A stretch of DNA of 64,000 bases from Aquipuribacter nitratireducens (GTDB lineage Bacteria > Actinomycetota > Actinomycetes > Actinomycetales > JBBAYJ01): contig NZ_JBBEOG010000003.1 in the NCBI RefSeq assembly GCF_037860835.1, positions 186,001 through 250,000 of the forward strand. Direction: 5' to 3'. Below the pieces are notes generated by a model. That model was not told the origin of the DNA and ran no database searches. It saw nothing but the letters and a program-made list of their open reading frames with translations. Below are positions 1 to 64,000 of the stretch, in pieces (positions within the stretch are counted from its first letter, which is position 1; each line of letters starts with the position of its first letter). The position numbers and the translations under genes were made by a program.

Positions 1-45
1 GCACACGGTCGGGGCGGTGGTGCCCCGGGGAGGCGAGGCGAGCAG

Positions 46-858
46 ATGGTCCCGAGAAGGCTCGTGCTGGTCGTCGCGGCGACCACGCTGGCGGCGTCCG
101 GTGGCTGCGGCGGGCTGCCCGGCGGCACCCCCGGCCTCCCGACCGAGCTGCCGACGGACATCGGCATCCCCACGGTCCTGCCGAGCGACCTCCCGACCGA
201 GCTGCCCGGCCTGCCCGGCGACGGCGAGGACACCGCCGCGCCCCCGGCGGAGACGGTCGCGCCCGCCCCGACCGACGACGGGCAGGCGGCCCCGGCACCG
301 AGCGCCGCCCCGACACCCGCGCCGGAGGACACGGCGTCCGCGGTGCCGGCACCCACCGCCAGCGAGGAGCCGGGCCTCGTCGCCGACGTCGTCGACGGCA
401 TCCCCGGGTGGGTGTGGGTCGTGCTCGTCCTCCTCGTCCTCGCGCTCGTGGCGGCGACCGTCGTCCTGCGCCGGCTCAAGCAGCAGGAGCTGCAGTGGGC
501 CGCGCTGTGGCACGAGCTGACGGGCGAGGCGCGCTGGCTCGACGAGCGGGTCGTGCCCGCCGTCCAGGACCGCTCGCTCGACCCCCAGCAGCTCGTCACC
601 CGCTGGCAGGACGGCCAGCGCCGCTTCGACGACCTCGACCGGCGGGTGTGGGCCGCGGCGAACGACGAGAAGAAGCCCCAGCGCACCGACGACCTCAACG
701 CCCTCAGCGAGGCGCTGCTGCGGCTGCGCGACGCCGTCGACACCGAGGTCTCCCTGCGGGCGAGCGGGGTCGAGCAGCCGGGTCTGCCGGACGCGGCGCA
801 GACGGTCGCCGACGCCCGTGACGAGCTGAGGCGCACCGTGAACGCCCGCACCCGCTGA
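46..858 (+). CDS. Membrane-anchored hypothetical protein with Pro-rich ectodomain
   Basis: I do not recognise a named family. The 270-residue product starts with a hydrophobic, signal-like segment ending in SGGC at residues 18-21, which is only a poor lipobox because Leu/Val/Ile is lacking at -3. A Pro/Ala/Thr-rich low-complexity stretch follows (about 25-120) with PTELP-type repeats, then a clear membrane helix (about 124-147, rich in V and L) followed by basic residues, then a charged, probably helical cytoplasmic domain of about 120 residues. The ATG at 46 follows a purine-rich GGGGAGGCGAGGCG region that can serve as ribosome binding site. Coding is supported by strong third-position GC bias. 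It lies 34 bp before the M20 hydrolase. Function unknown. Confidence 0.7.
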   Translation: MVPRRLVLVVAATTLAASGGCGGLPGGTPGLPTELPTDIGIPTVLPSDLPTELPGLPGDGEDTAAPPAETVAPAPTDDGQAAPAPSAAPTPAPEDTASAVPAPTASEEPGLVADVVDGIPGWVWVVLVLLVLALVAATVVLRRLKQQELQWAALWHELTGEARWLDERVVPAVQDRSLDPQQLVTRWQDGQRRFDDLDRRVWAAANDEKKPQRTDDLNALSEALLRLRDAVDTEVSLRASGVEQPGLPDAAQTVADARDELRRTVNARTR

Positions 859-892
859 GCCCCGCGCTCCCGCGGTCCCTAGGGTGGCGCGC

Positions 893-2203
893 ATGACGAC
901 GACCCCGCCGACCGCCGAGGACCTCGTCACACCGCTGTGCGCGGACCTGCTGCGGATCGACACCTCGAACTACGGCGACGGCTCCGGGCCGGGGGAGCGG
1001 AAAGCGGCCGAGCACGTCGCCGGGCTCCTCACCGACGCCGGTCTCGAGCCGGAGCTCGTCGAGAGCGAGCCCGGGCGGGCGAGCGTCGTCGCCCGGTGGG
1101 CCGGCGCGGACCCGTCCCGGCCGGCGCTGCTGCTCCACGGCCACCTCGACGTCGTCCCCGCGGTCGCCGAGGACTGGCGCGTCCACCCCTTCAGCGGCGA
1201 GGTCGTCGACGGCGAGCTGTGGGGGCGCGGCGCCGTCGACATGAAGGACATGGACGCGATGGTCCTCGCCAACGTCCTCGCCATGACCCGCCGCGGCGAG
1301 CGCCCGGCCCGCGACGTCGTCCTCGCGTTCCTCGCCGACGAGGAGGCGGGCGGCATGAAGGGGGCCCGTCACCTCGTCGAGACCCGCCGCGAGCTGTTCG
1401 ACGGGGTCACCGAGGCCGTCAGCGAGGTCGGCGGGTTCTCCCTCGACGTCGACGGCACCCGCGCGTACCTCCTGCAGACCGCGGAGAAGGGCATCCTCTG
1501 GCTCCGGCTCGTCGCGACCGGCCGCCCCGGGCACGGCTCGCAGGTGCACGACGAGAACGCCGTCTCCCGGCTGGCGGCGGCCGTCGCCCGGATCGGCGGG
1601 CACCGGTGGCCCTTCGAGCCGCCGGACGCGGTCCGAGCCTTCGCCGAGGGCTGGGCCGGGCTCACGGGACGGCAGCTGCCCCTCGACGACCCCGAGGCCC
1701 TCGAGGCCGCGCTCGGCACGACCGCGCGGTGGGTCCGCGCGACGACGCAGAACACGGCGACGCCGACCGTCCTCGACGCCGGCTACAAGCACAACGTCGT
1801 GCCCGGCCGGGCGAGCGCGCTCGTCGACTGCCGCTTCCTGCCTGGTCAGGAGGAGACGGTCCTGCGGACGGTCCGCGAGCTCGCCGGGGAGGACGTCGCG
1901 GTCGAGGTCGTCCACCACGACCGGGCCCTGGAGACGTCGGCCGACGGGAGCCTCGTCGACGCGATGACCGCGGCGCTGCAGGCGGAGGACCCGGGCAGCA
2001 CCGTCCTGCCGTACTGCCTGTCGGGCGGGACGGACAACAAGCACTTCGACCGGCTCGGTATCCGGGGGTTCGGCTTCGCCCCGCTCCGCCTGCCCGACGG
2101 CTTCGAGTTCGCCGCGCTGTTCCACGGCACCGACGAGCGGGTGCCCGTGGACGCCCTGCGGTTCGGGGCGCGGACCCTCGGTCGTTTCCTCACGACCTGC
2201 TGA
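893..2203 (+). CDS. M20/M25/M40 family zinc metallohydrolase
   Basis: A cytosolic dinuclear zinc hydrolase of the aminoacylase/carboxypeptidase (M20) family, 436 residues. The sequence shows the metal-binding LHGHLDVVP motif, then WGRGAVDMKDMDA, the catalytic DEEAGG pair, and a C-terminal SGGTDNKHFDRLG that brings the last metal-ligand His. The dimerisation (lid) domain lies between about 190 and 300. Substrate cannot be told; family members cleave N-acyl amino acids or peptides. I chose ATG 893 rather than the upstream GTG 884 because a -10 box TAGGGT (880-885) sits 7 nt before it, so the mRNA is probably leaderless. It converges on the small DUF5703 gene. Confidence 0.9.
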   Translation: MTTTPPTAEDLVTPLCADLLRIDTSNYGDGSGPGERKAAEHVAGLLTDAGLEPELVESEPGRASVVARWAGADPSRPALLLHGHLDVVPAVAEDWRVHPFSGEVVDGELWGRGAVDMKDMDAMVLANVLAMTRRGERPARDVVLAFLADEEAGGMKGARHLVETRRELFDGVTEAVSEVGGFSLDVDGTRAYLLQTAEKGILWLRLVATGRPGHGSQVHDENAVSRLAAAVARIGGHRWPFEPPDAVRAFAEGWAGLTGRQLPLDDPEALEAALGTTARWVRATTQNTATPTVLDAGYKHNVVPGRASALVDCRFLPGQEETVLRTVRELAGEDVAVEVVHHDRALETSADGSLVDAMTAALQAEDPGSTVLPYCLSGGTDNKHFDRLGIRGFGFAPLRLPDGFEFAALFHGTDERVPVDALRFGARTLGRFLTTC

Positions 2204-2213
2204 GGGACCGTCC

Positions 2214-2417
2214 TCAGATCGTCCGCTCCACCCGCATCACCCGTCGGCGCAGCCACATCTTCCGGGCCCCGCCGACGTAGACGCGCGTGCGCGCGAGCTC
2301 CCACTTGCCGTACTCGGCCTCGTCCGTCAGCTGCTGCCGGACGGCGGCGCGGTCCACCCCGCGGCCGACCACGAGGACCCGGTACTGGAACTGCGGGGTG
2401 CGGGTGAGCGTCGTCAT
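2214..2417 (-). CDS. DUF5703 family small protein
   Basis: A 67-residue protein that resembles the actinobacterial DUF5703 family: an N-terminal QFQYRVL strand, then a central AEYGKWEL block and a basic C-terminal WLRRRVMR segment. No catalytic motif is visible, and the function is unknown. A longer form starting at 2435 is possible, but ATG 2417 is preferred since it follows a CACAAT box by 7 nt, which matches the spacing of leaderless promoters elsewhere here. It ends 10 bp from the stop of the convergent M20 hydrolase and is probably monocistronic. Confidence 0.7.
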   Translation of the reverse strand: MTTLTRTPQFQYRVLVVGRGVDRAAVRQQLTDEAEYGKWELARTRVYVGGARKMWLRRRVMRVERTI

Positions 2418-2520
2418 CACGACGATTGTGCACACGGCACCGGCCCCGGTGTGGACGACCTGCCGGGTCCGACACGCGCCCCGCTGACGTCGAGGAGCCG
2501 CCCGGCGCTACGGTCTGCTC

Positions 2521-2934
2521 ATGTCGTCCGACGCGCGCGCCGCCCTCGACCAGTTCGTCGCGGCCCTGCAGCGGCACTTCGAGGCCGCGGCCTCCCGGCG
2601 CTCCGAGCTGGACCCGACGGTCGTCGCCGCCTACGACGAGCTCGCCGCCGCCTTCGTCGCGTACGACGACGCGCTGTTCGACGCCTTCGACGAGGTCACG
2701 CCGTTCGACCTCACGGACGAGGACGACGAGGGCGACGACGAGGACGACGAGGACGACGAGGGCGACGAGGACGACGACCTCGACGACGAGGACGACCTCG
2801 ACGACGACCTCGACGACGAGGAGGACGAAGCGGAGGACGACGAGGACGACCTCGAGGACGACGAGGAGGACGACCTCGACGACGACCTCGACGAGGACGA
2901 CCTCGACGAGGCGGACGCGGCCCGCCGGCTCTGA
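2521..2934 (+). CDS. Conserved actinobacterial protein with extreme acidic tail
   Basis: 137 residues. Residues 1-62 look like a small helical domain (two amphipathic helices, with AAYDELAAAFVAYDDALFDA in the second). From about residue 64 to 131 the chain is almost only Asp and Glu with occasional Leu and Gly, encoded by runs of gac/gag. Similar short proteins with variable acidic tails occur in actinobacteria, sometimes labelled primosomal without support. TACGGT at 2509-2514 lies 6 nt before the ATG, so the transcript should be leaderless. An acidic tail could bind basic proteins or mimic DNA, but that is speculation. The reverse-strand Arg-rich ORF over it is a composition artefact. Confidence 0.75.
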   Translation: MSSDARAALDQFVAALQRHFEAAASRRSELDPTVVAAYDELAAAFVAYDDALFDAFDEVTPFDLTDEDDEGDDEDDEDDEGDEDDDLDDEDDLDDDLDDEEDEAEDDEDDLEDDEEDDLDDDLDEDDLDEADAARRL

Positions 2935-2940
2935 CCGGGC

Positions 2941-3867
2941 TCAGGCCTGGTCGGACACCTCGTCGAGCACCGCGACGATCTCCTCCGGCACCGGCAGGCC
3001 GACCGCTCCCAGCGTGCCCCGCAGCTGCGCGGCGGTCCGGGGGCCGGTGACGGCGCTCGCGACCACGTCGTGGCCGAGCAGCCACGCCAGCGCGAGCTCC
3101 TGCGGCGAGCAGCCCAGGCCGTCCGCCGCGGTCACGAGGCCCTCGACCACCCGGCGCGCACGAGCCGTCAGGTGCGGGGCGACGAAGCCGCTGAGGTGCG
3201 CGGCCGCGGCACGGGAGTCGGCCGGGGTGCCGCCCCGGTACTTGCCGGTGAGGACGCCGCGGCCGAGCGGCGCCCACGCGAGCACGCCGAGCCCGAGCGC
3301 CGCGGCCGCCGGCGCGACCTCCCGCTCGGGGCCGCGCGCCACCAGCGACCACTCGACGCTCGTCGCGACCAGCTCGGGCGCGAGGGTCGCCGCGCGGGCC
3401 GTCTGCCAGCCGGAGTAGTTGCTCACCCCGGTGTAGCGGGCGCGACCGCTGCGCTGTGCCCACTCCAGCGCCGACAGCGTCTCCTCCAGCGGCACGTGGC
3501 GGCTCCACGCCTGCACGAGCCACAGGTCGACGTGGTCCGTCCCGAGCCGACGCAGCGTGCGGTCGAGGGAGGCCATGAGGCGGCCCCGGGAGGGGTCGAC
3601 CCGCGGCGCGACGAGCTCGCCGTCCACGCCCGCCTTCGCGACGACCCGCACGTGCTCGCGCGCGACGACGTCGCCGAGGAGGCGACCGAGCACCTCCTCG
3701 CCGACACCGATGCCGGCGGTCGTGTCGAGCGTGGTCCCGCCCGCCTCGAGGAGCACCTCGAGGATCTCGCGGGCCTCGTGCTCGTCGGTGTCGGCCCCCC
3801 AGTGGAGCGTCCCCACCGACAGCGCCGACACGCTGAGGCCGCTCGCCCCGACCGCCCTGTGCTCCAC
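2941..3867 (-). CDS. Aldo/keto reductase-like protein lacking catalytic Tyr and His
   Basis: 308 residues with the AKR (beta/alpha)8 layout: N-terminal GASGLSVSALSVGTLHWG, the GVSNYSGWQ motif at mid-chain and a C-terminal NADPH-site helix. The catalytic tetrad is broken. In the block that normally reads DTAxxYG the sequence is LDTTAGIGVGEE, with Ile where Tyr should be, and the usual DLxxxH motif reads VDLWLVQAW, with Gln where His should be. The Asp and the Lys (VVAKAG) are present. It may therefore bind NADPH without ordinary reductase activity. GTG 3867 follows a TAGGGT box (reverse strand, 3879-3874) by 6 nt and shares a divergent promoter with the next gene. Confidence 0.85.
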   Translation of the reverse strand: MEHRAVGASGLSVSALSVGTLHWGADTDEHEAREILEVLLEAGGTTLDTTAGIGVGEEVLGRLLGDVVAREHVRVVAKAGVDGELVAPRVDPSRGRLMASLDRTLRRLGTDHVDLWLVQAWSRHVPLEETLSALEWAQRSGRARYTGVSNYSGWQTARAATLAPELVATSVEWSLVARGPEREVAPAAAALGLGVLAWAPLGRGVLTGKYRGGTPADSRAAAAHLSGFVAPHLTARARRVVEGLVTAADGLGCSPQELALAWLLGHDVVASAVTGPRTAAQLRGTLGAVGLPVPEEIVAVLDEVSDQA

Positions 3868-3873
3868 GCCTGC

Positions 3874-3896
3874 ACCCTAGGGCCGTCCCCTAGGGT
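3874..3896. promoter_or_regulatory. Palindromic divergent promoter (two leaderless -10 boxes)
   Basis: A perfect inverted repeat with 9-bp arms (ACCCTAGGG and CCCTAGGGT) around a 5-bp spacer. Each arm carries a TAGGGT -10 box, one per strand, 6 nt from the start codons at 3867 (reverse) and 3903 (forward). The two -10 hexamers are only 11 bp apart, so two polymerases cannot occupy them together. Regulation by mutual exclusion is inference. Confidence 0.75.
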
Positions 3897-3902
3897 GCCC
3901 GC

Positions 3903-4994
3903 GTGCGGTCTGGACTGCGGCTAGGGCTCAACCTCGGCTACTGGGGGACCGGTGACGACGCCTCCAACCTCGTGCTCGCGCAGGAGGCCGACCGGCTCGG
4001 CTACGACGTCGTGTGGGTCGCGGAGGCCTACGGCTCCGACGCGCCGACCGTCATGGCGTGGGTGGCGGCGCAGACCGAGCGGATCGGCGTCGGCAGCGCC
4101 GTCATGCAGATCCCCGCCCGCACCCCCGCGATGACCGCCATGACCGCCGCCACCCTCGACACCCTGTCGCAGGGCCGGTTCCGCCTCGGGCTCGGGGTGT
4201 CGGGGCCGCAGGTGTCGGAGGGCTGGCACGGGGTCCGCTTCGACGACGCCCTCGGCCGCACCCGCGAGTACGTCGACGTCGTCCGCCTCGCCCTGGCGCG
4301 CCGGCCCGTCGCCTACGAGGGTCGGCACCTCACGCTGCCGCTGCCCGACGGGCCGGGCAAGGCGCTGCGGCTCACCGTCACGCCCGTGCGGGAGCACGTG
4401 CCGCTCTACCTCGCCTCCCTGGGCCCGCGGAACCTCCGGCTCACCGGGGAGCTCGCCGACGGCTGGCTCGGGCTCTTCGTCAGCCCCGGGCACGTCGGGG
4501 ACTCCCTCGCGCGGATCGAGGAGGGCCGCCGCGCCGCGGGGCACGACGGCCTCGCCGGCTTCGACGTGTCCGCGACCCTGCCGCTCGTCCTCACACCCGA
4601 CGGCGCCGGTGAGCGCGGCGACGACGCCGTGGCAGCCGCCGCCGACCCCGTCCGCGGGTACGTCGCGCTCTACGTCGGCGGCATGGGGAGCCGGCAGCAG
4701 AACTTCTACAACGCGCTGGCGCGCCGGATGGGCTACGACGCCGCGGCCGAGCAGGTCCAGGAGCTCTACCTCGACCGCCGCCCGCGCGAGGCGGCGGCCG
4801 CGGTGCCGACCGAGCTCGTCGACGCCACCAGCCTCCTCGGCCCGCGCGCCCGGGTCGCGGAGCGTCTCGCCGCCCTCGCCGACGCCGGCGTCACGACCGT
4901 CAACGTCACCCCCTTCGCCCCGGACCTCGGGACCCGCCTCGCCATGCTGCGCGGCGCAGCGGCGGCCCTCGAGGCGTCGGGCCGGGCCGCGTGA
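3903..4994 (+). CDS. LLM-class F420-dependent oxidoreductase
   Basis: 363 residues of the luciferase-like monooxygenase fold used by actinobacterial F420-dependent enzymes. The N-terminus GLNLGYWG is the first barrel strand. The [34 protein letters not shown] region is the typical cofactor-facing segment (residues about 60-100). The substrate is unknown; family members reduce or oxidise ketones, alcohols or imines with F420, and FMN use is possible. GTG 3903 lies 6 nt after TAGGGT (3891-3896), indicating a leaderless message. Its stop overlaps the start of uppP by 4 nt, so the two are translationally coupled. Confidence 0.88.
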
Positions 4995-5812
4995 TCGGCT
5001 ACCTCGAGGCGCTGCTGCTCGGGGTCGTCCAGGGGCTCACCGAGTTCCTGCCGATCTCCTCCAGCGCCCACCTGCGGGTCGTCGGCGGTCTCCTCGGGAC
5101 CGACCCGGGCGCCTCCTTCACCGCCGTCACGCAGCTCGGCACCGAGACCGCGGTCGTCCTGTACTTCGCGCGGGACATCTGGCGGATCGTGCGGTCGTGG
5201 TCGCTGTCGCTCGTCGGCCGGGTGCCGCGCGACGACCCCGACGCCCGCACGGGGTGGCTCATCATCGTCGGGTCCGTGCCCATCGGCGTGCTCGGCTTCC
5301 TCCTCCAGGACCTCATCCGCGACGAGGCGCGCAGCCTGTGGCTCGTCGCGACGACGCTGTGGGTGTTCGCCCTCGTCCTGTGGTGGGCCGACCGGCGTGC
5401 CGCCGACGCCAAGCCGCTCACCGAGCTGTCGTGGCGCGACGGCATCCTGTTCGGGCTCGCCCAGGCCCTCGCGCTCGTCCCCGGGGTGTCGCGCTCCGGC
5501 GGGACCATCACCGCCGGGCTCCTGCTCGGGTACACGCGCGCCGCCGCCGCCCGGTACTCCTTCCTCCTCGCCATCCCCGCCGTGTTCGGCTCCGGCCTCT
5601 ACGAGCTGCAGCAGATCGGGGAGGAGGGCACCCCCGTCGCGTGGGGGCCGACGCTGCTCGCGACCGTCGTCGCGCTCGGCGTCGCGCTCGTCGCGATCCA
5701 CTGGTTCCTCCGCTGGATCTCCTCCCGCGGCTTCGGCCTCTTCGTCGCCTACCGCATCGGGCTCGCGGCGCTCATCTACGTCCTGCTGCTCACCGGGGCC
5801 CTGCAGGCCTGA
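4991..5812 (+). CDS. uppP: Undecaprenyl-diphosphate phosphatase
   Basis: Integral membrane enzyme that dephosphorylates undecaprenyl diphosphate to recycle the lipid carrier for peptidoglycan, and which can confer bacitracin tolerance. The 273-residue length is normal. Both family signatures are present: the Glu-rich [14 protein letters not shown] at residues 15-28 and GVSRSGGTI near 165, with about eight hydrophobic helices. The GTG start overlaps the preceding stop (GTGA), which indicates translational coupling to the LLM oxidoreductase. The 3' end overlaps the convergent YkvA-like gene by 23 bp. Confidence 0.95.
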
Positions 5813-6248
5813 GCCCGACCACGGCGCCCAGCGCCGCCATGCCCTCCGGCGTGCCGGGCCAGTGCCGCTGCAGCGCGGGCGGTCCCGCGGCACGCACGAC
5901 GGCCCGCAGCACGAGCAGCACGGCGAGGACGTCGTCGAGCGCACCGAGGACCGGGACGACGTCCGGGACGAGGTCGACGGGGGAGGCGAGGTAGCCGACG
6001 AGCAGCCACAGGAGCAGCCGGACGCGACGCGGCAGCGACCGGTCCCGCGCGAGCCGCCCGATGAGCCGCACGACGTCGGGCAGCAGCCGGACGACGGCGG
6101 CGAGGTCGGGACGGGCCGCGCCGCTCCGCCACAGGACGACGGCGAGGAGCGCCCAGCCGACGAGCGCCGCGACGAGCAGCGCGGCGAGCAGGGTGACGAC
6201 GAGGGCGGCGACCAGCCCCCACCCCGTCGCCTCCGCTGCGCCCGGCAC
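5790..6248 (-). CDS. YkvA family (DUF1232) membrane protein
   Basis: 152 residues with an N-terminal membrane helix (about 8-40, Leu/Val/Ala-rich) followed by a DUF1232/YkvA domain. Its hallmark is the [23 protein letters not shown] segment (about 92-115), where SPxDLxPD is the family signature. The biochemical function of YkvA proteins is not established. It ends inside the 3' end of uppP on the opposite strand (23-bp convergent overlap), and its start lies 45 bp from the divergent phosphomutase gene. Confidence 0.8.
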
Positions 6249-6292
6249 GGACCCATCCTCGCGCGCCGGACCCCTCCCCGTACGCTCGGGCG

Positions 6293-7057
6293 GTGCCCAC
6301 GCTCCTGCTCGTGCGCCACGGGCGCAGCAGCGCCAACACGTCCGGGATCCTCGCCGGCCGCACCCCCGGGGTCACCCTCGACGACACCGGCCGGCAGCAG
6401 GTGCAGGCCCTCGCGGAGCGTCTCGCGCCCGTCCCCGTCGTCGCGGTCGTGTCGAGCCCGCTCGAACGCTGCGTCGCGACCGCGGAGGCGCTGCGCGCCG
6501 TCGACGGCCCCAGGGGACGGCACCGCCACCGCCCCGCCGTCGTCGTCGAGGACCGGCTCAGCGAGTGCGACTACGGCGAGTGGACCGGCCGCTCGCTGCG
6601 CGACCTCGCGAAGGAGCCCCACTGGGCGGTGGTCCAGCAGCACCCGTCGGCGGCGGTGTTCCCCGGCGGTGAGAGCCTGCGGGACGTCCAGGCGCGTGCC
6701 CTCGACGCCGTCCGCGAGACCGACGCGCGCGTCCGGGCCGAGCACGGCGACGCGGCGGTGTGGGTGGCGGTGAGCCACGGGGACGTCATCAAGGCGGTCC
6801 TCGCCGACGCGCTCGGGATGCACCTCGACGCGTTCCAGCGCGTCGTCGTCGACCCTGCGTCCCTCAGCGTCGTGCGGTACACCGCCACACGCCCGTTCGT
6901 CCTGCGCAGCAACGACACCGGCGCCCCGACGGACGGCCTCGTGCCGCCGAGGCGGCGGCGGGGTCGGCGCGCCGCGGCGAGCAGCGACGCCGTGGTCGGC
7001 GGGGGCGCCGGCAGCGGCGCCGGAGCCGACCCGGCCGCGCCCGGACGGTCGGGCTAG
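6293..7057 (+). CDS. Histidine phosphatase family protein (MSMEG_4193-type phosphomutase)
   Basis: 254 residues. The N-terminal LLLVRHGRSSAN contains the catalytic RHG, and a second conserved His is in AVSHGDVIKAVL (about residue 162), as expected for the phosphoglycerate mutase-like histidine phosphatases. The C-terminal 40 residues are Gly/Ala/Arg-rich and likely disordered. Members of the MSMEG_4193 subfamily lie next to DUF3090, SCO1664 and mshC in many actinobacteria, as here, but their substrate is unknown. GTG 6293 follows TACGCT (6281-6286) by 6 nt, so the mRNA is probably leaderless. Confidence 0.88.
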   Translation: MPTLLLVRHGRSSANTSGILAGRTPGVTLDDTGRQQVQALAERLAPVPVVAVVSSPLERCVATAEALRAVDGPRGRHRHRPAVVVEDRLSECDYGEWTGRSLRDLAKEPHWAVVQQHPSAAVFPGGESLRDVQARALDAVRETDARVRAEHGDAAVWVAVSHGDVIKAVLADALGMHLDAFQRVVVDPASLSVVRYTATRPFVLRSNDTGAPTDGLVPPRRRRGRRAAASSDAVVGGGAGSGAGADPAAPGRSG

Positions 7058-7066
7058 GGTCGTTCC

Positions 7067-7624
7067 GTGCCTGTCTACGACTACGACGGTCCCCGGCGAT
7101 TCGTCGTCGGGACCGTGGGCGAGCCCGGTCAGCGCACGTTCTTCCTGCAGGCGGTCGACCCCGGCCGGGTCACCTCCGTCGCCGTGGAGAAGCAGCAGGT
7201 GCAGGTCCTCGCGCAGCGCATCGAGGAGCTCCTCGACCTCGTGCTGTCCCGCAGCGGCGGCGCCGCGGCCGTGCCGGCCCTCGCACCCGAGGGCAGCGTC
7301 GACACCGAGCCGCTGCAGGCGCCCATCGAGGAGGACTTCCGCGTGGGGGTCATGAGCCTCGCGTGGGACTCCGAGCGCGAGCGGGTCGTCATCGAGGCCC
7401 TCCAGATCACGGAGGCCGAGGGCGTGAGCGACCCGACGGAGGCGGTCGAGGCCGACCCCAGCCTCGGGATGCTCCGGGTCGCCCTCGACGGCGCCGCGGC
7501 CCGCGCCTTCGTCGTGCGCGCCGAGGCCGTCGTCCAGGCGGGCAGGCCGTCCTGCCCGTTCTGCGGCGACCCGCTCGACCCGGGCGGCCACGTGTGCCCC
7601 CGCGCCAACGGGTACCGGCGCTGA
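7067..7624 (+). CDS. DUF3090 family protein with C-terminal zinc-ribbon-like motif
   Basis: 185 residues that match the DUF3090 pattern: VYDYDGPRRFVVGTVGEPGQRTF at the N-terminus, a helix with VAVEKQQVQVLAQRIEELLD, and a C-terminal CPFCGDPLDPGGHVCPR that could bind a metal through three Cys and a His. Function is unknown. The gene is conserved directly before SCO1664-type genes, so the two products probably act together. GTG 7067 is 6 nt after TAGGGT (7055-7060), indicating leaderless expression separate from the phosphomutase gene. Confidence 0.88.
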   Translation: MPVYDYDGPRRFVVGTVGEPGQRTFFLQAVDPGRVTSVAVEKQQVQVLAQRIEELLDLVLSRSGGAAAVPALAPEGSVDTEPLQAPIEEDFRVGVMSLAWDSERERVVIEALQITEAEGVSDPTEAVEADPSLGMLRVALDGAAARAFVVRAEAVVQAGRPSCPFCGDPLDPGGHVCPRANGYRR

Positions 7625-8427
7625 CGAGCGCACCGGGGGAGGGGCCCTCGCCGGAGCAGCTGCTGCGCCACGGCGAGGTCAGCGTGCTGGGTCGCATCGT
7701 CTCGGCGTCCAACGCCACGCTGCTCGTCGAGGTCGCCCTCGACGGCGCCGTCGCCCGCGCCGTGTACAAGCCGGTCCGCGGCGAGCGGCCGCTGTGGGAC
7801 TTCCCGCACGGCACCCTCGCCGACCGGGAGGTCGCCACCCACCTCGTGTCCGAGGCGCTCGGCTGGGGCACCGTGCCGCTCACGGTCATGCGCGAGGAGG
7901 CGCCGTTCGGCCGGGGCAGCATCCAGCTGTGGGTCGAGGAGCGCGAGGACGACGCGCTCGTCGACGTCGTCGCCCCGGACGCCGTGCCGGAGGGCTGGTG
8001 GACGGTCCTCGAGGCCGAGGGGGTCGCGGGCGAGCCGGTCCTGCTGTGCCACGCCGACGTGCCCGGGCTGCGGCGCACGGCGGTGCTCGACGTCGTCGTC
8101 AACAACGCCGACCGCAAGGGCGGCCACGTGCTCCACGCCCTCGACGGCGGTGTCCGGGGTGTCGACCACGGGCTGACGTTCCACGTGGAGGACAAGCTGC
8201 GGACCGTCCTGTGGGGCTGGGCGGGGGAACCGCTCGCGGGCGAGGACCGGGTCGCGGTCGAGCAGCTCCTCGGCCGGCTCGGCGGGGCGCTGGGCGACTC
8301 CCTGGCGACGCACCTGCGCGACGAGGAGGTGGCCGCGACCCTCGAGCGCGCCTGCGCCCTGCTGGAGTCCGGGGAGATGCCGGGACCGGGCGGGCGCTGG
8401 CCCGCCATCCCCTGGCCCGCGTTCTGA
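7594..8427 (+). CDS. SCO1664 family protein
   Basis: About 277 residues. The conserved body begins at EQLLRHGEVSVLGRI and continues with SNATLLVEV, AVYKPVRGERPLWDFPHGTL, DVVVNNADRKGGH and DHGLTFH. These motifs recall the PI3/4-kinase-like or HipA-like kinase fold (a nucleotide-binding Lys in VYKP, an Asn/Asp pair in NNADRKG and a distal DHG), although activity has not been shown to my knowledge. The start is uncertain: GTG 7594 would overlap DUF3090 by 31 nt, CTG 7621 would give a 4-nt CTGA overlap, and the next GTG (7684) would remove conserved residues. It is translationally linked to the DUF3090 gene and followed by mshC. Confidence 0.82.
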   Translation: MPPRQRVPALTSAPGEGPSPEQLLRHGEVSVLGRIVSASNATLLVEVALDGAVARAVYKPVRGERPLWDFPHGTLADREVATHLVSEALGWGTVPLTVMREEAPFGRGSIQLWVEEREDDALVDVVAPDAVPEGWWTVLEAEGVAGEPVLLCHADVPGLRRTAVLDVVVNNADRKGGHVLHALDGGVRGVDHGLTFHVEDKLRTVLWGWAGEPLAGEDRVAVEQLLGRLGGALGDSLATHLRDEEVAATLERACALLESGEMPGPGGRWPAIPWPAF

Positions 8428-8454
8428 GGCGGGCGCCTCGTAGGCTGGTCGGTC

Positions 8455-9705
8455 GTGAGGTCCTGGCCGCCGCCGTCCCGTCCCGCCCTGCCCGGCACCG
8501 GCCGGCCCGTCCGGCTCCACGACACCGCGACCGGACGCGCGGCGGCCCCCGTGACGGCGGGGCGGGCCGGGCTCTACGTGTGCGGCATCACCCCCTACGA
8601 CGCCGCGCACCTCGGCCACGCCGCCACGTACGTCGCCTTCGACCTGCTCGTCCGGTCGTGGCTCGACGCCGGCCTCGACGTCACGTACGTGCAGAACGTC
8701 ACCGACGTCGACGACCCCCTCCTCGAGCGCGCCGCGCAGACGGGGGTGGACTGGCAGGAGCTCGCCGAGAGCCAGCTCGACGTGTACCGCGACGACATGG
8801 CCGCCCTGGCCGTCCTCCCGCCCGACGCGCTCGTGGGTGTCACGGAGGTCGTCGACGAGGTGGGCGCGCTCGTGCGACGGCTGGAGGAGGCGGGTGCCGG
8901 CTACCGGGTGCCGCAGCCGGACGACCCGGCCGCACCGGCCGACGTCTACTTCGACGTCGGCGCCGACGTCGACTTCGGGGCCGTGTCCGGGCTGGACCGC
9001 GAGCGGATGCTCGCTCTCTCCGCGGAGCGCGGCGGCGACCCCGACCGCGAGGGCAAGAAGGACCCGCTCGACCCGCTGCTGTGGCGCGGCGCGCGCCCCG
9101 GCGAGCCGTCGTGGCACGTCGACGGGCTCCCGCCGGGCCGACCGGGCTGGCACGTCGAGTGCGTCGCCATCGCGACGAACCGGCTGGCGCCCGTCCACGT
9201 CCAGGGCGGCGGCAGCGACCTCGTCTTCCCCCACCACGAGATGGGCGCGTCCCACGCCCACGCGCTCGGGATCCGCCCGTACGCGCACTCCTACGCGCAC
9301 GCCGGCATGGTCGGGCTGCACGGGGAGAAGATGAGCAAGTCGAAGGGGAACCTCGAGTTCGTCCACCGACTCGTCGCGACAGGTGTCCCCGCCGCCGCGG
9401 TGCGGCTCGCCCTGCTGGCCCACCACTACCGCGAGGACTGGACGTGGGAGGACGCGGACGCCGGGCGCGCCGTCGCCCGGCTCGACCGGTGGCGGGCCGC
9501 CGTGTCGCACGAGGGCGGCCCCGAGGCCGACTCGACCCTCGCCGCGGTGCGCGACGCCCTCGCCGACGACCTCGACGCCCCCGCGGCGCTGCGGGCCGTC
9601 GACGCGTGGTGCGAGCGGCAGGAGCGGGGCGAGGGCCCGGTCGAGCTCGGCGCGCCGGGGCTCGTCGCGCGGGCGGCGGACGGGCTCCTCGGCGTGCGGC
9701 TGTAG
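8455..9705 (+). CDS. mshC: Cysteine:1D-myo-inositol 2-amino-2-deoxy-alpha-D-glucopyranoside ligase
   Basis: ATP-dependent ligase that joins cysteine to GlcN-inositol in mycothiol biosynthesis, the thiol buffer of actinobacteria. At 416 residues it is of normal length. It is a class I tRNA-synthetase relative of Cys[20 protein letters not shown] holds the zinc-ligand Cys and the HIGH-like motif (about 52-55), QNVTDVDD follows, then GWHVECVA with a further Cys, [12 protein letters not shown], and the KMSKSKGN loop near 292. The short C-terminus without an anticodon-binding extension separates it from CysRS. GTG 8455 lies 8 nt after TAGGCT (8441-8446), so it may be leaderless. Confidence 0.95.
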
Positions 9706-9732
9706 CGCGGCGCCGGTGAGGTCGCGGCCCGC

Positions 9733-10590
9733 TCAGCGGTCGCGGCGGCGCAGGTAGCGCTCGAACTCGCGCGCGATCGCCTCGCCGCTGGCCTCGGGCA
9801 GGTCGGCGGTGTCGCGCGCCTCCTCGAGCTGGGCGACGTACTCGGCGATCTCCTCGTCCTCCTGCGCGAGCTCGTCGACGCCCCGCTGCCACGCGTCGGC
9901 CTCCTCCCGCAGCTCCGACACGGGGCTCGACAGGCCCGTGAGGTCCTCGAGGCGCCCCAGCAGCGCGAGCGTCGACTTCGGGTTCGGCGGCTGCGCGACG
10001 TAGTGGGGGACCGCCGCCCACAGCGACACCCCGGGCAGCCCGCTCGCCGCGGCCTCGTGCTGGAGCACGCCGACGATGCCGGTGGGACCCTCGTACGTCG
10101 ACACGTCGAGGCCCCACGCCTCGGCCAGGGCCGGGTCCTGCACCGTCGCGCTCACGGGGATCGGCCGGGTGTGCGGCACGTCGGTGAGGAGCGCGGCGAG
10201 CGTCACGAGGCGCTGGACCCCGTGGCCCCGGGCGACGTCGAGCAGCTCGCGGGCGAAGGAGCGCCACCGGGTCGAGGGCTCCGTGCCGTCGACGAGGAGG
10301 ACCGTGCGCTCGCGGACCCGCGCGCGCAGCACGCGGGTGCCGGGCCACTCCAGCCCCCGCGAGCCGTCCTCCAGGACCACCGCCTCGGGGCGGTTGACCT
10401 GGAAGTCGTAGTACGGCTCCGGGTCGAGCTCGGCGACGACCTCCGCGCCCCACGCCTCGACGAGGTGGCTCACCGCGTCGCTCGCGCTGTCGGCGGCGTC
10501 GTTCCAGCCGCGGAAGGCCGCGACGAGCAGCGGGGACTCCTCCGGGCCACCGGGACCGCCTCCACCGACCGCGGGGTCGACGTCGGGCAT
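9733..10590 (-). CDS. PAC2 family protein
   Basis: 285 residues of the PAC2 (proteasome-assembly-chaperone-2-like) family: LVAAFRGWNDAADSASDAVSHL at the N-terminus, then DFQVNRPEAVV and a central GALLTDVPHTRPIPV-type block. In archaea and eukaryotes relatives assist proteasome assembly; in actinobacteria the role is unproven, though proteasome genes lie 18 kb away. The C-terminal 60 residues are acidic and probably coiled coil. I chose ATG 10590 over the longer start at 10638 because AGGAGGT stands 5 nt before it. It is transcribed away from metH. Confidence 0.85.
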   Translation of the reverse strand: MPDVDPAVGGGGPGGPEESPLLVAAFRGWNDAADSASDAVSHLVEAWGAEVVAELDPEPYYDFQVNRPEAVVLEDGSRGLEWPGTRVLRARVRERTVLLVDGTEPSTRWRSFARELLDVARGHGVQRLVTLAALLTDVPHTRPIPVSATVQDPALAEAWGLDVSTYEGPTGIVGVLQHEAAASGLPGVSLWAAVPHYVAQPPNPKSTLALLGRLEDLTGLSSPVSELREEADAWQRGVDELAQEDEEIAEYVAQLEEARDTADLPEASGEAIAREFERYLRRRDR

Positions 10591-10652
10591 GGGCACCTCC
10601 TGCCGGGCTCTGGGCGACGGGCTCGCCAGCGTACGCACCTAGACTCCCCGGC

Positions 10653-14159
<3,507 letters not shown>

Positions 14160-14173
14160 CAGGCTCGGCCCAC

Positions 14174-14911
14174 GTGACGTCCTCGACCGCCGGTTCGGCC
14201 GCCTCCTCGACCTCCCCGCCGCTGCCGGCCGCCGTCCTGTGGGACATGGACGGCACCCTCGTCGACACCGAGCCGCTGTGGCTGCGCGCCGAGACCGACC
14301 TCGTCACGGAGCACGGCGGCAGGTGGACCCTCGAGGACGGGCTCTCCCTCGTCGGGAACCCCCTGATCGTGAGCGGCCGGACGATCGTCGAGCGCACGGG
14401 CATCCGCCTGTCCCCCCAGCAGGTCGTCGACGCCCTGCTCGTGCGGATGGTCGCGGCCGTCCGGAGCGCGCCGCCGTTCCGGCCCGGCGCCCGCGAGCTC
14501 CTCGAGGAGTGCGTCGCGGCCGGTGTGCCCGCGGCGCTCGTCACGATGTCGTACGCCGACCTCGCGGGGGCCGTCGTCGACGCGCTGCCGCCCGGTACGT
14601 TCACGACCGTCGTCACCGGTGACGCCGTCGTCCACGGCAAGCCCCACCCCGAGCCGTTCCTCACCGCCGCCGCGCGCCTGGGTGTCGACCCTTCCCGGTG
14701 CGTCGCCCTCGAGGACTCCGTGCCCGGCGTGGCCTCGGCCGAGGCCGCCGGCTGCCGGGTCGTGGCCGTGCCGCTCCACGTGCCGCTCGACGACGCGCCG
14801 GGGCGCAGCCGCGTCCGGGACCTCCGCCGGATAGGGCTGGCCGATCTCGCGCACGTGGCCGCCGGCCGCACGATCGACGACGCGGACCCGGCGGGCGTCG
14901 TCGTTTCGTGA
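14174..14911 (+). CDS. HAD-superfamily phosphatase/phosphomutase-like hydrolase
   Basis: 245 residues, subfamily IA HAD hydrolase. Motif I is WDMDGTLVDTEP near residue 22 with the nucleophile Asp, motif II is the Thr in VTMSYAD, motif III is the Lys in VHGKPHPEP, and motif IV is the acidic ALEDSVPG. A helical cap lies between motifs I and II, as in beta-phosphoglucomutase-like and sugar-phosphate phosphatases. The substrate is not evident. The GTG at 14174 begins 14 nt after the metH stop, so the genes are probably cotranscribed; the first 15 residues are Ser/Ala-rich and may not be conserved. Confidence 0.9.
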   Translation: MTSSTAGSAASSTSPPLPAAVLWDMDGTLVDTEPLWLRAETDLVTEHGGRWTLEDGLSLVGNPLIVSGRTIVERTGIRLSPQQVVDALLVRMVAAVRSAPPFRPGARELLEECVAAGVPAALVTMSYADLAGAVVDALPPGTFTTVVTGDAVVHGKPHPEPFLTAAARLGVDPSRCVALEDSVPGVASAEAAGCRVVAVPLHVPLDDAPGRSRVRDLRRIGLADLAHVAAGRTIDDADPAGVVVS

Positions 14912-14956
14912 CGCAAATGTGACGCCGACGTGCGTCGTTGCGGGGCGCGGCGGGGT

Positions 14957-14962
14957 TAGGTT
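14957..14962 (+). promoter_or_regulatory. Putative -10 box for the dpp-type operon
   Basis: TAGGTT lies 55 nt upstream of the substrate-binding protein start, which would give a leader of about 45-50 nt ending in a GGGGAG ribosome binding site. Just upstream at about 14928-14939 is a small CGACG-TG-CGTCG palindrome inside a locally AT-richer patch that could be an operator. Both are pattern matches only. Confidence 0.45.
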
Positions 14963-15017
14963 CACCGTCGTCCGTCTTCGGGGCCGACCGAGGTCCCGCG
15001 CTATCCAGGGGAGTCCC

Positions 15018-16724
15018 ATGCGGTCCACCACCCGGCGCGCCGTGCGCGCCACGCGACTGGGGGCCGTCGGCGTCGCCGCGGCCCTCGTCCTCGCCGCCTG
15101 CGCCGGCGACAGCGGCACGAGCACCGACGACGCCTCCGGCGAGGCCGGCGGCGGGGAGGGCGGCGGCGAGGAGGTCCTCGTCTTCGGCGCGTCCGCCGAC
15201 CCCGTCGTCATCGACGGCGCCTACGTGAGCGACGGCGAGTCGCTGCGCGTCGTCCGCTCGATCTTCGAGGGGCTCGTCACCACCGAGCCCGGGGGCACGG
15301 AGATCGTCCCGCAGCTCGCCACCGAGTGGGAGGCGAGCGACGACGGCCTCGAGTGGACCTTCCAGCTCCGCGAGGGCGTCACCTTCCACGACGGCGAGCC
15401 GTTCGACGCCGAGGCGGTCTGCTACAACTTCGACCGCTGGTACAACTTCTCCGGCATCCAGCAGTCCGGCAACGTCTCCTACTACTGGCAGACGGTCATG
15501 GGCGGCTACGCGGAGAACGAGGACGAGTCCCTCCCCGAGAGCCTCTACGCCTCGTGCGAGGCGACCGGTGACCTCGAGGCCACCATCACGCTCACGCGCC
15601 CGTCGTCGACGTTCCTGTCGGCGCTGTCGCTGCCGGCGTTCTCCATCGCGAGCCCCGCCGCGCTCGAGGAGTACGGCGCCGACGAGATCGGCGGATCCGC
15701 CGAGGAGCCGCAGTTCACCGGCACGTACGGCACCGAGCACCCGACGGGGACCGGGCCGTTCCAGTTCGAGTCGTGGGAGCGCGGGAGCCAGCTCGTCCTC
15801 AGCCGCAACGACGACTACTGGGGCGACCCCGCCATCGTCCAGACCCTCGTCTTCCGGCCCATCGCGGACGGCCCCGCCCGTCGGCAGGCGCTGGAGTCCG
15901 GCGGCATCGACGGCTACGACCTCGTCGACCCCGCCGACGTGCAGGCGCTGGAGGACGCCGGCTACCAGATCCTGCGCCGGCCGGCCTTCAACGTCGGCTA
16001 CATCGGCTTCCAGCAGACGACGCCGCCGCTCGACAACCCGCAGATCCGCCAGGCCATCGCCCACGCGATCGACCGGGAGAACATCATCTCGACGAACTAC
16101 CCCGAGGGGTCGACCGTCGCGACGCAGTTCATGCCGGAGTCGGTGTTCGGCTACGCCGAGGACGTCACGACGTACGACTACGACCCCGAGCGCGCCCGGC
16201 AGCTCATCGAGGAGTCCGGCGTCACGGACCTCACGATCGACTTCTGGTACCCGACCGAGGTCTCCCGGCCGTACATGCCGGACCCCACGGCCAACTTCCA
16301 GCTCATCGCGGAGGACCTCGAGGCCGTCGGCTTCACCGTCAACCCGATCGGCGCGCCGTGGAACCCCGACTTCCTCGACGCCGCCCTGTCCGGCGGGGCA
16401 CCGATGTACCTGCTCGGCTGGACCGGCGACTTCGGTGACCCGGACAACTTCGTCGGCACCTTCTTCCAGGCGGAGAGCCCGGAGTGGGGCTACGACAACC
16501 CGGAGCTGCGCGACCTGCTGAACCAGGCCGAGGCCGAGACCGACGAGGACGCCCGGGCGGAGCTCTACCAGGAGGCCAACCGGATCATCATGGACGACCT
16601 GCCCGGTCTGCCCTACGCGAGCACCGAGCCCGCGCTCGCGTTCCGGCCCGGGGTCGAGGGCTTCGTCCCGAGCCCCGTGCAGAACGAGGACTTCGCCGTC
16701 GTCTCCGTCGAGCCGGCCGAGTGA
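15018..16724 (+). CDS. ABC importer substrate-binding lipoprotein (family 5, oligopeptide/nickel type)
   Basis: A 568-residue extracellular solute-binding protein of family 5 (DppA/OppA/NikA type) that captures peptides or related ligands outside the membrane. It begins with a basic N-terminus and a hydrophobic stretch ending in LAAC (lipidation Cys28). The mature part has RSIFEGLVT, LREGVTFHDGEPFDAEAV and NPQIRQAIAHAIDRE, standard family landmarks. I chose ATG 15018, where GGGGAG lies 4-9 nt upstream and the signal peptide becomes complete, rather than the longer ORF from 14919. It is the first of five genes of one importer operon, which it leads with a 49-nt gap before the first permease. 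The transported ligand cannot be read from sequence. Confidence 0.93.
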   Translation: MRSTTRRAVRATRLGAVGVAAALVLAACAGDSGTSTDDASGEAGGGEGGGEEVLVFGASADPVVIDGAYVSDGESLRVVRSIFEGLVTTEPGGTEIVPQLATEWEASDDGLEWTFQLREGVTFHDGEPFDAEAVCYNFDRWYNFSGIQQSGNVSYYWQTVMGGYAENEDESLPESLYASCEATGDLEATITLTRPSSTFLSALSLPAFSIASPAALEEYGADEIGGSAEEPQFTGTYGTEHPTGTGPFQFESWERGSQLVLSRNDDYWGDPAIVQTLVFRPIADGPARRQALESGGIDGYDLVDPADVQALEDAGYQILRRPAFNVGYIGFQQTTPPLDNPQIRQAIAHAIDRENIISTNYPEGSTVATQFMPESVFGYAEDVTTYDYDPERARQLIEESGVTDLTIDFWYPTEVSRPYMPDPTANFQLIAEDLEAVGFTVNPIGAPWNPDFLDAALSGGAPMYLLGWTGDFGDPDNFVGTFFQAESPEWGYDNPELRDLLNQAEAETDEDARAELYQEANRIIMDDLPGLPYASTEPALAFRPGVEGFVPSPVQNEDFAVVSVEPAE

Positions 16725-16773
16725 CGTCCTGACCCACCCCTGCCCGTGACACCTCCGTCGTGAAGGGACCGGC

Positions 16774-17808
16774 GTGCTCCGTTTCGTCGTCCGGCGCCTG
16801 CTGCTGCTCGTGCCGATCCTGCTCGGGCTCAGCCTGCTGCTCTTCGCGTGGGTGCGGGCCCTGCCGGGCGGACCGGCGCAGGCCCTGCTCGGTGAGCGCG
16901 CCACACCCGAGGCCGTCGCCCGTCTCAACGAGCTCTACGGCTTCGACCGCCCCGTCCTCGAGCAGTACGCCGCCTACATGGGCCGGGTGCTGCAGGGCGA
17001 CCTCGGCGTCTCGACGACCACGCGGCGACCGGTGAGCGAGGAGCTCGCGCGGCTGTTCCCGGCGACCATCGAGCTCACGGTCTTCGCCCTCGTCATCGCC
17101 GTCACCCTCGGCATCGCGCTCGGCTACGTCGCGGCCCGGCGCCACCTCACGTGGGTCGACTCCGGCGCCGTCCTGTTCTCCCTCATCGGGGTGACGATCC
17201 CCGTCTTCGTCCTCGGGTACATCCTCAAGTACGCGTTCAGCGTGCGGCTCGGCTGGTTCCCGGACTCCGGGCGGCAGGACCCGCGGATCTTCACCGACCA
17301 CCCGACCGGCTTCTACGTCCTCGACGGGTTCCTCGTGGGCCGCCCCGACGTGGCGTGGGACGCGTTCCTCCACCTCGTGCTCCCCGCCGTCGCCCTCGCG
17401 ACCATCCCGCTCGCGATCATCGCCCGCATCACGAGGGCGAGCGTCCTCGACGTCGTCGGCGAGGACTACGTCCGCACCGCCGACGCGAAGGGGCTCGCCG
17501 CGAGCACCGTCAACCGCCGCCACGTCCTGCGCAACGCCATGCTGCCCGTCGTCACGATCATCGGGCTGCAGGTCGGCCTGCTGCTCGCCGGCGCGGTCCT
17601 CACCGAGACCGTCTTCGCCTTCCCGGGCGTCGGCTCGTTCCTCGTCGACGCCATCACCAACCGCGACTACGCGGTGGTGCAGGGGTTCATCCTCGTCATC
17701 GCCGTCATCGTCGTCGTGACGAACCTCCTCGTCGACATCGCCTACGGCCTCATCGACCCCCGCATCCGCGCGGCGACGATGAGCGCGAGCCCCTCGGGAG
17801 GCCACTGA
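16774..17808 (+). CDS. ABC importer permease, DppB-like
   Basis: 344-residue inner-membrane permease of the dipeptide/oligopeptide/nickel importer class. It has the N-terminal helix RFVVRRLLLLVPILLGLSLLLF, the ALPGGPA segment typical of DppB proteins, about six membrane helices, and the cytoplasmic EAA loop (DYVRTADAKGLAASTVNRRHVLRNA, about 232-256) that contacts the ATPase. It works as a heterodimer with the next gene product. The GTG start follows GAAGGGA; the downstream permease starts one base after its stop. Confidence 0.94.
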   Translation: MLRFVVRRLLLLVPILLGLSLLLFAWVRALPGGPAQALLGERATPEAVARLNELYGFDRPVLEQYAAYMGRVLQGDLGVSTTTRRPVSEELARLFPATIELTVFALVIAVTLGIALGYVAARRHLTWVDSGAVLFSLIGVTIPVFVLGYILKYAFSVRLGWFPDSGRQDPRIFTDHPTGFYVLDGFLVGRPDVAWDAFLHLVLPAVALATIPLAIIARITRASVLDVVGEDYVRTADAKGLAASTVNRRHVLRNAMLPVVTIIGLQVGLLLAGAVLTETVFAFPGVGSFLVDAITNRDYAVVQGFILVIAVIVVVTNLLVDIAYGLIDPRIRAATMSASPSGGH

Positions 17809-17809
17809 C

Positions 17810-18778
17810 ATGAGCGCACCCGCACCGCGCCGTGAGCCCGAGCACCCCGGCGACCCCGGGCCCGTCGCCGAGCGGTCCGTCGACACACCCCAGGCCGCCG
17901 CGGTCCAGGCCGGCGGCCACGAGGGCACGTCCCTGGGCCGCGAGGCGCTGCGCCGCGTCGTGCGGGACCCGCTCGCCCTCGTCGGGGCCGTCCTCGTCGT
18001 CGGGTTCGTCCTCGTCGCCGTGTTCGCGCCGTGGCTCGCGCCCTACGACCCGGGGGAGCGCGTCGGTGCCGTCACGCCGACCACCATCCCCGGTCCCTCC
18101 GCCGAGTTCCCCATGGGCCTCGACAGCCTCGGGCGCGACGAGCTGAGCCGGGTCATCTACGGGGCCCGCCAGTCCCTGCTCGTCGGTGTCGTCGCCACCC
18201 TGGCCGGGGCGGTCGTCGGCATCCTCCTCGGCATGCTCGCGGGCGCGTTCGGCGGCTGGGTCGACACCGCCGTGATGCGCCTCGTCGACGTCATGCTGTC
18301 CCTGCCGTCGCTGTTCCTCGCCATCGCCGTGGCCGCCGTGCTCGGGCCGTCGCTCGAGTCCGTCATGATCGCGATCGCCGTCGTCAACGTCCCGATCTTC
18401 ACGCGTCTCCTGCGCGGCGCCATGCTCGCCCAGCGCGGCAGCGACTACGTCGTCGCGGTCCGCAGCCTCGGGGTCCGTGACCGCGACGTCGTCGTGCGCC
18501 ACGTCCTGCCGAACTCGCTGTCGCCCGTCATCGTCCAGGGGACCCTCACCCTGGCCACCGCGATCATCGACGCGGCGGCGCTGGCGTTCCTCGGCCTGTC
18601 GGGGGAGGACCCCCGCATCCCCGAGTGGGGCCGCATGCTCGCCGAGACGCAGCGCTTCCTCGCCTCGGCCCCGCACCTCGCGTTCTTCCCCGGCCTCGCC
18701 ATCGTCCTCGCCGCGCTCGGCTTCACCCTGCTCGGGGAGTCGATGCGCGAGGCCCTCGACCCCAAGTACCGGAGGTGA
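17810..18778 (+). CDS. ABC importer permease, DppC-like
   Basis: 322-residue partner permease. The first 45 residues are a Pro/Glu/Ala-rich cytoplasmic tail, followed by the N-terminal DppC-type helix, an extracellular [23 protein letters not shown] segment (a DppC hallmark) and the membrane-spanning core with an EAA loop ([24 protein letters not shown], about 208-231). GLDSLGRD and the closing LNP-like DPKYRR end fit the class. It starts one base after the preceding stop and is followed 5 nt later by the first ATPase gene. Confidence 0.94.
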
Positions 18779-18783
18779 GGGGT

Positions 18784-19827
18784 GTGAGCAGCGCCGGCGC
18801 CACCCGTGCCGACGGCTCGGTCGGGCGACGGTCGTCGCCCTCGGACGGGCCCCTCCTGCAGGTCCGCGACCTGCGGGTCCGGTTCACCCGCCGCGGTCGC
18901 CCGCCCGTCACCGCCGTGGACCAGGTGAGCTTCGACGTGCCCGCCGGGCGCAGCGTCGGCCTCGTCGGGGAGTCCGGGTCCGGCAAGTCCGTCACCTCCC
19001 TCGCGCTCATGGGCCTGCTGCCGAAGCGCGGGGTGGAGGTGTCGGGCAGCGTCCGCTTCGACGGCGAGGAGCTGCTCGGGCTGTCCGACGACCGGCGGCG
19101 GTCCCTGCGCGGCGCCGAGATGGCGATGGTCTTCCAGGACCCCATGTCGTCGCTCAACCCCGTCGTCACGATCGGCGTGCAGGTGACGGAGGTCCTGAGG
19201 CGGCACCGGGACATGACGAGGGCCGAGGCCCGCGACGAGGCGGTCGACCTGCTCCGGCGCGTCGGCATCCCCGAGGCGCAGCGCCGGCTCACGGACTACC
19301 CCCACCAGCTGTCCGGGGGCATGCGGCAGCGCGCGCTCATCGCGATCGCCCTCGCGTGCTCCCCGCGGCTGCTCGTCGCCGACGAGCCGACGACCGCGCT
19401 CGACGTCACGATCCAGGCCCAGATCCTCGACCTGCTCCGCGGCCTCGTCGCCGAGACCGGCACGGCCCTCGTCCTCATCACCCACGACCTCGGGGTCGTC
19501 GCCGGGATGTGCGACGACGTCCACGTGATGTACGCCGGGCGGCTCGTGGAGTCCGCGGCCCGGCGGGAGCTGTTCGCCCGCCCCGAGCACCCGTACACGC
19601 ACGGTCTGCTGGAGTCCGTGCCCCGCCTCGACACCCCGCGCGGCGTGCCGCTGCGGCCGATCCCGGGCTCGCCGACCCTCACCCGGGACTGGGCGACCGG
19701 CTGCGCGTTCGAACCGCGGTGCACCCGCTCCGACGACGCCTGCCTCGGCGGCCCGCCCGCCATGGAGAGCGTCCGCGGGCACGGCGTGCGCTGCGTCCAC
19801 CCCGTCGCGACCCCGGAGGACTCGTGA
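18784..19827 (+). CDS. ABC importer ATP-binding protein, DppD-like
   Basis: 347-residue ATPase. Walker A is GESGSGKS, the Q-loop lies in [12 protein letters not shown], the signature is LSGGMRQR, Walker B is [12 protein letters not shown], and the H-loop is ITHDLGVV. The C-terminal oligopeptide-transporter domain carries Cys residues at [15 protein letters not shown], typical of this ATPase class and sometimes linked to an iron-sulphur site. I chose GTG 18784 because AGGTGAGGG lies just upstream, rather than the long in-frame extension. It overlaps the next gene by 4 nt (GTGA). Confidence 0.94.
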
Positions 19828-20852
19828 GCGACGCCCTGCTCGAGGTCGACGACCTCGCCGTCCACTTCCCGATCGTCCGGGGCATCGTCCGCGACCGCGT
19901 CGTCGGGCACGTCAAGGCCGTCGACGGCGTGTCCCTGTCGGTGCGCCGCGGCTCGACGTACGGGCTCGTCGGGGAGTCCGGCTGCGGCAAGAGCACGCTC
20001 GGGCGCGCCGTCCTGCGGCTGCTGCGGCCCACCCGGGGCCGGGTCCTCTTCGACGGCCAGGACGTCGCGGCGCTGTCGGGGGAGCGGCTGCGGCGGGCCC
20101 GCTCCCGCATGCAGATGATCTTCCAGGACCCCATGAGCAGCCTCGACCCGCGCCAGTCGGTCGAGGCGGCCCTGTCGGAGCCGCTGAAGGCGCACGGGGT
20201 GACGGCCGGGTCGGGCGGCTACGGCGCCCGCGTCCGGGAGCTGCTGGACCAGGTCGGTCTGCCCGCGTCCGCCGCCGGACGGTTCCCGCACGAGTTCTCC
20301 GGCGGCCAGCGGCAGCGCATCGGGATCGCGCGAGCCGTGGCGCTGCGGCCCGAGCTCGTCGTCGCCGACGAGCCGGTGTCGGCGCTCGACGTGTCCGTCC
20401 AGGCGCAGGTCGTCAACCTCCTCGAGGAGCTGCAGGACGCCCTCGGGCTCACGTACGTCGTCATCGCCCACGACCTCGCCGTCGTGCGGCACGTCTCCGA
20501 CGTCGTGGGGGTCATGTACCTCGGCGGGCTCGTCGAGGAGGCGGACAGCGACACCCTGTACGCCGCGCCGCGGCACCCGTACACGCTCGCCCTCATGTCG
20601 GCGATCCCCGTGCCGGACCCGGAGGTCGAGGACCGGCGCGAGCGGATCCTCCTCACCGGCGACCTGCCCTCGCCCGCGGACCCGCCGGCGGGCTGCCGGT
20701 TCTCCACGCGGTGCCCCTTCGTCCAGCCCGGCCGCTGCACGAGCGAGCGGCCCGGGCTGCGGGAGGTCGCCCCCGGGCACCGGGTCGCGTGCCACTACGC
20801 CGAGGAGATCGCCGCCGGCACGATCCGTCCGAAGGAGAGCACCGCCGCCTGA
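19824..20852 (+). CDS. ABC importer ATP-binding protein, DppF-like
   Basis: 342-residue second ATPase of the importer. It has Walker [11 protein letters not shown]-loop [11 protein letters not shown], signature FSGGQRQR, Walker [12 protein letters not shown], the switch His in IAHDLAVV, and the C-terminal domain with [16 protein letters not shown]. The N-terminal insertion [19 protein letters not shown] is typical of the DppF/OppF side. It forms a heterodimer with the DppD-like protein and ends the operon; the start codon overlaps the upstream stop, showing coupled translation. The next gene begins 17 nt later but is functionally unrelated. Confidence 0.94.
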
Positions 20853-20869
20853 GCGGGTACTGCCCCGGT

Positions 20870-21643
20870 ATGGACCCCGAGGAGCAGGCCAGCGGTTCCG
20901 TCGCAGACGCGCGCTCGCGCCGACGACACGACCGGCTCGTCGGTGCACTGCTCGGGGCACTCGTCACCCTCGTCGTGCTCGTGGTGGCGCTGGTCGTCAC
21001 CCTCGCCGTCGTCAGCGAGCCCGCCGGCGCGCCGACGGGCGGGTCGGCGGCGCAGCAGGGCGCGGACCCGGTCCCGGCCGTGCCGACCGCCGCCCCGGAC
21101 GACCTGGGGGACGAGGAGACGTGGCTCGGGCAGTTCACGCTCGACGCCGCGAGCGTCGTCCTGCCCGGCTCCGTGCTCGGGGACGTCCGCGCCACGGGGC
21201 AGGGGCTGCGCTCGGGTCCGGAGGAGGCGAGAGCCGCCGTGGTCGACGTCACCGCGACCGTGCCCTTCGACGTCGTCGCCGCCGAGGTCGGGCCGGACGC
21301 CACGGTCCGGCCCGCAGCGGAGGGTGCCGACGGCGACGCGGCCGTCACCCTGCCGGTGGAGCTGCTCGGCAGGCAGTGGCAGGTGCGGGCCACCGGCACC
21401 GTCGACGTCGTCGGCGGCCGTCTCGTCCTCGCCCCCACCGACGTCGAGGTCGAGGGCCTCGGCGGGGTGCTCAACCGCGGCGTCGCCGCGGTCGCCCGGG
21501 CCGCGGTCCAGGTGGAGACCGAGGTCGAGGGGCTGCCCGAGGGGCTCGTCCTGCAGGAGGTCGCCGTGGTGGACGACGGGTTCCGGGCGGAGCTGTCGGG
21601 GGAGGACGTCGTGCTCGTCCCCGGAGCCGTGGCCCTGTCGTGA
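20870..21643 (+). CDS. DUF2993 (LmeA-like) phospholipid-binding protein
   Basis: 257 residues. The cytoplasmic N-terminus is charged (DARSRRRHD), a single membrane helix covers about 24-47, and a periplasmic/extracytoplasmic DUF2993 domain follows, with TVPFDVVAAEVG, WQVRATGTVDVVGGRLVLAPTDVEV and LPEGLVLQEVAVVDDGFRAELSGEDV blocks. Mycobacterial LmeA of this family binds phospholipids and takes part in lipomannan maturation; equivalence is inferred from fold only. ATG 20870 is preferred over the long upstream extension, which would read antisense-free through the dppF tail. It converges on the MacB-like permease, with only 3 bp between stops. Confidence 0.8.
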   Translation: MDPEEQASGSVADARSRRRHDRLVGALLGALVTLVVLVVALVVTLAVVSEPAGAPTGGSAAQQGADPVPAVPTAAPDDLGDEETWLGQFTLDAASVVLPGSVLGDVRATGQGLRSGPEEARAAVVDVTATVPFDVVAAEVGPDATVRPAAEGADGDAAVTLPVELLGRQWQVRATGTVDVVGGRLVLAPTDVEVEGLGGVLNRGVAAVARAAVQVETEVEGLPEGLVLQEVAVVDDGFRAELSGEDVVLVPGAVALS

Positions 21644-21646
21644 CCG

Positions 21647-24244
21647 CTACTCCGTCGTGATCGCCCGCAGCACGTCGACCCGGGTCGCCCGCCACGCGGG
21701 CAGGAGCGCCGCGACGACACCCACGACCGCCGACCCGACGAGCACGACCGTCATCGTCGCCCACGGGACCGCGAGCACCTCGAGGCCGTCGTCGGCGACC
21801 GCGCGCTGGAACGCGACGCCGAAGGCGAGCCCGAGCGCGACGCCGAGCAGCGCCCCGAACACGGTCGTCGCCACCGACTCGATGGTGACGGTGCGGCGGA
21901 GCTGGGCCCGGGTGAGCCCGATGGCCCTCAGGAGCCCGATCTCCCGGGTCCGCTCGACGACGGAGAGGGCGAGGGTGTTGATCACGCCGAGGGTCGCGAT
22001 GACGAGGGAGAGCCCGAGCAGGGCGTAGATCAGGCCGAGGACCGTGGTGATCTGTGCGGTCTGCTCCGACGTGAACTCGTCGGCGTCGAGGACCGACAGC
22101 GTGAGGAAGTCCGCGGCGACGTCGGCGACGGCGGCCTCGACCGCCGCGAGGTCGGCGTCGTCGGCGACGTCGACGAGGACGTACTGCACGCCCCCGCCGC
22201 CACCCGGTCCGCCGGCCTGGACCCCGTCGACGCCCGCGGCGTACACGTCGTCGGAGACGAGCACGTCGGCCGCGACGAGCTGGGAGTCCTCGTAGACGGC
22301 GAGCACCTCGCGCTCGGCCGCGGCCCCGTTGCCGACGGCGACCGTGACGGTGTCCCCGACCGCTGCACCGAGCTCGTCCGCGCGCGACTCGGTGAGCCAC
22401 ACCCCGTCACCGAGCGCGTCGAGGCTCCCCTCGACGGTGGTGAGCTCGACGAGACCCGGCAGCGTCGCGGGGTCCACCGCCATGCCGAACCCGTCCTCGC
22501 CGTCGACCGTGGCCGCCGTGAACGGCAGCTCGAGGACGGCCTCGACGCCGTCGACGTCCCGGACGGCGTCGGCGACGGTCGCGGGGATGCTCGGCTGCCC
22601 CCCGTCGCTCACGACGAGGTCGCCGGTGAACTCGTCGTCGATGATGTCCGACACGCTCGCGGCGGCCGAGCTCGACAGGACCGACGCGGCGCCGACGAGC
22701 GCGAGCCCGACCATGAGCGCGCTCGCGGTGGCGGCGGTGCGGCGGGGGTTGCGCAGCCCGTTGCGCTGCGCGAGCCGCCCGACGGCGCGGCCCGCGAACG
22801 GCGCGGTGACGAGCCACACGACCGGCTTCGACACCGCCGGGCTCGCGGCCGCCACGCCGAGGAAGACCGCCGTGACACCCGCCCCCAGCACGGCGAGCGG
22901 CTGCGTGTCGACGGTGTCGGTGAGGACGAGCGCCATCGCGACGGCGCCGACCGCGGCGACGGCGAGACCGAGCACCGCGCGCAGGCGGACCGCCCCGCGC
23001 GGCAGCGCCTGCTCGTCGCGCATCGCCGCCACCGGGGCGGTCGCGGAGGCACGCCGCGCCGGCAGCACGGCGGCGAGCGCCGTGACGGCGACCCCCAGGA
23101 CCAGCGTGGCGACGACCGTCCGCGGCTCGACCGGTAGCCGCTCGAGCTCGAGGCCGAAGAGCCCGCCGATGAGCTGCTGGAGGGCTGCGGCCAGCCCGAT
23201 GCCGATCCCCAGGCCCGCGAGCGAGCCGACGAGGCCGACGACGACCGACTCGCCGAGCACGGAGCGGACGACCTGCCCTCGCGACGCGCCGATGGCCCGG
23301 AGGAGGGCGAGCTCGCGGGTGCGCTGGGCGACGAGCATGGAGAACGTGTTGAAGATGATGAACGCCCCGACGAAGAGGGCGACACCGGCGAAGACGAGGA
23401 GGAACGTCGTGATGAAGCCGAGCGCCGTCGCGAGGGTCTCCTGCGTCTCGTCGGCCTGCTGCTGACCGGTGACGACCTCGGCGCCGTCGGGCACGAGCGG
23501 GGCGACCCGGTCGACGACCTCCTCCTGGGTGAGGCCGTCGACGGCTGTGACGGTGATGCTCGGCACGACCCCGGTCGGCGCGAACTGCTCGCGGGCGAGG
23601 TCCTGCTCGACGAGGACGATCGCGGCGCCCGCGGTCGGGGTGTCGTTCGTCGCCTCGCCGACGACGGTGACGTCGAAGGGCGTGCCGTTGACGACGACGA
23701 CCGTCTCGTCGCCGAGGGCGAGACCGGACTGCTCGAGGGTCGTCGTCTCGACGACGACCTCGTCGGGCGACTCCGCGCCGCGCCCGTCGAGCAGGCGGAC
23801 GGAGGGGTCGAGGGGGTCCCACGCGAACCCGAGCGCGGGGGCACCGCCGCTGCGCACGGCCGTGCCGTCGGCGCCGCGGAGGACGGCGCTGCCGGTGAGG
23901 GCCGGCACCGCCCGCTCGACACCGTCGACGGCCTCGATGTCGTCGGCGAGCTCCAGCGGCAGCCCGGGCAGGGACGCAACCTCGTCGGGTCCGGCCTGGG
24001 CGCCCGTGCCCGCGCCGGCTCCCTCGGCGGTGGCCGCGGCGTCGCCGCTGGGGCCTGCGCCCTCGAGACGCACGACGGCGTCGGTGCTGTCGGCGGTGGC
24101 GAAGATGGCGGAGAAGGTGCGGTCGATGGAGTCGGTGAGGACGAAGGAGCCGGCGACGAACGCCGTGCCGAGCGTGACGGCGAGGCACGTGAGGAGGAGG
24201 CGGACGACGTGCCCGCGGACGTTGGCGAGCGTGACCCTGAGCAT
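21647..24244 (-). CDS. MacB/FtsX-type ABC transporter permease
   Basis: 865-residue permease with two FtsX domains. There is an N-terminal helix (RLLLTCLAVTLGTAFVAGSFVL), a large extracytoplasmic domain (about 40-245), a first three-helix FtsX core with RTRELALLRAIGASRGQV, a second extracytoplasmic domain, and a second core with RTREIGLLRAIGLTRAQL near the C-terminus. Such proteins use ATP hydrolysis to drive mechanical work or export of lipoproteins, antibiotics or peptides; the cargo is unknown. ATG 24244 shares its A with the ATPase stop (TGATG), so the two are translationally coupled. Confidence 0.9.
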   Translation of the reverse strand: MLRVTLANVRGHVVRLLLTCLAVTLGTAFVAGSFVLTDSIDRTFSAIFATADSTDAVVRLEGAGPSGDAAATAEGAGAGTGAQAGPDEVASLPGLPLELADDIEAVDGVERAVPALTGSAVLRGADGTAVRSGGAPALGFAWDPLDPSVRLLDGRGAESPDEVVVETTTLEQSGLALGDETVVVVNGTPFDVTVVGEATNDTPTAGAAIVLVEQDLAREQFAPTGVVPSITVTAVDGLTQEEVVDRVAPLVPDGAEVVTGQQQADETQETLATALGFITTFLLVFAGVALFVGAFIIFNTFSMLVAQRTRELALLRAIGASRGQVVRSVLGESVVVGLVGSLAGLGIGIGLAAALQQLIGGLFGLELERLPVEPRTVVATLVLGVAVTALAAVLPARRASATAPVAAMRDEQALPRGAVRLRAVLGLAVAAVGAVAMALVLTDTVDTQPLAVLGAGVTAVFLGVAAASPAVSKPVVWLVTAPFAGRAVGRLAQRNGLRNPRRTAATASALMVGLALVGAASVLSSSAAASVSDIIDDEFTGDLVVSDGGQPSIPATVADAVRDVDGVEAVLELPFTAATVDGEDGFGMAVDPATLPGLVELTTVEGSLDALGDGVWLTESRADELGAAVGDTVTVAVGNGAAAEREVLAVYEDSQLVAADVLVSDDVYAAGVDGVQAGGPGGGGGVQYVLVDVADDADLAAVEAAVADVAADFLTLSVLDADEFTSEQTAQITTVLGLIYALLGLSLVIATLGVINTLALSVVERTREIGLLRAIGLTRAQLRRTVTIESVATTVFGALLGVALGLAFGVAFQRAVADDGLEVLAVPWATMTVVLVGSAVVGVVAALLPAWRATRVDVLRAITTE

Positions 24245-25047
24245 CAGGCGTCCATCGTCTTCATGCGGTCGAGGACCGACTCCGCGGTCGGGGAGCGCAT
24301 CTCGTCGACGACACGCCCGTCGGCGAGGAACACGACCCGGTCGGCGTACGCCGCGGCGGACGGCTCGTGGGTCACCATGACGATGCTCTGCCCGAAGTCG
24401 TCGACGCTGCGGCGCAGGAAGCCGAGCACCTCGGCGGACGAGCGGGAGTCGAGGTTGCCGGTCGGCTCGTCGGCGAAGACGATCGCGGGCCGGCCGACGA
24501 GCGCCCGCGCCGCGGCGACCCGCTGCTGCTGGCCGCCGGACAGCTCGTTGGGCTTGTGCGACAGCCGCGGGCCGAGGCCGAGGATGCCGACGACCGTGTC
24601 GTGCCACTCCCGGTCGACCTTGCGGCCCGCGATGTCGAGCGGCAGCGTGATGTTCTCCGCGGCGCTCAGCGTCGGCACGAGGTTGAAGGACTGGAAGACG
24701 AAGCCGATCCGGTCGCGCCGCAGCCGGGTGAGGGCGGAGTCGCCGAGCGTCGACACGTCGACCCCGTCGACGACGACGGTGCCCGAGGTGGGGCTGTCGA
24801 GGGCCGCCATGCAGTGCATGAGGGTCGACTTGCCCGACCCCGACGGGCCCATGATCGCGGTGAACTCGCCGCGGACGAAGTCGACGTCGACACCGGCGAG
24901 GGCGTGGACGGCGGCCTCGCCGCTGCCGTAGACCTTCGTGAGGCCCCGGGCGGAGGCGACGGGCGGCGCCGGGGCGGCGTGCCGGCCGTGGGGCTGGTCC
25001 TCGGGCTGCTGGGCGGGGAGGTCGGTGGTCTGCGCGGTCTCGCTCAC
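24244..25047 (-). CDS. MacB/LolD-type ABC transporter ATP-binding protein
   Basis: ATPase partner of the preceding permease. Walker A is GPSGSGKST, the Q-loop is in FVFQSFNLVP, the signature is LSGGQQQR, Walker B is IVFADEPTGNLD, and the His switch is MVTHEPSA. The start is uncertain. GTG 25047 gives 267 residues with a 40-residue Gln/Pro/His-rich lead; TTG 25092 would be 7 nt after a CAGGGT box (reverse strand, 25105-25100) and could be a leaderless start giving 282 residues. It is the first gene of a two-gene unit, coupled to the permease through TGATG. Confidence 0.9.
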   Translation of the reverse strand: MSETAQTTDLPAQQPEDQPHGRHAAPAPPVASARGLTKVYGSGEAAVHALAGVDVDFVRGEFTAIMGPSGSGKSTLMHCMAALDSPTSGTVVVDGVDVSTLGDSALTRLRRDRIGFVFQSFNLVPTLSAAENITLPLDIAGRKVDREWHDTVVGILGLGPRLSHKPNELSGGQQQRVAAARALVGRPAIVFADEPTGNLDSRSSAEVLGFLRRSVDDFGQSIVMVTHEPSAAAYADRVVFLADGRVVDEMRSPTAESVLDRMKTMDA

Positions 25048-25149
25048 GGCGGCGTCCGTCTCGTCAGGGGGAGGGGCGGGGTCGTGCGACAAGCGAACCA
25101 CCCTGACCCGGGGTGAGGTCCATCGGGATTGCCCCCGGTCCGGGCGTCC

Positions 25150-25167
25150 GGGCACCCCCTGGTGCCC
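25150..25167 (-). terminator. Hairpin downstream of the PD-(D/E)XK nuclease gene
   Basis: A perfect 7-bp stem (GGGCACC / GGTGCCC) with a 4-nt loop lies 8 nt beyond the stop at 25175 on the reverse strand, between two same-strand genes. There is no U-tract, as usual in GC-rich actinobacteria, so termination strength is uncertain. Confidence 0.5.
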
Positions 25168-25174
25168 CCCGGGG

Positions 25175-26032
25175 CTAGCCGTCGTCGGTGCCCGCGCGCT
25201 CGGCCGGGACGAGGCGGAGGACCCGGTCGAGCGCGTCGGGCGGCAGCGGCGGTGGGGTGCCGCCCCAGGCGGGGCACAGCTCGCGGTGGTCGCACCACTC
25301 GCACGTGCGGCTGGGTCGGGGGCGCCAGTCCCCGGTCTCCGCGGCCTCGCGGATCGCCCGCCACAGGGTGAGGAGGGTGCGCTCGAACGCGGCGAGCATG
25401 TGCTCGTCGACGTCGAGCGGCAGCCGCTGCCCGGTGCCGCCGACGTAGACGAGCTGGACGCGGGTGGGCACCCGCCCCCGCGTGCGCCACAGCAGCAGCG
25501 CGTAGAACTTCATCTGGAACAGGGCGCGCTGTTCGAACGCCTCCCCGGGGGCGCGACCGGTCTTGTAGTCGACGATCCGGATGCGGCCGTCGGGTGCGAC
25601 GTCGACCCGGTCGACGATGCCCCGCAGCACGAGGTCCTCGGCGACCTGGTGCTCGACGTACAGCTCGCGGCCCTCGGGCTCGAGACGGCGCGGGTCCTCG
25701 AGGCGGAACCACGTCTCGACGAGCCGGGCGGCCTCCTCCAGCCACCGCGACTCCCCCTCGGGGCCGCCGAGCACGTCGGCCACCTCGGGCCGCTCGGCGA
25801 CGAGCTCGCGCAGGGCCGGCTCGAGCAGGGTCCGCGCCCGCTCGGGGGTGCGCTCGGGCGCCGGGGCGTCGAAGAGGAGCTCGAGGGCGCGGTGGACCAC
25901 GGTGCCCCGGGCCGCCGCGCTCGAGGGCCGCTCCGGCAGGCGGTCGACGGAGCGGAAGCGGAACAGCAGCGGGCACTGCTTGAAGTCACCGGCGCGCGAC
26001 GGGGAGAGCGCGCCGACCCGGGTGCTGGACAC
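25175..26032 (-). CDS. RecB-family PD-(D/E)XK nuclease with Cys cluster
   Basis: 285-residue stand-alone RecB-type nuclease. The core is GTVVHRALELLF early, then GIVDRVDVAPDGRIRIVDYKTGRAP (catalytic Asp and D-Y-K triad, about 165-190) and QMKFYALLLW. Cysteines occur once near the N-terminus (FKQCPLLF) and three times at the C-terminus (CEWCDHRELC), the layout of the 4Fe-4S clamp in AddB/Cas4-type nucleases. It is probably single-strand DNA processing, but no Cas genes are nearby. GTG 26032 was chosen over the long start at 26233 because TACCGT (reverse, 26045-26040) lies 7 nt upstream. Confidence 0.85.
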   Translation of the reverse strand: MSSTRVGALSPSRAGDFKQCPLLFRFRSVDRLPERPSSAAARGTVVHRALELLFDAPAPERTPERARTLLEPALRELVAERPEVADVLGGPEGESRWLEEAARLVETWFRLEDPRRLEPEGRELYVEHQVAEDLVLRGIVDRVDVAPDGRIRIVDYKTGRAPGEAFEQRALFQMKFYALLLWRTRGRVPTRVQLVYVGGTGQRLPLDVDEHMLAAFERTLLTLWRAIREAAETGDWRPRPSRTCEWCDHRELCPAWGGTPPPLPPDALDRVLRLVPAERAGTDDG

Positions 26033-26039
26033 GGGACAC

Positions 26040-26090
26040 ACGGTAGGCAGCGGCCCGGACAGAACCCCGGCAGCGACCCGCCCGTACGAT
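26040..26090. promoter_or_regulatory. Divergent leaderless promoters (nuclease / M50 protease)
   Basis: TACCGT on the reverse strand (26045-26040) lies 7 nt before GTG 26032, and TACGAT on the forward strand (26085-26090) lies 6 nt before GTG 26097. The two start sites are 65 bp apart with no other gene between. These boxes fix both starts. Confidence 0.65.
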
Positions 26091-26096
26091 CCGGGG

Positions 26097-28168
<2,072 letters not shown>

Positions 28169-28238
28169 CGCGCGACGGGTGACGCACGACACGGGGCAGC
28201 ACCCGTGCGGCCTCGGGACGCCCGTCGGGCCCGCGGGT

Positions 28239-28244
28239 TACCGT
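28239..28244 (+). promoter_or_regulatory. Putative -10 box for arc
   Basis: TACCGT lies 40 nt before the arc start at 28284. A leader of about 30 nt would carry GGAGGAG just before the GTG. It supports separate transcription of arc from trmI. Confidence 0.5.
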
Positions 28245-28283
28245 GAGGAGGCACCTCGTGGCACGACGACACCGGAGGAGCCC

Positions 28284-29960
28284 GTGGACGAGCACACCGA
28301 GCGCGAACGGTACGAGCGCGGCAGGGCCGAGCGCCTGCAGGACGAGGTGGTGCGCGCGCGCGCCGAGCTGTCCCGGGTCTCGATGCAGAACGAGCGGCTC
28401 GCCGAGACCCTCCGTGACGCCCGTGACCAGATCGTGTCGCTCCGCAGCGAGGTCGAGCGGCTCGCGCAGCCGCCCGCCTCCTACGGCACGCTCGTCGAGG
28501 TCGGCGAGGACGGCACCGCCGACATCACCGCCGGGGGGCGCAAGCTGCGGGTCGCCGTCACGCCCGCCGTCGAGCAGGCCGAGCTCCAGCCCGGCCGCGA
28601 GGTCGTCCTCAACGAGGCGATGAACATCGTCGGGGTCACCGGGTTCGAGCGTGTCGGCGAGCTCGTCAGCGTCAAGGAGCTGCTGCTGCCGGACCGGGCG
28701 CTCGTCACCGCGCACGCCGACGAGGAGCGCGTCGTGCGCCTCGCGGGACCGCTGCTGGGTCAGCCGCTGCGGATCGGGGACTCCCTCACCGTCGACACGC
28801 GCACGGGCTTCGCCTACGAGCGGGTGCCGAAGGCCGAGGTGGAGGACCTCGTGCTGGAGGAGGTCCCCGACATCGACTACGCCGACATCGGCGGCCTCGG
28901 CTCGCAGATCGAGCAGATCCGCGACGCCGTCGAGCTGCCGTTCCTCCACCCCGACCTGTTCCGCGAGCACGGGCTGAAGGCGCCGAAGGGCGTCCTGCTG
29001 TACGGCCCGCCGGGCTGCGGCAAGACGCTCATCGCGAAGGCCGTCGCGAACGGTCTCGCGCGGCAGGTCGCCCGCACGCGCGGGGAGGACGGCAACGCCG
29101 CCCGCAGCTACTTCCTCAACATCAAGGGCCCGGAGCTCCTCAACAAGTACGTCGGGGAGACCGAGCGGCACATCCGCCTGGTGTTCCAGCGGGCGCGGGA
29201 GAAGGCGAGCGAGGGCACGCCGGTCGTCGTGTTCTTCGACGAGATGGACTCCCTGTTCCGCACCCGGGGATCCGGCGTCTCCAGCGACGTCGAGAACACG
29301 ATCGTGCCCCAGCTGCTCAGCGAGATCGACGGCGTCGAGCTGCTGGAGAACGTCATCGTCATCGGCGCCTCCAACCGCGAGGACATGATCGACCCGGCGA
29401 TCCTGCGGCCCGGCCGGCTCGACGTGAAGATCAAGATCGAGCGGCCCGACGCCGAGGGCGCGAAGGACGTCTTCAGCAAGTACCTCACCGCCGACCTGCC
29501 GCTGCACGCCGACGACCTCGGCGCCCACGGCGGCAACGTCGTCGCGTGCGTCGAGGACATGATCCAGCGCATCGTCGAGCGGATGTACACCGAGACCGAG
29601 GAGAACCAGTTCCTCGAGGTGACGTACGCCAACGGCGACAAGGAGGTCCTCTACTTCAAGGACTTCAACTCCGGGGCGATGATCCAGAACATCGTCGACC
29701 GGGCGAAGAAGATGGCCATCAAGGACCTCCTGACCACGGGTCAGAAGGGCATCCGGATGGACCACCTCCTCGCCGCCGTGGTCGACGAGTTCAAGGAGAA
29801 CGAGGACCTGCCGAACACGACGAACCCCGACGACTGGGCGCGGATCTCCGGCAAGAAGGGCGAGCGGATCGTCTTCATCCGCACGCTCATCCAGTCCAAG
29901 CAGGGCACGGAGCCCGGCCGCTCGATCGACACGGTGCAGTCCACGGGGCAGTACCTGTAG
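28284..29960 (+). CDS. arc: Proteasome-associated AAA ATPase ARC (Mpa)
   Basis: Hexameric unfoldase that recognises Pup on tagged proteins and feeds them into the 20S core. 558 residues: N-terminal coiled coil (about 1-50, [21 protein letters not shown]) that binds Pup, two OB-fold domains ([14 protein letters not shown] onward), and the AAA module with Walker A GPPGCGKT (about 241-248) and Walker [13 protein letters not shown] (about 314-325). The C-terminus is QYL, the Tyr-containing motif that docks on the PrcA ring. I chose GTG 28284 because GGAGGAG precedes it by 3 nt; the longer start at 28179 adds a non-conserved leader. Next is the 52-bp repeat region and dop. Confidence 0.96.
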
Positions 29961-30090
29961 GCAGCCTGATCGGTCGTCCGTGACCGGGTCCCGGGTGGGA
30001 GGACGCGCGACACGGTCGACTGCGCCCACGACGGGGTGCGGCGGCCTGCCGAAGGAGCCTGCCGTGGCTGCTCGTCGAGGTCTGTGCTGA

Positions 30091-30369
30091 GTGGGTCTGC
30101 ACCGCTGGAAGGTCGTGAGGAAGCCCGGGGTGCCGCCGTACACGGCGTGCGCCCGCTGCGAGCGGGAGCAGATGCTCGACCTCCGACCGGAACGGGCGGC
30201 GCGCCGCCACAACCCCTGTGCCGCAGGGATCGGAGCGCCGCAGCGGGCCAGTTCGCGTCCACGACCCCTGTGCCGCAGGGATCGGAGCGCCGGAGCGGGC
30301 CAGTTCGCGTCCACGACCCCTGTGCCGCAGGACTCGGGGGGCCCGCCGCCCCGTAGCCTGACGCGGTGA
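30091..30369 (+). CDS. Small CxxC zinc-ribbon-like ORF, possibly decayed
   Basis: A 92-codon ORF starting at GTG 30091. The first 40 residues look protein-like: GLHRWKVVRKPGVPPYTACARCEREQ, resembling widespread small proteins with C-x-x-G-x-H-x-W followed by Y-x-x-C-x-x-C. From about residue 41 the frame enters the 52-bp repeat and becomes low-complexity, ending 4 nt into dop. Directly upstream, in frame, the codons read Leu-Cys-stop, so one CGA-to-TGA change would restore the usual leading Cys. This suggests a gene broken at both ends. It may not be expressed; the function is unknown. Confidence 0.35.
   Translation: MGLHRWKVVRKPGVPPYTACARCEREQMLDLRPERAARRHNPCAAGIGAPQRASSRPRPLCRRDRSAGAGQFASTTPVPQDSGGPPPRSLTR
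30212..30337. repeat. 52-bp tandem repeat, about 2.4 copies
   Basis: Two full units (30212-30263, 30264-30315) differ by one base (C to G at unit position 30), and a third partial unit runs from 30316 to about 30337 before diverging. Each unit starts with a CCCTG-TGCCG-CAGGG hairpin (5-bp stem, 5-nt loop) and ends in GGGCCAGTTCGCGTCCACG. The period is not a multiple of three and the array is not coding. It looks like a unit of a dispersed intergenic repeat family, which one window cannot confirm. Confidence 0.85.
30354..30359 (+). promoter_or_regulatory. -10 box for leaderless dop transcript
   Basis: TAGCCT lies 6 nt before the dop GTG at 30366, immediately beyond the 52-bp repeat array. The normal -35 region would fall in the partial third repeat, so the repeats may influence dop expression. 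Confidence 0.65.
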
Positions 30370-31922
30370 CGACGCGGCGCGTGATGGGGATCGAGACCGA
30401 GTACGGCATCCTCGCCCCGGGGCGCCCCGACCAGAACCCCATGGTCCTGTCGAGCCAGGTCGTCAACGCCTTCGCCACGCGCCCCGGCAGCCGCGTCGGT
30501 CGGGCGCGCTGGGACTACGAGGACGAGGCCCCGCTGCGCGACGCCCGGGGCCACGACATGAGCCGTGCCGCCGCCCACCCGAGCCAGCTCACGGACGTCG
30601 CCGCGTCGCACGGCGGCGCGATGCCCGACCTCGAGGACCCCGCGACCGCGAACGTCGTCCTCACCAACGGCGCCCGCCTCTACGTCGACCACGCCCACCC
30701 CGAGTACTCCTCGCCCGAGGTCACCGGCCCCCGGGCGGCTGTCGTGTGGGACAAGGCGGGGGAGCGGGTCATGCAGGAGGCTGCGACCCGGGTCGGCAGC
30801 ACGCCCGGGCTCGGCGAGGTGCGGCTGTACAAGAACAACACCGACTCCAAGGGCGCCTCCTACGGCTGCCACGAGAACTACCTCGTCCAGCGGGCCACGC
30901 CCTTCGCCGACCTCGTCAGCGGCCTCGTCCCGTTCTTCGTCACCCGCCAGGTCGTCACCGGCGCCGGCCGCGTGAGCATCGGGCCGGACGGCAGCGTCCC
31001 GGGCTACCAGATCAGCCAGCGCGCGGACTTCATCGAGGTCGAGGTGGGGCTCGAGACGACGCTCAAGCGGCCGATCGTCAACACGCGCGACGAGCCGCAC
31101 GCCAGCGCGGACCGGTACCGCCGCCTCCACGTCATCCTCGGCGACGCGAACCTGTTCGAGACCGCGACCTTCCTCAAGCTCGGGACGACCGCGCTCGTCC
31201 TCGACATGGTGGAGGCGGGCACGCTGCCCGCCGACCTGCACCTCGCGAGCCCCGTCCGCGCGCTGCACGACATCAGCCACGACCCGACCGTGCAGGCGAA
31301 GGTGCGGCTCGCCGACGGGCGCGAGGTCACCGCCCTCGACGTGCAGTGGGCCTACCTCGAGGCCGCGCGGGCCCACACGGCCGAGCGGGAACCGGACGAC
31401 GCGACCGCGGCCCGGGAGACCGAGGAGGTCCTGCGCCGCTGGGAGGACGTCCTCACCCGTCTCGGCCGCGACCCGGCGCTGTGCCACCGCGACGTCGAGT
31501 GGGTCGCGAAGCTGCGCCTGCTCGACGGGTTCGCCGCACGGGAGGGCGTCACGTGGGGGCACCCGCGGCTCGCCGCCATCGACCTGCAGTGGGCCGACGT
31601 GCGGCCCGACAAGGGCCTCTACCACCGGCTCGTCGCCCGCGGCCAGGTGGACCGGCTCGTCGACGACGCCGAGGTCGCGCGGGCCGTGGACGAGGCGCCG
31701 GAGGACACCCGCGCGTGGTTCCGGGGCCAGTGTCTCGCCCGGTACGGCAGCGCCGTCGCCGCCGCGAGCTGGGACTCCGTCATCTTCGACGTGCCGGGTC
31801 GGGGCGCCCTGCAGCGCGTGCCGACCCCCGAGCCGCTGCGGGGCACGCGCGAGCACGTCGGCGCCCTGCTGGACGCCAGCGCCACGGCCCGCGACCTCGT
31901 AGACGCCCTCACCTCCACGTGA
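30366..31922 (+). CDS. dop: Pup deamidase/depupylase
   Basis: Converts the C-terminal Gln of Pup to Glu and also removes Pup from substrates. 518 residues, related to glutamine synthetase and PafA. The N-terminal GIETEYGI carries the metal/ATP-binding Glu residues. The segment from about 40 to 80, with no counterpart in PafA, corresponds to the Dop loop. [17 protein letters not shown] and [12 protein letters not shown] are shared family motifs. It is required here because the Pup gene ends in Gly-Gly-Gln. GTG 30366 follows TAGCCT (30354-30359) by 6 nt. Confidence 0.96.
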
Positions 31923-31972
31923 GGCCGGGGCCCGGTTCGCGGGTCGCCGCGGTGCGTGTCCGGCCCCCGCCG

Positions 31973-31978
31973 TACGCT
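31973..31978 (+). promoter_or_regulatory. Putative -10 box for pup-prcB-prcA
   Basis: TACGCT lies 54 nt before the pup start. The resulting leader of about 48 nt contains the AGGAGGT ribosome binding site, so the three-gene unit can be transcribed independently of dop. Confidence 0.5.
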
Positions 31979-32032
31979 GGCGGAGGCACCGGCGCACGGG
32001 CGACCGGGGCACCCGATCGAGGAGGTGGACGC

Positions 32033-32227
32033 GTGGCCGGTCAGGAGCAGCAGCGCCAGCAGCGGCGCAGCGACGAGCACGAGGTCGACGAGGTCGAGGT
32101 CCCGACCAGCACGACCGACGCCCCCACCGCCAGCGACGTCGACGACCTGCTCGACGAGATCGACGACGTGCTCGAGACCAACTCCGAGGAGTTCGTGCGC
32201 GGGTTCGTCCAGAAGGGCGGTCAGTGA
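32033..32227 (+). CDS. pup: Prokaryotic ubiquitin-like protein Pup
   Basis: 64 residues, the usual length. It is disordered and acidic, with the [21 protein letters not shown] helix that binds the Arc coiled coil and a C-terminal FVQKGGQ. The final Gln must be deamidated by Dop before PafA can ligate Pup to lysines; it is a precursor, not the active Glu form. The GTG start is set by AGGAGGT 6 nt upstream. Its stop overlaps the prcB start (GTGA). Confidence 0.96.
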
Positions 32228-33081
32228 TCCCCGACGTGCCGGGCCGGCTGCCGGCCGCGTTCCTCGCCCCCGACACCAGCTCCTTCGTGGAGTTCCTCGG
32301 CCGGCACGCGCCCGAGGCGCTGCGGCAGCTCGCCCCGCCGCCCGGCAGCGTCGCGACGCCGCCGACGGCGCACGCGACGACGATCGTCGCCCTCGCGTGC
32401 AGCGACGGCGTCGTCATGGCGGGGGACCGGCGGGCGACCGCGGGCAACGTCATCGCGAGCCGCGACATCGTCAAGGTCCACGCCGCGGACTCCCACTCCG
32501 CCATCGGCATCGCCGGGGCCGCCGGGATCGGGCTGGAGCTCATCCGGCTGTTCCAGGTCGAGCTCGAGCACTTCGAGAAGCTCGAGGGCACGACCCTCAG
32601 CCTCGAGGGCAAGGCGACCCGCCTCGCGGGCATGGTCCGTGGCAACCTCGGGATGGCCCTGCAGGGCCTCGCCGCCGTCCCGCTGTTCGCGGGCTGGGAC
32701 CTCGCCACCGGCCGCGGGCGCATCTTCAGCTTCGACGCCACCGGCGGGCGCTACGCGGAGTCCGAGCACCACTCCATCGGCTCCGGCTCCTACTTCGCCC
32801 GCGGGTCGCTGAAGAAGCGGTGGCGGCCCGGCATCACGACGGGGGAGGCGGCGTCCGTCGCCGTCGAGGCGCTGTTCGACGCCGCCGACGACGACTCCGC
32901 CACCGGCGGGCCGGACGTCGTCCGACGCATCTGGCCCGTCGTCGCCGTCGTCGACGCCGACGGCTACCGCGAGCTCGACGACACCGGGGTCGAGGCCCTC
33001 GTCGAGGAGCTCGTCGCCAGCAGGCGCGCCGGCGCCCGCTCCGGCGGGGCCGTGCCCGAGGTCGGGGGGACCCCGCTGTGA
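32224..33081 (+). CDS. prcB: Proteasome beta subunit
   Basis: The proteolytic subunit of the 20S core. 285 residues with a propeptide of 51 residues; the mature N-terminus is at [21 protein letters not shown], where Thr52 becomes the nucleophile after autocleavage. Asp and Lys partners lie in MAGDRRAT and [16 protein letters not shown] is a further conserved block. It assembles with PrcA in an alpha7-beta7-beta7-alpha7 barrel. The GTG start overlaps pup, and the stop overlaps prcA, both by 4 nt, so all three are translationally coupled. Confidence 0.96.
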
Positions 33082-33779
33082 GCCAGCCGTTCTACGTCTC
33101 GCCCGAGCAGCTGATGAAGGACCGGGCGGACTACGCGCGCAAGGGCGTCGCCCGAGGGCGGCCCGTGGTCGTCGTCGCCCACGCCGACGGCGTCTCCTTC
33201 GTCGGGGAGAACCCGTCGCGGGCGCTGCACAAGGTGTCGGAGATCTACGACCGCATCGCCTTCGCGGCGGTCGGCAAGTACAACGAGTTCGAGAACCTCC
33301 GGGTCGCCGGGGTGCGCTACGCCGACCTGCGCGGCTACTCCTACGACCGCAGCGACGTCACCGCCCGCGGCCTCGCCAACGCCTACGCCCAGACCCTCGG
33401 CGCGGTCTTCACGCAGGAGTCGAAGCCATACGAGGTGGAGATCGTCGTCGCGGAGGTCGGTGTCGAGGCCGCCGACGACCAGCTGTACCGCCTGACGTAC
33501 GACGGCTCCGTGACGGAGGAGCACGGGTTCGTCGCGATGGGCGCGGCGGCCGACCAGGTCACCGCCCACCTGCACGACCACTGGTCCGCCGACCTCGACC
33601 TGGCCGGGTCCGTCCGGCTCGCCGTCGCGGCGCTCCAGCAGGCCCCGGGCCCGGACGGCACGGGCCGCGAGGTGCCCCCGGAGCAGCTCGAGGTGGCGGT
33701 CCTGCAGCGCGGCCGACCGCGCCGGGCGTTCCGCCGCCCGTCGGTGGACGAGGTGCGCGTCGCCCTGTCGGGCGGCTGA
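33078..33779 (+). CDS. prcA: Proteasome alpha subunit
   Basis: Outer-ring, non-catalytic subunit of the 20S core, 233 residues. The N-terminus [19 protein letters not shown] is the gating segment and the H0 helix. [33 protein letters not shown] and [13 protein letters not shown] follow the family pattern. It provides the pocket that docks the QYL tail of Arc. The start overlaps prcB by 4 nt. The C-terminal 45 residues are charged and variable. Confidence 0.95.
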
Positions 33780-33788
33780 GGCAGCGCG

Positions 33789-33794
33789 TACCGT
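33789..33794 (+). promoter_or_regulatory. -10 box for leaderless pafA transcript
   Basis: TACCGT is 6 nt before the pafA ATG at 33801, in the 21-bp gap after prcA. It allows ligase expression apart from the pup-prcBA unit. Confidence 0.65.
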
Positions 33795-33800
33795 CGGTGC

Positions 33801-35192
33801 ATGGACAGGCGCATCCTCGGTCTCGAGACGGAGTTCGGGGTCACGTGCGCCTTCGAGGGCACCCGGCGGCTCAGCCCCGACGAGGTGGCCCGGTACCTGT
33901 TCCGCAAGGTCGTCTCGTGGGGCCGCTCGAGCAACGTGTTCCTCCGCAACGGCTCGCGGCTGTACCTCGACGTCGGCTCGCACCCGGAGTACGCGACCGC
34001 CGAGTGCGACGACGTCCGCGAGCTGGTCGTCCACGACCGGGCCGGCGAGCGGATCCTCGAGGGCCTCGCGACCGACGCCGAGCAGCGGCTGCGCGAGGAG
34101 GGCGTCAACGGCGAGGTCTTCCTCTTCAAGAACAACACCGACTCCGCCGGCAACTCCTACGGCTGCCACGAGAACTACCTCGTGAGCCGGCACGGGGAGT
34201 TCTCCCGGCTGTCGGACACCCTCATCCCGTTCCTCGTCTCCCGCCAGCTCGTCGCGGGCGCCGGAAAGGTCACCCAGACCCCGCGCGGGGCGGTGTACTC
34301 CCTGTCGCAGCGGGCCGACCACATCTGGGAGGGCGTGAGCAGCGCGACCACCCGCAGCCGGCCCATCATCAACACGCGCGACGAGCCGCACGCCGACGCC
34401 GAGCACTACCGGCGCCTCCACGTCATCGTCGGGGACTCCTCGATGTCGGAGACGACCACCCTGCTCAAGGTCGGCGCCGCCGACCTCGTCCTCCGCATGG
34501 TGGAGAGCGGCCACCCGGTCCGCGACCTCACGCTGGAGAACCCGATCCGCGCCATCCGGGAGATCAGCCACGACCTCACGGGACGACGCGCGGTCCGGCT
34601 CGCGAGCGGACGCACCGCCTCCGCGCTCGACATCCAGAGCGAGTACCTGCAGCGGGCGAAGCAGTTCGTGGAGTCCGGCGGCGTCGCCGCCGCGACCGCG
34701 ACCGGCAGCGGCACGAGCGAGGGCACCTTCAAGCAGGTCCTCGACCTGTGGGAGCGGGCGCTGCGCGCGGTCGAGACCGACGACCTGTCGCTCGTCGAGC
34801 GCGAGATCGACTGGGTCGTCAAGCTCCGGCTGCTCCAGCGCTACATGGACAAGCACGACCTGTCGCTGGACTCCCCGCGCGTCGCCCGGCTCGACCTCGC
34901 CTACCACGACATCAACCGGCAGCGCGGCCTGTACTACCTCCTCGCCCGGCGGGGTCTCGTCGAGCGGGTCACCCGGGACGTCGAGGTGTTCGAGGCGACC
35001 GTCGTGCCACCGCAGACCACCCGCGCGCGGCTGCGGGGCGACTTCGTCCGCGCCGCGCAGGAGCGGCACCGCGACTTCACGGTCGACTGGGTCCACCTCA
35101 AGCTCAACGACCAGGCGCAGCGCACGGTCCTGTGCAAGGACCCGTTCCGCAGCGTCGACGAGCGCGTCGAACGGCTCATCGCCGGGATGTGA
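33801..35192 (+). CDS. pafA: Pup--protein ligase
   Basis: ATP-dependent ligase that joins the deamidated Pup C-terminus to substrate lysines through a gamma-glutamyl phosphate. 463 residues; a carboxylate-amine ligase related to glutamine synthetase. The N-terminal [14 protein letters not shown] holds the metal-binding glutamates, [21 protein letters not shown] and [12 protein letters not shown] are shared with Dop, and it lacks the Dop loop. The ATG is 6 nt after TACCGT (33789-33794), giving leaderless expression. It lies downstream of prcA, with only 21 bp between, as in many proteasome-bearing actinobacteria. Confidence 0.96.
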
Positions 35193-35253
35193 GCAGGGCC
35201 CGGGTCACCCGCTGTCAGGGAGCACCCAGCCTCGCGGCCTAGGCTCGGTCCCG

Positions 35254-36270
35254 ATGTCCAGCAGCCGGCCGACCACGGCCCCCCCAGCCCACCCCCTGTC
35301 CAGCGGCGCCCGCCGCGCCTCCCGCCCCCTCGTCCTCGGTGCGGCGGCGCTCCTCGCCGTCGGTGTCGCCGCGTGCGGCTCCGGCGAGGCGACCGACGAC
35401 GCGAGCGGGGCGGCGGGCGGGAACGCCGGCGGCTCCGGCGACCTGTCCGGCGTCAGCGTCGACGGAGCGTACGGCGAGGTCCCCACCGTCGAGTTCGACA
35501 CCCCCTTCGAGGTCGAGGAGTCCGCGAGCACCGTCCTCGACGAGGGCGACGGCGAGGAGCTGACGAGCGAGGACACGGTGACGCTCGACTACTGGGTGTT
35601 CTCCGGCAGCAGCGGGGAGCAGCTCGAGAGCAGCCGTGACGCCGCCCCCATCAGCCTCCCGCTCGGCGAGGGCCAGGCCGCGCCCGGCATCATCGACGCG
35701 CTCGTCGGCATCCCCGACGGCTCGCGCGTGGTGGCCGCCGTCGCCCCGCCCGAGCCGCCGGAGGGGGCCAGCGCCGACCCGAGCGCGGAGACGATCGTCT
35801 TCGTCATGGACGTCCTCGGGGTCGTGCCCGAGCGCGCCGAGGGCGAGGTCGTGGAGCCGCCCGAGGGCGTGCCGTCGGTCACGACCGACGACGCCGGCGA
35901 CGTCGAGAGCCTCGACGTCAGCGGCGTGGAGGCTCCCGAGGAGCTCGTCGTCACGACGCTGATCGAGGGCGAGGGGGAGCCGGTGGAGGCGGGCTCGACC
36001 GTCACCATCCACTACGAGGGCGTCCTCGCCTCCGACGGCACCGTGTTCGACTCCTCGTGGGACCGCGGGACCGCCGCGACGTTCCCGCTCGACAACCTCA
36101 TCCCCGCCTGGCGCGACGGCCTCGTGGGCGTGCCGGTCGGCAGCCGCGTCGTCATGCAGGTGCCGCCGGAGCAGGGCTACGGCGCCGAGGGCAGCCCACC
36201 CACGATCCCGGGTGACGCCGACCTCGTGTTCGTCGTCGACGTCCTCGCGGCCACCGCACCGCCCGCCTGA
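35254..36270 (+). CDS. FKBP-type peptidyl-prolyl isomerase lipoprotein with two FKBP-like domains
   Basis: 338 residues. A signal peptide ends in VAAC (lipidation Cys41), followed by an acidic Gly/Ser-rich linker. Residues about 110-195 resemble a degenerate FKBP unit (VTLDYWVFSGSSGEQLESS, then ALVGIPDGSRVVAAVAPP), and residues about 230-336 form a standard FKBP domain with VTIHYEGVLASDGTVFDSSWDRG, LIPAWRDGLVGVPVGSRVVMQVPPEQGYG and DLVFVVDVL. It should act outside the membrane in protein folding. TAGGCT at 35240-35245 is 8 nt before the ATG. It sits between pafA and pafBC, a common position. Confidence 0.92.
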   Translation: MSSSRPTTAPPAHPLSSGARRASRPLVLGAAALLAVGVAACGSGEATDDASGAAGGNAGGSGDLSGVSVDGAYGEVPTVEFDTPFEVEESASTVLDEGDGEELTSEDTVTLDYWVFSGSSGEQLESSRDAAPISLPLGEGQAAPGIIDALVGIPDGSRVVAAVAPPEPPEGASADPSAETIVFVMDVLGVVPERAEGEVVEPPEGVPSVTTDDAGDVESLDVSGVEAPEELVVTTLIEGEGEPVEAGSTVTIHYEGVLASDGTVFDSSWDRGTAATFPLDNLIPAWRDGLVGVPVGSRVVMQVPPEQGYGAEGSPPTIPGDADLVFVVDVLAATAPPA

Positions 36271-36292
36271 CCAGGGAGCACACGGGACGCCA

Positions 36293-36333
36293 CCCCGACC
36301 GCGCGAGGCAGTAGCCTGCCCGCGCGGTCGGGG
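36293..36333. promoter_or_regulatory. 13-bp inverted repeat enclosing the pafBC -10 box
   Basis: Perfect 13-bp arms (36293-36305 and 36321-36333) flank 15 nt that can extend the stem by AGGC/GCCT. The central loop holds TAGCCT (36312-36317), the best -10 box for pafBC, whose GTG-proximal leader of about 42 nt ends in GGGGAGGT. As RNA from the FKBP gene (stop 36270) the repeat would be a strong terminator; as DNA it could be an operator. The two uses are not exclusive. Confidence 0.7.
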
Positions 36334-36365
36334 CGCTCCCCGGCCGCGGCCCGGGGAGGTGGACG

Positions 36366-38501
36366 ATGTCGGCGCGGCGGACCGAGCGGCTCCTCAACCT
36401 CGTGATCGCGCTCCGCGCGACCCGGCGCGGCATGCGGCGCGAGGAGATCCGCGCCGCCGTCCCGCAGTACGCCGGCAGCCCCTCCGACGCCGCCTTCGAG
36501 CGGATGTTCGAGCGGGACAAGGAGGACCTCCGCGAGCTCGGGGTCCCCGTCGTGACGGTCGCGAGCGACGTCCTCGTCGACGCCGACGACGCCTACCGCA
36601 TCGACGCGCAGGCCTGGGACCTGGCGCCGGTGTCCTTCACCGCCGCCGAGGTCGCCGTCCTCGCGCTCGCGGCCCGCGTGTGGCAGCAGGCGGCGCTCGC
36701 CGCGCCCGCCGCACGCGCCCTCACGAAGCTCCGCGCCGTGGGGGCGGACGACGACCTCGCCGCCGAGAGCGCCGCCGTGCGGGCCGCGGCCGGGCTCGTG
36801 GAGGCGGGTGTCCGGGCCGTCGACCGCGCGTTCGACCCGCTCCACGCCGCCCTGCGCGCCCACCGGCGGGTGCGGTTCCGCTACCGCCGCCCCGACGGGG
36901 CCGTCGCCGCGCGGACCGTCGACCCCTGGCGGCTCCTGCTGCGGGGCGGCACCTGGTACCTCCTCGGCTTCGACCACGACCGCGCCGCCCCACGGGTGTT
37001 CCGGCTCGGGCGCATCGAGGGCGAGGTCACGACCGTCCGGGGCGGCCCACCGATCAGCCCCCCGGCGCCGGAGGTGGTCGCCGCCGCCGTCGCCGACACG
37101 GTGCACGTGCTCTCCCCGGACCCCGTCCGACCCGACGGTCCCCGGTACGAGGCGCTCGTGCGGGTGCGGCCCGGCCGGGCGGGGGGCCTACGGGCCCTCG
37201 CGGAGCGTGCCGGTGCCCCCGCCGGTCCGGACGGCCTCCTTCGGGTGCCGTGGACGGGGTGGGCGCACGAGGACGGGCCCCGGCCGCCCGGCTGGCTCGT
37301 GGAGGCCGTCGCGGCCTGCGGTGCCGACGCCACGGTCGTCGCCCCCGCGCCCCTCGCCGAGGCGGTGGCGGCGACGTGGCAGGCGGTGCTCGACCGGCAC
37401 GCCCCGGCCGCGGACACCGAGCCGGACGCCGACCGGGAGGCCGACCACGACGCCGACGACGACGCCCACGACGACGCGGACCCGGACACCCCTCACGGCG
37501 CCGCCGCCGATGCGAGCCCGACGGCCGAGGCGTCGTGGACGCCCGGCGCCACGGACCGGCTGTCCCGGCTCCTCGCGATGGTGCCGTTCGTCCTCGACCG
37601 GGACGGCATCGGCCTCGCCGAGCTCGCCGCCCACTTCGAGGTGAGCGAGCAGCAGGTCGTCCGGGACCTCCAGCTCCTCTTCGTCTGCGGCACACCCGGG
37701 CACCTGCCCGACGACCTCATCGAGGCCGACTGGGAGGGCGGGGTCGTGCGGATCGGCAACGCCGACACGCTGTCCCGCCCGCTGCGGCTGACGGGGGAGG
37801 AGGCAGTCGTGCTCCTCCTCGGGCTCCGCCTGCTCGCCGACGTGCCCGGGCCCCACGACCGCGAGGCCCTCGGGCGGGCCACGCGGACGCTGCAGCGCCT
37901 CACGGGCGACGCCGAGCCGCTGCTGGAGGTGGTGGCCGACCCGTGGGGGCCCCCGGCGCACGCGGACACCGTCGCCCGCGCGCTGCGCGAGGGCCGCCGG
38001 CTGCGGCTGCGGTACCTGTCGGCCGCCCGTGACGAGCTCACCGACCGCGAGGTCGACCCCGTCCGCGTCGTGGTCGACGGCGGGCGGCCCTACCTGCAAG
38101 CGTGGTGCTACCGCGCCGACGACGTCCGCTCGTTCCGCCTCGACCGGGTCGTCGACGCCACGGTGCTCGAGGAGCCGGTCCGTGCGCACCCCGGCGGCGA
38201 CCGCGATGGGGCGCCGTCCCGCGCGTGGGTCGCGGAGCACGGGAGGCCCGTGCGGCTGCGGCTGCGCCGCGGCGCGGAGTGGGTCGCCGAGCAGTACCCC
38301 GTCGAGGTCGTCGTCCGCCAGGGGCAGCCCCTCGTCACCGACGTCCGGCTGCAGGTCGCCGACACCGGTCGCGTGGTCCGGCTCGCCCTGCGCCTGGGCG
38401 GTGCGCTCGAGGTCCTCGCGCCGCGGAGCCTGCGCCGGGACGTCGCCGCGGCCGCCGCAGCGGCCCTCGACGCGGCCGTCACGGTCCCCGCCGGCCGCTG
38501 A
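36366..38501 (+). CDS. pafBC: Fused PafB-PafC WYL-domain transcriptional regulator
   Basis: 711 residues that contain two complete HTH-WYL proteins in one chain. The PafB-like half starts with RTERLLNLVIALRATRRGMRREEIR (winged helix) and has a WYL core around RTVDPWRLLLRGGTWYLLGFDHD. An acidic Asp/His-rich linker covers about 350-390. The PafC-like half begins at TDRLSRLLAMVPFVLDRDGIGLAELAAHF and carries WYL and C-terminal WCX regions. In mycobacteria, PafB and PafC are separate proteins that activate the RecA-independent DNA damage response; the fusion is known from other actinobacteria. ATG 36366 has GGGGAGGT upstream. Confidence 0.93.
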   Translation: MSARRTERLLNLVIALRATRRGMRREEIRAAVPQYAGSPSDAAFERMFERDKEDLRELGVPVVTVASDVLVDADDAYRIDAQAWDLAPVSFTAAEVAVLALAARVWQQAALAAPAARALTKLRAVGADDDLAAESAAVRAAAGLVEAGVRAVDRAFDPLHAALRAHRRVRFRYRRPDGAVAARTVDPWRLLLRGGTWYLLGFDHDRAAPRVFRLGRIEGEVTTVRGGPPISPPAPEVVAAAVADTVHVLSPDPVRPDGPRYEALVRVRPGRAGGLRALAERAGAPAGPDGLLRVPWTGWAHEDGPRPPGWLVEAVAACGADATVVAPAPLAEAVAATWQAVLDRHAPAADTEPDADREADHDADDDAHDDADPDTPHGAAADASPTAEASWTPGATDRLSRLLAMVPFVLDRDGIGLAELAAHFEVSEQQVVRDLQLLFVCGTPGHLPDDLIEADWEGGVVRIGNADTLSRPLRLTGEEAVVLLLGLRLLADVPGPHDREALGRATRTLQRLTGDAEPLLEVVADPWGPPAHADTVARALREGRRLRLRYLSAARDELTDREVDPVRVVVDGGRPYLQAWCYRADDVRSFRLDRVVDATVLEEPVRAHPGGDRDGAPSRAWVAEHGRPVRLRLRRGAEWVAEQYPVEVVVRQGQPLVTDVRLQVADTGRVVRLALRLGGALEVLAPRSLRRDVAAAAAAALDAAVTVPAGR

Positions 38502-38558
38502 CCCGTCCGGGCTGGGCCGTCCGGGCGACCCCCGGTCACGTCGTGCGCGCAGCCGCGT

Positions 38559-38586
38559 TCAAGTTCTCCGGCGGTCGTGCCGAACG
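38559..38586 (+). promoter_or_regulatory. Sigma-28/WhiG-like promoter candidate
   Basis: TCAA (38559) and GCCGAACG (38579) are separated by 16 nt, matching the TAAA-N16-GCCGATAA spacing of WhiG/FliA-type promoters with two or three mismatches. It lies about 55 nt before the zinc-ribbon gene, and that gene has an SD in its leader but no TANNNT box at the usual place. This is a pattern match only. Confidence 0.35.
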
Positions 38587-38640
38587 ACCTCTCACAAGAA
38601 CCCGGCGGACGACCGGGCTCGCCCGGTGAGGAGGGTGAAG

Positions 38641-38997
38641 ATGACAGTCATCAAGGCGTCGTGCCCATCGTGCGGTGACGTGGAGCTCACCCCGCGCCAG
38701 GTGCGGCTGGTCGTGTGCTCCGTGGAGGCCCGCAGCTTCTACAGCTTCTCGTGCTCGACGTGCGGGGACGAGGTCCGCAAGCACGCCGGCACCGACGTGG
38801 TCGCGCTGCTGAGCAGCGGCGGCGTCGTGCCCGAGCGGTGGGTCATCCCCGCCGAGGTGCTCGAGCCGCACGACGGCCCGGTCCTGTCCCACGACGACCT
38901 GCTCGACTTCTGCCTGTGGCTGGAGAGCGCCGACCTGCTCGCAGCCGTCGCGCAGGCGAGCCAGGGTCGCCCGTCCGGGGAGTCCGCGACCCTCTGA
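38641..38997 (+). CDS. Conserved zinc-ribbon protein of unknown function
   Basis: 118 residues. The N-terminal half carries two Cys pairs, SCPSCGD (8-11) and SCSTCGDE (37-41 region), forming a likely zinc ribbon; the C-terminal half is acidic with LSHDDLLDFCLWLESADLL. I recognise it only as a small protein often found between paf and tat genes in actinobacteria; the function is unknown. The ATG follows GAGGAGGGTGAAG. Unlike its neighbours, it has an upstream sequence resembling a FliA/WhiG-type promoter (38559-38586). Confidence 0.8.
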   Translation: MTVIKASCPSCGDVELTPRQVRLVVCSVEARSFYSFSCSTCGDEVRKHAGTDVVALLSSGGVVPERWVIPAEVLEPHDGPVLSHDDLLDFCLWLESADLLAAVAQASQGRPSGESATL

Positions 38998-39035
38998 AGG
39001 GCGCCCGCGCCGCACCCCGCCGCTACGGTGGAGCG

Positions 39036-39212
39036 GTGCTGTGGGTCCTCGTGTGCGCCGTCATCGTGCTGTTCGGCGGCGGCTACCTGTTCCTCCACGG
39101 CCGCGAGGTCGTGCGCAAGGGGGGCCGGCTGCTCGCCGAGGTCGACGAGGCCGTGCGCCGCGCGGAGGAGGCGGGTCGCGGGAGGGCTCCGGAGGACCCC
39201 CCCGGCACGTAG
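39036..39212 (+). CDS. Small single-pass membrane protein
   Basis: 58 residues: one N-terminal membrane helix (LWVLVCAVIVLFGGGYLFLHG) followed by a charged amphipathic helix (VVRKGGRLLAEVDEAVRRAEEAG). The layout mimics a TatA subunit in miniature, and tatA follows 30 bp later, but the sequence lacks the FGxxxLP hinge of TatA, so I do not call it a Tat protein. GTG 39036 is 6 nt after TACGGT (39024-39029), which argues for a real leaderless gene. Confidence 0.65.
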   Translation: MLWVLVCAVIVLFGGGYLFLHGREVVRKGGRLLAEVDEAVRRAEEAGRGRAPEDPPGT

Positions 39213-39215
39213 AGT
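39210..39215 (+). promoter_or_regulatory. Putative -10 box for tatA-tatC
   Basis: TAGAGT lies 27 nt before the tatA ATG and overlaps the stop of the preceding small gene. The implied leader of about 20 nt carries the GGAGG ribosome binding site. Confidence 0.45.
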
Positions 39216-39242
39216 GGTGCGCACCAACCGACGGAGGCACCC

Positions 39243-39545
39243 ATGTTCCGCAACCTCGTGGACAACCCGCTCATGCTGGTCGTCATCATCCTCCTGATCG
39301 TCCTGCTCTTCGGGGCCAAGCGCCTGCCGGACGCCGCCCGCTCGCTGGGCCGCTCCATGCGCATCTTCAAGTCCGAGGTCAAGGAGATGAAGAAGGACGA
39401 CGCGCCGTCGGGCTCGTCCACGTCGTCCACCGCGTCGACGCGGAACGAGCCCGAGGCCCTCGAGGGCCGGGTCGTCGACGAGGAGCACCCGCCGCGGACG
39501 AGCCCGAGCACCTCCGACGCCGACCACGCCCGCCGCGAGGCCTGA
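39243..39545 (+). CDS. tatA: Sec-independent protein translocase subunit TatA
   Basis: 100 residues. Short N-terminus, membrane helix ([15 protein letters not shown]), the [14 protein letters not shown] hinge and amphipathic helix that define TatA/E proteins, then a charged Ser/Thr-rich tail. It polymerises to form the pore for folded twin-arginine substrates together with TatC. ATG with GGAGG 5 nt upstream. tatC begins 56 bp later; a separate tatB is not in the window, as usual for actinobacterial loci where tatB is elsewhere. Confidence 0.95.
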
Positions 39546-39601
39546 GCCCCCACCGTCCGGCGCCGCGTCGCGGCGCCGGCGTCGACTGACGGAGGTCCGA
39601 C

Positions 39602-40537
39602 GTGCTCCGGCGTGCCCGCAACCCCGAGGGGCGGATGCCCCTGCGCGCCCACCTCGTGGAGCTGCGCAACCGCCTGGTCGTGGCCGGGATCGCGGTGGTC
39701 GCGATGGGCGTCGTGGGCTGGGTGGTGTACCCGACCCTCGTCGAGGAGCTGGTCCGTCCCATCGTCGTCGCCGCCGAGGCGAACGACCAGCCGATCGACC
39801 TGCGGTTCGCCTCCCCGACGGAGGCCTTCGACGTCCGCGTGAAGATGTCGCTGTGGATCGGCGTCATCGGGTCGAGCCCGGTGTGGATCTACCAGCTGTG
39901 GGCGTTCATCACCCCGGGGCTCACGCGCAAGGAGCGGTGGTACTCCGTCGGCTTCCTCGCGGCGTCGGTGCCGCTGTTCCTCGCCGGGGTCACGCTGGCG
40001 TGGTTCGTGCTGCCCAACGCCTTCATCTTCCTCACGAGCCTCAACCCGGAGCAGGTCGGGAGCTTCTTCGACTTCAGCCTGTACGTCGCGTTCGTCACGC
40101 GGGTCGCGCTCTTCTTCGGCGTCGCGTTCCTCCTGCCGGTCGTCCTCGTCGCGCTCAACCTCGCCGGTCTCGTCGAGGGCCGCACGCTCCTGCGCGGCTG
40201 GCGCTTCGCCGTCGTCGTCACCCTCGTCTTCGCCGCCATCGCGAGCCCCACGCCCGACATCTGGGTGATGTTCACCCTCACCGGGCCCATGCTCGCGCTC
40301 TACCTCCTCGCGGTCGGGATCGCCTCCGTCGTCGACTGGCGTCGGGCCCGGCGCTCCGGCACCCGCGGGCTCGACGACGAGGAGGCCTCCGCGATCGAGG
40401 ACGCCGACGGGGTCGAGGCGGCCACCGGTCTCGGCGAGGCCCCGGGCATCGAGCACGCCTCCGCCCTCGACGACCCGCCGCCCCTCGGCGCCGCGGACGG
40501 CCGTGGCGGCGACGTCCACCGCGCCGACGCGACGTGA
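39602..40537 (+). CDS. tatC: Sec-independent protein translocase subunit TatC
   Basis: 311 residues with six membrane helices. The N-terminal MPLRAHLVELRNRL motif is the signal-peptide contact site and SPVWIYQLWAFITPGL is the second conserved block; the distal GRTLLRGWRFAVVVTLVFAAIASPTPD segment ends the core. The C-terminal 70 residues are acidic and variable. The GTG start has GGAGGT upstream, and the stop overlaps the lipid-kinase start by 4 nt. It recognises the twin-arginine signal and recruits TatA. Confidence 0.95.
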   Translation: MLRRARNPEGRMPLRAHLVELRNRLVVAGIAVVAMGVVGWVVYPTLVEELVRPIVVAAEANDQPIDLRFASPTEAFDVRVKMSLWIGVIGSSPVWIYQLWAFITPGLTRKERWYSVGFLAASVPLFLAGVTLAWFVLPNAFIFLTSLNPEQVGSFFDFSLYVAFVTRVALFFGVAFLLPVVLVALNLAGLVEGRTLLRGWRFAVVVTLVFAAIASPTPDIWVMFTLTGPMLALYLLAVGIASVVDWRRARRSGTRGLDDEEASAIEDADGVEAATGLGEAPGIEHASALDDPPPLGAADGRGGDVHRADAT

Positions 40538-41532
40538 GCGCCGAGCCCGCGCCGCGGCCCGCGGGGGACCGGCCCCGCACCCCCGGCGCCCGCGTCGCGC
40601 TGCTCGTCAACCCCAGCGCCGGTGCCGGCCGTGGCGCCGCGCTCGGGCGGGCCGCGACGCAGCGGCTGCGCGCCCTCGGCCACGACGTCCACGACGTGAG
40701 CGCCGCCGACGGCAGCGCGGCGGCACGGGCCGCCGCGGACGCCGTCGGGGCGACCGGCGCCGACCGTCCCGACGCCCTCGTCGTCGTCGGCGGGGACGGC
40801 ATGGTCCACCTCGGGGTGGGAGCGGTCGCCCACACCGGCGTGCCGCTCGGGGTGGTGCCCGCCGGCACCGGCAACGACATCGCACGCGCGTGGGGCCTGC
40901 CGGGAGACCCGGTGGCGGCCGTCGACACCCTCGACGCGTGCCTGCGCGCGGGCTGGGTCGCGCCCTTCGACGCCGTCCGCGTCGACGACCCGGGTTCGGC
41001 CGAGGAGCGCCCCGCCTGGGTGGGCGGGGTCGTGGCCGCCGGCTTCGACGCCGTCGTCAACGAGCGTGCCAACGGCTGGCGCTGGCCCCGCGGCGCCGCC
41101 CGGTACAACCTCGCCATCGCCCGGGAGCTGCCGGTGTTCCGCCCCGTGCCGTACCGGCTGGTCCTCGACGGCGAGGAGTGGCGCACCGAGGGTCTGCTGG
41201 TCGCCGTCGCGAACACGGGCTCCTACGGCGGCGGCATGCGGATCGCGCCGGACGCGACGCCCGACGACGGCCTCCTCGACGTCGTCGTCGTCACGCCGGT
41301 GTCCCTCCCGCGGTTCGTGCGGCTGTTCCCGAAGGTGTACGACGGCACGCACGTCGACGTCGACGCCGTCGAGGTGCGGCGCGCCCGCACGGTCGAGGTG
41401 CACGTCGACGCGGGCGGACGGCACCCGCGTCGGATCGTCGCCTACGGCGACGGCGAGCGGCTCGGCGAGCTGCCGCGGCGCTTCACCGCGGTGCCGGGTG
41501 CCGTCGCGGTCCTCACGCCCCGCGCCGCCTAA
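40534..41532 (+). CDS. Diacylglycerol kinase family lipid kinase
   Basis: 332 residues with a DAGKc catalytic domain. VALLVNPSAGAGRG at about 23-36 is the nucleotide loop, VVVGGDGMVHLGVG holds the GGDG motif near 86-89, and VPAGTGNDIARAWG is the third signature. The C-terminal YegS-like beta domain includes GGGMRIAPDATPDDGLLDVVVV. It phosphorylates a lipid (diacylglycerol, sphingosine or related), probably at the membrane. The GTG start overlaps tatC, so coupled to it. Confidence 0.9.
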   Translation: MSAEPAPRPAGDRPRTPGARVALLVNPSAGAGRGAALGRAATQRLRALGHDVHDVSAADGSAAARAAADAVGATGADRPDALVVVGGDGMVHLGVGAVAHTGVPLGVVPAGTGNDIARAWGLPGDPVAAVDTLDACLRAGWVAPFDAVRVDDPGSAEERPAWVGGVVAAGFDAVVNERANGWRWPRGAARYNLAIARELPVFRPVPYRLVLDGEEWRTEGLLVAVANTGSYGGGMRIAPDATPDDGLLDVVVVTPVSLPRFVRLFPKVYDGTHVDVDAVEVRRARTVEVHVDAGGRHPRRIVAYGDGERLGELPRRFTAVPGAVAVLTPRAA

Positions 41533-41542
41533 CCTGGGAGGC

Positions 41543-44320
41543 ATGAGCAGCTCGGCCGACCTCAGCCCGGCCGAGCGGTTCGCCGCGGCCCGCCGCCGCC
41601 GGAAGGCGGAGAGCTCACCGCTCGGGCGCTTCGTCGCGGGCCTCGGGTTCGACCCCGACCCGTTCCAGGTCGAGGCGATGGAGGCGGTCGCCGCCGGGCA
41701 CGGCGTGCTCGTCGCCGCGCCCACGGGCGCGGGCAAGACCGTCGTCGGGGAGCTCGCCGTCCACCTCGCCCTCGAGACCGGCCGCAAGGCGTTCTACACG
41801 ACCCCCATCAAGGCGCTGAGCAACCAGAAGTACGCCGACCTCGTCGCGGTGCACGGGGCCGACGCGGTCGGCCTGCTCACGGGCGACGTGTCGGTCAACG
41901 GGGAGGCGCCCGTCGTCGTCATGACGACCGAGGTGCTCCGCAACATGATCTACGCGGGCAGCCGCACCCTCGACGGCCTCGGCTTCGTCGTCATGGACGA
42001 GGTCCACTACCTCGCCGACCGGTTCCGCGGCGCGGTGTGGGAGGAGGTCATCATCCACCTCGCCGAGGACGTCCAGGTGGTGTCGCTGTCGGCGACGGTG
42101 AGCAACGCCGAGGAGTTCGGCGAGTGGCTCGCGACCGTACGAGGCGACACCCGCGTCGTGGTCTCCGAGCACCGGCCCGTGCCCCTGTGGCAGCACGTCA
42201 TGGTGGGGGACCGCCTCCACGACCTGTTCGTCGACCCCGAGGGCGACCCGGTCCTCGGCCTGCCGGGGGAGGACCGGCACCTCGTCAACCCCGAGCTCGT
42301 CGCGCTCGCGCGCGAGGACACCCGGTTCCAGCGACGCCACCGCGGCCGACCGCCGCGCGGCGGGGCGAGGCCGCGACGCCGCCCGAGCGCGTCGCGGGCC
42401 CAGGTCGTCGAGGCGCTCGACGCCGACGGCCTCCTGCCCGCCATCCACTTCATCTTCAGCCGCAACGGCTGCGACGCCGCGGTACGGCAGTGCCTCGCGT
42501 GGGGCGTGCGCCTCACGACGTCGGAGGAGCGCCGCGAGATCCGCCTCCTCGCGGAGGAGCGGACCGCGGCGCTGCCCGACGCCGACCTCGGGGTGCTCGG
42601 CTGGTCGGAGTGGGTCGAGGGCCTCGAGCGGGGGATCGCCGCCCACCACGCCGGCCTGCTCCCGGTCTTCAAGGAGACCGTGGAGGAGCTGTTCCGGCGC
42701 GGCCTCGTCAAGGTCGTGTTCGCCACCGAGACCCTCGCGCTCGGGGTCAACATGCCCGCCCGCTCGGTCGTGCTCGAGAAGCTCGTCAAGTGGAACGGCG
42801 AGCAGCACGTCGACGTCACGCCGGGGGAGTACACGCAGCTGACGGGCCGCGCGGGCCGCCGGGGCATCGACGTCGAGGGTCACGCCGTCGTCCTGTGGCA
42901 CGAGGGCCTCGACCCCGACCACGTCGCGGGTCTCGCCTCCACCCGCACGTACCCGCTGCGCTCGAGCTTCGCGCCGACGTACTCCATGGCGGTCAACCTC
43001 GTCGAGCAGGTCGGGCGCGAGGAGGCCCGGCGCGTCCTGGAGACCTCCTTCGCCCAGTTCCAGGCCGACCGCGCCGTCGTCGGGCTCGCGACCCAGCTGC
43101 GCAAGCAGGAGGAGGCGCTCGAGGGCTACACCGAGGCGATGACCTGCCACCTCGGGGACTTCGAGGCCTACCACCGGCTGCGGCGGCGCGTCTCCGCGCT
43201 GGAGAAGGACCTGTCGCGCCGGGCGTCGGCGGTCCGTCGTGCCGACGCGGAGGCGACGCTGGAGCGGCTGCGCCGCGGCGACGTCATCGCCGTCCCGAGC
43301 GGCCGCGAGCGCGGCTGGGCGGTCGTCCTCGACCCCGGCCTGTCCGCGCAGGGCCCCCGGCCGACGGTGCTCACCGAGCAGCGGCAGGTCCGTCGGCTCG
43401 ACGCCGTCCAGTTCCCGTCCGCGGTCCGGGTGGTGACGACGGTGCGGGTGCCGAAGGGTTTCGAGCCCGGCGACCCGCGTGCCCGCCGCGACCTCGCGAG
43501 CAGCCTCCGCAACGCCCTCGCGCAGGTCGGCGGCGGCACGACGCGACCGCCGCGGGAGAGCACCGCTCCTGAGGCGGACCAGCCGGGGGAGCTCGAGCTC
43601 GTCCGGCTGCGCCGGGAGCTGCGCGCCCACCCGTGCCACGGCTGCGCCGACCGCGAGGACCACGCCCGGTGGGCCCAGCGCCGCGACGAGCTGGAGCAGC
43701 GCCACGCCGAGCTGCGGCGCCGCGTCGAGGGTCGCACCGCCGTCATCGCCCGGACCTTCGACCGGGTGTGCGACGTCCTCACGGAGCTGGGCTACCTCGA
43801 CGGGGACACCGTCACCCCCGCGGGGCGGGCGCTGCAGCGGATCTACACGCAGTCGGACCTGCTCGTCGCCGAGTGCCTGCGCACCGGTGTGTGGGACGGG
43901 CTCGACGGGCCCTCCCTCGCCGCCGTCGTGTCGACGCTCGCGTTCGAGGCCCGCCGCGAGACCGAGGGCGTCGACCCCCGGCTGCCGGGGCGCGGCACCG
44001 CGGCCGCGTGGACGGCGACGGTGCGGCTGTGGTCGGAGGTCACCGACGTCGAGCGGCGGCACCGCCTGCCGCCGCTGCGGGAGCCCGACGCCGGCTTCGC
44101 GGCCGCCGTCCACCGCTGGGCGCAGGGCCGCCCGCTGGAGACGGTCCTGCGCGAGAACGACCTCAGCCCCGGCGACTTCGTCCGCTGGTGCCGGCAGACC
44201 GTCGACCTCCTCGACCAGGTCCACCAGGCGGCGCCGCGGGACTCCTCCCTGCGCGCGGCCGCGGCGCAGGCGCTCGCGGGCGTGCGCCGCGGCGTCGTCG
44301 AGTACAGCCTCAGCGGCTGA
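41543..44320 (+). CDS. helY: Ski2-like DEAD/DEAH helicase
   Basis: 925-residue superfamily 2 helicase, the HelY type found beside tatC in mycobacteria. The Q-region and Walker A are FQVEAMEAVAAGHGVLVAAPTGAGKT (motif I near 58-65), motif Ia is TPIKALSNQKY, motif II is VMDEVHYL near 150, motif III is LSATVSNAEEFGEWL, and motif VI is QLTGRAGRRGID. The C-terminal half has the rRNA-processing-arch-like insert region and a DSHCT domain ending in HWAQGR-like sequence (VHRWAQGRPLETVL). Likely RNA substrate, but not proven. ATG 41543 lies 7 nt after TAACCT (41530-41535), with GGGAGG between. Confidence 0.93.
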   Translation: MSSSADLSPAERFAAARRRRKAESSPLGRFVAGLGFDPDPFQVEAMEAVAAGHGVLVAAPTGAGKTVVGELAVHLALETGRKAFYTTPIKALSNQKYADLVAVHGADAVGLLTGDVSVNGEAPVVVMTTEVLRNMIYAGSRTLDGLGFVVMDEVHYLADRFRGAVWEEVIIHLAEDVQVVSLSATVSNAEEFGEWLATVRGDTRVVVSEHRPVPLWQHVMVGDRLHDLFVDPEGDPVLGLPGEDRHLVNPELVALAREDTRFQRRHRGRPPRGGARPRRRPSASRAQVVEALDADGLLPAIHFIFSRNGCDAAVRQCLAWGVRLTTSEERREIRLLAEERTAALPDADLGVLGWSEWVEGLERGIAAHHAGLLPVFKETVEELFRRGLVKVVFATETLALGVNMPARSVVLEKLVKWNGEQHVDVTPGEYTQLTGRAGRRGIDVEGHAVVLWHEGLDPDHVAGLASTRTYPLRSSFAPTYSMAVNLVEQVGREEARRVLETSFAQFQADRAVVGLATQLRKQEEALEGYTEAMTCHLGDFEAYHRLRRRVSALEKDLSRRASAVRRADAEATLERLRRGDVIAVPSGRERGWAVVLDPGLSAQGPRPTVLTEQRQVRRLDAVQFPSAVRVVTTVRVPKGFEPGDPRARRDLASSLRNALAQVGGGTTRPPRESTAPEADQPGELELVRLRRELRAHPCHGCADREDHARWAQRRDELEQRHAELRRRVEGRTAVIARTFDRVCDVLTELGYLDGDTVTPAGRALQRIYTQSDLLVAECLRTGVWDGLDGPSLAAVVSTLAFEARRETEGVDPRLPGRGTAAAWTATVRLWSEVTDVERRHRLPPLREPDAGFAAAVHRWAQGRPLETVLRENDLSPGDFVRWCRQTVDLLDQVHQAAPRDSSLRAAAAQALAGVRRGVVEYSLSG

Positions 44321-45260
44321 GGCCGGTCCGGGCCCCGCGCAGCCGTCCCACGGCGCCGGTGAGGCCCCACCGCTCGGCGTGGGCGTCCGTGGCGGCCGGG
44401 TCCGGCTCGGGACCGAGCACGAGACCGGCGAGGTCGTCCGGCTCGAGCGGGGCGTCGTCGACGCAGCGCACCACCCGCAGCGCCCGGTGGAGGTAGTCCG
44501 CGGCCTCCGCCAGCCTCGCCCGCCGTGCCCGGCTCAGGCTGGAGTCCGGGTCCCGCACGGCCTCGAGCAGCCCGGCGAGCCCACCGTGGCGGCGCAGCAG
44601 CTCGGCCGCGGTGCGCTCGCCGATGCCGGCGACGCCCGGAAGGCCGTCGGAGGGGTCGCCGCGCAGCAGCGACATCTCGAGGTAGCCGCGGCCGCCGGAC
44701 ACGTCGTACTTCTCCGCGAGCCGGGCCTCGTCGTAGACCGGGGCGTCCCGCACCCCGCCCCCGACGTAGACGACGTCGACGCCGCGCGCGTCGTCGACGA
44801 GCTGGAGGAGGTCCCGGTCGCCGGACACCACGTGGACCGGACCGCGCTGCTCGTCCGGCCAGCGGCGGGCGAGCGTGGCGCACGCGTCGTCGGCCTCGTG
44901 CCCCGGCGCGGCGACGACCGGCAGGCCGAGCAGCGCGAGCGTCGCCGCGAGGAGCGGCACCTGGGGGGCGAGCTCGTCGGGCGCCTCCTCGACGTCGGGG
45001 TCGCCTTCCGGGCGGGCCTCGAGCACCCGGTGCGCCTTGTACGCCGGGAGCAGGTCGGTGCGGAACGCCGGGCGCCAGTCGGCGTCCCAGCACGCGGCGT
45101 AGGCGTCGGGGCGGTACCGCTGGAGCAGGTGGGCCGTCATGTCGAGGTAGCCGCGGACGGCGTTCACCGGGGAGCCGTCGGGGGCGGCGACCGACGTGGG
45201 GATCGCGTGGAAGGCCCGGAAGTAGAGGGTCGCGGCGTCGACGGCCAGCAGCGCGCTCAC
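44310..45260 (-). CDS. 5'-3' exonuclease (DNA polymerase I N-terminal domain-like)
   Basis: 316 residues, a stand-alone FEN/5'-3' exonuclease of the kind next to helY in mycobacteria. The N-terminal ALLAVDAATLYFRAFHA carries the first metal Asp, PGHEADDACATLAR is the acidic centre, VVSGDRDLLQLVDD is the third acidic cluster, and GDPSDGLPGVAGIGERTAAELLRRHG is the helix-3-turn DNA-binding region. It probably trims flaps or RNA primers. GTG 45260 is chosen over 45299 since a CAGCAT box lies 6 nt before it. Convergent with helY, overlapping by 11 bp. Confidence 0.9.
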   Translation of the reverse strand: MSALLAVDAATLYFRAFHAIPTSVAAPDGSPVNAVRGYLDMTAHLLQRYRPDAYAACWDADWRPAFRTDLLPAYKAHRVLEARPEGDPDVEEAPDELAPQVPLLAATLALLGLPVVAAPGHEADDACATLARRWPDEQRGPVHVVSGDRDLLQLVDDARGVDVVYVGGGVRDAPVYDEARLAEKYDVSGGRGYLEMSLLRGDPSDGLPGVAGIGERTAAELLRRHGGLAGLLEAVRDPDSSLSRARRARLAEAADYLHRALRVVRCVDDAPLEPDDLAGLVLGPEPDPAATDAHAERWGLTGAVGRLRGARTGLSR

Positions 45261-45284
45261 GGGCCCATGCTGGCAGGCCCGCGC

Positions 45285-45290
45285 TAGCCT
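45285..45290 (+). promoter_or_regulatory. Putative -10 box for the acyl-CoA dehydrogenase gene
   Basis: TAGCCT lies 88 nt before GTG 45378 in the divergent gap with the exonuclease gene. The leader would be about 80 nt, unusually long for this region, with only a weak AGAGGA ribosome binding site. Nothing riboswitch-like was recognised in it. Confidence 0.4.
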
Positions 45291-45377
45291 GGCGGGCACC
45301 TACCCGCCCCGCAGCCCGCACCGGCCGTCCCACCCCGTCGTCCGGCCCGGGCCCTCACACCCAGAGGACGCACCCCC

Positions 45378-46601
45378 GTGACCGGTCGACGACGACCCTT
45401 CCCCGCTCCCGCACGCGTGCTGCCCGACGAGGACGCCGCCGACCTCCTCGAGCTCACCCGCGAGATCGGTGAGGCCGAGCTCGCCCCCCGGGCCGCCGAG
45501 GCGGAGGAGCGGGCGGCCACCGCCCACGAGTACCCGCGCGACACCTACCGCCTGCTGGGCAAGAGCGGGCTCCTGGGCCTGCCCTACCCCGAGGAGCTCG
45601 GCGGCGGCGGCCGGCCGTACACCGTCTACCTGCAGGTCGTCGAGGAGCTCGCCCGCTCGTGGGCGAGCATCGCCATGGGCGTGAGCGTCCACGTCCTCGC
45701 GTGCAACGCGGTCGCGACCGCCGGCACCCGCGAGCAGCAGGAGCGCTGGCTGCCGGACCTGCTCGGCGGCGAGCTGCTCGCCGGCTACTGCCTGTCGGAG
45801 CACGAGTCCGGCTCCGACGCGGCCGCCATGCGCACGCGGGCCGAGCGCAGCGGCGAGGGTGCCGAGGCGGGCTACCGGCTCCACGGCACCAAGGCGTGGA
45901 TCACCCACGGCGGCATGGGCGACGTCTACACCGTCTTCGCGCGCACCTCGCCCCGGCCCGAGTCCGGACAGGGCCCGTCGGGCAGCGGGATCTCCGCGTT
46001 CCTCGTGCCCGGTGACGCGCCGGGGCTCAGCGCGGCGGCGCCCGAGCGCAAGATGGGCTTCGACGCCTCCCGCACCTCCCAGGTCCTCCTCGACGACGTC
46101 CGCGTCGGGGCCGACCGGCTCCTCGGCGCCGAGGGCGACGGCTTCACCATCGCGAAGCGGGCGCTCGACGCCGGTCGTCTCGGCATCGCCGCGGTCGCCG
46201 TCGGGGTCGCGCAGGCGGCGCTGGAGGACGCCGTCGCCTACGCGAAGGACCGCCGCCAGTTCGGTCGCGCGATCATCGACAACCAGGGCCTCGGCTGGCT
46301 CCTCGCGGACATGGCGACGGCGGTCACCGCGTCCCGCGCGCTCTACCTCGAGGCCGCCCGCCTCCTCGACGCCGGCGACGAGCCCGACCGGGTCCGGGCC
46401 ACCGCGTCCATGGCGAAGACGTTCTGCACCGACTCGGCGGTCCGCGTCACGACCGACGCCGTCCAGGTGCTCGGCGGGGCCGGCTACGTCCGCGACCACC
46501 GTGCCGAGCGGTTGATGCGAGAGGCGAAGCTGCTCCAGATCGTCGAGGGCACCAACCAGGTGCAGCGGGTCGTCGTCGCCGGGGCGCTCGCCCGCTCCTG
46601 A
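45378..46601 (+). CDS. Acyl-CoA dehydrogenase
   Basis: FAD-dependent enzyme that introduces the alpha,beta double bond in an acyl-CoA. 407 residues: YCLSEHESGSDAAAMRTRA is the FAD/substrate signature 1, GTKAWITHGG follows, KMGFDASRTSQVLLDDVRVG sits in the middle, DRRQFGRAI opens the C-terminal helical domain, and LLQIVEGTNQVQR contains the catalytic Glu (EGT). Chain length of the substrate is not evident; a butyryl-CoA role in the nearby lysine route would be reasonable but is inference. Two hairpins follow the stop. Confidence 0.93.
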   Translation: MTGRRRPFPAPARVLPDEDAADLLELTREIGEAELAPRAAEAEERAATAHEYPRDTYRLLGKSGLLGLPYPEELGGGGRPYTVYLQVVEELARSWASIAMGVSVHVLACNAVATAGTREQQERWLPDLLGGELLAGYCLSEHESGSDAAAMRTRAERSGEGAEAGYRLHGTKAWITHGGMGDVYTVFARTSPRPESGQGPSGSGISAFLVPGDAPGLSAAAPERKMGFDASRTSQVLLDDVRVGADRLLGAEGDGFTIAKRALDAGRLGIAAVAVGVAQAALEDAVAYAKDRRQFGRAIIDNQGLGWLLADMATAVTASRALYLEAARLLDAGDEPDRVRATASMAKTFCTDSAVRVTTDAVQVLGGAGYVRDHRAERLMREAKLLQIVEGTNQVQRVVVAGALARS

Positions 46602-46604
46602 CGG

Positions 46605-46657
46605 GCCGTCACCCGGCGTGACGGCACGCTCGCCCGCCCGGGTGACGCCCGGGCGGG
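46605..46657 (+). terminator. Tandem hairpins downstream of the acyl-CoA dehydrogenase
   Basis: Hairpin 1: GCCGTCAC / GTGACGGC (8-bp stem, 5-nt loop, 46605-46625). Hairpin 2: CCCGCCCGGG / CCCGGGCGGG (10-bp stem, loop TGACG, 46633-46657). Both stems are perfect and start 4 nt after the stop. No U-tract follows, as is normal in such genomes. Confidence 0.75.
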
Positions 46658-46794
46658 TGGGCGGCGGTCGGCACGCCCGAAGGGGTCAAGCGGGCCGCCG
46701 TGGGGGCCGATGGGTGCAGCGCGGGCACGACGGAGGACGCGCACACCGCGACCTCCCGGCAGGCCCGCGCCGACCCCGCCCCGGAGGACTCCTC

Positions 46795-49044
46795 GTGCGC
46801 CGAGCACTCGCCGCCACCGCCGTCGTGACGATCGTCGGGGGGTTGCTCGTCTTCGACGTGTCGGGCGTTCCCGCGCTCGGGCCCGACCGGCCGGAGCGGC
46901 AGACGACCGTGCCCCTGACGGGGGCCCGGGCCAGCGCGCTCGAGCCGGACACCCTCGTCACCGACCCGATGCCCACCGACGACTTCAGCGTCATGGGCGT
47001 GACGTGGGCCGAGGGGAGCGCCGACCCCGCCACGACGACGGTCGAGGTCCGGGTGCGCGAGGCCGACGGCTGGACCGGCTGGACGCCGCTCGACGTCAAC
47101 GACGCCGCACCGGACCCCGGCACCGAGGAGGCGCTCCTCGCCGCGGACGTCACCGCGACCGAGCCCCTCGTCACGGCGCAGGCGGACGGCGTGCAGGTGC
47201 GCGTCCGCAGCGCCGCGGGGGAGGAGCCCGAGGACCTCGAGGCCGTGCTCATCGACCCGGGGAGCGACGCCGCGCCCGCCGCCGAGCCCCTGTCCGGGGC
47301 CGGGGCCGCCAGCGGCGCGCCCGCGGTCGTCACGCGCTCGCAGTGGGGCGCGGACGAGTCGAAGCGCCGCTGCAGCCCCAGCTACTCCAGCACCCTGCTC
47401 GCCGGCACCGTGCACCACACGGCGGGCACGAACTCCTACACGGCCTCGCAGAGCAGGGGCATCGTCAAGGGGATCTACCTCTACCACACGGGCACGCTGG
47501 GCTGGTGCGACATCGGCTACAACTTCCTCGTCGACAAGTACGGCACGGTCTTCGAGGGTCGCTACGGCGGCACGACGAAGGCGGTCCGCGGCGCCCACGC
47601 CGGGGGCTTCAACGACCGCACCGTCGGCGTGTCCGCGCTGGGGAACTACGAGACCGCGTCGGCCCCCGCCGTGATGGTGCGGACGATCGGCGAGGTGCTG
47701 GGCTGGAAGCTCGGCCTCTTCGGTCGCACCGCGACCGGGACCGTGAGCCTCACCTCCGCCGGCGGCAGCACCGCGCGCTGGCCCTCCGGCACGACCGTGA
47801 CCCTGCCGGCCGTCTTCGGTCACCGCGACGTCGGCCTCACCGCGTGCCCGGGCACGCACCTCTACGCGGCCATGGGCACGGTCCGCAGCGTCGCCGCGCA
47901 GACGTCGGCGGACGTCCGTGCCGCCGCGCCCACCCCGACACCGACGCCGTCGACGACCCCCGCCCCCACCGCCACGGCGACCCCGTCGCCGTCGCCGACG
48001 CCGACCGCCACGGCCACGCCGACCGCGGCGCCCACCCCCACCCCGACCGTGTCGACCACCCCGCCGGCGCCGCTCCCGGTCCCCACCAGCGCGCCGCTCG
48101 ACGCCGACCTGCGGGAGGCGATCGTCGTGCCGCTGGAGGTCGACCTGGGCGCCGGCCAGGAGCTCCTCGCCTACACCCCGGCGGCGCCGGGCACGCGCAC
48201 CGTCCTCGACGTCGCCGACACCGGCTCGCGGAGCGTCCTGTCCACCACGCGGTGGACCCTCGGCTGGGACCTCGTGGTGCCCGCGGAGCTCGACGGCACC
48301 CCGGGCGACGAGACGCTGCTGTACGACCGGGACACCGGCCGTGCCGTGGTCGTCGACACCTCGCCGAAGGGGGAGTCGCGCATCGTCCTGGAGGCGGGCT
48401 GGTCGACGGCGTGGACGAGCATCGTCCCCGTCGAGGTCGACGGGAACCCCGTCTCGGAGCTGCTCCTCTACTCCGCGACGACCGGCGCGCAGCGCGTGGT
48501 CCGGCTCTCGCCCGTCGCCTCCAGCGCGACCTTCGGCACCAGCACGTGGAGCCGGGGCTGGACCTCGGTGACCGCGCTCGAGGCCGACGGCACCGCCGGG
48601 GCCGAGGTGGGCGTGTACAACGCCGCCACCGGCCGGCACGCGGTCGTCGACCTCGGCACGGGGCGCCTCTCGACGACGCTGTCCTCCCAGCAGTGGGCGA
48701 GCGGGCTCTCGACGGTCGTGGGCCTGGAGGTCGACGGCACCGAGCGCTCCGAGGTCCTCACCTACGACGCCGCCACGGGGACCGGCACCCTGCTCGACGT
48801 CGCCGCCGGCGCGGCGCTCGTCCGTCGCACCGGGTACCGGTGGGACGCCGGCTGGTCGACGCTGTCCCCGGCCGAGGTCGACCGCACCGCCGGCGCGGAG
48901 CTGGTCCTGCACGACCGGACCTCGGGCCGCCTGCTGCTCCTCGACCTCGCCGCCAACGGCACCGCCCGGCAGCTCGGCTGGTCCGGGACGGCGGCGCGCA
49001 CCGACGGGCCCCGCTACCGCGACCCCGTGGTCCGCGCCCGCTGA
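46795..49044 (+). CDS. Secreted PGRP-family N-acetylmuramoyl-L-alanine amidase with six repeat blades
   Basis: 749 residues. A signal-like hydrophobic N-terminus is followed by a domain of about 150 residues, then the peptidoglycan recognition amidase (about 178-375). Zinc ligands are His in VHHTAG, the later His in HRDVG and the Cys in TACPGTHLY, so the Cys-type (PGRP) pattern is complete. A Thr/Pro-rich linker (about 380-430, TPTPT repeats) leads to six repeats of about 49 residues (from 48121 on), each W..GW then E-x-DG and LLYD..TG, resembling FG-GAP/VCBS propeller blades. It probably cleaves or binds cell wall outside the cell. GTG with GGAGGA 5 nt upstream. Confidence 0.9.
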   Translation: MRRALAATAVVTIVGGLLVFDVSGVPALGPDRPERQTTVPLTGARASALEPDTLVTDPMPTDDFSVMGVTWAEGSADPATTTVEVRVREADGWTGWTPLDVNDAAPDPGTEEALLAADVTATEPLVTAQADGVQVRVRSAAGEEPEDLEAVLIDPGSDAAPAAEPLSGAGAASGAPAVVTRSQWGADESKRRCSPSYSSTLLAGTVHHTAGTNSYTASQSRGIVKGIYLYHTGTLGWCDIGYNFLVDKYGTVFEGRYGGTTKAVRGAHAGGFNDRTVGVSALGNYETASAPAVMVRTIGEVLGWKLGLFGRTATGTVSLTSAGGSTARWPSGTTVTLPAVFGHRDVGLTACPGTHLYAAMGTVRSVAAQTSADVRAAAPTPTPTPSTTPAPTATATPSPSPTPTATATPTAAPTPTPTVSTTPPAPLPVPTSAPLDADLREAIVVPLEVDLGAGQELLAYTPAAPGTRTVLDVADTGSRSVLSTTRWTLGWDLVVPAELDGTPGDETLLYDRDTGRAVVVDTSPKGESRIVLEAGWSTAWTSIVPVEVDGNPVSELLLYSATTGAQRVVRLSPVASSATFGTSTWSRGWTSVTALEADGTAGAEVGVYNAATGRHAVVDLGTGRLSTTLSSQQWASGLSTVVGLEVDGTERSEVLTYDAATGTGTLLDVAAGAALVRRTGYRWDAGWSTLSPAEVDRTAGAELVLHDRTSGRLLLLDLAANGTARQLGWSGTAARTDGPRYRDPVVRAR

Positions 49045-49069
49045 CCCGGCGCTGGCTAGGCTGCGGGGG

Positions 49070-49537
49070 GTGAGCCTCCCCGACGTGCGGCCGTTCACCG
49101 ACGAGACCGACCGGACCATCGTCCGGGCCCTCGCGGAGGACGGCCGCATGTCGTACACCGACCTCGGCCGCCTCACCGGGCTGTCGACGTCGGCGGTGCA
49201 CCACCGCGTGCGCCGGCTCGAGCAGCGCGGTGTCGTGCGCGGCTACCGCGCGGTCCTCGACCCGACCGCGCTCGGCCTGCCGCTCACGGCCTTCATCGCC
49301 CTCACCCCGCTCGACCAGTCCGCCCCGGACGACGTTCCGGAGCGGCTGCGGGACCTCGTCGAGGTCGAGGCGATCCACGCGGTCGCGGGGGAGGCGAACT
49401 ACCTCATCAAGGTGCGGGTCGACACCCCGCCGCACCTGGAGGACCTCCTCACGACGATCCGTCAGAAGGCGGGCGTGTCGACGCGGACGACGGTCGTCCT
49501 CAGCACGCCGTACGAGGACCGGCCGCCACGCGTGTGA
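49070..49537 (+). CDS. Lrp/AsnC family transcriptional regulator
   Basis: 155 residues: N-terminal winged helix (TDRTIVRALAEDGRMSYTDLGRLTGLSTSAVHHRVRRLEQRGVVRG) and C-terminal RAM/AsnC ligand-binding domain with VEAIHAVAGEANYLIKVRVD. Such regulators sense amino acids and often control adjacent catabolic genes. It lies 7 bp from the stop of the convergent kamA gene, which makes it the likely local regulator of the lysine genes (inference). GTG 49070 is 7 nt after TAGGCT (49057-49062), so leaderless. Confidence 0.92.
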   Translation: MSLPDVRPFTDETDRTIVRALAEDGRMSYTDLGRLTGLSTSAVHHRVRRLEQRGVVRGYRAVLDPTALGLPLTAFIALTPLDQSAPDDVPERLRDLVEVEAIHAVAGEANYLIKVRVDTPPHLEDLLTTIRQKAGVSTRTTVVLSTPYEDRPPRV

Positions 49538-49544
49538 CGTGGGC

Positions 49545-50945
49545 TCAGGTCGCGACGAGGCTGCCGAGCCCGGCGTCGAGGCGCTGCCGCTCCGCCCACC
49601 ACCGCCGGCCGTCCTCCGGCAGGGTGTCGATCGGGTCGTAGTACGGGTACGTGCGCTCGAGCGCGTCCGGGTCGTCGGCCTCCACGGAGGTCCGGTAGTT
49701 CTTCGTCCACTCGCTGATGCCGCGCACCCGGTCGTAGGAGTGGACCTGGTGCACCCAGCGCTTCCCGACGAACGGCACGTCGCACACGATCCGCGGCGTC
49801 GCGAACCCCGGCAGGTAGCCCATGATCGCGTGCTGCAGGTCCTGGGCGGCCGCGAGCGAGGTCCGCCAGTGCTCCGCCGCCGGGATCATGTCGCACATGT
49901 AGAAGTAGTACGGCGTGATCGACGCCTCGTCCTGCAGGCCGAAGCAGAGGTCGAGCAGCGCCTCGGGGGTGTCGTTGACGCCCCGCATGAGGACGCCCTG
50001 GTTGCGGACGTCGCGCACCCCCGCCTCGAGCATCGTCCGTGCCGCCTCCGCGACGAGCGGGGTGAGGGACGACGCGGCGTTGACGTGGGTGTGGATCGCG
50101 AGGGACACCCCGCGGGCGCGAGCCGTGCCCGCGACCCGCGTGACCCCCTCGACGACCGCGGGGGACAGCCAGTGCTGCGGCAGGCCCATGAGCGCCTTGC
50201 TCGCGAGGCGGATGTCGCGGATGTTGTCGATCCGCAGGAGCTCGTCGAGGAACGCCTCCAGGCGCGGCCACGGCATGTTCGCGACGTCCCCGCCGGACAC
50301 GACGACGTCGCGGACCTGCGGGGAACGGCGCAGGTGGTCGAGCATGTCCTGCAGCCGGTTCGCGGGCTTGAGCGTGAACTTCAGCTTCTCGACCTGCGGG
50401 GTCGACGTGCCGACGAGGTCCATGCGGGTGCAGTGACCGCAGTACTGCGGGCACGTCGGGAGGATCTCCGCGAGGACCTTCGTCGGGTACCGGTGGGTGA
50501 GGCCCTCGACGGCCCACATGTCGTGCTCGTGCAGGGAGTCGCGGCTGGCGAACGGGTGGGACGCCCACTCGGTGAACCGGTCGGTGAGCAGCGGCAGCAT
50601 GTAGCGGCGCACCGGGTCGGCGCGGAACGCCTCGGACCAGGCCGCGCCCGCGGCCGGCACGCCCTCGTCCCCGGTGCCCGGGACGATCGTGTTGAGCATC
50701 TGCGGGGGCAGGAGCATCGACATCGTCGCCCGCTGCTGCTGGTCGGCGACGAGGTCGTCGTAGACGTCGTCGGTCAGCAGGTCGCCCATGACGTCGCGCA
50801 GCTGCGCGGCCGTCTTCACGCAGTGGCTGCGCTGCCACTGCACGTCCCGCCACTGCTCGTCCGTCACGTCGCGCCACCCCGGGACACGACGCCAGTCGGG
50901 CTCGACGAGGGGACGGCGGGCGTAGGAGTACGGCTGCAGGCTCAC
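49545..50945 (-). CDS. kamA: KamA family radical SAM lysine 2,3-aminomutase
   Basis: Converts L-lysine to beta-lysine with SAM, a 4Fe-4S cluster and PLP. 466 residues. The cluster motif is TCPQYCGHCTRMD (C-x3-C-x2-C). The Asp residues that bind the epsilon-amino group of lysine in characterised enzymes are both kept, in RGVNDTPEALL and YMCDMIPAAEHWRTS, and the SSL-type PLP region is in VVSGGDVANMPW. GTG 50945 was chosen because TACGCT (reverse, 50958-50953) lies exactly 7 nt upstream; the ATG at 50981 would start inside the divergent promoter. It is divergent from kdd and convergent with the Lrp gene. Confidence 0.9.
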   Translation of the reverse strand: MSLQPYSYARRPLVEPDWRRVPGWRDVTDEQWRDVQWQRSHCVKTAAQLRDVMGDLLTDDVYDDLVADQQQRATMSMLLPPQMLNTIVPGTGDEGVPAAGAAWSEAFRADPVRRYMLPLLTDRFTEWASHPFASRDSLHEHDMWAVEGLTHRYPTKVLAEILPTCPQYCGHCTRMDLVGTSTPQVEKLKFTLKPANRLQDMLDHLRRSPQVRDVVVSGGDVANMPWPRLEAFLDELLRIDNIRDIRLASKALMGLPQHWLSPAVVEGVTRVAGTARARGVSLAIHTHVNAASSLTPLVAEAARTMLEAGVRDVRNQGVLMRGVNDTPEALLDLCFGLQDEASITPYYFYMCDMIPAAEHWRTSLAAAQDLQHAIMGYLPGFATPRIVCDVPFVGKRWVHQVHSYDRVRGISEWTKNYRTSVEADDPDALERTYPYYDPIDTLPEDGRRWWAERQRLDAGLGSLVAT

Positions 50946-50952
50946 AGACGGC

Positions 50953-51012
50953 AGCGTATAGGCGAATCTTCGGTCCGTCATGCACCAGACGACGGATGTT
51001 TGCGTCTACGCT
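50953..51012. promoter_or_regulatory. Mirror-image divergent kamA/kdd promoters with central inverted repeat
   Basis: Each strand carries TACGCT exactly 7 nt before a GTG start (kamA box 50958-50953, start 50945; kdd box 51007-51012, start 51020). Between them TCCGTC (50974-50979) and GACGGA (50991-50996) form an inverted repeat centred at the midpoint, where both -35 regions would lie. The interval is AT-richer than its surroundings. An Lrp-type operator is a fair guess. Confidence 0.6.
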
Positions 51013-51019
51013 GCCCTTC

Positions 51020-52081
51020 GTGCGTGAGATGACGGTTCCCGAGTCGCCGGTCGGGGCGCACCGCGTGCTCGAGCCCGCAGGCGTCCTGCCGCAGGCCGCC
51101 CAGCGCCTCGACACCGACCCCGCGCTGTGGCCCGGCGAGGTGCGCGTCCGCGTCGACCGTCTCAACCTCGACGCGGCGAGCGCCCACCAGCTGCGTCGGG
51201 CCGCCGACGGCGACCCCGACGCCGTCCGTCAGCAGGTGCTGGGGATCGTCCGCAGCCGCGGGAAGATGCACAACCCCGTGACCGGGTCCGGCGGCATGCT
51301 CCTCGGCACGGTCGAGGAGGTCGGCCCGCAGAGCCCGCTCGGGCTGCGCGTCGGACAGCGGGTCGCGACGCTCGTCAGCCTCACGCTCACCCCGCTCGCG
51401 CTGGGGGACGGGCTGGAGCGGTGGGACGGCCGCGGTGAGCAGGTCCCCACCAGCGGCCACGCGATCCTCTTCTCGCGCAGCATCGCGGCGGTCGTGCCCG
51501 ACGACCTGCCGGAGGAGACCGTGCTCGCGGTCATGGACGTGTGCGGAGCCCCGGCCCTCGTCGACCGGGTCGTCCGCGACCGGCTCGGGCGCGGGCTGCG
51601 CGCCGACGTCGCCGTCCTCGGGGCGGCCGGGAAGTCCGGTGCCCTGTCGCTCGCCGCGGCGCGGGCTGCCGGCGCGGGGCGGCTCGTCGGGCTCGTGCCG
51701 GTCGAGGAGGAGGCGACGCGCCTGCGCGCGTCCGGCCTGGCCGACGACGTCGTCCTCGCGGACGCCACCGACCCCCTGGCCGCGGCCGAGGCCGTCCGCG
51801 GGGCGCTCGACGGGCACGGCGCCGACGTCACGGTCGTCTGCGTCGACGTGCCCGGCTGCGAGCACGGCGCCGTCCTCGCGACCGACGACGGCGGCACGGT
51901 CGTCTTCTTCTCCATGGCGACGTCGTTCAGCGCCGCCGCCCTCGGCGCCGAGGGGCTCGCCGCCGACGTCACCATGCTCGTCGGCAACGGCTACACGCCC
52001 GGCCACGCGGAGCTCGCCCTCACGCTGTACCGGGACTCGGCGGGGGTGCAGCAGCTGCTCGGCGCGAGGATGGGCGCATGA
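51020..52081 (+). CDS. kdd: L-erythro-3,5-diaminohexanoate dehydrogenase
   Basis: NAD(P)-dependent enzyme that oxidatively deaminates 3,5-diaminohexanoate to 5-amino-3-oxohexanoate. 353 residues. Family landmarks are GAHRVLEPAGVLPQAAQRLD, RGKMHNPVTGSGGMLLGTVEEVG, ATLVSLTLTPL, SGHAILFSRSIAAVVPDDLPE and the Rossmann-like VAVLGAAGKSGALSLAAARAAG. GTG 51020 is set by TACGCT 7 nt upstream, not the longer ATG at 50996. Its stop overlaps the amidohydrolase start by 4 nt (ATGA). Confidence 0.9.
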   Translation: MREMTVPESPVGAHRVLEPAGVLPQAAQRLDTDPALWPGEVRVRVDRLNLDAASAHQLRRAADGDPDAVRQQVLGIVRSRGKMHNPVTGSGGMLLGTVEEVGPQSPLGLRVGQRVATLVSLTLTPLALGDGLERWDGRGEQVPTSGHAILFSRSIAAVVPDDLPEETVLAVMDVCGAPALVDRVVRDRLGRGLRADVAVLGAAGKSGALSLAAARAAGAGRLVGLVPVEEEATRLRASGLADDVVLADATDPLAAAEAVRGALDGHGADVTVVCVDVPGCEHGAVLATDDGGTVVFFSMATSFSAAALGAEGLAADVTMLVGNGYTPGHAELALTLYRDSAGVQQLLGARMGA

Positions 52082-53754
52082 GCACAGCCACGAGGACGCT
52101 GTACCGCCACGGCGCCGTCTACAGCCCCGCCGACCCGTACGCCCAGGCCCTCCTCGTCGAGGACGGCACCGTCGCGTGGGTGGGCGGCGACGAGGCCGCG
52201 GACTCCCTCGCGGGTGGCCTGGGCGCGGACGACCGGGTCGTCGACCTCGCCGGTGCTCTCGTGACCCCGGCGTTCGTCGACGGCCACGTCCACTGCTTCG
52301 ACACCGGCCTGCTCGCCACCGGGGTCGACCTCACCGGTGTCCGGTCGGTGGGTGCGCTGCTCGACGCCGTGGCCGCCTTCGCCGCTGCGCACCCCGGCGA
52401 GCGGGTCCTCGGCCACGGCTGGGACGAGACCCTCCTCGCCGAGGGCCGACCGCCGACGTCGGAGGAGCTGGAGCGGGCGGCCCCGGGGGCGCTCGTCTAC
52501 CTCAGCCGGGTCGACGTCCACTCCGCGCTCGTCTCCCGCCGCCTCGTCGACGAGGCCGGAGCCGCCGGCCTGCCGGGCCACGACGGCAGCGCGCGCGTCG
52601 AGCGGGACGCCCACCACCTCACCCGCTCCCACGCGCGCGACGTCCCCGCCGGGGTGCGGGCCGCCGCCCACGAGGCCGCCCTGCGGGCCGCCCTCGCCGC
52701 CGGGATCGGCACGCTCCACGAGATGTCGGGGCCGTTCATCGGCGGTCCCGACGACCTGCGGGTGCTCGTCGGCGTCGCCGCGGAGGTCGGGGCGCGGGTC
52801 GTGCCGTACTGGGGCGAGGCCGCCACCGACGCCGACCACGCCCGCGCCCTCGTCGCCGGGCTCGGCCTGCCCGCGGGCGTCCGGCTCGCCGGCCTCGCCG
52901 GGGACCTCTCCGCCGACGGCTCCATCGGGTCGCGCACCGCCGCGTTCCGCGAGCCCTACGCCGACAACGACCCGGCGCACCCGACGCACGCCGGCCACGC
53001 GTACCTGTCCGCCGACGTCATGGCCGACCACCTCGTCGCGTGCGTCGGGGCAGGGGTGCAGCCGGGGTTCCACGTCATCGGCGACGCGGCCCTCGACACC
53101 GTGCTCGAGGCGCTCGACCGCGCTGCGGACCGGCTCGGGGGGGCGCGGCTCGCGACGTCGCGGGTGCGGCTGGAGCACGTCGAGACCGCCGACGACGCAC
53201 AGGTCGCCGCCCTCGCACGGCACGGCGTCGTCGCGAGCATGCAGCCGCTGTTCGACGCGCTGTGGGGCGGCGACGACAGCCTCTACGCCCGCAGGCTCGG
53301 GGCGCACCGCCGTCTCAACCGCGTCGGTGCCGTCGCCGCCGCCGGGATCCCGCTCGCCTTCGGCTCCGACTCCCCGGTCACGCCCCTCGACCCGTGGGGG
53401 ACCGTCGCGGCGGCGGCGTTCCACCACGACGAGGCCGAGCGGATCAGCGCCCGCGCCGCCTTCGCCGCGTCGACCCGTGGTGCGCACCGGGCGGCCTTCG
53501 ACGACCGCCACCTCGCCGACGCCGCCGGTGTCCTCGTGCCGGGCGCGCCCGCGGACCTCGCGGTGTGGGAGGCCGGCGAGCTCGTCGTCCAGGCGCCCGA
53601 CGACCGCATCCAGGCGTGGAGCACCGACCCCCGCTCCCGGGTGCCCGCCCTGCCCGACCTCGGCCCCGGGTCCCTACGGCCGCGGTGCCTGCGCACGGTC
53701 GTCGCGGGCCGGACCCGCCACGACACCGGCGAGCTCATCGAGGCGGGCGCATGA
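52078..53754 (+). CDS. Amidohydrolase family 3 (YtcJ-like) metal-dependent hydrolase
   Basis: 558 residues of the amidohydrolase superfamily, YtcJ/exoenzyme-regulatory type. The first metal site is DGHVHC, the second is in GFHVIGDAALD, LEHVE carries another His, and FGSDSPVTPLDPWG holds the catalytic Asp. These enzymes hydrolyse N-acyl or imide bonds of amines and amino acids. It is translationally coupled to kdd (ATGA overlap), suggesting use in lysine or lysine-derived substrate breakdown, although no amidohydrolase step is known in the classical route. Confidence 0.88.
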   Translation: MSTATRTLYRHGAVYSPADPYAQALLVEDGTVAWVGGDEAADSLAGGLGADDRVVDLAGALVTPAFVDGHVHCFDTGLLATGVDLTGVRSVGALLDAVAAFAAAHPGERVLGHGWDETLLAEGRPPTSEELERAAPGALVYLSRVDVHSALVSRRLVDEAGAAGLPGHDGSARVERDAHHLTRSHARDVPAGVRAAAHEAALRAALAAGIGTLHEMSGPFIGGPDDLRVLVGVAAEVGARVVPYWGEAATDADHARALVAGLGLPAGVRLAGLAGDLSADGSIGSRTAAFREPYADNDPAHPTHAGHAYLSADVMADHLVACVGAGVQPGFHVIGDAALDTVLEALDRAADRLGGARLATSRVRLEHVETADDAQVAALARHGVVASMQPLFDALWGGDDSLYARRLGAHRRLNRVGAVAAAGIPLAFGSDSPVTPLDPWGTVAAAAFHHDEAERISARAAFAASTRGAHRAAFDDRHLADAAGVLVPGAPADLAVWEAGELVVQAPDDRIQAWSTDPRSRVPALPDLGPGSLRPRCLRTVVAGRTRHDTGELIEAGA

Positions 53755-53777
53755 CCCGCCGGTGCCGTGGCGCTCGC

Positions 53778-54218
53778 TCACCCCAGCTGGCCGCGCAGCG
53801 CCCCCGCCGGGTAGGTGGCGTTGTGGAGGTTGACGTAGTAGCCCGCCGGGTCGCGGATGATCGCGAGGGCGAGGTCGCGGTCCACGGCGACGCACGCGCG
53901 CGCGGTGCCGTCGACGACCTGCGGCGCGAGGTTCACCACGACCGGGCCGGCCACGTCGGCCGTCCCGACGTGGATGTGGCCGGCGAGGACCGGGTCCACG
54001 TCGGCCACGGTGATCGTGTAGCAGACCTCGCCGCGGCCGGGGTTGATCGTGAGCCCGGCCGTCCCGGAGCCGTCGGGGTCGCCCGGTCCGGGCACCTCCG
54101 CGGCACCGAGGAGGTCGACGTCGAAGGGACGGCCGCCGGCGGCGGCGGGAGCGGACAGCGCGACAGCGGCGGCGGCCGCGGCGGCCGCGGCGGCCACGAG
54201 GGCGAGGGATCGGCGCAT
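53778..54218 (-). CDS. Secreted CHRD-domain protein
   Basis: 146 residues. Signal peptide (an unusually long Ala run after RRSLALVAA, cleaved near residue 27 at APAAAGG), then a CHRD domain: FDVDLLGAAEVPGPGDPDGSGTAGLTINPGRGEVCYTITVADVDPVLAGHIHVG, and YYVNLHNATYPAGALRGQLG at the end. CHRD domains occur in chordin and in many bacterial secreted proteins of unknown role. AGAAGGAGA lies upstream of the ATG. It is antisense between the amidohydrolase and kamD genes and so interrupts the lysine operon. Confidence 0.88.
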   Translation of the reverse strand: MRRSLALVAAAAAAAAAAVALSAPAAAGGRPFDVDLLGAAEVPGPGDPDGSGTAGLTINPGRGEVCYTITVADVDPVLAGHIHVGTADVAGPVVVNLAPQVVDGTARACVAVDRDLALAIIRDPAGYYVNLHNATYPAGALRGQLG

Positions 54219-54364
54219 GGGGGGGTCTCCTTCTGCGAAGGGGGCGTTGACGGCCCGGCGTCCTCGTCGGGCCGCGCGTCCCGAGCACGAGCGTCCTCCG
54301 TGCCGTCGTGGCGCGCCAGAGCCGCCCGCACCCCGTCCGCACCACCCGGAGCAGGAGCACGAGC

Positions 54365-55975
54365 GTGAACCCGTCCCCGCAGCGCCACCGCCCGCGTCTC
54401 GACCTCGACCCCACGGTGGTCGCGCACGCCCGCAGCCTCGCGGTGCGGGCCGCTGCGCCGGTCGTCGACCTCGCGCGCACCCGCACGACCGTCAGCGTGG
54501 AGCGAGCCGTGCTCCGGATGGCCGGGCTCGAGGGCGCCGACCCCGACGGCATCCCGTGGGCGAACCACCTCGTCGACGCGGTCCGCGCCGGCGTCGGGCT
54601 CGAGCAGGGCGTCGCCCTCCCGGTGTGGGACGCCCTCGCCCGCGGCGAGGCCCCCGACCTCACCCGCCTCGCGCAGCGCGCGGCGGCCGGCGCCGTCCGC
54701 TTCGACCTGCCCGGGGGCAGTGCGCGCCGGGACGCGCTCACGGGGGCGCGCGCGGCGGCGGCCGCCGGCGTCGCGCGCGTCGACGCGGCCCGCGCCGACC
54801 GCGACGAGCTCGTCGCCCGCATCGGCGACCCGCCGCAGCGGCCGTGGATCTACCTCATCGTCGCGACCGGCGACATCTACGAGGACGTGCCGCAGGCGCA
54901 GGCCGCCGCCCGCGCCGGGGCGGACGTCATCGCCGTCATCCGCTCGACCGGGCAGTCGCTGCTCGACTACGTGCCCGAGGGCGCGACCCGGGAGGGCTAC
55001 GCCGGGACGTACGCCACGGCGGAGAACTTCCGCATCATGCGGGCCGCTCTCGACGAGGTGTCGCACGAGGTCGGCCGCTACGTGCGGCTCACGAACTACG
55101 CGAGCGGCCTCTGCATGCCGGAGATCGCGACGCTCGCCGGTCTCAACCGCCTCGACATGATGCTCAACGACTCGATGTACGGGATCCTCTTCCGCGACAT
55201 CAACCCGCTGCGGACCTTCGTCGACCAACGCTTCTCCCGCCAGGTGCACGCCCGCGCCGGCATCATCATCAACACCGGCGAGGACAACTACCTCACGACC
55301 GCGGACGCCGTCGACGCCGCCCACACCGTCACGGTGTCGCAGCTGCTCAACGAGACGTTCGCCCACGAGGCCGGGCTGCCCGACCACCTGCTCGGTCTGG
55401 GCCACGCGTTCGAGATCGACCCGGAGGTGCCGGAGTCGTTCCGCCTCGAGCTCGCGCACGCCCTGCTCGCCCGGACCCTGTTCCCCGACGCGCCGCTCAA
55501 GTGGATGCCGCCCACCCGGCACATGACCGGGGACGTGTTCCGGGGCTACCTCCTCGACGGGTTCTTCAACCTCGTCGGGTCGATGACCGACCAGGACATC
55601 CTCCTCGTCGGGATGATGACGGAGGCCGTCGTGACGCCGTGGCTGTCCGACCGCGACCTCGCCCTGCAGAACGTCCGCTACGTCCAGCGCGCGGCGGGCC
55701 GGCTGGGGGAGGACTTCGTGCCCGCCCCCGACGGGCTCGTCGCGACCCGCGCCCGCCAGGTCCTCGGCGAGGCCGTCGACCTCCTCGAGCGCATCACGGC
55801 GACCGACGGCGGGCTGCTCGCCGCCATCGCGGAGGGGACCTTCGGCGGGATGCGCCGCCCGGCCGACGGCGGCCGTGGCCTCGACGGCGTCGTCGTGCGC
55901 GCCGACGACTACGTCAACCCCGTGTCGGACCTCCTCGAGGGCGGCGTGCCGGTGCACGAGGAGGTGCTCGCGTGA
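54365..55975 (+). CDS. kamD: Lysine 5,6-aminomutase alpha subunit
   Basis: 536 residues of the KamD family, the large catalytic subunit of the adenosylcobalamin/PLP enzyme that shifts the terminal amino group of beta-lysine to C5. Recognisable blocks are WIYLIVATGDIYEDVPQAQAAA, GADVIAVIRSTGQSLLDYVPEG, RLTNYASGLCMPEIA, MLNDSMYGILFRDINPLRTFVDQRFSR and FFNLVGSMTDQDILLVGMMTEA. The GTG start follows AGCAGGAG by 7 nt; the longer form from 54308 adds a basic leader with no family similarity. It is coupled to kamE through a 4-nt overlap. Confidence 0.95.
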   Translation: MNPSPQRHRPRLDLDPTVVAHARSLAVRAAAPVVDLARTRTTVSVERAVLRMAGLEGADPDGIPWANHLVDAVRAGVGLEQGVALPVWDALARGEAPDLTRLAQRAAAGAVRFDLPGGSARRDALTGARAAAAAGVARVDAARADRDELVARIGDPPQRPWIYLIVATGDIYEDVPQAQAAARAGADVIAVIRSTGQSLLDYVPEGATREGYAGTYATAENFRIMRAALDEVSHEVGRYVRLTNYASGLCMPEIATLAGLNRLDMMLNDSMYGILFRDINPLRTFVDQRFSRQVHARAGIIINTGEDNYLTTADAVDAAHTVTVSQLLNETFAHEAGLPDHLLGLGHAFEIDPEVPESFRLELAHALLARTLFPDAPLKWMPPTRHMTGDVFRGYLLDGFFNLVGSMTDQDILLVGMMTEAVVTPWLSDRDLALQNVRYVQRAAGRLGEDFVPAPDGLVATRARQVLGEAVDLLERITATDGGLLAAIAEGTFGGMRRPADGGRGLDGVVVRADDYVNPVSDLLEGGVPVHEEVLA

Positions 55976-56757
55976 GCGCGCTGCCCGAGGGCGTCCCGCC
56001 CGTGGTCCGCCCGTACGGCGACACGACGGGCGACGGCATGGTCCAGGTGTCGTTCACGCTGCCGCTCCCGCCGGGCAAGCGGGCGGAGGGCGCCGCGGCG
56101 CAGCTCGCGCGGCGCATGGGCATCGACCAGCCGATGGTGGTCCACGCCAAGGGGATCGGGGACCGGTACACGTTCTTCGTCGTCTATGGCCCCGTGTCGC
56201 ACGTCGTCGACGTCGCGGCCGTCGAGGTCGTCCAGCGCGAGTACCCGCTGCTCACGCCGAAGGAGACGAACGCCGCGATCCGCGACGCGCTCCAGCGCAA
56301 GCTCGTCGTGGTCGGAGCCTGCATCGGCACCGACGCCCACACCGTCGGCATCGACGCCATCCTCAACGTCAAGGGGTGGGCGGGGGAGAAGGGCCTCGAG
56401 TACTACCGCGAGATGAAGGTCGTGAACCTCGGCGCCCAGGTGTCGGTTCCCGACCTCGTCGAACGAGCCCGCGCCGAGCGGGCCGACGCCGTCCTCGTGA
56501 GCCAGGTCGTCACCCAGCGGGACGCCCACGTCCACAACACGACGACGATGTCCGCGGCGTTCCGGGAGGCGTTCCCCGCCACGCGCCGGCCCCTGCTCGT
56601 CGTCGGCGGACCGCGTTTCGACGAGACCGGCGCCGCGGCCCTCGGCGTCGACCGCGTCTTCGGTCGCGGCACCACCCCCGGCGAGGTCGCGAGCTACCTC
56701 GTCCACGCCGTCGCCGGGCGCTCGGGGGGCCCGGCAGGACAGGAGGCCCCCGCATGA
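55972..56757 (+). CDS. kamE: Lysine 5,6-aminomutase beta subunit
   Basis: 261 residues, the cobalamin-binding subunit. The D-x-H-x-x-G base-off B12 motif is in GTDAHTVGIDAILN (Asp121, His123, Gly126), and the following ILNVKGW contains the Lys (134) that forms the PLP Schiff base in characterised enzymes. The Rossmann-like domain continues with KVVNLGAQVSVPDLVERA and VVGGPRFDE. The GTG overlaps the kamD stop (GTGA), and the stop overlaps kal (ATGA), so three subunits and the lyase should be made together. Confidence 0.95.
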   Translation: MSALPEGVPPVVRPYGDTTGDGMVQVSFTLPLPPGKRAEGAAAQLARRMGIDQPMVVHAKGIGDRYTFFVVYGPVSHVVDVAAVEVVQREYPLLTPKETNAAIRDALQRKLVVVGACIGTDAHTVGIDAILNVKGWAGEKGLEYYREMKVVNLGAQVSVPDLVERARAERADAVLVSQVVTQRDAHVHNTTTMSAAFREAFPATRRPLLVVGGPRFDETGAAALGVDRVFGRGTTPGEVASYLVHAVAGRSGGPAGQEAPA

Positions 56758-57137
56758 GCGACCCCCGGGTCGGCACCACCGTCACCCACCGCCGCTACGT
56801 CCACCACGGCGACGCCCACTACGGCGGCGGGCTCGTCGACGGCGCGTTCTCGCTGAAGCTGTTCGGCGACGTCGCCACCGAGCTGTGCATCCGCACCGAC
56901 GGCGACGAGGGCCTGTTCGCCGGGTACGCCGAGGTCCGCTTCCTCGACGCGGTCCGCGCCGGCGACGTCCTCGAGGTGAGCGCCGAGCTCGTCCGCGTGG
57001 GCCGCCGCAGCCGCGAGGTGGCGTTCGAGGCGCGCGTCGTGTGCCGCGCGCGTCCCGAGGTGTCCCCGTCGGCGTCCGCGGCGCTCGACCCGCCGCTCGT
57101 CGTCACCCGCGCGACGGGCACGGTCGTCGTCCCGTGA
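56754..57137 (+). CDS. kal: 3-aminobutyryl-CoA ammonia-lyase-like hotdog protein
   Basis: 127 residues with a hotdog fold. The segment DAHYGGGLVDGAFSLKLFGDVATEL at about 20-44 and GDEGLFAGYAEVRFLDAVRAGDVLEVSAELVRVGRRSREVAFEARVV fit Kal, the enzyme that removes ammonia from 3-aminobutyryl-CoA to give crotonyl-CoA in lysine degradation. Its position after kamDE supports this against a thioesterase. Starts and ends overlap its neighbours by 4 nt. Confidence 0.88.
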   Translation: MSDPRVGTTVTHRRYVHHGDAHYGGGLVDGAFSLKLFGDVATELCIRTDGDEGLFAGYAEVRFLDAVRAGDVLEVSAELVRVGRRSREVAFEARVVCRARPEVSPSASAALDPPLVVTRATGTVVVP

Positions 57138-58030
57138 CGACCGTCGTGTGGGCCACGTGCGCCGAGCTGCCCGACGGGGACCCCGACGACCACCTCGCCC
57201 TGCCCGCGATGGCCGAGGTGGGGCTCGACGTCCGCTACCAGGTGTGGGACGACCCGTCGGCCGACTGGTCCGCGCCGACCGTCGTCCGCAGCACGTGGGA
57301 CTACGCGACGCGGCGCGAGGAGTTCCTCGCGTGGTCGGGGACGGTCCCGACGCTGTGGAACCCGGCCGATGTGCTGGCGTGGAGCACGGACAAGACGTAC
57401 CTCGACGAGCTGGCGGCGGCAGGTCTGCCCGTCGCGCCGTCCACCACGGTGCGTCCGGGGGAGCAGGACCGCCTCGACGACGTCGTCGCGGCCGCGCTCG
57501 CCGAGTCCGCGACGGTCGTCGTCAAGCCGACCGTGAGCGCCGGCAGCAAGGACACCCGCCGCCACGGTGACCCCCGTGCCGCCACCGACCACGCCGCCGA
57601 CCTGCTCCGCGCCGGCCGCCCGGTCCTCGTCCAGCCGTACCTCGAGGCCGTCGACACCGACGGGGAGACCGGCCTCGTGGTCGTCGACGGCGTCGTCTCC
57701 CACGTCTTCCGCAAGGGCCAGCTCCTCCACGCCGAGGCCGAGGCGACCCCCGGCCTCTACGCCGTCGAGGACATCCGCGCCCGCGAGGCCACACCGGCGC
57801 AGCGGCGCCTCGCGGCCGACGTGACGGCGTGGCTCGCCGCGCGCTTCCCCGCCCACGCGCCCCTGCTGTACGCCCGCGTCGACACGGTGCCGGGCCCCGA
57901 CGGCGAGCCGGTGCTGCTCGAGCTCGAGCTCACCGAGCCGTCGCTGTGGTTCGTCGCCGACGACAGCGGCGCCTCGACACGTGCCTGGGCGCGGGCGCTG
58001 GCCCAACGGGTGCGTACCCTTCCCGCGTGA
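57134..58030 (+). CDS. ATP-grasp domain protein of unknown substrate
   Basis: 298 residues with an ATP-grasp fold. RSTWDYATRREEFLAW and NPADVLAWSTDKTYLDELAAAGLPVAPSTTV lead into VVVKPTVSAGSKDTRRH (the grasp loop), then VQPYLEAVDTDGETGLVVVDGVVSHVFRKGQ and PVLLELELTEPSLWF with metal ligands. Related stand-alone actinobacterial proteins resemble amino-acid ligases and the DcsG ATP-grasp, but the substrate is unknown. It is translationally coupled to kal (GTGA overlap), so it may act on the amino-acid products of the lysine pathway. Its 3' end contains the lnt promoter. Confidence 0.85.
   Translation: MTTVVWATCAELPDGDPDDHLALPAMAEVGLDVRYQVWDDPSADWSAPTVVRSTWDYATRREEFLAWSGTVPTLWNPADVLAWSTDKTYLDELAAAGLPVAPSTTVRPGEQDRLDDVVAAALAESATVVVKPTVSAGSKDTRRHGDPRAATDHAADLLRAGRPVLVQPYLEAVDTDGETGLVVVDGVVSHVFRKGQLLHAEAEATPGLYAVEDIRAREATPAQRRLAADVTAWLAARFPAHAPLLYARVDTVPGPDGEPVLLELELTEPSLWFVADDSGASTRAWARALAQRVRTLPA
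58015..58020 (+). promoter_or_regulatory. -10 box for lnt inside the ATP-grasp gene
   Basis: TACCCT lies 6 nt before GTG 58027, within the last codons of the preceding gene, whose stop also overlaps the lnt start. lnt-ppm1 can thus be transcribed as a leaderless unit apart from the lysine genes. Confidence 0.6.
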
Positions 58031-59757
58031 GCGCGACGAGCACGACCGTGCCCGGCAGCGCCGCGGCCGCACCCGCGCCGGGACCCGTGCCGCGACCGAC
58101 GGTGCCGTGGCCGGTCGCCGTGCCCCTCGCGGTGGTGGCGGGCGTCCTGCTCGACACCGCCTTCCCCTCGGTCGGCGCGTGGCCCCTCGCCCTGCCGGCG
58201 GTGGCGGCCGGGCTCCTCGTCGCACGCGGCCGCGCGCTCGGGCCCGCCACGGGGTACGGGCTCCTGCTCGGCCTCGGGTTCATGCTCCCGCAGCTGCAGT
58301 GGAGCGGCATCTACGTCGGACCGCTGCCGTGGCTCGCGCTCGCGACGCTCGAGGGCGCGCTCCTCGGGCTGGCGGTGCCCGGCTGGGTGCTCGCGTGGCG
58401 CGTGGCCGAGGCCCGCGCCGGTCGGCTGCTGTGGAGCCTGCCGCTGCTCGCGGCCGCCGTGTGGGTCGCGGCGGAGGCCCTGCGGTCGCGGTGGCCCTTC
58501 GGGGGGTTCGGCTGGGGCCGGCTCGCGTTCTCCCAGGCCGACAGCCCGCTGCTGCCCGTCGCGGCGCTCGGCGGGGCGCCGCTGCTCGGGGGCGCCGTCG
58601 TGGCCGTCGCCGCCGCGCTGCTCGTCCTCGCACTCCTCGCGGCGCGCCGGCTCCCCGCCGGCCGGCGCGCCCTCGCCGGCGCCGTCGCGACGATCGTCGT
58701 CGTCGGCCTCGCCGTGCCCGCCGGCGCGGCGGCCGCCGGGAGCACGCTGCGCCCCCAGGACGGCACGGCGCGCATCGCCGCCGTCCAGGGGGACGTGCCG
58801 CAGGCGGGGCTCGACTTCAACGCCCAGCGCCGCGCGGTGCTCGACAACCACGTCGAGGGCACCCTCACCCTCGCCGCGCGCATCGAGGCCGGCGAGGTCG
58901 CACCCGTCGACCTCGTGCTGTGGCCGGAGAACGCCTCCGACATCGACCCGCTCGCGAACGCCGACGCGGCCGACGTCATCAGCGGGGCCACCGACGCCGT
59001 CGGGGTCCCCGTCCTCGTCGGCGCCGTCCTGCGCGGGCCGGGGGAGAACATCACGAACGCCATGCTCGTGTGGGAGCCCGGCACCGGCTTCCGGGCCGAG
59101 CCCGTCGGTCCCGCGGACGTCGAGCCGGCGGACCCCGACCCCGACCCGGACGAGGCGGGCTTCTACGTCAAGCGGTCCCTCGCGCCGTTCGGGGAGTACA
59201 TCCCCTACCGCGACTTCTTCCGCCGGTTCTCCCCGTTCGTCGACCAGGTCACGGACTTCGCCCCCGGCGACCGGTACGCCGCGCTCGGGATGGGTCCCGC
59301 CCTGGTGGGTCCCGCGATCTGCTTCGAGGTCGTCGACGACGACGTCATGCGCGGGCAGGTGGCGGCGGGCGCCGACCTCCTCGTCGTCCCGACGAACAAC
59401 GCGACGTTCGGTGACACCGACGAGAACCTCCAGCAGCTCGCGATGTCACGGGTCCGGGCCGTCGAGCACGGCCGGCAGCTCGTCCACATCAGCAACGTGG
59501 GGACGAGCGCGGTCGTCGACGTCGACGGCTCGACCGGTCGCCGGACCGGGACGTTCGAGCCCGACGTCCTCCTCGACGAGGTGCAGCTGCGCAGCGGCAG
59601 CACCCCGGCGACGCTGCTCGGCCTGGTGCCCGAGCTCGTCCTCGTCGCCGTCGCGCTGCTCCTCGTCCTCGCCCACGGCGTCGCCTCGCTCCAGCCGGCC
59701 CCCCGACGTGCCGAGACCGTGGGGGAGCCGGCCACCGGGGAGGGAGACGCACCGTGA
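58027..59757 (+). CDS. lnt: Apolipoprotein N-acyltransferase
   Basis: Adds the third acyl chain to lipoproteins at the membrane surface. 576 residues with about seven or eight membrane helices in the first 240, then a nitrilase-type domain. The catalytic triad is visible: Glu in LWPENASD (about 301), Lys in [16 protein letters not shown] (about 382) and Cys in [12 protein letters not shown] (about 432). A last helix lies near the C-terminus. In mycobacteria this domain is fused to Ppm1; here the genes are separate but overlap by 4 nt. GTG with TACCCT 6 nt upstream. Confidence 0.94.
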
Positions 59758-60533
59758 CGCGAACCGTCGTCTGCGTGCCGACGTACGACGAGATCGAGTC
59801 CCTCCCGCGGCTCCTCGACAGGCTCCGCGCGGCGCAGCCGGACGTCGACGTGCTCGTCGTCGACGACGGCAGCCCGGACGGCACGGGGCGCTACGCGGAC
59901 GAGCGGGCCGCCGCCGACCCCCGCATCCACGTGCTCCACCGCACGAGCAAGGCGGGACTGGGTGCGGCGTACCTCGCGGCGTTCGACTGGGCCCTCGCAC
60001 GGGGCTACGACGTCGTCTGCGAGATGGACGCGGACGGCTCCCACGCCCCCGAGCAGCTGCAGCGCCTCCTCGACGCCGTCGCCGCGGGCGCCGACCTCGC
60101 GATCGGGTCGCGGTGGGTCAACGGCGGCGAGGTCGTCGACTGGCCCCTGTCGCGGCGGGCCCTCTCGCGCGGCGGCAACCTCTACACGCGCGTCGCCCTC
60201 GGCACGCACGTGCGCGACGCGACGGCCGGCTACCGCGCCTTCACGGCACACGCCCTCCGGACGATCCCGCTCGCCGACGTCGCGTCCGCCGGCTACTGCT
60301 TCCAGGTCGACCTCGCGTGGCGTGCCGTCCGTGCCGGGCTCACCGTCGTCGAGGTCCCCATCACGTTCGCCGAACGCTCCGAGGGCGTGTCGAAGATGTC
60401 CGGCGACATCGTGCGGGAGGCCCTGTGGCGGGTCACCGTGTGGGGCGCGGGGTACCGCTCCTCCCAGCTGCGGTCCCTCCTGGGAGGTCGCGCGGCGCGC
60501 CGGACGCACAGCCGCGCCGGCTCCCCACGGTGA
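59754..60533 (+). CDS. ppm1: Polyprenol monophosphomannose synthase
   Basis: GT2-family glycosyltransferase that makes polyprenol-phosphate-mannose, the mannose donor for lipoglycans and protein mannosylation. 259 residues without C-terminal membrane helices. [20 protein letters not shown] and [12 protein letters not shown] open the fold, [13 protein letters not shown] has the DAD metal motif at about 93-95, and ATAGYRAF and [17 protein letters not shown] match the DPM-synthase pattern. The start overlaps lnt by 4 nt, the split equivalent of the fused mycobacterial Ppm1. Confidence 0.93.
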
Positions 60534-60547
60534 GCCGGCGCGGCCGA

Positions 60548-60592
60548 GGACGCGCGTTAGGGCGCGTCCGGGTGTCCCCAGACCCCGGGGAC
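60548..60592. terminator. Tandem hairpins between convergent ppm1 and rbpA
   Basis: GGACGCGC / GCGCGTCC (8-bp stem, 6-nt loop, 60548-60569) and GTCCCC / GGGGAC (6-bp stem, 7-nt loop, 60574-60592) fill the 64-bp gap between two convergent stops. Each could act in either direction. Confidence 0.75.
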
Positions 60593-60597
60593 GTCTC

Positions 60598-60942
60598 TCA
60601 GGCGGAGCGGGGCAGCTTGCCCTCGCGGAGGAGCGACAGCCGCTCCTCGAGGAGGACCTCGAGCTCGGCGATGGTGCGCCGCTCGAGGAGCATGTCCCAG
60701 TGCGTGCGCTGCGGGCGGACCGGCTTCGGGTCCGGACGCGTCGCGTCGCGCAGCAGGGCCTCGGCCCCGCACCGGCACTCCCACAGCGCCGGCGGCTCCG
60801 CCTCGGTCGAGAAGGGGACGACGATCGTGTGCCCGTTGGGGCACAGGTACTCTGCAGGCTGACGCGGGGCGGGCTCGACCGCCGCGTCGGACTCCATGCT
60901 CATGGCCCCGAGTCGGGACCCTCGCAGGCTGCGCTCGGCCAT
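60598..60942 (-). CDS. rbpA: RNA polymerase-binding protein RbpA
   Basis: 114 residues. It binds RNA polymerase and the primary sigma factor, and stabilises the open complex. N-terminal MAERSLRGSRLG tail, a zinc-ribbon-like core with YLCPNGHTIVVPF and WECRCGAEA, a basic linker, and the sigma-interaction domain with RTHWDMLLERRTIAELEVLLEERL. ATG 60942 has GGAGGT 6 nt upstream; the long ORF reading through from the MFS gene is a frame artefact. Convergent with ppm1, with tandem hairpins between. Confidence 0.96.
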   Translation of the reverse strand: MAERSLRGSRLGAMSMESDAAVEPAPRQPAEYLCPNGHTIVVPFSTEAEPPALWECRCGAEALLRDATRPDPKPVRPQRTHWDMLLERRTIAELEVLLEERLSLLREGKLPRSA

Positions 60943-61001
60943 CACGCACCTCCGTCTCTCGATGACGACCCGCGGTGGGTCTGTCTGGTGTACGTCGTGG
61001 G

Positions 61002-61027
61002 AACGCCCTGCGGATGCACCCTGTTCC
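61002..61027 (-). promoter_or_regulatory. SigR/SigH-type ECF promoter candidate for rbpA
   Basis: On the reverse strand GGAAC (61027-61023) and GTT (61004-61002) are separated by exactly 18 nt, matching the GGAAT/C-N18-GTT consensus of actinobacterial SigR/SigH. It lies 60 nt before the rbpA ATG. rbpA is a known SigR target in Streptomyces. Confidence 0.6.
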
Positions 61028-61052
61028 GGTTCTCCTGCGGCGGGGCGTTGCC

Positions 61053-62441
61053 TCACACGACGCGCGGGGCCTCGTTCCCGGCGTCGGCGATGCCGCGGCG
61101 CACGTCGACGAGCACGAGGAGGAGGCCGCCGACGACGAAGAACCCGACGACGGCGAGGATGCTGAGCCGGAACGAGCCCGTGAGCTGCTGGACGAGGCCG
61201 AACGTCAGGGTGCCGAACCACGAGGTGCCGCGCTCGGCGGCCTGGTAGAGGCTGAAGTACTCCGCCTGCTTGCCGAAGGGGACGAGCTGGCTGAACAGCG
61301 AGCGGCTGAGGGCCTGCGTGCCGCCCAGCACGAGGCCGATGCCCGCGGCGAGGGCGACGAAGAGCCCGAACCGGCCCTCGGGCAGCAGGTAGGCGAGCCC
61401 GACGACGACCGTCCAGACCACGAGGCTCACGAGGATCGTCCGCTTCGCGCCGAGCACCGCGGCGACGCGCCCGAAGACGAGGGCCCCGAGGAAGGCGACG
61501 GCCTGCACGACGACGATCGCGACGATGAGCTGCTCGGTCGCGAACCCCAGCTCGACGGAGCCGTAGATGCTCGACACCGCGATGACGGTCTGGACCCCGT
61601 CGTTGAACAGGACGTACGCCCCGAGGAACAGCAGCGTCTGGGGGTAGCGGCGCGCCTCCCGCACCGTGTCGCCGAGCTGGCGCAGCGACCCGCGCACGAG
61701 GCCGAGCACCCCCTGCTCGCGACCGCCGACGACGTCGGTGGGCGGGCGGTCGTGCAGGCGCAGGTACGGCACGACCGTGAAGCCGGCCCACCACAGCGCG
61801 GCCGACAGCAGGCTGATGCGGACCGCGAGGCCGTCGGGGACGCCGAGCGCGCCCGCCCCGAGGACGAGGCCGAGGTTGACGACGAGGAGGAGGAAGCCGC
61901 CGAGGTACCCCAGCGCCCACCCCCGGCTCGAGACCCTGTCGCGCTCGTCGGGCGTCGCGATGTCGACGAGGATCGCGTCGTACACCGTGAGGGACGCCGC
62001 GAGGCACGCGTTGCCGAGCACGAGCAGCGTGGCGCCGAGGGCCCACCGGTCCCCGGTGACGAGGAACAGGCAGGCCGCGAACGCGGCACCGGCCCACGCG
62101 AGCCGGGCCAGCAGGACCCGCTTGCGTGGGGAGCGGTCGGCGATCGCGCCGACGAACGGCAGCAGCAGCGCGATGACGACGGTGGAGATGCTGATGAGGA
62201 ACGCGACGAGGCTGTTGGGGCTGACGTCGAGGACGCCCAGCAGCGCGACCGTGCCCCGGCACTCCTCGCCCTCGGTGAGGTCGGGGCACGCGGCCGCGGT
62301 GGCCACGGCGGTGAGGTACGGCCCGACGAGGACGGTCCCGACGGTCGTGACGTAGGCGGAGTTCGCCCAGTCGTAGAAGTACCAGCCGCGCTGCTCCCGG
62401 CGACGGGCGACCGGGTCGACGAGGGGACCCGGGGGCGGCAC
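61053..62441 (-). CDS. UMF1-family MFS transporter
   Basis: 462 residues with about 12 membrane helices. The N-terminus GWYFYDWANSAYVTTV is the UMF1 hallmark, followed by VGAIADRSPRKR between helices 2 and 3 and QYFSLYQAAERGTSWFG-type sequence (AEYFSLYQAAERG) in the second half. UMF1 homologues in fungi include the vacuolar amino-acid effluxer Atg22; the substrate here is unknown. The GTG begins 4 nt after the GDPD stop, so the two are cotranscribed; a CACTAT box 6 nt upstream may also provide its own leaderless promoter. Confidence 0.88.
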   Translation of the reverse strand: MPPPGPLVDPVARRREQRGWYFYDWANSAYVTTVGTVLVGPYLTAVATAAACPDLTEGEECRGTVALLGVLDVSPNSLVAFLISISTVVIALLLPFVGAIADRSPRKRVLLARLAWAGAAFAACLFLVTGDRWALGATLLVLGNACLAASLTVYDAILVDIATPDERDRVSSRGWALGYLGGFLLLVVNLGLVLGAGALGVPDGLAVRISLLSAALWWAGFTVVPYLRLHDRPPTDVVGGREQGVLGLVRGSLRQLGDTVREARRYPQTLLFLGAYVLFNDGVQTVIAVSSIYGSVELGFATEQLIVAIVVVQAVAFLGALVFGRVAAVLGAKRTILVSLVVWTVVVGLAYLLPEGRFGLFVALAAGIGLVLGGTQALSRSLFSQLVPFGKQAEYFSLYQAAERGTSWFGTLTFGLVQQLTGSFRLSILAVVGFFVVGGLLLVLVDVRRGIADAGNEAPRVV

Positions 62442-62445
62442 GGGC

Positions 62446-63267
62446 TCATAGTGCCCGCCCGTGCCCCCGTCCGTTCATGACACGCGCGAGGACGTCCGCC
62501 CTGTCACTCATCAGGCCGTCCACCCCCAGGTCGAGCAGCCGGTGCATCTCCGCGGGGTCGTCGACGGTCCAGACGTGGACCTGCGCGCCGACCTCGTGGA
62601 CGACGTCGAGGAGCAGCGGTGTCACGACCTCGACGCGGCGCGCCCGCAGCGGTACCTGGAGGGCGTCCGCACCCGCGAGCGTCGCCCGGACCAGCGCCCG
62701 GGCCGCCGGCGCCGAGACCCGGGCCACCTCGGTCGCGAGGCGTGTCGCCGCCACCGACGCCGTGCCGGCGGAGCGGGCGACGCCCGGGGCGGCCCGCTGC
62801 GCCGCGCGAGCCCGTCGCCCGTCGAACGCGGCGACGACGACACGGTCCTCGGCCCGCGCGTGCCGCACCGCGTCGGCCAGCGGGACGGCCGCGGCGGCCG
62901 CCTTCACGTCGACGTTGAGGACGACACCGGGCAGCGCCTCCAGCACCTCCTCGACGCGGGGCACGGCGTGCAGCCCCGCGACCCGGTACGTCGCGACCTC
63001 CCGCCAGGTCAGCCGCTCGACACGCCCGGGGCGACCGGTCGTCCGCCGCAGGTCGGGGTCGTGGAGGACGACGGCGACGCCGTCCCGGGTCGCGTGGACG
63101 TCGGTCTCCAGGTGGGTGATGCCGAGGGCGACGGCCGCCTCGAACGCCGCGACCGTGTTCTCCCACGCGTGCGAGCCGTCGGGGTCGTGCGCCGTCGGGG
63201 TGTGCCCGCGGTGGGCGAAGGCGAGCGGGGGGCCGGCCAGCGCGGGGTGGGGGAGCCTGCCGCTCAC
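62446..63267 (-). CDS. Glycerophosphodiester phosphodiesterase
   Basis: 273 residues of the PLC-like TIM barrel family. FAHRGHT with the catalytic His lies near 18-21; the second His follows in VVLHDPDLRRTTG, and ENTVAAFEAAVALGITHLETDVHATRDGV carries the metal-binding ENT..E.D residues. VNVDVKAA and VHVWTVDDPAEMHRLLDLGVDGLMSDRADVL complete the barrel. It lacks an obvious signal peptide. GTG 63267 is 6 nt after TAGCCT (reverse, 63279-63274). It is followed by the MFS gene after 4 nt. Confidence 0.92.
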   Translation of the reverse strand: MSGRLPHPALAGPPLAFAHRGHTPTAHDPDGSHAWENTVAAFEAAVALGITHLETDVHATRDGVAVVLHDPDLRRTTGRPGRVERLTWREVATYRVAGLHAVPRVEEVLEALPGVVLNVDVKAAAAAVPLADAVRHARAEDRVVVAAFDGRRARAAQRAAPGVARSAGTASVAATRLATEVARVSAPAARALVRATLAGADALQVPLRARRVEVVTPLLLDVVHEVGAQVHVWTVDDPAEMHRLLDLGVDGLMSDRADVLARVMNGRGHGRAL

Positions 63268-63273
63268 CCCGCC

Positions 63274-63302
63274 AGGCTAGGGCGCGGAGGCTGTCGTAGC
63301 GT
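63274..63302. promoter_or_regulatory. Divergent leaderless promoters (GDPD / aldo-keto reductase)
   Basis: Reverse-strand TAGCCT (63279-63274) is 6 nt before GTG 63267, and forward TAGCGT (63297-63302) is 7 nt before ATG 63310. The gap between starts is 42 bp, so both promoters overlap. Confidence 0.65.
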
Positions 63303-63309
63303 CGCCGGC

Positions 63310-64000
63310 ATGACGACGCGGGACGACCTGCCCGACATGACGTACCGCCGGCTCGGGGACTCCGGTCTCGTCGTGTCGACCGTGGGACTGGGCGGCAACA
63401 CCTTCGGCGCCCGCATCGACGCCGACGCCACCCGCGACGTCGTCCACGCCGCCCTCGACGCGGGCGTCACCTTCGTCGACTGCGCCGAGCTCTACGGTTC
63501 GACGCCGGGGGAGAGCGAGGACCTGCTGGGACGGGCGCTCGTCGGCCGGCGCGACGGCACGGTCCTCGCGACGAAGTTCGGTCACCCCGACGGGCGCGTC
63601 GACGCACCGGCGTGGGACGACGCGCACGGGTCCCGCACCGCGGTGCGCCGGGCCGTCGAGGGGTCGCTGCGGCGGCTCCGCACCGACTGGATCGACCTCT
63701 ACCAGATGCACACGCCGGACCCCGCGACGCCGGTCGAGGAGACGCTGTCGACGCTCGACGACCTCGTCCGGGAGGGCAAGGTCCGCTACGTCGGCTCCTC
63801 GAACTTCGCCGCGTGGCAGGTCGTCGACGCCGACCGCGCCGCGGAGTCGCTGGGCACCGAGCGGTTCGTGTCGGCGCAGAACGCGTACAACCTGCTCGAC
63901 CGCTCCGCCGAGGCCGAGCTCGTGCCCGCCTGCGAGCACGTCGGGGTCGGGCTCCTGCCGTACTACCCACTGGCGTCCGGGCTGCTGACCGGCAAGTACT
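63310..64000 (+). CDS. Aldo/keto reductase (truncated by the window end)
   Basis: The first 230 codons of an aldo/keto reductase; the frame is still open at the window edge. All four catalytic residues can be seen: Asp and Tyr in FVDCAELYGS, Lys in VLATKFGH, and His in DLYQMHTPDP. GKVRYVGSSNFAAWQ and LLPYYPLASGLLTGKY are typical of the YajO/tas-like group. This contrasts with the degenerate paralogue at 2941-3867. ATG 63310 lies 7 nt after TAGCGT. Confidence 0.9.
   Translation, partial: MTTRDDLPDMTYRRLGDSGLVVSTVGLGGNTFGARIDADATRDVVHAALDAGVTFVDCAELYGSTPGESEDLLGRALVGRRDGTVLATKFGHPDGRVDAPAWDDAHGSRTAVRRAVEGSLRRLRTDWIDLYQMHTPDPATPVEETLSTLDDLVREGKVRYVGSSNFAAWQVVDADRAAESLGTERFVSAQNAYNLLDRSAEAELVPACEHVGVGLLPYYPLASGLLTGKY

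Follow-up and report, generated by a model that had tools for sequence, protein, structure and literature searches.

In a Pup-proteasome gene cluster, a 95-nt gap separates the stop codon of an FKBP-type peptidyl-prolyl isomerase gene (36268-36270) from the ATG of the DNA-damage regulator gene pafBC (36366). An inverted repeat within this gap surrounds a promoter-like TAGCCT box. Does this element end the transcripts that arrive from FKBP, start those of pafBC, serve as an operator, or combine several of these roles? An initial annotation had proposed that it may do the first two at once, or may be an operator for autoregulation.

We analysed the window, a 64,000-nt stretch of DNA from a 3.83-Mb actinobacterial assembly (G000). 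The cluster in the window includes dop and pafA, both of which exceed their NCBIfam cut-offs, and two ORFs between them that we took to be prcB and prcA by order only. The FKBP gene, whose product has an N-terminus resembling a lipoprotein signal by eye, is the last gene upstream of the inverted repeat. On the other side of pafBC, a 139-nt gap (38502-38640) precedes a 118-aa ORF (38641-38997) that has no Pfam match at E 0.001. A TatA-family gene is located farther downstream of pafBC.

A hairpin and a -10-like box in the FKBP-pafBC gap

The arms of the repeat are complementary at 13 of 13 positions and enclose a 15-nt loop, with 22 bp between the FKBP stop and the left arm. The initial annotation, which described TAGCCT in the loop of a perfect 13-bp repeat at this distance, was exact in its coordinates. 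Folding adds five nested pairs that cut the loop to 4 nt. The hairpin exceeds chance: no 13-bp stem arose when the gap was shuffled 300 times with dinucleotides preserved, and the fold of 36286-36336 (-41.4 kcal/mol, z -6.84) was equalled by none of 200 shuffles.

Features of the FKBP-pafBC region (window coordinates) and pattern sites elsewhere in the same genome
Feature	Position	Strand	Basis or remark
FKBP-type peptidyl-prolyl isomerase, 338 aa	35254..36270	+	Pfam FKBP_C 1.1e-32; stop 36268-36270
Left arm, CCCCGACCGCGCG	36293..36305	+	Inverted-repeat search; 0/300 shuffles
Loop region, TAGC flanked by five nested pairs (GGCAG/CTGCC) that lengthen the stem past 13 bp	36307..36320	+	Folding; coordinates read from sequence
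TAGCCT, putative pafBC -10, inside the loop	36312..36317	+	Identical in three congeners; sense bias of the TAnnnT class
Right arm, CGCGCGGTCGGGG	36321..36333	+	Inverted-repeat search
Second small hairpin, 8-bp GC arms (36336-36343/36351-36358), overlapping the pafBC ribosome-binding site	36336..36358	+	Inverted-repeat search
Shine-Dalgarno GGAGG of pafBC	36355..36359	+	Sequence
pafBC, 711-aa PafB-PafC fusion	36366..38501	+	Pfam WYL (two stretches), HTH_PafC, WCX (two stretches)
Exact RecA-NDp-like sites (L145-L151)	G000 C3:112148, C3:384689, C3:465309, C6:12613, C6:45883, C3:33, C14:28379		Pattern scan

The repeat is present in a single copy in the 3.83-Mb assembly, and a search with up to three mismatches returned one other place, at three mismatches. 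A repeat family or mobile palindrome was rejected, since the genome holds no second copy within two mismatches. Nothing within the window matched a known structured RNA at the Rfam gathering score.

The tail that follows the right arm (CGCTCCCC) has one T in 8 nt. We found no canonical intrinsic terminator on the + strand between 31000 and 42000, and the hairpin lacks the U-tract of that class. In sequence, the element does match a U-less (I-shaped) terminator, a class with a stable GC stem and fewer than three U among the 8 nt that follow.

The second, smaller hairpin of the gap has no equivalent by eye in the gap of G001, one of two congeners (G001 and G002) compared below. An alternative 10-bp hairpin, present in the lowest-energy structure predicted for the own-start RNA of G000, would free the ribosome-binding site. 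The ensemble unpairedness of this site is 0.17 in the own-start RNA versus 0.19 in the read-through RNA of G000, and 0.56 versus 0.34 in G001. A translational switch was rejected because the G000 values are nearly equal and the G001 change ranks sixth among the 34 gaps tested.

TAGCCT belongs to the class TAnnnT, which we surveyed in 686 kb of DNA from the three species of the genus (G000 L114-L133 plus the window, G001 L134-L142, and G002 L143-L144). Genes were called with a simple home-made codon-usage caller. Gaps of 40-250 nt were used for stems and gaps of 40-300 nt for TAnnnT and TAGCCT counts. The survey includes the pafBC gaps of G000 and G001; the G002 gap (L031), where pafBC is cut by a contig end, was excluded. 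We identified 85 sense and 7 antisense TAnnnT hexamers in 179 codirectional gaps, compared with 15.6 in shuffles. Convergent gaps have no need of a promoter; counting both strands, their 3,644 bases contain two. Judged by this distribution, the TAnnnT class behaves as a -10 element in the window's genus. TAGCCT accounts for 8 of the 176 TAnnnT hexamers in 5' flanks and is the eighth commonest. In codirectional gaps it occurs four times in sense (two of these at pafBC) versus two in antisense, which is too rare to test alone.

Among the same 176 hexamers, 69 sit 0-9 nt ahead of a start codon, which suggests that leaderless messengers are common in the genus. The box in the window ends 48 nt ahead of the pafBC ATG, so a leadered pafBC messenger with GGAGG is expected. 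From the usual -10-to-start spacing, the start site is expected at about 36324, within the right arm.

Of the codirectional gaps, 19 of 172 contained a stem of at least 10 bp, against 2.5 expected from shuffles; the count was 7 of 20 for convergent gaps (0.3 expected) and 1 of 71 for divergent ones (0.8 expected). In this genus, then, long hairpins are associated with the 3' ends of genes. No T-run occurs in the ten bases after the surveyed long hairpins, and ARAGORN detected no tRNA in the lone divergent gap with a long stem.

The position of the box in the loop is only mildly beyond chance. When one -10 is placed at random in a short gap with a hairpin, it falls within this loop in about 11% of cases. 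Across the eight codirectional gaps that contain both a stem of at least 10 bp and a TAnnnT, two loop placements were seen versus 0.47 expected, and both are the pafBC locus in two related species. The exact overlap of hairpin and -10 may be a compaction of the short gap.

The gap in congeners and other relatives

The within-genus comparison comprises three species (G000, G001 and G002), which are also the only three of the family compared. The same six bases, TAGCCT, precede pafBC in all of them. The longest stem in the G001 gap is 11 bp, with TAGCCT in the loop; it was matched by 8 of 300 shuffles, and its fold (z -2.17) had 2 of 200 shuffles as good, which places this stem only moderately beyond shuffles. 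The G002 gap has a 12-bp stem (0 of 300 shuffles; fold z -6.02). Its hairpin starts downstream of TAGCCT, whose CCT takes part in pairing at the foot of the left arm. The -10 is thus within the strongest hairpin in all three species, in G002 at the arm base, and its loop position is not conserved within the genus.

An outer CCCCG/CGGGG and an inner CGCGCG are common to the G000 and G001 arms (read by eye from two sequences). The AC/GT step of G000 becomes TCGC/GCGA in G001, so that by eye both arms changed together. The right side in G001 has a 3-nt bulge, and the MAFFT alignment does not show the arm exchange in this form. As a covariation test, the three-species arm comparison is not strong. 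The initial annotation had asked whether the arms are conserved in relatives: a stable hairpin persists in all three congeners, but the arm sequences differ. It had also held that non-conserved arms beside a conserved -10 would indicate a terminator near a promoter by chance, a description that does not quite apply because a stable hairpin survives the arm changes in each of the three species.

The expected start site falls within the hairpin in all three congeners, as we infer from the position of the box. In G000 and G001, all that the pafBC messenger would retain of the hairpin is a portion of its right arm. The own transcript of G002 would still carry a shortened hairpin, which counts against a strict rule that own transcripts are hairpin-free.

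For other relatives, a PafBC scan of genome contigs provided 75 loci. A search of 59 related genomes, the window's included, gave matches in 54 and 30 loci, and a family search added one. One locus (L107) was dropped before the counts as the same place as L001. In 32 loci, the window's own included, FKBP is the gene immediately before pafBC and lies 25-260 nt from it; these loci are not independent lineages. L096, L100 and L101 (gaps of 6, 19 and 4 nt) were dropped from this 32-gap table, as were loci with FKBP more than 260 nt away or not found.

We identified the strongest hairpin followed by a separate TAnnnT in 26 of the 32 FKBP-pafBC gaps (23 from Streptomyces, one from Mangrovactinospora and two from other genomes, L006 and L014). 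In the Streptomyces loci, 9-77 nt separate the strongest hairpin from the -10 downstream of it. TACGGT is kept in 23 of 23 Streptomyces gaps and CTTTTG in 20 of 23 (Streptomyces loci among L032-L099). The Streptomyces TACGGT (L038, L039, L040 and others) lies mostly within GCGGTACGGTC, after a hairpin. For 20 of the 26 gaps, at most 5 of 100 shuffles matched the longest perfect stem; for the other six (L006, L072, L073, L078, L080 and L099), more than 5 of 100 did. TAnnnT lies within the strongest hairpin in five of the 32 gaps, namely those of the three congeners, L055 and L097; the longest perfect stems of L055 and L097 are no better than shuffles (24 and 92 of 100). The gap of L069 contains no TAnnnT. 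Where the FKBP-pafBC gap is short, a hairpin followed by a putative promoter is its usual content, as seen mainly in Streptomyces; in the window's genus the two are merged.

Weighing the readings of the element

In the reading we consider probable, pafBC has an independent promoter, and a U-less terminator that closes the upstream unit lies across the start of it. The GC-rich hairpin without a U-tract would close the unit that ends in FKBP (probably pafA-FKBP). Polymerase arriving from FKBP would transcribe both arms, giving the complete hairpin (about -41 kcal/mol), and FKBP-side transcription would be stopped, or the RNA 3' end protected, ahead of pafBC. Polymerase starting from TAGCCT would begin inside the hairpin, so the pafBC messenger would be made without the left arm, could not form the full hairpin and would escape. 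Termination itself, the start site and the escape of the own transcript are all predictions from sequence.

Several observations support placing the FKBP transcript end and the pafBC promoter in one element, as the initial annotation did: hairpin-then-TAnnnT order in 26 of 32 gaps, retention of both components by the congeners, and the tendency of long hairpins to follow 3' ends. A dual terminator and promoter is likely, but the operator half of that proposal found no such support. The merged terminator and promoter also has evidence against it. There is no T-run and no canonical terminator; G002 has TAGCCT at the left-arm base rather than in the loop, and its own transcript keeps a shortened hairpin; the G001 stem is moderately beyond shuffles; the loop placement is mildly above random (2 versus 0.47); and six of 26 relatives' gaps have a stem matched by more than 5 of 100 shuffles. 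The mild excess of loop placements lends something to the view that hairpins arise easily in gaps of 79-86% GC and that the -10 came to lie in the loop by accident, a view also fed by the 8 of 300 shuffles that match the G001 stem. We hold chance as an account of the whole element to be highly improbable. The hairpin itself is beyond chance in G000 and G002 (0 of 300 shuffles each; z -6.84 and -6.02), although its loop may have come to hold the -10 by accident. The hairpin could also act as a 3'-exonuclease barrier or processing site on a longer FKBP-pafBC messenger, with Rho terminating elsewhere. This fits a hairpin without a U-tract, and an excerpt of PMC8269248 allows that U-less structured 3' ends may partly be Rho-dependent or processed. 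The separate -10-like box in the gap and the stem with CTTTTG (20 of 32 gaps) favour a transcription-unit border instead, and we regard a barrier or processing site as unlikely.

A DNA operator would have a dimeric regulator, PafBC or another, bind the arms across the -10 and repress or activate pafBC. For PafBC itself, we take the RecA-NDp consensus to be a TTGTCRGTG-like box 8 nt ahead of TAnnnT. Upstream of recA, all three congeners carry TGTCGGRG, 8 nt and TAnnnT, agreeing with 7 of 9 letters of the consensus; a LexA-like box was seen by eye near this site. At pafBC, G000 and G001 each match 4 of 9 letters and G002 fewer than three, so pafBC does not show a PafBC-dependent (RecA-NDp) promoter. 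The exact RecA-NDp-like pattern has seven sites in G000 versus none in the reversed control, and none of the seven is in the window. These sites are candidate PafBC targets that include recA and a uvrB-like ORF, the latter named by eye from its translation. Two of them (C3:33 and C14:28379) are identical over 22 bases and precede an identical short reading frame, which may reflect a repeat located at contig ends. Allowing up to two mismatches gives no more sites than chance would (34 versus 34.45), and the nearest lies at 36202-36223 within FKBP on the opposite strand. Autoregulation of PafBC through RecA-NDp is not supported by the upstream DNA of pafBC and recA in the three congeners or by the scan of the window's own genome.

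A dyad symmetric about a -10 is a classic repressor layout, and TAGCCT with the adjoining CGCGCG core is common to the G000 and G001 arms. Against this, arm sequence and length vary among the congeners, and the dyad is shifted relative to the -10 in G002; conserved half-sites at a fixed spacing are absent among G000, G001 and G002. Arms that differ while the hairpin persists are more in keeping with a structure formed in RNA than with a fixed binding site for a protein. The RecA-NDp motif is found at recA in all three congeners yet is absent at pafBC, which makes it unlikely that the repeat contains an operator for PafBC. The partial text of PMC6789036 adds that mycobacterial PafBC levels are reported unchanged under DNA stress and calls the RecA-NDp motif non-palindromic. 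We consider a DNA operator very unlikely, and the autoregulation suggested by the initial annotation is not borne out.

The merged terminator and promoter might additionally couple the two units, with polymerase released at the FKBP hairpin reinitiating on the pafBC -10. Post-termination reinitiation on a nearby promoter has been described in single-molecule work on Escherichia coli intrinsic termination, according to an excerpt of PMC6978380. We see little chance that such coupling operates here; if it did, the DNA-damage regulator would be dosed by pupylation-gene transcription without read-through. In a bolder form of the same idea, cruciform extrusion of the palindrome would melt the -10 in the loop and make pafBC supercoiling-sensitive.

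Relation to known systems

Terminator-promoter overlaps have already been described, and by its sequence the FKBP-pafBC element would be a further case. Part of PMC7055797 describes inter-operon terminator-promoter overlaps for tufB-secE and neighbours in Salmonella, and says that interrupting the one at tufB-secE lowers fitness. As at tufB-secE in that description, terminator and promoter of the window would share DNA, the -10 (36312-36317) lying within the hairpin (36293-36333), a likeness drawn from sequence only. Unlike tufB-secE as described there, the window has its -10 inside a U-less hairpin, between FKBP and pafBC, in an actinobacterium (a different phylum).

The available portion of PMC8269248 counts 353 U-less structured 3' ends versus 182 U-rich ones in Streptomyces clavuligerus, and its authors liken the former to I-shaped terminators or Rho-dependent ends. 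The window hairpin resembles these U-less (I-shaped, HS-U-lack) terminators in its very stable GC stem past a gene 3' end. It differs from the mapped examples in that portion of PMC8269248 in being predicted from sequence and in its 15-nt loop. The 23 Streptomyces loci share the window's gene order, with a hairpin after FKBP and TAnnnT before pafBC. Unlike the window, most Streptomyces stems are followed by a T-run, and the -10 is separate and downstream.

In Mycobacterium smegmatis, pafA, pafB and pafC are co-transcribed, as stated in part of PMC5656591. The window's pafBC is likewise downstream of pafA. Unlike the M. smegmatis arrangement in that account, FKBP, the hairpin and a promoter-like box lie between pafA and pafBC. 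Among the open-licence papers listed, titles and abstract openings yielded no terminator between FKBP and pafBC.

The element suggests that in the window's genus and, by gap structure, in the Streptomyces relatives, pafBC forms a separate transcription unit. The locus may offer a small natural example of a single hairpin that could stop read-through without affecting the transcript initiated within it.

What the first reader, a model, noticed from the sequence alone, without database searches (positions are those of the whole stretch)
49070..57137. Lysine 3,5-diaminohexanoate pathway in an actinobacterium, with the cleavage enzyme missing
kamA, kdd, kamD, kamE and kal are all recognisable and most are linked by 4-nt overlaps, next to an Lrp-type regulator. 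The route is best known from lysine-fermenting anaerobes (Clostridium, Fusobacterium). The 3-keto-5-aminohexanoate cleavage enzyme (kce) and CoA transferase needed to complete it are absent from the window, while an amidohydrolase and an ATP-grasp protein occupy the operon. Either these steps are encoded elsewhere, or this lineage uses a different way to split 5-amino-3-oxohexanoate.
Basis: partly seen in the sequence, partly recalled or inferred. Interest (0 to 1): 0.7.

Follow-up and report, generated by a model that had tools for sequence, protein, structure and literature searches.

The report
Complete actinobacterial lysine pathway, cleavage gene elsewhere

Summary
In detail: kamA, kdd, kamD, kamE and kal are at 49545-57137, beside an Lrp-type regulator, and no kce is in the operon. 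The inference of a missing or replaced cleavage step does not hold. The same genome has exactly one BKACE (DUF849) gene, on another contig next to ygfZ. It matches the Kce family best, keeps every recalled Kce active-site position (one Thr-to-Ser change), including the Glu that separates Kce from other BKACEs, and its orthologues occur where kamD occurs: in 396 genomes of the class, 64 have kamD, 64 have this kce, 63 have both. In Glycomyces it overlaps kamA by 4 nt; in three other lineages it adjoins kdd and/or kal. A 3-oxoacid CoA-transferase and thiolases are also present. The operon's amidohydrolase is not a substitute: its orthologue stays beside lnt, ppm1-like or rbpA genes in nine relatives that lack kam. 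The ATP-grasp gene is confined to the genus. Best reading: a complete lysine-to-acetyl-CoA route, of the kind known from fermenters, widespread in Actinomycetes, with kce encoded in trans. Function is inferred; nothing was assayed. The breadth of the actinobacterial version and its divergent KamA are the only mildly novel parts.

The parts
49070..49537 (+). Lrp/AsnC-family regulator, convergent with kamA
   Evidence: PF13404, PF01037; conserved beside kamA in many relatives
49545..50981 (-). kamA, divergent lysine 2,3-aminomutase (radical SAM)
   Evidence: best NCBIfam TIGR03820 160 bits, below cut-off; aligned to 2a5h with CxxxCxxC, the Arg after it and both Asp of the lysine pocket
50996..52081 (+). 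kdd, L-erythro-3,5-diaminohexanoate dehydrogenase
   Evidence: NF052381 251 bits, above cut-off
52078..53754 (+). Amidohydro_3 (YtcJ-like) amidohydrolase; syntenic neighbour, probably not part of the pathway
   Evidence: PF07969; orthologues in kam-less relatives beside lnt, ppm1-like or rbpA genes; nearest solved folds 3icj and 3igh, uncharacterised hydrolases
53778..54218 (-). CHRD-domain protein inserted between amidohydrolase and kamD
   Evidence: PF07452; absent in both same-genus relatives at this place
54308..55975 (+). [quoted passage not shown]
   Evidence: NF052384 681 bits, above cut-off
55972..56757 (+). [quoted passage not shown]
   Evidence: NF052385 344 bits, above cut-off; PF16554 and PF02310
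56754..57137 (+). kal, 3-aminobutyryl-CoA ammonia-lyase
   Evidence: NF052388 185 bits, above cut-off
57134..58030 (+). DcsG-like ATP-grasp protein, genus-specific passenger between kal and lnt
   Evidence: NF058666 222 bits, below cut-off 360; found in the kam loci of own genus only

Best explanation
The locus encodes most of a complete catabolic route: L-lysine to beta-lysine (KamA), to 3,5-diaminohexanoate (KamDE, adenosylcobalamin), to 5-amino-3-oxohexanoate (Kdd). The cleavage with acetyl-CoA to 3-aminobutyryl-CoA plus acetoacetate is done by an ordinary BKACE-family Kce encoded in trans beside ygfZ (G000:C8:112960-113778). Kal then releases ammonia to give crotonyl-CoA; acetoacetate is activated by the ScoAB CoA-transferase and both halves end as acetyl-CoA through thiolase and beta-oxidation enzymes. 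Shown here: gene identities, the single Kce orthologue, its conserved active-site residues, its co-occurrence and physical linkage with kam genes in other lineages. Inferred: substrates, flux, regulation by the Lrp protein, and use under aerobic conditions.
For: One BKACE gene in the genome, best NCBIfam hit Lys_ferment_KCE (255 bits, next best 185), though below the curated cut-off of 382. Best solved relative is Cloacamonas Kce 2y7d, E 3e-59, clearly ahead of other DUF849. It keeps E14, H46, H48, S82, E143, R226, E230, D231 (T106 is Ser); site 14 is Glu in the candidate and in the kam-associated rows compared except G232, and is not Glu in the other BKACEs compared. Class survey: 64 of 396 with kamD, 64 with the orthologue, 63 shared (Fisher p 3e-71, not corrected for kinship). 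Physical linkage: Glycomyces artemisiae kamA/kce 4-nt overlap; G621 and G748 kdd/kce divergent neighbours and G633 kdd-kal-kce; G091 kdd, kce and kal close together. ScoA and ScoB pass their cut-offs; thiolases present.
Against: The candidate is below the curated cut-off of the KCE equivalog model, as are almost all actinobacterial ones. It is unlinked in this genome, and co-regulation was not tested. G017 and G633 have the orthologue without kamD; G608 has kamD without it. KamA is below its family cut-off. No assay or growth data.
Confidence: 0.92

Rival explanations
1. The cleavage step is missing or replaced: another operon enzyme (the amidohydrolase or the ATP-grasp protein) or an unknown route splits 5-amino-3-oxohexanoate.
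For: No kce in the operon; an amidohydrolase sits between kdd and kamD in many actinobacterial kam loci (48 of 80, some loci cut by contig ends).
Against: A kce orthologue is present and co-occurs in 63 of 64. The amidohydrolase occurs in at least fourteen kam-less relatives, in nine of nine inspected within the same housekeeping neighbourhood, and is absent from many kam loci that have kdd, kamDE and kal. The ATP-grasp gene is genus-specific.
Confidence: 0.03
2. The C8 BKACE acts on some other beta-keto acid and its co-occurrence with kam is incidental.
For: BKACE enzymes are promiscuous (PMC4922564); the score is below the KCE cut-off.
Against: Near one-to-one phylogenetic profile, linkage in four lineages, and the Glu at site 14 shared with Cloacamonas Kce.
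Confidence: 0.03
3. The operon is biosynthetic, making beta-lysine or a 3,5-diaminohexanoate building block, rather than catabolic.
For: In two Streptomyces-type loci (L186, L191) kamA-kdd-kamD-kamE without kal sits beside a stand-alone adenylation-type gene and tailoring genes.
Against: The window has kal, and the genome a kce, which turn the intermediate into CoA esters; no biosynthetic genes lie nearby.
Confidence: 0.02

Closest known systems
Lysine fermentation (3,5-diaminohexanoate) pathway of Fusobacterium nucleatum, Clostridium and Cloacamonas (kamA, kamDE, kdd, kce, kal or kat)
   Same: All activities have a homologue: kamA, kamD, kamE, kdd, kal in the window and kce elsewhere; a CoA-transferase is also present.
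   Different: kce is unlinked, kamA is a divergent subfamily, and the host is an actinobacterium with a ScoAB-type CoA-transferase; the route most likely ends in oxidation to acetyl-CoA rather than butyrate (inference).
Cloacamonas Kce (2y7d to 2y7g), BKACE group acting on 3-keto-5-aminohexanoate
   Same: Best solved relative; zinc and catalytic positions and the site-14 Glu conserved.
   Different: T106 is Ser; the NCBIfam KCE cut-off is not reached.
YtcJ-like Amidohydro_3 hydrolases (3icj, 3igh)
   Same: Fold of the operon amidohydrolase.
   Different: Function unknown in both; conserved with lnt, ppm1-like and rbpA genes, also without kam.

Membership tests
3,5-diaminohexanoate lysine catabolic pathway | kamDE lysine 5,6-aminomutase pair | tested here: met
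   NF052384 and NF052385 above cut-off
3,5-diaminohexanoate lysine catabolic pathway | kdd and kal | tested here: met
   NF052381 and NF052388 above cut-off
3,5-diaminohexanoate lysine catabolic pathway | lysine 2,3-aminomutase KamA | tested here: inconclusive
   below TIGR03820 cut-off, but a 2a5h homologue with cluster and substrate residues kept and conserved in the kam clusters
3,5-diaminohexanoate lysine catabolic pathway | kce in the genome | tested here: met
   single BKACE, best hit KCE, orthologue tracks kamD 63 of 64
3,5-diaminohexanoate lysine catabolic pathway | CoA-transferase for acetoacetate | tested here: met
   ScoA 220 and ScoB 326 bits, above TIGR02429 and TIGR02428 cut-offs; substrate not assayed
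3,5-diaminohexanoate lysine catabolic pathway | conversion of lysine in vivo | not testable with these tools
   needs growth and labelling experiments
Kce (NF052387 equivalog) | score above curated cut-off 382 | tested here: not met
   255 bits; among 397 phylum genomes only one protein passes, so the model seems tuned to fermenters
Kce (KAH-specific BKACE) | zinc and catalytic residues plus site-14 Glu | tested here: met
   roles of the sites partly recalled, E143 and R226 correspond by offset to E171 and R254 of BKACE15 (PMC11961710)
Kce (KAH-specific BKACE) | activity on 5-amino-3-oxohexanoate | not testable with these tools
   needs enzyme assay

The most novel reading that the evidence does not exclude
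About one in six sampled Actinomycetes genomes (64 of 396) carries a complete lysine-to-acetyl-CoA route by way of a radical-SAM and a B12 aminomutase, with a distinct KamA subfamily and kce usually beside ygfZ, used for aerobic lysine respiration rather than fermentation: a lysine catabolic route little recognised in this phylum.
Probability: 0.6. Interest if true: 0.45.

Novelty: new member of a known kind. Interest (0 to 1): 0.25.

Why it matters
It removes a false 'missing step' and gives a rule for annotation: in these Actinomycetes the kce gene usually lies outside the kam operon, often beside ygfZ, and the NCBIfam KCE and AblA cut-offs miss the actinobacterial enzymes. If the route works with oxygen present it would be a common lysine catabolic path in soil actinobacteria.

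Tried and rejected
Amidohydrolase as cleavage or lactam-repair enzyme: considered because it is conserved between kdd and kamD across two classes; rejected as a pathway part because orthologues keep their place in kam-less relatives and many kam loci lack it. Its fold match gave only uncharacterised hydrolases at the top. Looking for kce inside the ten-kilobase flanks of 80 named kam loci found one (Glycomyces), so linkage alone would have been a weak test; the genome-level profile was decisive. Literature searches found no paper in the held library on this pathway in aerobic actinobacteria, which is not proof that none exists; the original Kce structure and BKACE family papers were not held, so some residue roles rest on memory.

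Full report
The window is G000:C3:186001-250000 of a 3.83 Mb, 26-contig genome that is 98.95% complete. Gene calls and family scans confirm lrp, kamA, kdd, kamD, kamE and kal, with Kdd, KamD, KamE and Kal above curated cut-offs. KamA is divergent: 160 bits against a 525-bit cut-off, but homologous to the solved lysine 2,3-aminomutase 2a5h over residues 31-407, with the iron-sulfur motif and the two pocket Asp residues kept (pocket role recalled). The 4-nt overlaps are real. A minus-strand CHRD gene interrupts the run between the amidohydrolase and kamD; the same junction in a same-genus relative is a 4-nt overlap, so the insertion is local.

The supposed gap. A search of the whole genome for BKACE (PF05853) finds one gene, G000:C8:112960-113778, next to ygfZ. 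Its best NCBIfam hit is Lys_ferment_KCE with 255 bits, 70 bits ahead of the next BKACE family, although below the curated 382. Only one of 397 genomes in the phylum has a protein above that cut-off. Its best solved relative is the Cloacamonas Kce 2y7d (E 3e-59), well ahead of other DUF849 structures. Aligned on Kce numbering it keeps E14, H46, H48, S82, E143, R226, E230 and D231, with T106 as Ser. Site 14 is Glu in the candidate, in all four kam-linked lineages, and in the kam-associated rows compared except G232 (Ala), and is not Glu in the other BKACEs. The tree groups the candidate with Cloacamonas Kce and the kam-linked rows apart from other BKACEs with moderate support (87/92).

Association. 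In 59 relatives, 10 of 11 kam-bearing genomes at least 90% complete have a strong BKACE of this type; the exception, G018, is in about 450 contigs. In 397 genomes of the phylum all 18 with full-length KamD have a KCE hit above 250 bits, with the caveat that in G232 the best hit lacks the site-14 Glu and that G124 was not inspected at that site. In 396 genomes of the class, 64 have KamD, 64 have the orthologue and 63 have both; Fisher p is 3e-71, not corrected for shared ancestry, but the pattern runs through some 30 genera, and inside family f18 both genes are present in some genera and both absent in others.

Physical linkage in other lineages. Glycomyces artemisiae: kce overlaps kamA by 4 nt inside the kam cluster. 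G621 and G748: kce lies directly beside kdd, divergently. G633: an operon kdd-kal-kce without kamDE. G091, another lineage of the phylum: kdd, kce and kal close together. These tie the orthologue group to the pathway without relying on sequence score alone.

The remaining steps. A ScoAB-type 3-oxoacid CoA-transferase is in the genome with both subunits above cut-off, as are several thiolases. The cleavage itself uses acetyl-CoA and yields 3-aminobutyryl-CoA and acetoacetate (PMC3149608 and PMC4922564), so no further CoA-transferase is needed for that step.

The two passengers. The amidohydrolase looked interesting because it sits between kdd and kamD in many actinobacterial kam loci. But a survey of relatives finds close orthologues in at least fourteen kam-less genomes, and in all nine fetched the gene stands among the same neighbours that surround the kam operon here, in varying subsets: a helicase, an exonuclease-like gene, lnt, a dolichol-phosphate-mannose-synthase-like gene and rbpA. 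In G017 the kam genes are gone while lrp, amidohydrolase, lnt and the unlinked kce remain. Many Nocardioides kam loci lack it, with kdd directly followed by kamD. It is therefore a neighbour, not a replacement enzyme. The ATP-grasp gene occurs in the kam locus of the own genus only.

Mechanism, marked by status. Shown by sequence: presence and identity of the enzymes. Inferred from family knowledge: lysine to beta-lysine, to 3,5-diaminohexanoate, to 5-amino-3-oxohexanoate, cleavage by Kce in trans, deamination by Kal, activation of acetoacetate by ScoAB. Not shown: flux, oxygen tolerance, regulation by the Lrp protein. That the route is respiratory rather than fermentative is an inference from the taxa that carry it (Nocardioides, Kribbella, Micromonospora, Lentzea and others).

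Verdict. The genes are as reported, the 'missing' enzyme is not missing, and the pathway is an actinobacterial form of a known one.

Noticed in passing
L192 (G633):8057-15076: A kdd-kal-kce operon without kamDE lies next to caprolactamase-like (CapA/CapB or HyuA/HyuB type) genes and a branched-chain-type ABC transporter gene; perhaps a route that feeds 3,5-diaminohexanoate from a lactam or other cyclic amide instead of lysine.
   Followed up: partly
L186:472-15350 (Streptomyces sp. sk2.1) and L191 (G608): kamA-kdd-kamD-kamE without kal or kce sits in a shared cluster with a stand-alone adenylation-type gene, ATP-grasp, cupin, HisC-like aminotransferase, GNAT, methyltransferase and MFS genes; looks like a biosynthetic cluster using a lysine-derived 3,5-diaminohexanoate or 5-amino-3-oxohexanoate unit.
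   Followed up: partly
window:53778-54218: CHRD-domain protein gene inserted on the opposite strand inside the kam operon, absent at this place in both same-genus relatives.
   Followed up: partly
window:57134-58030: DcsG-like ATP-grasp protein, overlapping kal and lnt by 4 nt each, restricted to the own genus at this place; function unknown.
   Followed up: no
L074 (G035):4829-7090: G035 also carries an OraE-like ornithine 4,5-aminomutase-type gene apart from kamDE.
   Followed up: no
L199 (G017): Relative that lacks kamA, kdd and kamDE-kal but keeps lrp, the amidohydrolase and the unlinked kce, like a recent pathway loss.
   Followed up: partly
L138: Contig labelled Spirochaetaceae MAG carries an actinobacterial-type kam cluster (75% KamD identity); probably a binning error.
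   Followed up: no
L082 and L096 (G232): Kam cluster with a different KamA (about 30% identical) and rearranged gene order; best BKACE lacks the site-14 Glu, so its kce is not identified.
   Followed up: no
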